A DNA stretch of 33,068 nucleotides. It comes from Dehalococcoidia bacterium. GTDB taxonomy: Bacteria > Chloroflexota > Dehalococcoidia > Dehalococcoidales > UBA1222. The stretch spans positions 1 to 33,068 of the forward strand of contig WRNP01000005.1 of NCBI GenBank assembly GCA_009776515.1, read 5' to 3'. Shown here piece after piece: positions 1 through 33,068 of this stretch. Numbering within the stretch: position 1 is the first letter of the stretch; each line of letters opens with the position of its first letter. The translations under genes and the position numbers were made by a program. The notes under the pieces were generated by a model. That model was not told the DNA's origin. It was given only the letters and a program-made list of their open reading frames with translations, and ran no database searches.

Positions 1-480
1 CCGCCGACCGAGCCGACGACAACTACGCCTACCATCACGACGACCACCACTACAACTCCGACTAGAACGGATGACCCAAGGGATACGATACCGCCATCAT
101 CTCTTACCACGCCCACTACAACCCCACCAGCGCCTCCATCAACAGCAGGTGGGGACTGGGCCCTCCTTAACCTCATTTTGGCCATCCTGGGAGCTCTCCT
201 GGCCATAGGAGCCATCATCCGTGCTTTCTTCTGGCATGGTCGGGACGAAGACCGCTATGGTACCGAAGAAAAGAAGACCCGTCTCATTTGGCTGGTCATA
301 GCCGTTGTCCTGGCCATAATAGGTTTCATCGTCTTCTTCTTCACCGAAGATGTGAGTCTCCCAATACGCTTCGTGGATATCTGGACCATTGCCAACGCTG
401 TCATCTTCATCGCCGGTATCATCAGTGTCATACTGGCCTTCAAGCGAGAGGAGAAGGATTTTCAAGTGAACTCTCGTTAG
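1..480 (+). CDS. C-terminal part of a Thr/Pro-stalked, membrane-anchored surface protein (5' end outside window)
   Basis: The frame is open from base 1 to the TAG at 478-480, so only the last 159 residues are seen. Residues 1-50 are a Thr/Pro-rich, low-complexity stalk. From about residue 53 (WALLNLILAILGALLA) comes a domain of about 100 residues with three hydrophobic segments, separated by a charged loop (EDRYGTEEKKTRLIW) and a second loop containing FFTEDVSLPIRFVDIW. The tail is short and charged. The same domain ends the RCC1 protein at 22319-26368: 82 of 99 aligned residues are identical by my count, without gaps. I infer that it holds an exported N-terminal part at the cell surface, with the stalk as spacer. 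The missing upstream part cannot be guessed. A strong hairpin follows the stop. Confidence 0.85.
   Translation, partial: PPTEPTTTTPTITTTTTTTPTRTDDPRDTIPPSSLTTPTTTPPAPPSTAGGDWALLNLILAILGALLAIGAIIRAFFWHGRDEDRYGTEEKKTRLIWLVIAVVLAIIGFIVFFFTEDVSLPIRFVDIWTIANAVIFIAGIISVILAFKREEKDFQVNSR
157..450 (+). repeat. Dispersed coding repeat, copy 1: three-helix surface-anchor domain
   Basis: This segment aligns without gaps to 26030-26323 (offset 25873). Both start with TGGGCCCTCCTTAACCT and encode the same C-terminal membrane domain. Many third-position changes separate them, so this is diverged gene-family homology and not a recent direct copy. Confidence 0.85.
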
Positions 481-508
481 GGTGAGATTACCCTAAACTA
501 ATCCCCTC

Positions 509-552
509 AATAGTGCACGGGTCACCATGAATTTGGTGGCTCGTGCACTATT
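509..552 (+). terminator. Hairpin terminator after the surface-protein gene
   Basis: Bases 509-526 pair with 535-552 (18 pairs including G-U pairs; the outer 11 are AATAGTGCACG with CGTGCACTATT), leaving an 8-base loop. It starts 28 bases after the stop codon. The T tract behind it is short, so it may be a factor-assisted terminator or an mRNA end stabiliser. Confidence 0.7.
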
Positions 553-772
553 TGCAGGGCGTTCTTTCCTCCCTGCTGGTGGCATAACAGGATTTCCTTA
601 GAAACGTATGCTGAACCAGGTTTGGCAATAAGGGGCGATTGGAGCCCATAGTCCGCCTTACTTAGTCAGCAGGGGTTGCCATTTATCACCTCGGGTGACC
701 GAGAACCTTGATGATCTAATGACTCACCTGATTCATCCAGACATACTCTGTATACTAAAACTATCCACGAAA

Positions 773-801
773 TTCAGGAACGAAACATCTTATGCTATAA
801 T
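773..801 (+). promoter_or_regulatory. Extended -10 promoter of ftsH
   Basis: TATAAT at 796-801 is preceded by the extended element TG at 793-794 (TGCTATAAT). The -35 position (773-778, TTCAGG) is poor, as is usual with extended -10 promoters. It lies 35 bases before the ftsH start codon. Between the terminator at 509-552 and this promoter (553-772) I see no gene. Confidence 0.6.
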
Positions 802-836
802 TAAATCATCCCGGACTCTTGGAGTGAGCAGTTCAC

Positions 837-2771
837 ATGAAGATTGATTGGAAAAGAAGCCTAATAACCTGCGCCATCATCGCTGTGGCGGTGGTGGCGT
901 TTTTTACCCTGGTCCTACCCCCTGAAGAAGCGCTGGACGAAATCCCCATCTCTCAAGTGGTTGCCATGACCAAAGAGCATCGGGTGACCAGTATTGTCAT
1001 CAGCAGTGATGGCGTTACTCTGACCATCACAGATAAGGGTGGTCAAAAATATACCTCTTCTAAAGAATCGGGCGTCAGCATCAATGAATATGGCATGGAT
1101 CTTGCCGATATCAAACTTGTGGCCGAAAAAGCGGGCGGAGTTAATTGGGGCACTATCATCTACTACGTTGTGCCTATACTACTCATGGGAGGGTTGTTCA
1201 TCTTCATTTTAAGCCAAGCTCGTGGTGCTAGCAATCAAGCCCTCTCATTTGGGCGTTCCCGTGCCCGACTTTTTAGCCGAGATAAACCGACGGTGACTTT
1301 TGAGGATGTGGCTGGGGTGGAGGAAGCCAAACAGGATCTGCGTGAAGTGGTGGAGTTCTTGAAATCCCGCGAAAAATTCCAAGCCTTGGGGGCACGCATC
1401 CCCAAGGGCGTACTGCTCACTGGCCCGCCCGGCACGGGCAAGACCCTCTTGGCACGGGCGGTGGCAGGCGAGGCTGGCACACCGTTTTTTTCCATTTCCG
1501 GTTCGGAGTTCATGGAGATGTTCGTAGGCGTGGGCGCTTCCCGGGTCCGCGATCTTTTTGAACAGGCTAAGCGTAACGCCCCCTGTATTATCTTCATTGA
1601 TGAGATCGATGCCGTAGGGCGTGAGCGCGGTACGGGACTGGGCGGCGGACATGATGAGCGCGAGCAAACCCTGAACCAAATATTGGTGGAGATGGATGGT
1701 TTCGATACCAATACCAGTGTTATCGTCATGGCGGCTACCAACCGCCCGGATGTCTTGGACCCGGCACTTTTACGCCCAGGGCGTTTCGACCGGCGCGTGG
1801 TTCTGGATGCCCCTGATATCAGCGGGCGCGTTGCCATCCTTAAGGTGCATGTCAGGGGCAAGCCCCTGGACGGAAATGTCAACCTTGAAGTCATCGCCAA
1901 GCTTACGGCCGGTTTCTCCGGAGCTGACCTGGCCAATCTGGTCAATGAGGCGGCTATTTTGGCTGCCCGGCGCAATAAGAAAGTTATCGAGATGTCGGAA
2001 CTGGAGGAGTCCATTGACAGGGTCTTGCTTGGCCCAGAGCGCAAGAGTCGACGCATGACCGATGAGGAAAAGCGACTAGGGGCTTACCATGAGGCTGGCC
2101 ATGCTTTGGTAGGGCATCTTTCCAAACACCTAGAACCGGTGCGCAAGGTGTCCATCATCCCGCGCGGCATGGCAGGTGGTTACACCAAGTCGCTTAGGGA
2201 GGATAAGAAGTATCTCACCTTGTCCTATCTCAAGGATGAATTGGCGATGTTTTTAGGCGGGCGTTCCGCAGAGGAGTTGGTCTTCGGCGAGATCTCGACC
2301 GGTGCTTCCTCTGATATCAAGCAGGCAACCGACTACGCCAAGCGCATGGTGGTAAGTTGGGGCATGAGTAAAGAACTAGGGCCTCGCACTTTTGGTCAAA
2401 AGGAAGAGATGGTATTCTTGGGACGAGAGATATCTGAGCAGCGGGACTACGGAGAGGCGGTGGCCGACCAGATTGATGCTGAGGTCAATCGCATCATTCA
2501 GGAGGCTTATCAGACAGCCATAGGGTTGCTGACTGAAAACCGCGCCAAACTGGAACAGCTGGCCCAAGCGCTTCTTTCCAGAGAAACCTTGGAGGGGGAT
2601 GAGTTGGACAAGGTCTTTGACGAGCCTCCGCCGGCAATGACACCTGAGGATACAATGGCGTCACCCTCATCTGTAGCGGTCCAGACTGAGCATAAAGCGC
2701 GCACGAAACGGCGGGCTGTCCCATCTTTGCCCGATATAGCGCCGCCGCGGCAAGCGCCGCAACCATCATAG
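837..2771 (+). CDS. ftsH: ATP-dependent zinc metalloprotease FtsH
   Basis: Membrane-bound AAA+ protease that extracts and degrades misfolded membrane proteins and some short-lived soluble proteins; the family forms hexamers. The 644 residues show the full order: TM1 (about 8-27), a small extracytoplasmic domain, TM2 (about 107-127), Walker A GPPGTGKT at 196-203, Walker B IIFIDEID, the second region of homology ([10 protein letters not shown]), zinc motif HEAGH at 418-422, and the third ligand Asp in [11 protein letters not shown] near 493. The tail beyond about residue 600 is Pro/Ala-rich and probably disordered. The ATG is preceded by GGAGTGAG at a good distance and by an extended -10 promoter. 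It stands as its own unit, convergent with the polyprenyl synthase gene. Confidence 0.97.
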
Positions 2772-2784
2772 AGCTTTTCCAATC

Positions 2785-2834
2785 TTAAGAATGAGACCTG
2801 CCCCCAGATATGATAGGGCAGGTCTCATTCTTAA
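2785..2834. terminator. Bidirectional terminator between ftsH and the polyprenyl synthase gene
   Basis: TAAGAATGAGACCTGCCC (2786-2803) pairs perfectly with 2816-2833, and one more pair (2785/2834) extends it to 19 base pairs around a 12-base loop. It sits between two convergent genes, 13 bases after the ftsH stop, and can serve both strands. Confidence 0.85.
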
Positions 2835-2945
2835 AGGCTTGTTGCTACACAGCAGCGCCAGTATTGACACAACAGCAGTATCGTATTCACAGTATCGGGG
2901 AGGAGTGGCGGTTTCTGGAGATCTATGTTTAGCTTTGCTTTCCTT

Positions 2946-3914
2946 TTATATCTTCCGGAGCAATACATAATCCGCTAGGCAATACAGGGCTTCGCGGGCA
3001 GGTTTGGCGGGCAAATTGAGCAGGTTGGCTGTGGCGCGTTGGGTATATTTTGCGGCTTCCTGATAGCACTCGTCGATAATGCTTGAACCGCGCACTATCT
3101 CAAGCGCTCGCTGTATGTTGACCGCGATATCTTCGCGGGCGATGATCTTATCAATGGGATTGTCGTGTGGGTAGCGCTCGACAATTTTCATGGCGGGCAG
3201 GGTCACTGTGCCCTGCGCCAGATCCGCACCTACCGGTTTGCCCACCTCGGCCTCGGTGCCGATATAGTCCAGAATATCGTCCACAATCTGGAAAGCGATG
3301 CCCAGATTATAGCCATAGTCGCTTAAGATTTGCACGGCCTCCTCTGGGGCGTCGCTCAGCACTGCCCCAGATTCGGTTGCCAGGGTGAACAGGGCGGCAG
3401 TCTTGGCGGCAATGCGCTCAATGTACTGTTCATAGCTTTGGGGCAGCTTGAAAGCACTGAAAGCCTGCTTGATTTCGCCGCGAGCTATGACACCTAGAGT
3501 GCGGGAAAATATTTTAACGGCGCGAATACTGCCGGTATTGGCTGCCGTTTCACCGGCGTGGGCAAAGAGAAAGTCCCCCAAAAGAATGGCGAGGTCCACG
3601 CCCCAGACAAAATTGATGGTCGGTCGGCCGCGGCGCATGTCGGCAGAGTCGATGGCATCATCGTGTACTAAAGTGGCGATGTGCATAAACTCGGAGGAGG
3701 CCGCCATGGCCTGGTGGCGCTCCTTGCGGTAGCTATAGAGAGAACCTGCCAGAAGAGTTAGTGTGGGACGAACCATTTTGCCGCCCACCAAGATTTGTTG
3801 TAGCATACGTTGCATTTCCGGGAAATCTTGCTGAGAGTCGATAAGGCGACGAAATTCTGCCTCTACACTGTTCAGGCCGGGTTGGATGAGGGTGTAGACT
3901 TGATTAAGATCCAT
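2946..3914 (-). CDS. Polyprenyl diphosphate synthase (trans-prenyltransferase)
   Basis: Builds a long-chain isoprenyl diphosphate by head-to-tail addition of isopentenyl diphosphate, for quinone side chains or other polyprenyl lipids. The 322 residues carry the family's GGK-x-x-RP element (GGKMVRP, 44-50), the first Asp-rich motif DDAID (85-89, in LVHDDAIDSADMRRGRP) and the second, DDILD, near 211-215. Small residues before the first motif (ATLV) fit medium-to-long products, but the chain length cannot be read from this. Its ATG lies inside the metG end (11-base overlap), so the two are probably co-transcribed. An AGGAG lies 13 bases upstream of the start, within metG. Octaprenyl/heptaprenyl synthase subunits are alternative names. 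Confidence 0.93.
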   Translation of the reverse strand: MDLNQVYTLIQPGLNSVEAEFRRLIDSQQDFPEMQRMLQQILVGGKMVRPTLTLLAGSLYSYRKERHQAMAASSEFMHIATLVHDDAIDSADMRRGRPTINFVWGVDLAILLGDFLFAHAGETAANTGSIRAVKIFSRTLGVIARGEIKQAFSAFKLPQSYEQYIERIAAKTAALFTLATESGAVLSDAPEEAVQILSDYGYNLGIAFQIVDDILDYIGTEAEVGKPVGADLAQGTVTLPAMKIVERYPHDNPIDKIIAREDIAVNIQRALEIVRGSSIIDECYQEAAKYTQRATANLLNLPAKPAREALYCLADYVLLRKI

Positions 3915-5577
3915 ATATACCCATGCGCTCCTGTTCCGCGGCGACTACGCCTTCCTCCAATTTGGCAAAGAGAATATGGGGTGGCTTGAGGGCTTGGCCG
4001 GCGGCAGGTATCACCAGGCGCCAGCCAGCTTTAGATACGGCTCCATCGAAGCCGAGGTATTCATGCAGGCGCTGAGAGCTGTGCGGCAGGAATGGGTAGA
4101 AGATCGTCTTTAAGGCGGAGATAACGCCGATGGCGGTATAAAGTGAGGTGGCAGCGGATGCGGCGTCATCTTTAATGGCTTTCCAGGGAGCCTTATCATC
4201 TAGATAACGGTTGGCAGCTTGGGCTAAGAACAGGGCTTCTTTGATAGCTTCTTTAAAGCGGCATCCTTCCAAGAAGCGGCCTACCATAATGACGGTGGTT
4301 TCTGCCTTGGCAAGAAGAGCCTCGCTGTCGGAGTCTAATGTTTCTGGCGTGGGCACCGCACCATTAAAACGTGTATAGGTAAAGCTCAATACCCGTTGCA
4401 CTAGGTTGCCATAGGTAGCAACCAGCTCGTCATTGTTACGCCGCACGAATTCCCGCCAGGAAAAGTCAGCATCTGAGCTCTCGGGCATATTAACCGACAG
4501 CAGATAGCGTAACGGATCAGCCTCGTAGCGGGACAAGAAATCATGCACCCAGATGGCCAAATTACGGCTTTTGGAGAACTTTTGTGATTCGATAGTGAGG
4601 AATTCATTGGCCGGGACATCATAGGGCAACCCCAAACTGCCGTAGCCCATGAGTATGGCAGGCCAGACGATGGTATGAAAGGGAATGTTGTCCTTGCCGA
4701 TAAAATAATAAGCCTGCGCCTGGCCATCATGCCAGAAATTCTGCCAGGCATCGGGGGTGCCCTGACTTTTAGCCCATTCGATGGCGGCAGAGAGGTAGCC
4801 AATGACGGCTTCGAACCACACATAGAGGCTTTTGCCAGGATAGCCGGGCAGCGGTAATGGGATGCCCCAGTCGATGTCGCGGGTGATAGCCCGATCTAGC
4901 AGTCCCTCCTCAAGATAGCGCTGGGTGAAGCGCCGCACGTTCACTCGCCAGTGTTCCTTAGTCTTCACCCAGGCGAGCAGGTCATCCTGGAAAGCGGAGA
5001 GTCTGAGGAAGAAGTGCTCCGATTCGCGGTAGATTGGGGTGGCGTGACAGAGCTTGCACTGGGCTTTGATAAGTTCGCTGGGGTTCATGGGCTTGCCGCA
5101 CTGTTCGCATTGATCACCGCGTGCCCCGGGAGACTGACAGATAGGGCAGGTGCCCTCCACATAACGATCGGGCAAGTGGCGCTGACATATTTCGCAGTAT
5201 GGCTGAGTGACCGCCTGTTTATAGACGAGCCCCTTGTCTAAAAGCTCAAGGAAGATATTTTGGGAGACGCGGGTGTGGTTTTCAGTACCGGTGGTCGTGA
5301 AAAGATCCCAGGAAATACCCAGCTTCTGCCAGTCTTCTAAGAAAAGTGCGTGGAAATGCTGAGCGATTTCGGCTGGGGTTTTGCCCTCTTGTTCGGCTCG
5401 GATGGCCACTGGCGTGCCGTGGATGTCGGAGCCAGATATCATCAGTACCTCATTGCCCATAGCGCGGTGGTAACGGGCGAAGATATCGGCGGGCAGATAG
5501 GCCCCAGCCACGTGTCCCAGATGCAGGCGCGAGTTGGCATATGGCCAAGCCACGCATATTAAGATACGCTCAGACAT
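3904..5577 (-). CDS. metG: Methionyl-tRNA synthetase
   Basis: Charges tRNA-Met with methionine in the cytoplasm. The class I Rossmann signature is HLGH at 19-22 in ANSRLHLGHVAGAYL. A four-Cys double knuckle follows at about 129-180 (CEICQ, CPICQ, CEQCG, CKLC), which in this family binds zinc. The KMSKS loop appears as KFSKS near 332-336 in ESQKFSKSRN. At 557 residues it ends after the anticodon-binding helical domain and lacks the C-terminal EMAP-like tRNA-binding domain found in longer MetRS. I see no strong Shine-Dalgarno before the ATG. It lies 56 bases downstream of the small Cys-protein gene and overlaps the polyprenyl synthase gene. Confidence 0.97.
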   Translation of the reverse strand: MSERILICVAWPYANSRLHLGHVAGAYLPADIFARYHRAMGNEVLMISGSDIHGTPVAIRAEQEGKTPAEIAQHFHALFLEDWQKLGISWDLFTTTGTENHTRVSQNIFLELLDKGLVYKQAVTQPYCEICQRHLPDRYVEGTCPICQSPGARGDQCEQCGKPMNPSELIKAQCKLCHATPIYRESEHFFLRLSAFQDDLLAWVKTKEHWRVNVRRFTQRYLEEGLLDRAITRDIDWGIPLPLPGYPGKSLYVWFEAVIGYLSAAIEWAKSQGTPDAWQNFWHDGQAQAYYFIGKDNIPFHTIVWPAILMGYGSLGLPYDVPANEFLTIESQKFSKSRNLAIWVHDFLSRYEADPLRYLLSVNMPESSDADFSWREFVRRNNDELVATYGNLVQRVLSFTYTRFNGAVPTPETLDSDSEALLAKAETTVIMVGRFLEGCRFKEAIKEALFLAQAANRYLDDKAPWKAIKDDAASAATSLYTAIGVISALKTIFYPFLPHSSQRLHEYLGFDGAVSKAGWRLVIPAAGQALKPPHILFAKLEEGVVAAEQERMGIYGS

Positions 5578-5633
5578 AGGGCTTAATGTAGCATAAACCG
5601 ACGGAAAGGACCAGAGTGGGCAGTGACGTGCGG

Positions 5634-5894
5634 TTACGTCTGGGGCTCGGCCGCTACTTCGAGAACCTCGGTTTCCGGCAGGAAAGTTAGCACCATTTCG
5701 CCCTTGGTCTCACGGTGGTGGGCATAGCCCTTTTTTAGGGCATCATCGACGCAGTATCTCACCGATTTACCGCCGGAGTTAACCTCTTTGCCATGCCCGT
5801 CTTCGTCTACCACGAGGTACCTTTTGGGGTAGGGGATGACCTGCCCGCAAATATCACATTTGACTTGACCCACGGAAATACAACCACGACGCAT
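5634..5894 (-). CDS. Small conserved-looking Cys protein, possible zinc-binding
   Basis: I do not recognise this 86-residue protein. It begins MRRGCISVGQVKCDICGQ. A CxxC pair (CDIC), a further Cys in VRYCVDD and His residues in YAHHRE suggest a small zinc-ribbon-like fold. The tail is acidic and Ala/Glu-rich. I chose the ATG at 5894 because AAAGGAG stands 13 bases before it; a TTG at 5906 is open but almost touches that site. The gene lies between rsmI (44 bases) and metG (56 bases) on the same strand, so it is probably expressed with them. A role near translation is only inferred from position. Confidence 0.7.
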   Translation of the reverse strand: MRRGCISVGQVKCDICGQVIPYPKRYLVVDEDGHGKEVNSGGKSVRYCVDDALKKGYAHHRETKGEMVLTFLPETEVLEVAAEPQT

Positions 5895-5938
5895 TGTTTT
5901 GCTCAAGCTCCTTTATATCGTTTGGTGTCTTATTTTGC

Positions 5939-6754
5939 CTATTTTGTTTCAAGCCACAGCCTGTACAGATCCTTGCGAGACAGCCCGCTGACTGCGGCGA
6001 TCTCGGTCACAGCATCTTTGACGCTTCGCCCTGCACCGATCAGCTCCTTTATCTTGGCGCTCAATTGAGTGTGGGGCACATATCCAGTGCCCGGCTCGGC
6101 GCCGGCGATTACCAGAGTGAACTCACCGCGCGGAGCACTAAAATAACTCAGAGCCTCCGTAGCTGTGCCGCGGAAGACCTCTTCGTGTATCTTTGTCAAC
6201 TCCCGACATACGGCAAGGCGACGGTTGCCCAACACGGATATTATATCACGTAAGGCCTCGTTTAGGCGATGTGGCGCTTCGTAGGCGACCAGAGTGGCCG
6301 TCTGACCAAGGGCGTCCTCCAAGAATTTGCGACGGGCGTTTCCCCGACGGGGCAGAAAGCCCAAGTAGTGGAAGCGATCGGTGGGCAGTCCGGATACGGC
6401 GACGGCGGTAACGGCTGCAGACGGACCGGGCACGGGGATAACGGAGAACCCCAAACGCTGGGCTGCTACGACAAGCTCGTAACCCGGATCGGAGATACCC
6501 GGCATGCCGGCCTCAGAAACCAGGGCCACATCGCCACCCTCAAGCGCTTGGAGCAAGTGGTCCAGCTTGGCGCTTTTGTTGTGCTCAAAATAGCTGATAA
6601 GGGGGGTGCGGATGCCGAAGTGGGTGAGCAGGCATCGGGTGGTGCGTGTGTCCTCAGAGGCGATTAAGGAGACCTCTTTCAAAACGCGAATGGCCCGGAG
6701 CGATATGTCCTCCAGGTTACCGATGGGGGTGCCCACCACGTATAGAGATGGCAT
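5939..6754 (-). CDS. rsmI: 16S rRNA (cytidine-1402-2'-O)-methyltransferase RsmI
   Basis: Uses S-adenosylmethionine to methylate the ribose of C1402 in the decoding centre of 16S rRNA. The 271 residues begin MPSLYVVGTPIGNLEDIS, the hallmark of this branch of the tetrapyrrole-methylase fold, followed by ASEDTRTTRCLL and the Gly/Pro-rich cofactor loop SEAGMPGISDPG. PVPGPSAAVTAVAVSGLP and FHYLGFLPRRG are further family motifs. The C-terminal helical part (SRKDLYRLW) is present, so the protein is complete. The ATG is 35 bases after the uvrC stop, without a clear Shine-Dalgarno, so co-transcription is likely. Confidence 0.96.
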   Translation of the reverse strand: MPSLYVVGTPIGNLEDISLRAIRVLKEVSLIASEDTRTTRCLLTHFGIRTPLISYFEHNKSAKLDHLLQALEGGDVALVSEAGMPGISDPGYELVVAAQRLGFSVIPVPGPSAAVTAVAVSGLPTDRFHYLGFLPRRGNARRKFLEDALGQTATLVAYEAPHRLNEALRDIISVLGNRRLAVCRELTKIHEEVFRGTATEALSYFSAPRGEFTLVIAGAEPGTGYVPHTQLSAKIKELIGAGRSVKDAVTEIAAVSGLSRKDLYRLWLETK

Positions 6755-6789
6755 AGCTTAGTTTAGCACAAAGGGTAGGCGGCGGTGGT

Positions 6790-8619
6790 TTAGATACACT
6801 CTTTAATTTTCCGAGCGAGGGCAGCATTGAAAAGGGGCTGGGCAGCGATTTCGTCAACCGTAGCCTCCCTAAGGCGTGCTACTGAGCCGAAGTTCTTGAG
6901 AAGGGCTTTTTTGCGGCGAGGGCCAATGCCTGGTACGTTGTCCAGGGTGGAAGCGAAAGTCTGGCGTTTACGGAGGTTGGTATGGTAGCCCAAGGCGAAG
7001 CGATGAGCCTCGTCACGTACACGTTGGAGGAGCTGGCGACCAGGAGAACTTGCGCTTAAGCGAATGGGCTGAGCCAGACCGGGCACAAAAATCTCCTCAT
7101 GCTCCTTGGCCAAACTGGCTACGGGGACCATCGAGGCCTCAACGGCCTCAAGGGCGGTGCAGGCCGACCTCAACTGCCCCTTGCCGCCGTCGATAAGCAC
7201 CAAACCCGGGAGAGCAGCCCAGTTGCCTTCCCCTTGGCCGTCCTTAGCACGGGCAAAGCGGCGCCTAAGCATTTCCTCCATCATGGCATAATCGTTAGCA
7301 CCCTGTATGGTCTTGATACGGAAGCGGCGGTAATGGGAAGGCCTGGGGCGTCCTTCCTCAAAAACAACCATACTGCCAACGGCAAGCTGCCCCTGGATAT
7401 TGGAGATGTCATAGCCCTCAATGCGCTGGGGAGTTTCTGGTAGCCGTAGTACGGCCTTGAGTTCCTCAAGAGCCTCACCGAGGGCCTGAGGCTGCGAAAG
7501 GTGCTTGATGCGCAGTTGCTCCAAGGCGCGCTGAGCGTTAGTTTGTACCGTTTCCATCAATTCCTTGCGGGGGCCGCGCTTGGGTACGGCCAGTCTCACT
7601 GCTCCGCCGCGCTTTCGTGTGAGCCACTCTTTAATGACACTCTCGCCTTCCGCGGGGTGTTGCAATAGGATCAGTGGCGGGATATTTTGCGAGACGGCAT
7701 AGTATTGCATGACAAAACTGCCCATGGTGGCGGAAGGCTCCTCGGCGTTTGTGCCTTGCAGTAAAAAACCTTCTCGTCCCAGGAGTTTGCCGCCACGGAT
7801 GAAAAATACCTGTACAAATGCCTGATCGCCGTTCTGAACGAAAGCAGCGGCATCGGCATCACCCCGCACGCGGGTTGCGACGCGTTGCCAGGCGACTACC
7901 TCACGCATGGCTTTTATCTGATCGCGCAGTCTGGCGGCTGCTTCGTAGTGCTGGGCCTCCGCGGACTGTTTCATGCGTTTCATGAGTGACTGCTCTAGCC
8001 TTAAATGCTTGCCGTCTAAGAATTGGATGACACCTTGAATAATCTCGCTATACTCCTTGCGTTCCAGCTGTCCGGTACATGGCGCAAGGCAATGGCGCAT
8101 ATCGTATTCCAGGCAAGGGCGCTCTCGGCGTTGGTTGAGGTCGGTATTGCAGGTACGGAAAGGGAAAATACTTTTAGCTACATCCAGCGCTTGGCGGATG
8201 GAATAAGCGCTGGCGAATGGTCCGAAATAGCGTGCGCCATCGCTGGCTACGCAGCGCACCACCTGCACCCGAGGCCAGTCTTCATTCAGGTCTATCTTGA
8301 TGTAGGGGTAGCCCTTATCGTCTTTTAAGCGGATGTTGTATTCGGGCCGAAAGCGCTTGATCAGATTCAGCTCTAGGATGAGGGCTTCTTCTTCAGACCG
8401 GGTAACGTAGAAATCAATATCGTTGATGCGGCGCACGAGTTGAACTGTTTTTGGCGTAAGATCGCTGTCGTTGAAATACGAGCGGACGCGGCTTCTAAGG
8501 CAACCTGCCTTGCCAACGTAGATGACTTTACCCGCAGCATCTTTCATGAGGTAGACGCCGGGGCTCTCTGGCAGCGAGCTTAGGCGTTCGGTGACGATGG
8601 CCTTAATGGGTGTAGGCAT
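6790..8619 (-). CDS. uvrC: UvrABC system protein C (excinuclease)
   Basis: Makes the 3' and 5' incisions beside bulky DNA lesions after UvrA/UvrB have loaded. With the start at 8619 it has 609 residues, normal for the family. The GIY-YIG nuclease is at the N-terminus (PGVYLMKD, KVIYVGKAG), the UVR helix pair that binds UvrB at about 218-238 (EAQHYEAAARLRDQIKAM), the RNase-H-like nuclease with IEGYDISNIQG, LVLIDGGKGQL and EAHRFALGYH, and a helix-hairpin-helix at the end (VPGIGPRRKKALLKNFG). The frame stays open to 8724, but those extra residues are not family-like. ATGs at 8634 and 8619 compete; the residues after 8619 (MPTPIKAIVTERL) fit best. No Shine-Dalgarno is visible. First gene of the uvrC-rsmI-metG run. 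Confidence 0.95.
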   Translation of the reverse strand: MPTPIKAIVTERLSSLPESPGVYLMKDAAGKVIYVGKAGCLRSRVRSYFNDSDLTPKTVQLVRRINDIDFYVTRSEEEALILELNLIKRFRPEYNIRLKDDKGYPYIKIDLNEDWPRVQVVRCVASDGARYFGPFASAYSIRQALDVAKSIFPFRTCNTDLNQRRERPCLEYDMRHCLAPCTGQLERKEYSEIIQGVIQFLDGKHLRLEQSLMKRMKQSAEAQHYEAAARLRDQIKAMREVVAWQRVATRVRGDADAAAFVQNGDQAFVQVFFIRGGKLLGREGFLLQGTNAEEPSATMGSFVMQYYAVSQNIPPLILLQHPAEGESVIKEWLTRKRGGAVRLAVPKRGPRKELMETVQTNAQRALEQLRIKHLSQPQALGEALEELKAVLRLPETPQRIEGYDISNIQGQLAVGSMVVFEEGRPRPSHYRRFRIKTIQGANDYAMMEEMLRRRFARAKDGQGEGNWAALPGLVLIDGGKGQLRSACTALEAVEASMVPVASLAKEHEEIFVPGLAQPIRLSASSPGRQLLQRVRDEAHRFALGYHTNLRKRQTFASTLDNVPGIGPRRKKALLKNFGSVARLREATVDEIAAQPLFNAALARKIKECI

Positions 8620-8632
8620 AATGCGTGCAGGC

Positions 8633-8641
8633 ATTTTAACA
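8633..8641 (-). promoter_or_regulatory. Possible extended -10 promoter at the uvrC start
   Basis: On the minus strand TGTTAAAAT runs 8641 to 8633, the same nine bases as in front of xerD and prfA. No convincing -35 is seen. It ends 13 bases before the chosen uvrC ATG (8619), so a transcript from it would have almost no leader. Confidence 0.4.
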
Positions 8642-8766
8642 TAATTTGCAGCAATGGCTTCCGAACACAAGATGTTGCTACGCCAGATCGGCTGTGGCAA
8701 CGAGGCAAAGGCATGCCACGGCATGGGCAGGCCTCGGCCAGTTCTGCGTTATTAAGCTTTCTGAGA

Positions 8767-9384
8767 CTAGCCTTTTTTGGGCGGGCGTGCTTTTCCTGAT
8801 GCACTCTGCGGCGAGGCCATGGCTCGTATGCGTGTTTCGGCTTCAGCAGCCCGAGCCTGGATGCGCCCCGCAAGATCGGCGGATACGGCCAGAATCTCAC
8901 CAATGGCTGAAGTCGTGAATATACCTAGGCTGGCGATCTCGGCTGCGGCTTGAGATGCCCGATCTGCAGCTTCTTCACCGGCGCGTCGGACCTCTTCGGC
9001 TTTCTCACTAGCCTCGGCAGCCATCTGGCGCAGTGTGTCTATGGCTAACCGTGAGGCTTTATCGGCCTCGTCGGCTTTAGCGGCGGCTTTTTCAGAAGCC
9101 GCGATGGCTGCCCGGGCAATTTGATCCGCTTTATTGGCGGCTTCGGTGGCGGCTCGAGTTGCCTGTTCTGCAGCTTTCTCGCCGGCTGCACGGGCTGCCT
9201 CAGAGGCCTGCGTGGCGGCTATGGCTGCCTCACCTGAGAGCTTAGCGGCGGCTTCGGCACGACGGGCGGCCTCCGTGGCTTCGCCTATGGCGGCTTCCAT
9301 CTCATCCAGGATCTGGGGGAGGGGTTTGGTTAAAATCTTAGAGCGGCGTACTTCTTTGTTTTCGGACTCGGTGTTTGCGGGCAT
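8767..9384 (-). CDS. Alanine-rich coiled-coil protein, function unknown
   Basis: I do not recognise a family. The protein has 205 residues, 63 of them Ala (31%, counted). From about 25 to 190 it is almost one charged, Ala-rich helix with runs such as AAEQATRAATEAANKADQIA, so a long coiled coil or an amphipathic helix of the LEA or phasin kind is expected. A short less charged stretch (SLGIFTTSAIGEIL) interrupts it. The C-terminus is basic (KARPPKKG). No signal peptide or membrane segment is seen. The start is fixed by a textbook AGGAGG six bases before the ATG at 9384, and TGCTATAAT lies further upstream. Low complexity makes any family match by composition unreliable. Confidence 0.8.
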   Translation of the reverse strand: MPANTESENKEVRRSKILTKPLPQILDEMEAAIGEATEAARRAEAAAKLSGEAAIAATQASEAARAAGEKAAEQATRAATEAANKADQIARAAIAASEKAAAKADEADKASRLAIDTLRQMAAEASEKAEEVRRAGEEAADRASQAAAEIASLGIFTTSAIGEILAVSADLAGRIQARAAEAETRIRAMASPQSASGKARPPKKG

Positions 9385-9409
9385 TCTTCTCCTCCTAATT
9401 CCCAATCAA

Positions 9410-9418
9410 ATTATAGCA
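9410..9418 (-). promoter_or_regulatory. Extended -10 promoter of the coiled-coil gene
   Basis: TGCTATAAT on the minus strand (9418 to 9410), the same nine bases as at ftsH. TTTTGA at 9437-9432 is a weak -35 with 16-base spacing. It lies 25 bases before the start codon and leaves a divergent intergenic region shared with xerD. Confidence 0.6.
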
Positions 9419-9533
9419 CTTCCCCTTTTTTTCAAAACCGAGCCATACAATAGTGGAACAAACTCGGCTTAAAATGTTGCCCTTCTGCGGTAGAAAATTT
9501 TGACCATTCCGGCTTAGCGGTAGCCATAAAGGC

Positions 9534-9561
9534 TTGCAATACATCGGAGTTATGTTAAAAT
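9534..9561 (+). promoter_or_regulatory. Promoter of xerD
   Basis: TTGCAA (9534-9539), a 16-base spacer, then TAAAAT (9556-9561) with TG at 9553-9554. A small hairpin (CCCCGA 9581-9586 with TCGGGG 9604-9609) sits in the leader just before the ribosome-binding site. The rest of the divergent region 9419-9628 holds nothing else I can support. Confidence 0.6.
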
Positions 9562-9628
9562 ATGGGTCAGTTTTGCATTCCCCCGACTAAGCTAGGCCAA
9601 TGTTCGGGGAGACCAAAAGGAGTGAAAA

Positions 9629-10546
9629 GTGAAAGATGACGTCCAGAGCTTCATAAGCTACCTGCGTGTCGAGAAAGGCTTTTCCGGCAATACCACTTTG
9701 GCCTATGAGAACGATCTGAAGCAGCTCGCTGATTTTGCTGCCGGTCTTGCCGGGAAAGAGAACCTGCCGAGTTGGGATAGCTTCAGCCGCGAGGACATGC
9801 TTGGTTACCTGTTAAATTTGAAAGAACGCAATTATGCGGTGACGACGGTTGCCCGCAAGGTAGCCGCCGCCAAGTCTTTTTTTGGCTTCTTGGTATCTGA
9901 GGGAAAATTGAAGACCAACCCCATGGATAACATCAGCTCCCCGAAGGTGGGTAAAGCCTTGCCAGACACGCTGACCGTATCCCAGGTGCGCGAACTTTTA
10001 GCTCAGCCTACCAAGTCGGGCTCGCCGGAAGCTAAGCGTGACCGCGCGATGCTGGAGCTCCTATATGCATCCGGTATGCGGGTTAGCGAGCTCGTAAACC
10101 TTGATCTAACCGATGTGGACACTAACAACGGCCATGTGCGGCCCTTTGGCAAGGGTAAAAAAGAGCGCCTGGTGCCTATCTACCCTGGGGCAGCTCGCAT
10201 GGTTGATGAATATATCAAGGACGTGCGCCCGCGCTTTGTGCACAACGTAGCAGAAAAAGCTCTATTCGTGAATCAGCGAGGCGACAGGCTGACCCGCCAG
10301 GGATTGTGGCAGATCCTCAAGGGGTATGCCCGGCAGGCAAATTTGGAACATCGGGTGACCCCGCATACCCTGCGCCACAGTTTTGCTACCCATATGCTTA
10401 ATGGCGGGGCCGATCTCCGCTCGGTACAGGAACTTTTAGGACACGCCAACATTTCCACCACCCAAATTTATACCCATCTTACTTCTGATCATATCCGTCA
10501 GGCCTACGATAAGGCCCATCCCAGAGCGAAAGCAAAGGAGAACTAA
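9629..10546 (+). CDS. xerD: Tyrosine site-specific recombinase, XerC/XerD type
   Basis: Cuts and rejoins DNA through a phosphotyrosine link; the Xer branch resolves chromosome dimers at dif. The 305 residues have an N-terminal SAM-like core-binding domain (about 1-90) and a catalytic domain with every active residue in place: Arg151 in SGMRVSEL, Lys175/177 in GKGKKERLVP, His246 and Arg249 in HTLRHSF, His272 in LLGHANIS and Tyr281 in TTQIYTH. Length and lack of extra domains favour a housekeeping Xer over a phage integrase. Whether it is XerC or XerD cannot be settled here. The GTG start has AAAGGAG six bases upstream. Its stop overlaps the next gene's start (TAATG). Confidence 0.93.
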   Translation: MKDDVQSFISYLRVEKGFSGNTTLAYENDLKQLADFAAGLAGKENLPSWDSFSREDMLGYLLNLKERNYAVTTVARKVAAAKSFFGFLVSEGKLKTNPMDNISSPKVGKALPDTLTVSQVRELLAQPTKSGSPEAKRDRAMLELLYASGMRVSELVNLDLTDVDTNNGHVRPFGKGKKERLVPIYPGAARMVDEYIKDVRPRFVHNVAEKALFVNQRGDRLTRQGLWQILKGYARQANLEHRVTPHTLRHSFATHMLNGGADLRSVQELLGHANISTTQIYTHLTSDHIRQAYDKAHPRAKAKEN

Positions 10547-10803
10547 TGGCCCGCAAATATGTTACTCCCAAAAAAAAGCGAAGCCACACGGTTGCCCCTG
10601 CCCACCATAAGCTGCCGGAAAGTGCGCCGCTGGCCAGCCCCGAGATTTCGGTAGCCTATTCATCGGCAGCGAAAGCTACACCAACCCCTGTTGCTGCCGA
10701 GTCGGTGAAATACGAGAGCTTGCCGCGGGAGCTTAGGCGGACGGCGCTACTTACGGTCATCACTATAGCTATCATGATCGTGTTGTGGCTGATATTCCGC
10801 TAG
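10546..10803 (+). CDS. Small basic protein with one C-terminal membrane helix
   Basis: I do not recognise it. The 85 residues begin with a strongly basic stretch (MARKYVTPKKKRSH), continue with a Pro/Ala/Ser-rich, probably unfolded middle, and end in one hydrophobic helix (about 66-84, TALLTVITIAIMIVLWLIF) with a single Arg after it. This is a tail-anchored layout with the basic end in the cytoplasm, where it could touch nucleic acid; that is inference. The ATG overlaps the xerD stop by one base (TAATG), with AAAGGAG just upstream, so translation is probably coupled to xerD. The 248 bases that follow (10804-11051) hold no gene or clear terminator that I can see. Confidence 0.75.
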   Translation: MARKYVTPKKKRSHTVAPAHHKLPESAPLASPEISVAYSSAAKATPTPVAAESVKYESLPRELRRTALLTVITIAIMIVLWLIFR

Positions 10804-11051
10804 ATTGGACAGAGCTCTTGGCCCTGGTTAAAACCATGGGTGGGAGCCAGGTTGTTAGCAAGCGGCGATGTTTGCGTTGATATCAGATTTGTTAGGGTAT
10901 CGGAGTTGTTAAAAGCGGTGCTGGAGGCAGCGTATTGAGTGCCTTTCTGGATCGACACTAAAAGACGGCCGCTATCTGATGTAGTTTTTTACTGCCAAAT
11001 GTTAGTCCGGATGGACATGGGTAAAAAATAACCAGGAAAGCAGGTATCTGA

Positions 11052-13115
11052 ATGAAACAGTATCCCTCGGAAAAGATACGCAACATTGTGTTACTCTCCC
11101 ACAGCGGGGCAGGCAAGACCACTCTCTCCGAGGCCCTGCTTTTTGTAACTGGGGCGATTAACCGCCTGGGCAAGATTGAGGCCGGTAATACCACTTCTGA
11201 TTACGATCCTGATGAGGTCAAACGTCACATTAGCATCAACCTTTCCATACTGCCCTGCGAATGGCATGAAACCAAACTGAATCTGATTGACTCGCCGGGC
11301 TATATAGATTTTGTAGGCGAAGTGCGCTCGGCAGTGCGCGTGAGCGAAGGGGCTATCATCGTGGTGGCCGCTACCTCGGGCATCGAGGTCGGCACTGAAC
11401 TCACCTGGGGTTACGCCGAGGAAGCGGGGCTTGCCCGGATGGTCTTTGTCAGCAAAATGGATCGCGAAAATGCCAATTTCTTAAAGGTGGTTGAGCAGTT
11501 TCGGGCGCGTTACGGGGCAAAGTGTGTCCCGCTACAGCTCCCCGTCGGGTCTCATGTCGATTTTAAAGGGGTTGTCGACCTTCTGTCCATGAAGGCGTTT
11601 ATGGGTTCGGCTTCAGAAGAAGGTGATATCCCCGCCGAATTTGCCAGCAAAGCTCAGGAGCTTCGCGCTCAAATGGTAGAAGCGGTAGCGGAGACCGATG
11701 ATGACCTGATGGAAAAATACTTGGGCGGTGAAGAACTAGGCCAAAACGAGCTTGCGGCGGGGCTCAAAAAAGCTGTCGCTGGCGGGAAAATCATTCCTAT
11801 TTTGGTCGGCTCCGGGCTTCAGAACATTGGAGCGCGGGAGTTGCTTAATGCCATTGTAGAGTTTATGCCGTCGCCGCAGGGCTGTCCCATTGTTTTTGCC
11901 GAGGACTCTGCCGTTAAGGATGCCGATATAAGTGGCCCTCTGTCTGCCCTGGTTTTTAAGACGACGGCTGATCCATATGTGGGGAAACTCACTTACTTCC
12001 GAGTCTTTACTGGTGCCATGGACAGCAATTCTCAGGTTTGGGATGTGAACCAAAATGCGGCTGAGCGCATAGGCCAGCTTTACATGCTGCGCGGCAAGGC
12101 CCAGGAAGCGGTAAACCGTGTGGAAGCGGGCGATATTGGGGCGGTGGCTAAACTCAGCGCTGCGGCAACAGGCGATACCCTGGGTATTCAGGACAAGGCA
12201 GTCAAGCTCCCGCCCGCTACCTTTCCCAAGCCCATTTTCAATGTGGCAGTGCATCCCAAGACAAAGGCTGACTTGGATAAGATGGGCACTTCACTCGTAC
12301 GTCTGACTGAAGAAGATCCCACCTTGCGGGTGTACCGTGATCCCGATACTGCCGAGACTATCCTCTCTGGCATGGGAGATACTCAAGTAGATGTTGCTGC
12401 CGAGAGGATGCAGCGCAAGTTTGGGGTAGGGGTGGATCTTAAGCCGCCTAAGGTGCCCTACCGCGAGACTATCACCCGTAGCGTGAAGGCGGAGTTCAAG
12501 CATAAGAAGCAGACCGGCGGGCACGGCCAGTATGGTCATGTAATGCTGGAGCTGGAGCCTCTCCCGCAAGGCAGTCCGAACGAATTTACAAACCGCGTGG
12601 TAGGCGGTGCTATTCCCAAAAATTATATTCCGGCAGTGGAAAAGGGTGTCGTAGAGGGCTACAAAGAAGGTATGTTGGCCGGCTACCCGGTGGTAGGTAT
12701 ACGCGTGGCTGTTTATGACGGTAGCTTCCATCCGGTGGATTCCTCGGAAATCTGTTTTAAGATTGCCGGTTCCCAAGCGCTGAAGAAGGGTCTTGCCGAA
12801 GGCAATCCTATCATGCTGGAGCCTATTGTTAAGATCAAGGTTACGGTGCCTAACGATTTTACGGGGGACATCCTTTCCGACCTTAATACCAAACGGGCTC
12901 GTGTGCAGGGCATGAACCCTCATGGTGATATCAACACCATTGAGGCTGAGGTCCCCATGGCCGAAATGCTACGGTATGCTACGGATCTAAAATCCATTAC
13001 CCAGGGACGTGGCACCTATGTCTTAGAACTCAGTCATTACGAACAAGTGCCCTCTCATATAACCGAAAAGATTATTGCCGATAGGGAGGCGGAAAAGGCC
13101 GCCGAGGACAAATAG
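11052..13115 (+). CDS. EF-G-like translational GTPase (paralog of elongation factor G)
   Basis: The 687 residues follow the five-domain EF-G plan. The GTPase motifs differ from canonical EF-G: G1 is SHSGAGKT (16-23) where EF-G has AHIDAGKT, G3 is DSPGYIDF near 80-87 in place of DTPGHVDF, and G4 is SKMDRE near 134 in place of NKMD. These variants mark the second EF-G-like group found beside true fusA in several phyla, whose role is poorly defined. Domain IV (KKQTGGHGQYGHV, GVVEGYKEGML) and domain V (MAEMLRYATDLKSITQGRG) are present. It stands alone, not beside rpsL, rpsG or tuf, which also argues against the main EF-G. GGAAAG precedes the ATG. A terminator follows at 13253-13284. Confidence 0.9.
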   Translation: MKQYPSEKIRNIVLLSHSGAGKTTLSEALLFVTGAINRLGKIEAGNTTSDYDPDEVKRHISINLSILPCEWHETKLNLIDSPGYIDFVGEVRSAVRVSEGAIIVVAATSGIEVGTELTWGYAEEAGLARMVFVSKMDRENANFLKVVEQFRARYGAKCVPLQLPVGSHVDFKGVVDLLSMKAFMGSASEEGDIPAEFASKAQELRAQMVEAVAETDDDLMEKYLGGEELGQNELAAGLKKAVAGGKIIPILVGSGLQNIGARELLNAIVEFMPSPQGCPIVFAEDSAVKDADISGPLSALVFKTTADPYVGKLTYFRVFTGAMDSNSQVWDVNQNAAERIGQLYMLRGKAQEAVNRVEAGDIGAVAKLSAAATGDTLGIQDKAVKLPPATFPKPIFNVAVHPKTKADLDKMGTSLVRLTEEDPTLRVYRDPDTAETILSGMGDTQVDVAAERMQRKFGVGVDLKPPKVPYRETITRSVKAEFKHKKQTGGHGQYGHVMLELEPLPQGSPNEFTNRVVGGAIPKNYIPAVEKGVVEGYKEGMLAGYPVVGIRVAVYDGSFHPVDSSEICFKIAGSQALKKGLAEGNPIMLEPIVKIKVTVPNDFTGDILSDLNTKRARVQGMNPHGDINTIEAEVPMAEMLRYATDLKSITQGRGTYVLELSHYEQVPSHITEKIIADREAEKAAEDK

Positions 13116-13252
13116 ATCTGGCTTGATTACGCCAGAGCCTGGCTGCGCGGTGTGGATGCGCCGGGGTTATGCAGGAGCGACCTAAATTGATGGCATGATG
13201 ACGGTTGCTAGTAGCAAGCGCGGAAAGCAAGCAGTTGCGCAACGCTTTAAGA

Positions 13253-13284
13253 ATGGGGAGTTCCTCGGATGACTCCCCATCTTT
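13253..13284 (+). terminator. Intrinsic terminator after the EF-G-like gene
   Basis: ATGGGGAGT (13253-13261) pairs with ACTCCCCAT (13272-13280) around a 10-base loop, followed by CTTTT. It lies 137 bases after the stop codon and before the exchanger gene. Confidence 0.75.
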
Positions 13285-13326
13285 TGGTTCAAAAATTATT
13301 TTAGCTGAAACGAAAAGAGAGTCTTT

Positions 13327-14316
13327 ATGCAATTTATTTTACTGCTGGGCGGATTGGCTCTTATTATCAAGAGCGCCGACACTTTGATTGAGGCTACGTC
13401 TAGCATTGCCCTGAGATACGGGGTGTCGACATTTGTCGTGGGTATTACGATTATTGCTTTTGGTACCAGCGCTCCTGAATTGGTGGTAGGATTGGTGTCT
13501 GCCATAAGCAAGACCAACGAGCTTTCTTTGGGCAATATCATCGGGGCTTCTTTTGCCAACGCGGCCTTAATCGTTGGTATAGCAGCCATAATCTTCCCCT
13601 TAGCCGTCAAGAACACGGTGATCAAACGTGAACTACCGATGTTGATCTTTGTACAATGTGTTCTGGGTTTTATGATCCTGGGCGATGGCAAAATGACCAG
13701 GGTTGAAGGAATAGTATTGCTCCTGGGGTTTGTGGGGTTTATTGTCTATATTATCAAAACTGCCAAAGGGCACCAGATTATCGCCACCGAAAGTAACGAT
13801 AGCCGCAGTATTGCTGGCGGCGGAAATAATATTGCGGAGAACACGATAGGTGTCAGGGAAGACGGCTCTGTTAAGCTGTGGATCCTCAGCGCCATCGCTT
13901 TAATCGGCCTTTTTGTCGGCGGGAGATTGGCTGTTGATAGCAGTACCAGAATTGCCGAAAGTCTTGGCTTGAGCGAAACCATTATCGGCTTGACGGTGGT
14001 TGCCATCGCTACGACCATGCCTGAGCTTATGACCAGCATCATGGCGGCTAGGAAAAAGGAGCCCGATCTTGTACTCGGTAACTGTATCGGTAGCATTTTG
14101 TTCAATATACTATTGGCATTGGGGCTGTCTGCCGCTATAAATCCCATTGCAGTTCAAGGGAATATGGCATTAGACATATTGCTCATGATACTGCTGACAG
14201 TTGCAATTTTGATCGTGGCTCTTGTTAAAAAACGAATCTCAAGAGTGTGCGGAACCATATTGGTGGCGGGTTACGCTATTTATCTCGGTTTTAAGGTAGT
14301 GGCTGTCTTTCTGTAA
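13327..14316 (+). CDS. Sodium/calcium exchanger family (CaCA) membrane protein
   Basis: Predicted cation antiporter of the Na+/Ca2+ exchanger superfamily, YrbG-like. The 329 residues are mostly hydrophobic, with about ten membrane segments in two inverted halves. Each half carries an alpha-repeat: GTSAPELVVGLVSAI with LGNIIGASFANAALIVG in the first, TTMPELMTSIMAA with LVLGNCIGSILFNILLALG in the second. The acidic PEL residues in both are the known cation ligands. A hydrophilic loop near 145-180 separates the halves. Substrate ion and direction cannot be told from sequence. A purine-rich AAAAGAGAG lies before the ATG. The gene sits alone between the EF-G terminator and the trp promoter. Confidence 0.92.
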   Translation: MQFILLLGGLALIIKSADTLIEATSSIALRYGVSTFVVGITIIAFGTSAPELVVGLVSAISKTNELSLGNIIGASFANAALIVGIAAIIFPLAVKNTVIKRELPMLIFVQCVLGFMILGDGKMTRVEGIVLLLGFVGFIVYIIKTAKGHQIIATESNDSRSIAGGGNNIAENTIGVREDGSVKLWILSAIALIGLFVGGRLAVDSSTRIAESLGLSETIIGLTVVAIATTMPELMTSIMAARKKEPDLVLGNCIGSILFNILLALGLSAAINPIAVQGNMALDILLMILLTVAILIVALVKKRISRVCGTILVAGYAIYLGFKVVAVFL

Positions 14317-14385
14317 ACCATCGCCAATAAAAAAACAGCCGGTCGCCCAATGTTTCCTATGGGCATATTTCGGAAACAACTTTTC

Positions 14386-14414
14386 TTGACAACTGATCTT
14401 GCTTGGTGTACGCT
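14386..14414 (+). promoter_or_regulatory. Promoter of the trp operon leader
   Basis: A perfect -35 TTGACA (14386-14391), a 17-base spacer and TACGCT (14409-14414) as a weak -10. It starts the T-box leader, with the transcript expected near 14421. The stretch 14317-14385 holds nothing I can name. Confidence 0.65.
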
Positions 14415-14437
14415 ACAGCAAATTGAATATTGTCAAA

Positions 14438-14717
14438 CCATTGACGCAGAGGTAAAAACAGCCTAGGCGCTGTACAGAGAGTTCGGCTTAGCTGAGAACC
14501 GAATAGAGATGCCGGCTGTTAAATGGGCTGCCGAGGGCATGGTCAAAGGTGTTAGTGGCACCGAGTATTCCATGACGTGACGCATACGTGAGTTGCGAGG
14601 GATATGTTTGTATCCCGCAGAGAGCACAGAGTTGTTTCTGTGAAACAAGGTGGCACCGCGAATCGTCGGTATTCGTCCTTGGTAGAGCATATAGCTTTAC
14701 CAAGGATTTTTTTATTT
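14438..14717 (+). ncRNA. T-box leader (tRNA-Trp sensing) of the trp operon
   Basis: Binds uncharged tRNA and lets transcription pass the terminator. Stem I: CCAT/ATGG (14438-14441 with 14539-14542) and GCAG/CTGC (14446-14449 with 14528-14531) close the base. CAGCC plus GGC (14459-14468, TA bulged) pair with 14511-14518. AGAGAG (14476-14481) and the TTCGG/CCGAA distal stem follow. The specifier loop between these helices has AAATGGG, giving specifier TGG (Trp) at 14524-14526 followed by a purine. Further hairpins lie at 14595-14618 and 14625-14642. The T-box AAGGTGGCACCGCG is at 14647-14660; its UGGC can pair with the tRNA end GCCA, matching G73 of bacterial tRNA-Trp. AAGG also pairs with CCTT (14677-14680) as antiterminator. 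Pairings were folded by eye. Confidence 0.93.
14676..14717 (+). terminator. T-box regulated terminator before trpE
   Basis: TCCTTGGTAGAGC (14676-14688) pairs with 14694-14706 over 13 pairs (one G-U) with an ATATA loop, then runs into TTTTTTTATTTT. Its 5' arm contains the CCTT that pairs with the T-box AAGG, so terminator and antiterminator exclude each other. Confidence 0.93.
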
Positions 14718-14773
14718 TCGCCAGCCTTAGGCGTTGTGGGTGGGATATAAAGTTTTTCTGAAGGAGTATTCAT

Positions 14774-16234
14774 ATGATCAGGCCTACTTTGGAAGAGGCC
14801 AAGCGCTTATCGCCCGGCCATACCGTAATCCCTGTGGCGTTGGAGATCTTCTCCGACCAGAAGACTCCAATTGAAATCCTGAGGAACATACGCAAACGGA
14901 ATGACGGCTGGTATATCCTAGAGAGTGTGAACGGCGGCGACAGTTGGGGGCGCTATTCATTTTTAGGATATAAACCCGTTATGACCATAAGTGGGACAGG
15001 CGACACCATTGTGTTAAAAGATGGCAAGGGGGAGACGAGGATTACTGCTGGCCCCGTTGGCATGATCAGGGGGTTACTCTCAAGGCAAAAAAGTCCGCGC
15101 ATCGCGTATCTGCCGCCGTTCACGGGCGGGCTCGTGGGTTATTTCGCATATGATTTTGTCAGACATTTCATACCAGGGCTGAGACTCACGGCGATTGATA
15201 GCGAGAATTTTTGGGATTTCCAGCTGATGTTGATGGAAAAGGTGATTGTGTTTGACCATTACAAGCAGAAGATCTTCATTGTTGCCAATATCCCCACGGA
15301 AGACCTTGAGGGTAGCTATGTCAACGGTGTCACGGAACTGCGGGATATAGAAAAGACCATTTTGTCTGCCGTCTTGCCCTCTGATGAGGAGCCTTGCCGC
15401 TGTGGTGAATTTACGCCAGCTTTTTCGAAGAATGAATTCCGCGGAATGATTGAAAAAGTTAAGAGCCATATCGCTGAGGGCGACATTTTTCAGGCGGTCA
15501 TCTCGAACCGTTTCAAAGCCTCGTTCAAAGGTAGTCTCATCAATGCCTACCGCCTACTCCGCACCAGCAATCCCTCGCCATATATGGTCTGTATGGGCCT
15601 CGGCGATTTGGAGATTGCCTGTTCTTCGCCGGAAACCTTAGTTGCCCTGCGGGATGGGGTAGTAAGCTCTTTCCCCCTTGCCGGTACCTGCCCGCGCGGT
15701 AAAAATGAGGATGAAGACGCTCTTTTAATCAAAGCCCTGTTGCAGGACGAAAAAGAATTGGCTGAACATGACATGCTGGTTGATCTTGCTCGGAACGACA
15801 TCGGCAAAGTGAGCCGTTTTGGCAGTGTAAAAACGAATCAGTACCGACAAATAAAGAGTTTTTCCCATGTTAGCCATATCTCTTCGCATATTACAGGAGA
15901 GCTTTGTGAAGGCAAAGATGCTCTTGATGTGATTGCTGCCGCTCTTCCCGCGGGAACCCTTTCTGGCGCACCTAAAAAACGAGCCTGCGAGATCATCGAT
16001 GCGGTTGAGGGCATAAAACGCGGAGTGTATGGCGGTGCAATAGGTTATATCGATTTTGCCGGAAATATGGACATGTGTATCGGCATTCGCTTAGCAGTAC
16101 TCAAGGGGGGTAATGTGTATGTCCAGGCCGGAGCCGGCATTGTGGCGGACAGCGACCCGGAAAAAGAATTCCGTGAAACTCAAAACAAAGCGCGGGCTAC
16201 CATGGAAGCCCTGAAGCACAGCCAGGAGGTGTGA
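14774..16234 (+). CDS. trpE: Anthranilate synthase component I
   Basis: Converts chorismate to anthranilate with ammonia from TrpG, the first step of tryptophan synthesis. The 486 residues carry the feedback pocket at the N-terminus (WYILESVNGGDSWGRYSF) and the chorismate-binding domain: GDIFQAVISNRF, CSSPETLV, SFPLAGTCPRGKNEDED, DLARNDIGKV, GTLSGAPKKRACEIID and GGAIGYIDFAGNMD. The LES motif suggests tryptophan inhibition is kept. AAGGAG lies before the ATG and the T-box leader sits directly upstream. Aminodeoxychorismate synthase (PabB) is the nearest alternative; the operon makes TrpE far more likely. Confidence 0.97.
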   Translation: MIRPTLEEAKRLSPGHTVIPVALEIFSDQKTPIEILRNIRKRNDGWYILESVNGGDSWGRYSFLGYKPVMTISGTGDTIVLKDGKGETRITAGPVGMIRGLLSRQKSPRIAYLPPFTGGLVGYFAYDFVRHFIPGLRLTAIDSENFWDFQLMLMEKVIVFDHYKQKIFIVANIPTEDLEGSYVNGVTELRDIEKTILSAVLPSDEEPCRCGEFTPAFSKNEFRGMIEKVKSHIAEGDIFQAVISNRFKASFKGSLINAYRLLRTSNPSPYMVCMGLGDLEIACSSPETLVALRDGVVSSFPLAGTCPRGKNEDEDALLIKALLQDEKELAEHDMLVDLARNDIGKVSRFGSVKTNQYRQIKSFSHVSHISSHITGELCEGKDALDVIAAALPAGTLSGAPKKRACEIIDAVEGIKRGVYGGAIGYIDFAGNMDMCIGIRLAVLKGGNVYVQAGAGIVADSDPEKEFRETQNKARATMEALKHSQEV

Positions 16235-16237
16235 ATA

Positions 16238-16822
16238 ATGGTTCTGATTATCGATAATTACGACAGCTTTACTTACAATCTCTATCAAATGGCGGGGACA
16301 TTTATACCGGAAACCAAGGTGGTATATAATGATCAATGTGACATAACGAATATTGAGACCTGCGAGCCATCGCATATCATCATCTCTCCCGGCCCTGGCC
16401 GACCGAAGGATGCGGGAATATGCGAGGAGGCTATCCGCTATTTTGCGGGTAAAATACCCATTCTTGGGATCTGCCTCGGACACCAGGCGATTTGCGAGGC
16501 TTTTGGGGGAACTATTGCCTATGCGAAAGTCTTGATGCACGGCAAAAAAAGCACGGTGCACATTGCTAATGGGAGTCCGATCTTTCGTGGTCTGCCGCCC
16601 ATGCTTGAAGCAGGACGTTACCACTCGTTGGCGGCGGAACGAAGCGCCTTGCCTGACGAGCTGCTCGTCATCGCAGAAACGGATGATGGGGAGGTCATGG
16701 GAGTTAAGCATCGGGATTTTGACCTTTATGGCCTACAATTCCATCCCGAATCCATTTTAACACCGAACGGCGGGAGAATTGTGGAGAACTTTCTGAAGAT
16801 AAGGACGGCCGCAGATGATTGA
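16238..16822 (+). CDS. trpG: Anthranilate synthase glutamine amidotransferase component
   Basis: Class I glutaminase that frees ammonia and passes it to TrpE. The 194 residues show NYDSFTYNLYQM at the start, the oxyanion strand ISPGPGRPKDAG, the nucleophile Cys79 in GICLGHQAI, and the His-Glu pair in FHPESIL near the end. HGKKSTV and RYHSL are typical of the TrpG/PabA branch. The start lies three bases after the trpE stop, with AGGAGGTG inside the end of trpE. It could also serve folate synthesis if no separate pabA exists. Confidence 0.97.
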   Translation: MVLIIDNYDSFTYNLYQMAGTFIPETKVVYNDQCDITNIETCEPSHIIISPGPGRPKDAGICEEAIRYFAGKIPILGICLGHQAICEAFGGTIAYAKVLMHGKKSTVHIANGSPIFRGLPPMLEAGRYHSLAAERSALPDELLVIAETDDGEVMGVKHRDFDLYGLQFHPESILTPNGGRIVENFLKIRTAADD

Positions 16823-17831
16823 GCAAGCAATCCACGAAATATTGGATGGGCATCATCTCAGCTCCGATACTGCCAGAGAGGTCATGATGCAGATGATGGA
16901 AGGAGAGGCCCGCGATTCCCAAATGGGAGCTTTTCTGGCGGTGATGCGTTTTAAGGGCGAGAGTATTGAGGAGATTACGGCCTGCGCCGAAGTCATGCGC
17001 GAAAAATGTGTAAAACTACGCCCGAAAACAGACGTACTGGACATTGTGGGTACGGGCGGTGATGAATTATTCAGCTTCAACATCTCCACTATTTCTGCCT
17101 TTGTTGTCGCAGCGGGCGGGGTACCGGTCGCTAAGCACGGTAACCGCAGCGTGTCCAGCAAATGCGGAAGCGCTGATGTGCTTGAGGCATTGGGGGTTAA
17201 GCTGCTACTGACCGCCGCGCAAAGCGAGGCTGTATTGGAGAAAACGGGCATGTGCTTTATGTTGGCGCAGATATACCACTCAGCCATGAAGTATGTTGCT
17301 CATGTGCGAAAAGAACTTGGTGCGCGCACCATATTTAATATACTAGGGCCTTTGGCTAATCCCGCAGGGGCGAATATGCAACTTCTAGGGGTATATGACG
17401 AAAACCTGGTTGAACCCTTGGCCGGGGTGCTGAATAATCTTGGCGTAAAACGCGCCATGGTCGTGCATGGACACGACGGGCTTGACGAAATCACTTTAAC
17501 AGACACGTCAACAATCTGCGAGGTAGCAGACGGAAAGCTTAATAGTTATTTTGTTACGCCCGAACAATTTGGTTTTTCGCGTTGCAGCCCCACCGAACTG
17601 ACCGGAGGCAGTCCTGAGGAAAACGCTGAAATTGCGCGGCGCATCCTCTCGGGGGAAAAAGGGCCTAAACGAGACACGGTGGTGCTCAATGCCGCGTGCT
17701 GCCTTTATATGGGGAAAAACCATGTCACGATGCGCGAATGCGTTAGAGCAGCGCAGAGGATAATCGACAGCGGGCAAGCAATGGACAAACTGGATGATTT
17801 TGTCCGTGTTACGAATGAAGTAGCAGCATGA
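16815..17831 (+). CDS. trpD: Anthranilate phosphoribosyltransferase
   Basis: Joins anthranilate to phosphoribosyl pyrophosphate, giving phosphoribosyl-anthranilate. The 338 residues have the PRPP-binding loop DIVGTGGDELFSFNIST, the family block KHGNRSVSSKCGSADVLE, RTIFNILGPLANPAG, and the motif VHGHDGLDEIT. The small N-terminal helical domain (1-70) is complete. The ATG overlaps the trpG end by eight bases, so translation is probably coupled. Confidence 0.97.
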   Translation: MIEQAIHEILDGHHLSSDTAREVMMQMMEGEARDSQMGAFLAVMRFKGESIEEITACAEVMREKCVKLRPKTDVLDIVGTGGDELFSFNISTISAFVVAAGGVPVAKHGNRSVSSKCGSADVLEALGVKLLLTAAQSEAVLEKTGMCFMLAQIYHSAMKYVAHVRKELGARTIFNILGPLANPAGANMQLLGVYDENLVEPLAGVLNNLGVKRAMVVHGHDGLDEITLTDTSTICEVADGKLNSYFVTPEQFGFSRCSPTELTGGSPEENAEIARRILSGEKGPKRDTVVLNAACCLYMGKNHVTMRECVRAAQRIIDSGQAMDKLDDFVRVTNEVAA

Positions 17832-18592
17832 ATTACCTTGAATGTATTGTTGCTTCAACCAGAGAACGTGTTAGACGGGATAGGCGGGTGGGACTGCCCC
17901 CGCAAAGCCCGAAGCTACGCAATCCTTTTCTCTTCGAGCAAAGCCTGCAAGGACCGGAGATGGCGTTTATCTGCGAAATAAAAAAGGCATCGCCTTCAAA
18001 GGGCATGATTGCAGATGCTTTCCCGTATCTTGATATCGCCCGAGAGTATGAAAACGGTGGGGCTAAGGCCATTTCCGTGCTGACCGAGCCGGAATTCTTC
18101 CAAGGCGATGATCGTCACCTGGCCGAAATTCGCGAAATTGTAAATGCCCCGCTCCTTCGTAAGGACTTTGTTATTGATACGTTTCAGATAGAGCAGGCTG
18201 CTTGCCTTGGGGCTGATGCCGTACTTTTGATCTGTGCGCTTTCTACCCCAGTGCAGATAGCCGGATATATTCAAAAGGCAGACCAATTGGGGTTGTCCTG
18301 CCTGGTTGAAGCGCACGATGAAGGTGAAATCAAGATTGCCCTTGATGCAGGGGCGCGAGTGATCGGCGTCAACAACAGAGACCTTAAGACGTTTAAGGTG
18401 GATCTGAATACCAGCCTGAAACTCCGAGAAATCGTGCCGAGAGACATAATATTTGTGTCCGAAAGTGGTATTCGCACAGCAGAGGACGTTGATACTTTGC
18501 GGCGATATGGAATAAATGCCGTGCTGGTCGGAGAGGCACTTATGCGCTCTCCCGACAAGCAAGCAGCTCTTAATGATCTGCGCGGAAGATAA
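17828..18592 (+). CDS. trpC: Indole-3-glycerol-phosphate synthase
   Basis: Closes the indole ring from carboxyphenylamino-deoxyribulose phosphate. A TIM barrel of 254 residues with the catalytic Lys/Glu elements EIKKASPSKG, LRKDFVIDTFQI, LVEAHDEGEI, GVNNRDLKTFKVD and FVSESGIRT. It starts in an ATGA four-base overlap with trpD. It is not fused to trpF, unlike the enterobacterial enzyme. Confidence 0.97.
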   Translation: MNYLECIVASTRERVRRDRRVGLPPQSPKLRNPFLFEQSLQGPEMAFICEIKKASPSKGMIADAFPYLDIAREYENGGAKAISVLTEPEFFQGDDRHLAEIREIVNAPLLRKDFVIDTFQIEQAACLGADAVLLICALSTPVQIAGYIQKADQLGLSCLVEAHDEGEIKIALDAGARVIGVNNRDLKTFKVDLNTSLKLREIVPRDIIFVSESGIRTAEDVDTLRRYGINAVLVGEALMRSPDKQAALNDLRGR

Positions 18593-18594
18593 AT

Positions 18595-19221
18595 ATGAGC
18601 AAGGTTAAGATTTGTGGTTTGCGCTGCGTTGCGGACGTGGATGCTGTCAATGTGGCGCTGCCAGATTTTGTTGGGTTTGTCTTTGCCGACAGCCACCGCA
18701 GAATTGATGAAGTGACGGCATCGGTCATGAAAGAAAAACTTGATACCAGGATTTTGGCTGTGGGGGTTTTTGTTAATCAGGAGATAGAATATATCGCGAA
18801 TCTGTATCTAAAAGGGGTTATTGATTTAGTGCAACTTCACGGAGAAGAAGATGATGGATATATTCGGCGGCTTCGAGAACGAACAGGCAGTCAAGCCAGC
18901 AAGATCATGCGTATCATCAAGGCCGTTGCCATAGGCAAGGCGTTGCCAGCTTTGCCACATGGGGCGGATTATTTATTGTTTGATACCGCCTCAAAACAGC
19001 GCGGCGGTACCGGGGAAGCTTTTGACTGGGGTATTCTGAAAGATTATCACGGACAACCGTTTTTTATAGCTGGCGGACTTTCAAAATCAACGGTTGTCAA
19101 GGCGATGGCGCTGCTTGCGCCTTTCTGCGTTGACGTAAGTAGTGGGGTGGAGACAGCAGGGGTAAAAGACGCGGAGAAAATTGCTGAGTTTGTGCGCATG
19201 GTAAGGAAGGATAGCTCGTAA
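18595..19221 (+). CDS. trpF: Phosphoribosylanthranilate isomerase
   Basis: Carries out the Amadori rearrangement between the TrpD and TrpC steps. The 208 residues show KICGL (catalytic Cys) at the start, DFVGFVFADSHRRI, VQLHGEED, LLFDTASKQRGGTGE (catalytic Asp and phosphate site), FIAGGLSKSTV and VDVSSGVETAGVKD. It begins two bases after the trpC stop. It is the last trp gene here: no trpB or trpA follows, and the next sequence is an insertion-sequence scar. Confidence 0.97.
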   Translation: MSKVKICGLRCVADVDAVNVALPDFVGFVFADSHRRIDEVTASVMKEKLDTRILAVGVFVNQEIEYIANLYLKGVIDLVQLHGEEDDGYIRRLRERTGSQASKIMRIIKAVAIGKALPALPHGADYLLFDTASKQRGGTGEAFDWGILKDYHGQPFFIAGGLSKSTVVKAMALLAPFCVDVSSGVETAGVKDAEKIAEFVRMVRKDSS

Positions 19222-19315
19222 AACAGCATCGCGTGACCACTAGCCAATGGCCGAATGTCAGGGTATCCCCAACGGTATTGAGTTTACACAAAGTATTTGA
19301 CACCATTGCATGGCG

Positions 19316-19411
19316 TTACGGATATCCCAGCTCCCTTCTTGCTGCGGCAATGTTATTATCATACTTGAGATAAAGCTGCACCGCCCTCGTCCGTTCTTGG
19401 TGGGAATGCAT
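19316..19411 (-). pseudogene. Fragment of an IS3-type transposase OrfA (helix-turn-helix end), truncated
   Basis: The minus-strand frame from the ATG at 19411 reads MHSHQERTRAVQLYLKYDNN, then IAAARRELGYP, then TAA. This is the start of the first helix-turn-helix in the small transposase protein of IS3-like elements (the RxxAVxLYxKYD...RELGYP pattern, recalled and not searched). An intact protein would have 80 or more residues and a large OrfB after it; neither is here. GGAGG lies before the ATG. The remnant begins just after the ATPase gene stop and ends about 95 bases from trpF. Residues after the TAA (RHAM) could continue the family pattern, so a nonsense change followed by deletion is possible. 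Confidence 0.65.
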
Positions 19412-19457
19412 GGACTGCCTCCTGTATATATTCGGTCCAGGATTCCGTCCGCACCCC

Positions 19458-20678
19458 CTATATCATCGCCAGTGGGATGATATAGTTCTTTTCGTTAAGC
19501 TGGAGAACATTGTTGGCCAGGCAAATGATGCCGCCGTCGCCTATATTGACGCCCTTGATGTCGCTAAGCATGCCAAAAGACCTGATATCCCTTTCATCGG
19601 GCTCGGCTTTTATTTTTATCTCCATAGGATAAAGCGTGTTGTTCTCAAAGATCAGCAAATCAATTTCTTTCTTATTGCCATCCCTGAGAAAGTACAGATC
19701 CACTTCTTTCCCGGCATTTGTGTAGCTCTTCAGTATCTCCGAAACAACAAAGCTCTCAAAAAAGCTGCCGTTGTTTGCCCCAATGGACAAATTCTCAGCA
19801 GACATCCAGCGAGTTAGATAAGAGGCTAGACCGATGTCCAGAAAATGCAGTTTCGGTGTTTTGACCACTCTCTTGATTGCGTTATTGCTATAGGGCTTTA
19901 GCAAATATATGATTCCGCTTGTCTTCAAGATGGACAGCCATCTTTTAGCTGTCGGTACGCTTATTCCGATATCGCTTGCCAGCGAAGACAAGTTAAGCAA
20001 TTGTCCTGACATGGCTGCGCAGGCGGTCATGAATGCGTAGAAGCTGACCTCGTCTGCAACTTGTGTGAGCATGCGTACGTCACGTTCTATATAGCTCTTA
20101 ATATAGTCAGCGTAAAAATCTGCCCAATCATAATGCCTGTTCAATACAAGCTCGGGCAAACTGCCCCGATGGATCTTTTCCCAAATCTCAGGTATGCGGA
20201 GAACGGTTTTGTCGGCGTTGCGCGCCTTAAGATACTCAAAGGTCGGCATAAAGGGTTTATTCCAAGCCTCGCCGACCATTTCTCTCATGGATAACCCCAA
20301 TAGCTCCAAAATCCCAGCTCGCCCAGCCAAGCTTTCGGTAACATTTTTCATCAGCTCAAAACTTTGCGAGCCAGTAAGAAAGAATTCCCCCTTATTCCGG
20401 CCGTTGTCTAGATGAATCTTAATATAATGGAATATTTCTGGTGCATATTGCACTTCATCAACGAAAATAGGTGGGGGTGTGATATTGAAAAAAGTTGAAG
20501 GTGAATCAATGGCACGCCTCCTGATTGGCAGGTCATCAAGGGTGATTTTGGGAATATCCGGCTTAAGATTCTCAATCAGTGTGGTCTTCCCCACTTGCCT
20601 TGCCCCCGTGACAACGACCGCGCCTTTCACATCTGCGCGCCTTAATACAGCTTCTTCAATATGCCGCTTAAGATACAT
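19458..20678 (-). CDS. AAA ATPase with DUF4143-type C-terminal domain
   Basis: The 406 residues begin with a P-loop ATPase of the AAA_14 kind: Walker A TGARQVGKTT (24-33), Walker B IFVDEVQ (71-77), sensor-like FLTGSQSFELM and the conserved ESLAGRAGILEL. A winged-helix-like middle (LASDIGISVPTAKRWLS) and the DUF4143 region follow. Near 345-362 KEIDLLIFE and PMEIKIKAEP give the spacing of a PD-(D/E)xK nuclease core. Members of this abundant family occur in many scattered copies in genomes; their role is unsettled, with links to mobile DNA and defence proposed. It lies in the accessory segment, next to an IS remnant. GGGCAGG is a weak ribosome site before the ATG. Confidence 0.9.
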   Translation of the reverse strand: MYLKRHIEEAVLRRADVKGAVVVTGARQVGKTTLIENLKPDIPKITLDDLPIRRRAIDSPSTFFNITPPPIFVDEVQYAPEIFHYIKIHLDNGRNKGEFFLTGSQSFELMKNVTESLAGRAGILELLGLSMREMVGEAWNKPFMPTFEYLKARNADKTVLRIPEIWEKIHRGSLPELVLNRHYDWADFYADYIKSYIERDVRMLTQVADEVSFYAFMTACAAMSGQLLNLSSLASDIGISVPTAKRWLSILKTSGIIYLLKPYSNNAIKRVVKTPKLHFLDIGLASYLTRWMSAENLSIGANNGSFFESFVVSEILKSYTNAGKEVDLYFLRDGNKKEIDLLIFENNTLYPMEIKIKAEPDERDIRSFGMLSDIKGVNIGDGGIICLANNVLQLNEKNYIIPLAMI

Positions 20679-20701
20679 GGCCTGCCCTAATGATTACGTT
20701 A

Positions 20702-20728
20702 ATGTTATAACCGATGTTAAAATAACAT
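20702..20728. repeat. Inverted repeat upstream of the AAA ATPase gene
   Basis: ATGTTAT (20702-20708) and ATAACAT (20722-20728) form a 7-base inverted repeat with a 13-base centre, 23 to 50 bases before the ATPase start codon. Its place in the promoter zone would suit an operator, but no regulator is nearby. Confidence 0.4.
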
Positions 20729-20743
20729 AAGGAAACGGCAGAG

Positions 20744-20956
20744 TCAAGCGTAAATCAATTTGTGGGTGCTGGTCTGAATTGATCGGTGGACATCCTCTGA
20801 TTTTAAATAAGAATTGGCCTTCAATAAGTCCCCATTTGCAATAAACCTGGCATCAATGCGGTTCACCTTGGGCTTGAGCGTCATGAATGCAAAACCAGCA
20901 GGTCTGCCCAGAAGACACAGCTCGCCTGCTATGCCAAAGAAAGCTTGCTGCGATTG
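20744..20956 (-). pseudogene. Remnant of an unidentified protein gene (70 open codons, no start)
   Basis: In the 421-base gap between two genes the minus strand is open from just after a TAA (20959-20957) to the TGA at 20746-20744. The product looks protein-like: FFGIAGELCLLGRPAGFAF, then MTLKPKVNRIDARFIANGD, then a charged stretch ending HKLIYA. There is no suitable start codon or ribosome site; the only ATG is in the middle. I cannot name the family. A decayed C-terminal fragment of a mobile gene is the simplest reading; chance openness is possible at this length. Confidence 0.35.
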
Positions 20957-21017
20957 TTAAAGAGTTCAGGGCACTCTACATCCATTTACCGATGCATTAT
21001 AGGCTGGAACCCAAGTG

Positions 21018-21046
21018 TTGACAATTGCGGACACTGGGTGCATAGT
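21018..21046 (+). promoter_or_regulatory. Promoter of the EEP-fold protein gene
   Basis: Perfect -35 TTGACA (21018-21023), a 17-base spacer, and CATAGT (21041-21046, 4 of 6 matches) as -10, 54 bases before the start codon. Apart from the remnant at 20744-20956 the gap 20679-21099 holds nothing else. Confidence 0.6.
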
Positions 21047-21099
21047 TTGTGTGGCGTTGGTAACCATTTCTGGCAATCTGTAAATGGAGGGAAGCGAAA

Positions 21100-22131
21100 A
21101 TGCCTGCATATACCTCAATAAAGAAAATCACAGATGGGTCTGAAAGAACCCGCATTGTAGAAAAACTTCTGGCGCTTCGCACTCAACTTGACCAGCAGAT
21201 TCCGGCTAAAACTGCTACCGATACACTTTTGCTTGCCACATGGAATATCCGCGAATTCGGTGATAATCGGCGCACGGAAAGTCTTCACTACTTGGCGGAA
21301 ATCGTTAGCCGGTTCGATTTGATTGCCGTGCAAGAAGTCGCATCCAATTTGGGTGGAATACAAAAGCTTGTTTCTCTGCTAGGCCACAATTGGGATTACA
21401 TTGTAACGGATAGCACGGAAGGTACGGCGGGTGGTGGTGAGCGCATGGCGTTCATCTACGACAGGTGTAAAGTTTTTTTCCGCAAAATGGCTGGGGAGTT
21501 TGTCTTGCCGAAAACAAAGCTTCTTGGAGAAGGGAAGCTTCAATTTGCGCGCACGCCATTCACCGTTGCTTTCCAAGCCGGTTGGTTTCGGTTTGTCTTG
21601 GTTACGGTTCATATACTATATGGCACGAGTAAAAAAGAAGACCCGCAACGTGTTGAAGAAATTTCTGCTGTTGCTAAATTCATTAAGGATCGCGCCAAGA
21701 AGGAAGATGAAAATTATATCCTGCTCGGTGATTTTAATATCTTCAACACCGGCGATGCTACTATGAAGGCGCTCGAAAAGCAAGGGTTTTATATTCCGGA
21801 TGCCATTCGCGAGCATCCATCAGATTTGGGCCAGACAATGCATTATGATCAGATAGCGTTTAAGCTGAAGATTGAGAATAATATGACTGTCTTCGCCGAG
21901 GGAAAGCAGCGGGCTGGGGCCTTTGATTTCACGGAGACGATTTATCCCCTGCGGGACCTAGATGTGTATCGTGGATATTTTGAGGAGAAAGTACTGGCCG
22001 GAAAAACAGAGAAACAGATCGAAAAATACTACCTGTCCACCTGGCGCACCTTTGAAATGTCTGACCACCTGCCGCTTTGGATTGAACTTAAAGTAGATTT
22101 TAGCAATCAGTATCTCGCAAAGATAAAATAA
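21100..22131 (+). CDS. Endonuclease/exonuclease/phosphatase (EEP) superfamily protein
   Basis: The 343 residues hold a DNase I-like fold with its metal and catalytic residues: Asn49 in ATWNIREFG, Glu79 in DLIAVQEVAS, the GDFN motif near 209-212 (LLGDFNIFNTGD), and Asp322-His323 in MSDHLPLW. The His general base in LVTVHI is also present. About 40 charged residues come before the domain, with no signal peptide, so it is probably cytoplasmic. Family members cut DNA or RNA or hydrolyse phosphoesters; the substrate cannot be inferred. GGAGGG precedes the ATG. It has its own promoter and lies in the accessory segment, divergent from the AAA ATPase gene. Confidence 0.9.
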   Translation: MPAYTSIKKITDGSERTRIVEKLLALRTQLDQQIPAKTATDTLLLATWNIREFGDNRRTESLHYLAEIVSRFDLIAVQEVASNLGGIQKLVSLLGHNWDYIVTDSTEGTAGGGERMAFIYDRCKVFFRKMAGEFVLPKTKLLGEGKLQFARTPFTVAFQAGWFRFVLVTVHILYGTSKKEDPQRVEEISAVAKFIKDRAKKEDENYILLGDFNIFNTGDATMKALEKQGFYIPDAIREHPSDLGQTMHYDQIAFKLKIENNMTVFAEGKQRAGAFDFTETIYPLRDLDVYRGYFEEKVLAGKTEKQIEKYYLSTWRTFEMSDHLPLWIELKVDFSNQYLAKIK

Positions 22132-22261
22132 CATGAATAACTAGGATCAATGTTGGGCTCGGATGGCGAAGGCGGGATGCAGAGAATCGCAAAATAGATA
22201 CTTTAGTCATCCGTATCGCCTTTATCGGCTCAAATCTCCGCTCCCATTGCTCCCAAATATC

Positions 22262-22298
22262 AAGGGGGTAGTAACGAATATTACAATATAACCCCTTT
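22262..22298 (+). repeat. Hairpin in the leader of the RCC1 surface-protein gene
   Basis: AAGGGGGT (22262-22269) pairs with ACCCCTTT (22291-22298, one G-U pair), ending just before the GAGGAG ribosome site. It might affect translation start; no promoter I trust was found in 22132-22318. Confidence 0.4.
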
Positions 22299-22318
22299 TG
22301 TGTGAGGAGACTGAGCAA

Positions 22319-25300
22319 ATGGGCATCATAAAAAATAAACCCAACCTAAAACAGCTCTTGTTGGTACTGCTGATCGCCATATTGGTCGTAGCAATAGTGC
22401 TGGCTGGCACACCGCTACTCACCCAACCTAAAGTAAGCGCTGCCCCGGGTGATACCTATGCGGTACCTATGGTCTCAGCCGGAGGCAGTCATACGGTTGC
22501 CCTGCATAATGACGGCACCGTCTGGGCTTGGGGTTCTAACGAATACGGACAGTTGGGTAACAACTCCACCGCAGGCAGCCTGACCCCCGCACGGGTAGTT
22601 GGCCCGGGAGGGGTTGGTTTTCTCGCCGATATTATTGCCGTCTCAGCTGGAGATGCTCACACTGTGGCTCTCAAAGATGATGGCACCGTCTGGGCCTGGG
22701 GGGCTAATAATCACGGCCAATTGGGTAATAACTCCACCGCCGACAGTCTGACACCAGTGCAGGTAGTAGACCCCGACGACATCACCGGTTTTCTTGCCGA
22801 CATTGCTGCCATATCTGCCGGAGGCCTGTACACCGTAGCCCTTAAAGCTGATGGTACGGTATGGACCTGGGGAGCTAACAGCGATGGCCAATTGGGTAAC
22901 GACTCCTCTGCGGATAGCTGGATACCTGATCAGGTACGAGAGCCATGGGGAGGCGTCAATTACCTTACCGAAATCATCGCCATCTCGGCCGGATACGCTC
23001 ACACAATAGTCCTCAAAGAAGACGGTACTGTATGGGCCTGGGGACAGAATTATTATGGTCAGTTGGGTGATGGAACTACTACCAGCAGCAGTACTCCGGT
23101 ACAGGTAATCAACCCCATGGATGTCACCGGTTTCCTCACCGACATCGTTGCCGTATCGGCTGGATATTATCACACGGTAGCCCTAAAAGCTGACGGCACC
23201 GTATGGGCTTGGGGATATAATTTCTACGGTCAACTGGGCGATAGTACTGATGCTCATCGCTATTCACCAATACAGGTACCCGGTCTGCTCGAAGTGGCGG
23301 CCATCTCGGCCGGATATGCTCACACCGTAGCCCTTAAAGCTGATGGTACGGTATGGGCCTGGGGATTGAATAGCGCTGGCCAACTGGGTAACGATTCCTC
23401 TACTGATAGTTGGATACCTGATCAGGTACGAGAGCCTTGGGGAGGCGTCAATTACCTTACCGATATTATCGCCATCTCGGCCGGAGGTTATCATGCAATT
23501 GCCTTGAAGAGTGATGGTGCCGGCGAAGGCACCCTTTGGTCATGGGGAGATAATGATTTTGGTCAGCTTGGCGACGGTACTGCCGTAAACCGCCTTGCAC
23601 CTGTACAGGTTGTTTATTATAACTTTATCGCTGTCTCCGCCGGATATTCTCATACAATGGCCCTGAAATATGATGGCACGGTATGGGCTTGGGGATGGAA
23701 CAATTTAGGACAATTGGGCAATGGTTCTACTGCAAACAGTTTCAAGCCTGTACAGGTGCGCGGTCTGGGAGGCGCTGGTTTTCTGACTGATATAGTCACT
23801 GTCGCGGCTGGAAACTATTACACGGTGGCTCTGAAAGAAGACGGCACGGTATGGGCCTGGGGATATAACAGCCAAGGCCAACTGGGCGACGGCACTAATG
23901 GCGCAGGCGCAAACCGTAGCGTGCCAGTACGGGTTATCGACCCAACCGATGACACCGGTTTTTTGACCGGTATCATGGCTGTTGCGGCTGGTGTTAATAA
24001 CACAGTAGCCCTAAAGGAAGCTGGCACGGTATGGACATGGGGAGGAGGCCTGTTGGGAAATGGCACCACTGCGAGCAGTAGCGTGCCAGTACGGGTTATC
24101 GACCCAACCGATGACACCGGTTTTCTGACCGGTATCACTGCTGTTGCGACTGGGCAGGATCACACAGTAGCCCTAAAAGAAGATGGCACGGTATGGACAT
24201 GGGGATACAACTTCTATGGGCAGATTGGCGATGGCACTAATGGTGTAGGCACAAACCGCAACGTGCCCGTACAGGTTATCGACCCAACCGATGGCACCGG
24301 TTTTCTGACTGATATAGTCGCCGTCGCGGCTGGAAGCTATTACACGGTGGCTCTAAAAGAAGATGGCACGGTGTGTGCTTGGGGTTATAACAACTACGAC
24401 CAGTTGGGCGATGGTAACGGCGGCCTTGGCGTATATAGTAGCGTGCCAGTACAAGTTATCGATCCAACCGATGTCACCGGTTTTCTGAGCGGCATCATTG
24501 CTGTTGCGGCTGGACAGGATCACACAGTAGCCCTAAAAGAAGATGGCACAGTATGGGCTTGGGGACTGAACATTAACGGCCAACTGGGTGATGACACTGA
24601 GACAAATCGACTTGCGCCAGTTCAGGTACGCGGACCGGGCGGCGGTGGCTTTTTGACTGACATAGTGGCTATTGCGGCTGGAGTTAATCACACAATGGCC
24701 CTGAAGATTGATGGCACGGTATGGGGTTGGGGGCATAACCAATTTGGGCAGGCGACGGGTGATACAGGATATACCCACGTCCTTACGCCCACGCGGGTTT
24801 TCTCCCCTGCTCCCTTCACAGTATTGTTGGACATCACTCCTCCCATCGGTATCATCAGCTTCGTACTTAACGATTATGGCTCTTTCATCACCGCAAACAC
24901 TTTTGGGGTATTTCGCAAGAACACCACTTTTATCACCATAACAGCCCAAGACGATCTCTCTGGTATCAAATCCATTGCCTATCTTCTATCCGATAATGTC
25001 TACCTAGATGCAGCGGCTATGAGTAGCGTCATCTGGACATCTTATCCCAAAGACGGGTTCAGCATATCGGCCAACTACAGGGGTTTCGCCTATGCCCGCA
25101 TTGCCGACAAGGCAGATAACATAACCATTATCCGCTCTGATGGTTTGGTGGTATACACAGATAGCACTCCTGCTATCACATCGCTCAGTTATGTCTATGC
25201 TTCTGCTTCTGATCAAGATCTCGCGGTGACAATGAGCGGCAATACTATAGACAAAATCATGAACGGCGCCGTCACCCTCGTATTTGGCGTCGACTACACG

Positions 25301-26368
25301 GTAATGGGCGATGTCATTACCTTCAAAGCCGCTTATCTTGACAGTTTAAGCATTGACGATTACACCATTACCGTCTATTACAACCCCATGGGTGTAACTT
25401 ATGTAGATGCCCCAGGCAACGAAGCTCCCGATACCACCACCGTTAACCTGATGATATACCAGCCGTACGATGTTATCTATACCTATAGCGGCACTATTCC
25501 CCTGGGTGCCCCGGCTGTGCCGTCGCTAGAGAGCTTTGCTCCCAACACAATGGTTAGCGTAGCACCACCACCGACCCTATCTGGTTATACTTTCAGCGGG
25601 TGGAGTACTGCCTCAGCGGGGGTCAGTATCAGTGGTGGTAGTTTCTCCATGCCAACAAGTGATGTGGTTTTCACTGGCACGTGGATGCCAAACACTCCAA
25701 TCACCACGGCCACATCGACGACATCGACGCCCATCACTCCTCCCAATACCGTCATTCCCACCACTCCCGTTTCTTCTATTCCCACCACGGTGATCGTGAG
25801 TCCCACCCCTTCCGGTACTACTACCACACCGACTCCGTCAACCACGCCTACCACTGCCCCAACGAGTTCAACCACCTCGGCTATCTCAGCCACCCCACTG
25901 ATACAAGATCCCACTGAGACCGGCACTCTCCCAACAACGACCGCTATGGGTGGTAGCACCTCACCCACCACCACGACCGTAGCTCCCTCTACCACCCCGA
26001 ATACGAAGACCGGTGATGGCAACGATTACTGGGCCCTCCTTAACCTTATCCTGGCCATCTTGGGGGCTCTCCTGGCCGTAGGGGCTATTATCCGAGCTTT
26101 CTTCTGGCACGGTAAAAACGAAGACCGCTACGGTATAGAAGAAAAGAAGACCCGACTCATCTGGATCGCCATATCTGTCGTCCTGGCCATAATAGGTTTT
26201 GTGGTCTTCTTCTTAACCGAAGATATGAGTCTCCCAATGCGCTTCGTGGACATCTGGACCATCGTCAATGCCGTCATCCTCATAATCGGTATCATCAGTG
26301 TGATGCTGGTCTTCAAGCATGAGGAAAATGACGCAATGAAACCAGCCACTAACGGAAGAGGGGAATAA
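22319..26368 (+). CDS. Large exported RCC1-repeat surface protein with X2-like, InlB-type, stalk and membrane-anchor regions
   Basis: 1349 residues from the ATG at 22319 (GAGGAG at 22304-22309; an in-frame TTG at 22298 precedes that site). Signal peptide at about 1-38, ending near KVSAAPG. Fourteen RCC1 repeats, each with a form of HTVALKxDGTVWAWG and GQLG, fill about 50-837, enough for two seven-bladed propellers. An Ig-like stretch follows (838-949), then a CBM_X2-like module (about 951-1047, GVDYTVMGDVITFKAAYLD), an InlB/Listeria-Bacteroides-type repeat (about 1050-1124, GYTFSGWS...MPTSDVVFTGTW), a Thr/Pro stalk (about 1123-1235), and a three-helix C-terminal domain (1236-1341) shared with the protein at 1-480. 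I infer a cell-surface binding protein; the ligand is unknown. It has no enzymatic motif. It is monocistronic by spacing. Confidence 0.92.
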   Translation: MGIIKNKPNLKQLLLVLLIAILVVAIVLAGTPLLTQPKVSAAPGDTYAVPMVSAGGSHTVALHNDGTVWAWGSNEYGQLGNNSTAGSLTPARVVGPGGVGFLADIIAVSAGDAHTVALKDDGTVWAWGANNHGQLGNNSTADSLTPVQVVDPDDITGFLADIAAISAGGLYTVALKADGTVWTWGANSDGQLGNDSSADSWIPDQVREPWGGVNYLTEIIAISAGYAHTIVLKEDGTVWAWGQNYYGQLGDGTTTSSSTPVQVINPMDVTGFLTDIVAVSAGYYHTVALKADGTVWAWGYNFYGQLGDSTDAHRYSPIQVPGLLEVAAISAGYAHTVALKADGTVWAWGLNSAGQLGNDSSTDSWIPDQVREPWGGVNYLTDIIAISAGGYHAIALKSDGAGEGTLWSWGDNDFGQLGDGTAVNRLAPVQVVYYNFIAVSAGYSHTMALKYDGTVWAWGWNNLGQLGNGSTANSFKPVQVRGLGGAGFLTDIVTVAAGNYYTVALKEDGTVWAWGYNSQGQLGDGTNGAGANRSVPVRVIDPTDDTGFLTGIMAVAAGVNNTVALKEAGTVWTWGGGLLGNGTTASSSVPVRVIDPTDDTGFLTGITAVATGQDHTVALKEDGTVWTWGYNFYGQIGDGTNGVGTNRNVPVQVIDPTDGTGFLTDIVAVAAGSYYTVALKEDGTVCAWGYNNYDQLGDGNGGLGVYSSVPVQVIDPTDVTGFLSGIIAVAAGQDHTVALKEDGTVWAWGLNINGQLGDDTETNRLAPVQVRGPGGGGFLTDIVAIAAGVNHTMALKIDGTVWGWGHNQFGQATGDTGYTHVLTPTRVFSPAPFTVLLDITPPIGIISFVLNDYGSFITANTFGVFRKNTTFITITAQDDLSGIKSIAYLLSDNVYLDAAAMSSVIWTSYPKDGFSISANYRGFAYARIADKADNITIIRSDGLVVYTDSTPAITSLSYVYASASDQDLAVTMSGNTIDKIMNGAVTLVFGVDYTVMGDVITFKAAYLDSLSIDDYTITVYYNPMGVTYVDAPGNEAPDTTTVNLMIYQPYDVIYTYSGTIPLGAPAVPSLESFAPNTMVSVAPPPTLSGYTFSGWSTASAGVSISGGSFSMPTSDVVFTGTWMPNTPITTATSTTSTPITPPNTVIPTTPVSSIPTTVIVSPTPSGTTTTPTPSTTPTTAPTSSTTSAISATPLIQDPTETGTLPTTTAMGGSTSPTTTTVAPSTTPNTKTGDGNDYWALLNLILAILGALLAVGAIIRAFFWHGKNEDRYGIEEKKTRLIWIAISVVLAIIGFVVFFLTEDMSLPMRFVDIWTIVNAVILIIGIISVMLVFKHEENDAMKPATNGRGE
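22475..24830 (+). repeat. Array of 14 RCC1 coding repeats
   Basis: Fourteen units of about 50-60 codons. Units 3 and 6 share an almost identical segment (22921-22970 and 23413-23462, exactly 492 bases apart). Units 9-12 share a near-identical linker beginning GTGCCAGTACGGGTTATCGA at 23921, with counterparts near 24082, 24261 and 24441. This shows duplication or gene conversion inside the array. Unit 10 is shortened (WGGGLLGNGT) and unit 12 has Cys for the usual Trp. Confidence 0.9.
26030..26323 (+). repeat. Dispersed coding repeat, copy 2: three-helix surface-anchor domain
   Basis: Ungapped counterpart of 157-450. The encoded segments are identical at 82 of 99 positions. The charged loop and the LTEDMSLPMRFVDIWT segment are the best kept parts. 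Confidence 0.85.
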
Positions 26369-26503
26369 GAGTCATGTATGTCGGTTCCCCTATTCCCAGG
26401 GCAGGGCCAAACAATTCTTTCTCCACTGACAGTTCCCTACATATTTCAGCATACTGTTTTTGGCTTCCCATACAAAACAGCGGAGAGCACTATAAGATTT
26501 CCA

Positions 26504-26512
26504 TGTCATAAT
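26504..26512 (+). promoter_or_regulatory. Possible extended -10 promoter of the exported hypothetical gene
   Basis: TGTCATAAT (26504-26512), 38 bases before the ATG at 26551. No good -35 is seen. Confidence 0.35.
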
Positions 26513-26550
26513 ATAGCCCTCGACGGCATAACGGCGAGGAAAGGGCAGCA

Positions 26551-27141
26551 ATGTTGAAGAGCGTGTTGTCACTTCTCTTGGCGCAGATATTGCTCATTGC
26601 GCCCTTCGGGTGCTCCATGAGCGTCACGCCTAGCGCCACAATTGAGGTCAAAGATTTCTATATTATTTATGAAAGAGATCCATCTGACAGTATCGCGTTC
26701 ATTGAATGGGACCAGTTTGGCAATGCCATCTCTATAACTAGTAAACCCGAGAATCAATTCAAGGTTTTGCTGGATACAAAGAATAATATTCTAGGTAGAG
26801 TATTTGATTTGCAAGGTCAACAATACGCCTACATCAGTATCCATATGCCCCCTGAAGATTTGCAGGCTATCTACGACGCTGTTATCAAGTATGATATCAA
26901 ATCACTCAGTAGCCCCGATGTGCTGAGCCCCGATGAGTGGGTATTATATGGGAATGGGTATTATCGAATCACGTTTTTCCTTGAGGGCGAGGTATATTCA
27001 GTTACTTATCGTGAGCGCGTAATTTACTCAATGCAGCCAGCATATCAGAATTTGCGTTCATTCCATACTGTGTTGAATTATTACTACAAAAATACTGATG
27101 AATATAAGAGTTTTCCGCCGGTGATGACCACGGCAGCGTAA
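26551..27141 (+). CDS. Exported hypothetical protein, possibly a lipoprotein
   Basis: I do not recognise a family. The 196 residues start with a signal peptide (MLKSVLSLLLAQILLIAPFG) followed by Cys21. The lipobox is poor (Pro at -3), so lipid attachment is uncertain. The mature part is about 175 residues, rich in Tyr, Asp and Ser, with no repeats or membrane helices, and ends near YYYKNTDEYKSFPP. AGGAAAGGG lies before the ATG. It follows the RCC1 gene by 182 bases, with its own possible promoter, so a surface role alongside it is conceivable but not shown. It is convergent with prmC. Confidence 0.7.
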   Translation: MLKSVLSLLLAQILLIAPFGCSMSVTPSATIEVKDFYIIYERDPSDSIAFIEWDQFGNAISITSKPENQFKVLLDTKNNILGRVFDLQGQQYAYISIHMPPEDLQAIYDAVIKYDIKSLSSPDVLSPDEWVLYGNGYYRITFFLEGEVYSVTYRERVIYSMQPAYQNLRSFHTVLNYYYKNTDEYKSFPPVMTTAA

Positions 27142-27250
27142 CCCGACGGCGCCATGTGGTTTGAATGGGGTATGTGTGCTTTCGTTTTCATCCGGCTCAG
27201 CCCACACAGGCTATACCAGGCAAGCAAAATAGTTGTGTTTGGTATCAGTG

Positions 27251-27268
27251 GTGATGCGCTCGCATCAC
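27251..27268. repeat. Short perfect palindrome between convergent genes
   Basis: GTGATGCG-CT-CGCATCAC, eight pairs. It lies between the exported hypothetical gene (plus) and prmC (minus), where a terminator is expected, but no T tract follows on either strand. Confidence 0.35.
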
Positions 27269-27293
27269 ATCAATGCTGACTACGGACAAATAT

Positions 27294-27383
27294 TTATCGC
27301 CGGAATTCGGCCTTGCTCTGGTATGCCCGCAGCATCTGCTTTGCACTGGCGGCAGTGGGGAAATTGCCGGGTATATTGCCCAT
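27294..27383 (-). CDS. Possible 29-residue small open reading frame downstream of prmC
   Basis: ATG at 27383, AAGAGGTG about 11 bases upstream, and the product MGNIPGNFPTAASAKQMLRA plus nine more residues. The same frame is open further upstream (ASLLFDPRGANKI) into the prmC end, so it could equally be a decayed gene end. Nothing else occupies 27142-27436 apart from the palindrome at 27251-27268. Weak evidence. Confidence 0.2.
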   Translation of the reverse strand: MGNIPGNFPTAASAKQMLRAYQSKAEFRR

Positions 27384-27436
27384 GATTTTGTTCGCACCTC
27401 TTGGGTCAAACAGTAGCGACGCGTGGCTTGATGAGG

Positions 27437-28267
27437 TCAGCTCGCCAAGGTGACTTGGAGTACGCGGGTGATGCCGGCTAGGTCGCTGAAAACTTGTGTT
27501 GAGGACCCCGGTAGGGCCAGGCGGAGTAGGTGGCAGACAGCTCGCTCTTGCCCCCAGCCTATTTCTAGCAATACCATTGCCTTTGAGTTAAGCTTGCTCG
27601 GAGCTTTCCGTATTAGACGGGAGATGACACCCAAACCGTCGCTGCCACCGTCCAAAGCCAGGCGCGGCTCACCGGTGTCGGGCAGCTCGTTTGATCTTAC
27701 GTAAGGCAGGTTGGCAACCATGATATCGACGGCTTGTGGCAGAGGTGTCACGAGGTCGCCTGCAAAAAAAGTGATCTTATCCGCAACGTCTAGGAGTTCT
27801 GCGTTGTGACGAGCTGTTTTGAGGGCTGCGCCGGAAATGTCGATGGCATACAGTTTGGCCTTGGGCAGATGTTTGGCGAGGGAGATGGCCACCGCTCCGC
27901 TACCGGTGCCGATATCCGCTACTATTGGTTCCGCATAGCCCTCTGCGGCCGCGAGGGCCTTCGCGACCAGAAGCTCCGTTTCCGGGCGGGGAATCAGCAC
28001 CGATGAATTTACATAAAACATAAGACCGTAAAATTCGCGCTGGCTTGTGAGATAAGCAGTGGGTTCACCCGCTAGGCGGCGTCCGAGCAGGGCGAAGAAA
28101 GCATTCTCATGCTCTGGAGAGAGCTCTGTTTTGTGGCGCGTATAGAGTTCGGCGGCATTTGCGGCCAGGATATGGCGGAGGATGAGTTCGCTTTCCAGGG
28201 AGGCCTCGGCAATGCCGGATCGGTACAGCCGAGTTTGTCCCTCTTTTAAGGCTTCGAGCACTGTCAC
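27437..28267 (-). CDS. prmC: Release factor glutamine methyltransferase PrmC (HemK)
   Basis: Methylates the Gln of the GGQ motif in RF1 and RF2 with S-adenosylmethionine. The 276 residues have the N-terminal helical substrate-binding domain, the SAM loop VADIGTGSGAVAISLA near 119, LYAIDISGAAL, and the substrate motif NLPYV where most PrmC have NPPYI. RPETELLV before the SAM loop is typical. The GTG start overlaps the prfA stop by four bases (GTGA), the usual prfA-prmC arrangement, so enzyme and substrate are made together. Confidence 0.94.
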   Translation of the reverse strand: MTVLEALKEGQTRLYRSGIAEASLESELILRHILAANAAELYTRHKTELSPEHENAFFALLGRRLAGEPTAYLTSQREFYGLMFYVNSSVLIPRPETELLVAKALAAAEGYAEPIVADIGTGSGAVAISLAKHLPKAKLYAIDISGAALKTARHNAELLDVADKITFFAGDLVTPLPQAVDIMVANLPYVRSNELPDTGEPRLALDGGSDGLGVISRLIRKAPSKLNSKAMVLLEIGWGQERAVCHLLRLALPGSSTQVFSDLAGITRVLQVTLAS

Positions 28268-29334
28268 ACCAAATTGGCCTCAAGTTGCTTGGCCTGCTCG
28301 CTGGCGGCAACGGCATTGATGAGTTCGTCCAGGTAGCCTTCCAAAACCCGCGGCAGGTTATGAATGGTGAGTCCAGTTCGGTGGTCGGTAATTCGGTCCT
28401 GGGGGAAATTATAAGTACGTATCTTTTCCGCCCGCTCGCCGCTACCGACCTGACAGCGTCGTTCGGCAGAAATCTCGCTTTCCCGTTTTTCCCGCTCAGC
28501 ATCAAGCAGCCTGGCGCGTAACACGGCCATGGCTTTCTGCCGGTTGCGGAGCTGCGAACGCTCGTCCTGGCAGACGACTACGGTATTGGTGGGTAGATGG
28601 GTGATGCGCACTGCCGTGGCTACCTTATTGACGTTCTGCCCACCCGCACCGCCGCTATGGAAGATGTCTATCTTCAGATCAGCGGGATCAATGTCCATCT
28701 CAACTTCGTCGGCTTCAGGTAACACGGCCACGGTCGCGGTTGAGGTATGGATGCGCCCTGAGGCTTCAGTAGTCGGCACGCGCTGGACGCGGTGCACCCC
28801 ACGTTCGTATTTTAAGCGGCTAAAAGCCCCCCGGCCCCTCACTTCAAAGACAATCTCCTTAAGGCTGCCCAAATGGGGCTCGCTACGATCGATGACCTCT
28901 GCTTGCCAACCTAAGAGTTGGGCATAACGGGAGTACATACGGAATAGGTCGGCAGCGAATATGCCCGCCTCATCGCCACCTGTGCCGGCACGAATCTCCA
29001 TGATGACATCGCGCTCGTCATTGGGATCTTTGGGCAAAAGAGCTTTTTTCAGCTCTTCCTCTTCTTGCTCGAGGCGTTTCTCCAGGGAGGCTGTTTCCTG
29101 TTTTATAAGCGTTCGCATTTCGTCATCAGCCTCATTGATGAGCAACTCACGGAGCTCGTCCAGCGAGCGAGCGGTCATTTGATACTGCCGATAGCGCATG
29201 ACGACATCTTCCAATCCTGCTCGTTCTCTGGCTAACGCCTGCAACCGGCGCGGGTTTTCCGCCGTTTCCGGGACGGCCATCTCGTGTTCAATATCATTAA
29301 AGCGCTTTTCGATTTGGGATAGTCTGTCTATCAT
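28264..29334 (-). CDS. prfA: Peptide chain release factor 1
   Basis: Reads UAA and UAG stop codons and triggers peptide release. The 356 residues show the catalytic GGQ in HSGGAGGQNVNKVAT near 230 and the anticodon-like PxT element as PTT in RVPTTEASGRIHTS, where most RF1 have PAT or PVT. The start at 29334 (MIDRLSQIEKRF) is chosen because GAGG lies six bases before it; the in-frame TTG at 29346 lies upstream of that site. TGTTAAAAT lies upstream. First gene of prfA-prmC. Confidence 0.97.
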   Translation of the reverse strand: MIDRLSQIEKRFNDIEHEMAVPETAENPRRLQALARERAGLEDVVMRYRQYQMTARSLDELRELLINEADDEMRTLIKQETASLEKRLEQEEEELKKALLPKDPNDERDVIMEIRAGTGGDEAGIFAADLFRMYSRYAQLLGWQAEVIDRSEPHLGSLKEIVFEVRGRGAFSRLKYERGVHRVQRVPTTEASGRIHTSTATVAVLPEADEVEMDIDPADLKIDIFHSGGAGGQNVNKVATAVRITHLPTNTVVVCQDERSQLRNRQKAMAVLRARLLDAEREKRESEISAERRCQVGSGERAEKIRTYNFPQDRITDHRTGLTIHNLPRVLEGYLDELINAVAASEQAKQLEANLV

Positions 29335-29352
29335 ATGTTGCCTCAAAGTCTA

Positions 29353-29382
29353 ATTTTAACATGGGTATGGGGCACGCTCCAA
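29353..29382 (-). promoter_or_regulatory. Promoter of prfA-prmC
   Basis: On the minus strand TTGGAG (29382-29377), an 18-base spacer, then TAAAAT (29358-29353) with TG at 29361-29360. The TGTTAAAAT core matches that of xerD and uvrC. Confidence 0.55.
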
Positions 29383-29392
29383 AAAAGGTTGC

Positions 29393-29424
29393 TAAAGAAA
29401 GGGAGGAGGCTATAGCCTCCTCCC
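29393..29424 (-). terminator. Intrinsic terminator after acs
   Basis: Perfect 24-base palindrome GGGAGGAGGC-TATA-GCCTCCTCCC (29401-29424), 20 bases after the acs stop. On the minus strand it is followed by TTTCTTT. It separates acs from the prfA promoter. Confidence 0.9.
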
Positions 29425-29444
29425 TGACGTTGAACGACTCGGCT

Positions 29445-31400
29445 TTAGCCGCCTGTGCCGCGGCAGGCTCGCTTTAACTCCTCATAGGCCTCTTGGGCTT
29501 CCTGGACCGATGTCTGGTCATCCAGGGTGGACATATCGCCGATGGCAGTACCCGAGGCGACGGCTTTCAATACTCGGCGCATGATCTTGCCGCTACGGGT
29601 CTTGGGCAGCTTGTCCACAAAAAGGATTTCGTCGGGGATGGCGACGGTGCCGATAACTGTACGCAGATGCTTGACAAGCTCTCGTTTGAGATCGTCTGAG
29701 GGTTGGGTATCGGCACATAGGGTAACGAAGAGGACAATGGATTCGCCCTTGACATCATCGGGTTTAGAAGTCGCGGCGGCCTCTGCCACGCTGGCATGGC
29801 CAACAGTGGCATGCTCTAACTCAGCGGTGCTAATACGGTGTCCGGATACTTTAATGACCTCGTCGGAGCGGCCCAGGAGCCACCAATAGCCATCGCTGTC
29901 TTTCATGGCGAAATCGCCCGGTACATACCAGCCTGGGAAGCGTGACCAATAGACTTGCTGATAGAGTTCGGAGGCACCAAAAACATCAAGTAGCATACCT
30001 GGCCAGGGATGCCGGATGACGATATAGCCCGTAGTATTGGGCGGCACCTCTTTGCCATTGGCATCTACCACGGCCGTATCGACACCTGGCATGGGCAGGG
30101 TGGCAGAGCCAGGCTTCAAGGGATAATGCTGGATTCCTACGCAGGGGGAGATCATGAAGCCGCCAGCCTCGGTTTGCCACCAGGTATCAATGATGGGGCA
30201 ATTTTCCTTGCCGATGTTTTTATAGAACCATTCCCAGGCCTCGGGGTTGATGGCTTCGCCGACGGTGCCTAGCACTTCAAGGGTAGAGAGGTTGTGGGCG
30301 CTAAGCCAGTCCTCGCCAAACTTCATGAACATACGGATAGCAGTGGGTGAGGTGTAAAGGGCAGTCACGCTATACTTATCCACGATATTCCACCAGCGAT
30401 TGATGGAGGGGTAATCTGGAGCCCCTTCGTAGATGACCGAGGTCAGCCCCAGTGCCAGCGGAGCGTAGATGACGTAGCTGTGGCCGGTGATCCAGCCGGC
30501 ATCGGCGGTACACCACCAAACCGAGTTATCATTGGGGTTAAATGCCCATTGCAGGGTTTTGGTAATCCACACCAAATAGCCTCCCGTGCCGTGGAGGATC
30601 CCTTTTGGCTTGCCGGTGGTGCCGGAGGTATAGAGAATAAAGAGCGGGTCAGTCGAATCCATGGATTCGGGGGTGACGAATGTTCTTTCGGCACTGGCTA
30701 GGTCGTTGTACCAAACATCGCGCGTGGGATTAAAAGGAGCCTCATGGTCGGTATACTTAATGACTAAAACTTTTTCCAAGTCTGGGCAGGCTGCCGCTGC
30801 TTCATCCACAACTTCTTTCAGCGGTAGAATCTTGCCGCGTCGATAGCCACCGCTTGCCGTGATGATGAGACGGGATTTGGAATCATTGACGCGGTCGGCA
30901 ATGGCTTGAGATGAGAAGCCGGAGAAGATGATGCTGTGTACTGCCCCCAGCCGGGCGCAGGCCAGGGTAGCTACCACCAGCTCAGGGATCATAGGTAAAT
31001 AGATGGTTACTCGGTCACCCTTGCCGATGCCAAGTTTTTTTAGGACGGCGGCGAAAGTATTGACTTCTTCGTACAAGTCGCTGTACGAAAGCGTGCGCGT
31101 GGTTCCGGTTTCGCCTTCCCAGTAAATGGCCACCTTGCTCTTGCGCCAAGATTTGGCGTGGCGATCTACGCATTGCACTGAGGCATTGAGGCGCCCGCCA
31201 ACAAACCAGCGTCCGTAGGGTGGCTGCCAGTCAAGCACCTTATCCCAGGGCCGATCCCACTGCAAATCGGAAGCTTGGTCGGCCCAAAATGCCTCCGGGT
31301 CTTCCAGAGCTCGGCTGTAGAGCTTTTGGTAACGACCCAGGGGCCAGAAATAACTGGCAGTGGGTAAGCCCGTTTTGTCACCATTTTTCTTGATTGACAT
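29445..31400 (-). CDS. acs: Acetyl-CoA synthetase (AMP-forming)
   Basis: Activates acetate to acetyl-CoA through acetyl-AMP. The 651 residues fit the family: N-terminal ACAS domain, P-loop-like YTSGTTGKPKGILHGTGGYL, CTADAGWITGHSYV, the adenylate motif TWWQTEAGG, the hinge GRSDEVIKVSGHRISTAELE, and PKTRSGKIMRR near 600 with the catalytic Lys that is acetylated in many species. The start at 31400 has GAGGAA just upstream; an in-frame TTG at 31430 lies before that site. It is 67 bases downstream of the nucleotidyltransferase gene, so co-transcription is possible. It ends in a strong terminator. Confidence 0.96.
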   Translation of the reverse strand: MSIKKNGDKTGLPTASYFWPLGRYQKLYSRALEDPEAFWADQASDLQWDRPWDKVLDWQPPYGRWFVGGRLNASVQCVDRHAKSWRKSKVAIYWEGETGTTRTLSYSDLYEEVNTFAAVLKKLGIGKGDRVTIYLPMIPELVVATLACARLGAVHSIIFSGFSSQAIADRVNDSKSRLIITASGGYRRGKILPLKEVVDEAAAACPDLEKVLVIKYTDHEAPFNPTRDVWYNDLASAERTFVTPESMDSTDPLFILYTSGTTGKPKGILHGTGGYLVWITKTLQWAFNPNDNSVWWCTADAGWITGHSYVIYAPLALGLTSVIYEGAPDYPSINRWWNIVDKYSVTALYTSPTAIRMFMKFGEDWLSAHNLSTLEVLGTVGEAINPEAWEWFYKNIGKENCPIIDTWWQTEAGGFMISPCVGIQHYPLKPGSATLPMPGVDTAVVDANGKEVPPNTTGYIVIRHPWPGMLLDVFGASELYQQVYWSRFPGWYVPGDFAMKDSDGYWWLLGRSDEVIKVSGHRISTAELEHATVGHASVAEAAATSKPDDVKGESIVLFVTLCADTQPSDDLKRELVKHLRTVIGTVAIPDEILFVDKLPKTRSGKIMRRVLKAVASGTAIGDMSTLDDQTSVQEAQEAYEELKRACRGTGG

Positions 31401-31467
31401 CAGTTCCTCGCTTTGGTCGTAATTTGCCAAATATCAACGCCCGGGCAAGGGCAGGGAACGAACACGT

Positions 31468-32532
31468 TTAAGCTAGACCCGGCCAAATTTGGCCGCCGGT
31501 CTGGCAGTAATCACGAGGAAGAACTATATGGTCACCAACAATACAATCGCTCAGGCGGGTGCCAGATCCCAGAGTGCAGTTGTGGCCCACGACCGAGCCC
31601 TCAATGCTACCGCCTGCTCCAACTGCGACATTGTGCCATATTATGGCATCGCTGACAATAGCTCCTGCTTCCAGGCGGCACTGTGGCCCGATGACCGTCG
31701 GGCCAGAGATGACGACGCCCTCGCCGATACAACAACCATCGCCGAGGAGCACAGGGCCTTGCAGTCGGGCAGTGGGGTGGATCTCGGGCTGGTTATGAAC
31801 CGCTTGCCCCCCTGGAGAGGAAAATGCCCGCTTGTAGAGGAGGTCTCGATTGAGCTGGTGATATTTAGCTGGGGTGCCGATATCCATCCAGTAGCTGGTA
31901 TCGGCGAACGAGAAAATCGGCTTACCGCGCGTAAGCAGAGCGGGGAAGACATCCCTTTCGAAGCTCATCACTGTGTCAGCGGGGATGGCCGATAATACGT
32001 CCGGCTCAACGATATAAGTTCCAGCGTTGATCAGGTTGGTGGTGACCTCTTGTGCTGATGGCTTCTCTAGGAACCGGCGCACACGGCCGTCCTTATTCGT
32101 TTCCACCAGGCCGTAGGCGCAGGGATTGTCCACGGCGGTAAGAGCGATGCTAACCTTGGCGCGGTGGGCTTTATGACTTTCTTGCATGGTGGCAATATCA
32201 AGACCGGTGAAGATATCGCCGTTCATTATGAGGCAGGCCTCGCGTATATGGCCGAGCGCATTGCGAGCCGCCCCCGCTGTGCCCAGAGGGCTCGGCTCGA
32301 CGACATATTTAAGATCCATCCCGAGGGCGCGCCCATCGCCGAAATAGCTCTCCACGGCCGGGGCTAAGTGACTTAAGGCCAGCACTGCCTCGCGTACTCC
32401 GTAGTCGGTCAGCCGCTTGAGTACATGTTCCAAAAACGGTACATTCAGTACTGGCACCATTGACTTAGGAGTATGCAAGGTGAGGGGTCTCAGGCGCGTT
32501 CCCAGCCCCCCGACAAGTATGACTGCTTTCAT
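31468..32532 (-). CDS. NDP-sugar pyrophosphorylase with left-handed beta-helix tail
   Basis: Sugar-1-phosphate nucleotidyltransferase, perhaps mannose-1-phosphate guanylyltransferase or glucose-1-phosphate thymidylyl/uridylyltransferase. The 354 residues begin with the nucleotide loop MKAVILVGGLGTRLRPLTLH, then TPKSMVPVLN, EPSPLGTAGAARNAL and MNGDIFT with the metal-binding Asp. From about 250 hexapeptide repeats form the beta-helix (HPTARLQGPVLLGDGCCIG, GEGVVISGPTVIG, GSVVGHNCTLGSG). This tail is common in GDP-mannose pyrophosphorylases and often oligomerises. Sugar specificity cannot be settled. Only a weak GTGAG precedes the ATG. A 14-base palindrome lies in the last codons. Confidence 0.9.
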   Translation of the reverse strand: MKAVILVGGLGTRLRPLTLHTPKSMVPVLNVPFLEHVLKRLTDYGVREAVLALSHLAPAVESYFGDGRALGMDLKYVVEPSPLGTAGAARNALGHIREACLIMNGDIFTGLDIATMQESHKAHRAKVSIALTAVDNPCAYGLVETNKDGRVRRFLEKPSAQEVTTNLINAGTYIVEPDVLSAIPADTVMSFERDVFPALLTRGKPIFSFADTSYWMDIGTPAKYHQLNRDLLYKRAFSSPGGQAVHNQPEIHPTARLQGPVLLGDGCCIGEGVVISGPTVIGPQCRLEAGAIVSDAIIWHNVAVGAGGSIEGSVVGHNCTLGSGTRLSDCIVGDHIVLPRDYCQTGGQIWPGLA

Positions 32533-32765
32533 AGGCTCACTAATAAAACGTTAATGATACCAGACTTGTTTATCCTTTGCCATTACGCCTTGGCTCATCA
32601 GGGGAGTTGCATAAAAATGATTACCGGGAATCCCTAATGGGAACACGCTTCTTGACGAGTTAGCAGTTCACTGGTTCCCGCACGCAAGCGAGAAGATGAC
32701 CATTGTGTACAATATCACTATAGGCTGTGAATCGGTGCAACCAATGCGGTAGTTCAATTCACTAT
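32533..32765. other. Intergenic region with no identified gene
   Basis: This stretch precedes the nucleotidyltransferase gene (minus) and follows the terminator of the surface-protein gene. TACAAT at 32708-32713 and TTGACG at 32652-32657 occur on the plus strand but are not spaced as a promoter. I see no coding frame, tRNA or repeat. Confidence 0.5.
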
Positions 32766-32809
32766 ACCAAGCACAGAGGCACCGCCGTGGCGGTGCCTCT
32801 GTGCTTGGT
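32766..32809 (-). terminator. Long perfect hairpin after the second surface-protein gene
   Basis: Bases 32766-32786 (ACCAAGCACAGAGGCACCGC plus C) pair perfectly with 32789-32809, 21 pairs around a two-base centre. It lies 26 bases after the stop codon of the minus-strand gene at 32836. No T tract follows on either strand, so terminator function rests on stem strength and position. Confidence 0.65.
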
Positions 32810-32835
32810 TAAACCACTTACTAATCTAAAGAGCC

Positions 32836-33068
32836 TTAAGACTTCCTTGCGTACATCACCACCATCAACACAAGTGCCACCACTAATAAGGCAGCTAGAA
32901 CTACCAGCCACCATGGGAAATTCGAAGCCTCTTTCTCTATCTCGGTATTAGTTATGGTAGCGGTTCTCTGAACTTCCGTCGGTACCGTAGCAGTGATGGT
33001 AGTAGGAACGGTGGTAGGAACAACGGCCGTAGTAGCACTGATCACTGTGGTAGGAATTGTTGTAGCCA
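32836..33068 (-). CDS. C-terminal part of a Thr/Val-rich stalked membrane protein (5' end outside window)
   Basis: The frame is open from the window edge, so the true start is beyond 33068; a GTG at 33045 is internal. The visible residues are a stalk rich in Thr, Val and Pro (VPTTVPTTITATVPTEVQ), a charged spacer (NTEIEKEASNF), one membrane helix (PWWLVVLAALLVVALVLMVV) and a short basic tail (MYARKS). This is the usual layout of a surface protein held by one C-terminal helix. It differs from the three-helix tail of the two plus-strand surface proteins. The function of the exported part is unknown. Confidence 0.75.
   Translation of the reverse strand, partial: ATTIPTTVISATTAVVPTTVPTTITATVPTEVQRTATITNTEIEKEASNFPWWLVVLAALLVVALVLMVVMYARKS

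Follow-up and report, generated by a model that had tools for sequence, protein, structure and literature searches.

A predicted Trp T-box riboswitch and its trpEGDCF operon, probably acquired together by a Chloroflexota lineage

Identification of the T-box leader and the operon

The window analyzed in this work, i.e., the whole 33,068-nt stretch of contig WRNP01000005.1 (draft assembly GCA_009776515.1, Dehalococcoidia), contains genes of tryptophan biosynthesis preceded by a long leader, which raises the questions of what signal this leader reads and how leader and genes came to reside in this genome. We are highly confident of one explanation for the locus as a whole, namely a transcriptional tryptophan (Trp) T-box riboswitch acting on trpEGDCF, with leader and operon probably transferred together.

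The Rfam T-box model (RF00230) matched positions 14432–14683 of the forward strand along its full length (model positions 1–219 of 219), with a score of 79.6 bits and an E-value of 1e-17, the latter referring to a scan over 501 bases (14300–14800). The T-box call of the initial annotation, made from the sequence alone, was therefore confirmed. No second RF00230 match, which would indicate a tandem T-box upstream of 14432, was found in 14300–14800. Within the whole draft genome, only three T-boxes were detected: the one in the window, one directly upstream of trpB-trpA (C46:8224–8470), and one directly upstream of ileS (C48:6293–6549), the last gene being identified from its own sequence and the tRNA-synthetase homology of the relatives' genes.

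Downstream of the leader, five genes were recognized with Pfam and NCBIfam:

14774..16234, +, trpE, anthranilate synthase component I
16238..16822, +, trpG, anthranilate synthase component II
16815..17831, +, trpD, anthranilate phosphoribosyltransferase (TIGR01245 over its cut-off)
17828..18592, +, trpC, indole-3-glycerol phosphate synthase
18595..19221, +, trpF, phosphoribosylanthranilate isomerase, the last gene of the operon

Consecutive genes overlap or are separated by gaps of at most 3 nt, and the next family-matched gene beyond trpF lies on the opposite strand; no terminator was found 3′ of trpF. The operon is followed by a DUF4143/AAA_14 ATPase gene (19458–20678, minus strand) and a 1356-aa ORF (22298–26368, plus strand).

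The leader had been proposed to control a whole trp operon. It does lead trpEGDCF, but trpB and trpA are located on another contig of the same genome (G000:C46; L147:6215–8470, minus strand), where they follow a T-box of their own with a UGG specifier and a UGGC bulge. The tryptophan pathway is thus split into two operons sharing one predicted signal. A trpB-like gene (TIGR01415) was not found in this genome at the cut-off.

Host and origin of the leader and the operon

The 16S rRNA motif AGCGGAGCGTGTGGTTTAATTCG, to which the Chloroflexota probe GNSB-941 is directed, was present in 19 of the 61 genomes searched, including that of the window, and in none of 12 genomes, for the most part Bacillota, from which trpE loci had been taken. 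The 16S rRNA of the window's genome presumably resembles that of Dehalococcoides, and the host is a member of Chloroflexota, probably of the class Dehalococcoidia. Bacillota and Elusimicrobiota, also considered as hosts, were dropped after the 16S motif test.

Across the host's order, the native set of T-boxes comprises those of ileS, trpE, and a trpB-like gene, the three published for Dehalococcoides (PMC2494555), which adds to the evidence that makes this placement probable. The TrpE protein of the window is ~40% identical to the TrpE proteins of its own order (most members of the host's family lack TrpE) and up to 74% identical to those of termite-gut metagenome-assembled genomes (MAGs), the 74% applying to a Bacillota bin. 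In the TrpE tree, the 29 proteins of the host's order formed a single clade (support 100) from which the window's protein was excluded, being placed among those of gut Bacillota. In the T-box tree, the window leader grouped with the leaders of L010 and L014–L016 (100/98), and the trpBA T-box of the same genome joined the trpB T-boxes of its family (99/97), as did TrpB. Since both TrpE and the T-box group with gut Bacillota and not with the host's own order, the leader and trpEGDCF probably entered the Chloroflexota lineage together, from gut Bacillota, by horizontal transfer; trpBA probably arrived by a separate route. Several bins at the nearest loci carry names of other phyla and may be mis-binned, which makes the assignment of the donor tentative.

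Could the same T-box instead head an operon inherited vertically within the host's order, or could the contig be a binning error? T-boxes on trpE are native in that order too, and draft bins can be mixed. We nevertheless consider this improbable. Vertical descent is opposed by the difference in TrpE identity and by the separation in the tree, and mis-binning by the genes on the window's contig: its methionyl-tRNA synthetase (MetRS) is 68–72% identical to that of the host's family, and the right-hand flank gene also has its best match there among the relatives searched, so that the contig looks native.

Joint transfer of leader and trpEGDCF may be part of a broader picture, to which we give an even chance. 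The trp regulon would have been put together from a trpEGDCF and a trpBA cassette, imported independently and each bringing a Trp T-box along, and no native trpB-like gene was found; common sensing of tRNA-Trp would have coordinated both foreign operons from the start without a regulator protein; and the same T-box subfamily would accompany trp operons in gut phyla absent from the T-box list of a 2008 survey (Elusimicrobiota, Synergistota, and Deferribacterota).

Specifier, bulge, and tRNA-Trp

The amino acid specificity of the leader was examined at its two tRNA contact sites:

14524..14526, +, specifier UGG (Trp codon), from the RF00230 columns; the triplet after (U)AA-A, invariant in 52/52 trp leaders
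14651..14654, +, bulge UGGC, able to pair with GCCA at the end of tRNA-Trp, read from the sequence; UGG invariant in all 52 leaders, fourth base C in 40 and T in 12

The specifier columns of RF00230 hold UGG in the window, UGG before trpBA, and AUC, an isoleucine codon, before ileS. As AUC occupies the identical model columns, the ileS leader serves as an internal control within one genome and shows that the specifier register is right. In the MAFFT alignment, the ileS leaders were one column off relative to the trp leaders at the specifier, and the register was therefore taken from the covariance model. The initial annotation had placed the specifier at 14524–14526, and the covariance-model check, set beforehand as a possible refutation, put it on this very UGG.

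A single tRNA-Trp gene was found in the genome, an incomplete draft (91.5% complete), so that another gene for tRNA-Trp or for the trp pathway may have escaped detection. It has the anticodon CCA and the end ...CCACTCCTGCCA (TGCCA), with G73 as the discriminator base, and its GCCA pairs with UGGC at 4/4 positions; the proposed complementarity of the bulge to a G73-bearing tRNA-Trp thus agrees with the only such gene found, which ends in G-CCA. Both variants of the fourth bulge base, C and U, pair with G73, and TBDB describes U as frequent there among Trp T-boxes (PMC7778990).

Alternative specifier frames of T-boxes are on record (PMC7778990), and the triplets AUG (14523–14525, Met) and GGG (14525–14527, Gly) adjoin UGG. 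A reading of the window leader in either of these registers is nonetheless highly improbable, as the RF00230 columns give UGG, the base after the invariant UGG is A, G, or C among the 52 leaders, and the downstream genes serve tryptophan synthesis. Moreover, in this genome tRNA-Met carries A73 and tRNA-Gly U73, neither of which is complementary to the last base of the UGGC bulge; G73 of tRNA-Trp is.

Structure and covariation of the leader

The UGG-reading leader comprises the following elements:

14438..14537, +, T-box Stem I, from the RF00230 alignment; covariation among the 52 trp leaders in its lower, upper, and apical helices
14538..14574, +, Stem II, containing the internal motif AAAG / AGUA; lower helix covaries
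14575..14597, +, Stem IIA/B pseudoknot, ACGU/ACGU and CGCA/UGCG; 98–99.5% paired on the alignment
14599..14616, +, Stem III; 99.4% paired, compensatory change in 6/6 pairs
14625..14642, +, hairpin preceding the antiterminator, present in RF00230; 90.6% paired, compensatory change in 6/6 pairs
14646..14681, +, antiterminator, formed by the T-box sequence AAGGUGGCACCGCG and the strand pairing with it, from the RF00230 alignment; counted as helices 11 and 12 in the covariation test

A T-box motif was found upstream of trpE in most of 80 related loci, and the covariance model confirmed it in 10/10 loci tested. Within the 52 aligned trp leaders, the 60-pair named structure, including the IIA/B pseudoknot, held in 93.4% of pair cells, compared with 36–44% for slid partners, a control somewhat biased in favor of the structure because the latter was drawn on one of the 52 sequences. 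Compensatory changes, which are less affected by this bias, were present in 46 of the 60 pairs, against 30.5 in shuffles (0/500 shuffles as high). Sequence and alignment together thus show how the leader is built, which pairings it can form, and that it is conserved. Stem II, the IIA/B pseudoknot, and Stem III were all backed by covariation; for instance, relatives have CGCAG/CUGCG instead of CAUGG/CCAUG in the lower helix of Stem II, where 98.8% of cells are paired, and the first pair of the pseudoknot is CG in 26 sequences and GC in 23. The S-turn of Stem I (motif AGUA / GAA) has the deviating form GGUA / UAA in the window, a point against the T-box reading, and AUAA or AGUA with CAA or UAA in relatives.

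The default Rfam scan reported no T-box in the window, because RF00230 has a curated gathering score of 93 bits, an annotation cut-off and not a biological feature, and the 79.6 bits of the window leader fall below it. Trp leaders of the window's subfamily scored 63–88 bits in 12/12 cases tested (L002, L007, L010, L012, L014, L017, L024, L031, L033, L035, L040, and the window), which indicates that the low score is a property of the subfamily and that all of its tested trp T-boxes, being under 93 bits, are missed by standard annotation. An annotation gap is thereby exposed, with these leaders unseen by default scans. A decayed or non-functional T-box, leaving only a constitutive terminator or leader, could be suspected from the sub-threshold score, from the longish branch of the window in the T-box tree (0.26), and from the probable acquisition of the element by transfer, yet it is most unlikely, given that 64/64 checked pairs are intact in the window sequence, that specifier, bulge, and terminator are intact as well, and that the low score is shared by the subfamily.

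Terminator switch and proposed mechanism

The expression signals surrounding the intact T-box are as follows:

14386..14414, +, putative promoter, TTGACA (14386–14391), 17 nt, TACGCT (14409–14414), read from the sequence
14675..14713, +, intrinsic terminator, a hairpin of 14 pairs (14675–14707) with 7 T (14707–14713), from terminator scan and folding
14760..14766, +, Shine-Dalgarno sequence GAAGGAG, seen by inspection and separated by 7 nt from the start codon ATG (14774)

The TTGACA of the window aligns with that of better promoters (TTGACA...TATACT) in the related leaders of L014–L016; the −10 element of the window is weak, and the putative promoter was absent from the list produced by a sigma-70 consensus scan.

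The terminator with its T-run, folded alone, had an energy of −21.8 kcal/mol, compared with a shuffle mean of −4.5 (sd 2.0), and 0/1000 shuffles reached so low a value. As the strand 14675–14681 is common to the antiterminator and the terminator, the two structures are mutually exclusive. In terms of computed energies only, the segment 14674–14720 reached −22.3 kcal/mol and the antiterminator region −12.4 kcal/mol, so that the terminator is ~10 kcal/mol more stable; the antiterminator drawn by Vienna alone is not quite of the family consensus form. The competing terminator proposed from the sequence is therefore borne out by its 14 pairs and U-run, by the shared 3′ strand of the antiterminator, and by its lower computed energy.

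By analogy with the known family, tRNA binding and read-through may be envisaged as follows. As RNA polymerase transcribes the leader, Stem I would read the anticodon of tRNA-Trp through UGG, a contact that Stem II and the IIA/B pseudoknot would support. The GCCA end of uncharged tRNA-Trp would then pair with the UGGC bulge and hold the antiterminator, allowing trpEGDCF to be transcribed, whereas with charged tRNA-Trp the more stable terminator would form and transcription would stop at the U-run. Read-through into trpEGDCF upon tryptophan starvation is thus predicted. The trpBA T-box would answer the same tRNA, and trpEGDCF and trpBA would accordingly be induced jointly.

Comparison with known systems

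The leader shares with the Trp T-boxes of Bacillota trp operons (e.g., the Lactococcus lactis trp operon and the Trp class of TBDB) the UGG specifier, the UGGC/UGGU bulge facing G73, the Stem I-II-IIA/B-III architecture, the intrinsic terminator, and the trp genes downstream (PMC2494555, PMC7778990, PMC12452182). It differs from them in its Chloroflexota host, in the position of trpBA outside the operon and behind a second Trp T-box, and in the change of GAA to UAA in the specifier loop.

A Trp T-box on trpE is an established kind of riboswitch and target, and it is on record for Chloroflexota too, namely in Dehalococcoides, which has three T-boxes, on ileS, trpE, and a trpB-like gene (PMC2494555). 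Dehalococcoides probably belongs to the same bacterial class as the host of the window, and its T-boxes have the same three kinds of targets (PMC2494555). The TrpE and the T-box of the window, however, differ from the type native to the order, and its genome has canonical trpBA in place of the trpB-like gene.

The main interest of the locus consequently lies in the likely joint transfer of sensor and genes. Because a Trp T-box leader needs only the tRNA-Trp of its host, a biosynthetic operon can carry its own regulation between phyla. In addition, the window provides a clean Trp T-box with internal controls (trpBA and ileS) in one genome.

T-boxes at other loci

T-boxes upstream of trpE, scoring 77–88 bits, were also observed on trp operons at five loci (L024, L031, L033, L035, and L040) of MAGs that carry the names Synergistaceae, Endomicrobium/Endomicrobiellum (Elusimicrobiota), and Deferribacteraceae. 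These MAGs may be mis-binned, although the Endomicrobium TrpE proteins form one clade. A limited literature search found no work linking Endomicrobium with T-boxes.

In relatives of the host (L156, L165, L168, L175, and L178–L190), a trpB-like gene and ileS, each led by a T-box, form a convergent pair, an arrangement conserved in many families of the host's order.

At the closest trpE relative, L007, trpE is placed behind a gene reading like a DAHP synthase gene (aroF). The T-box of this locus (4797–5048) is located upstream of the aroF-like gene, and entry into the shikimate pathway would therefore be under this switch as well.
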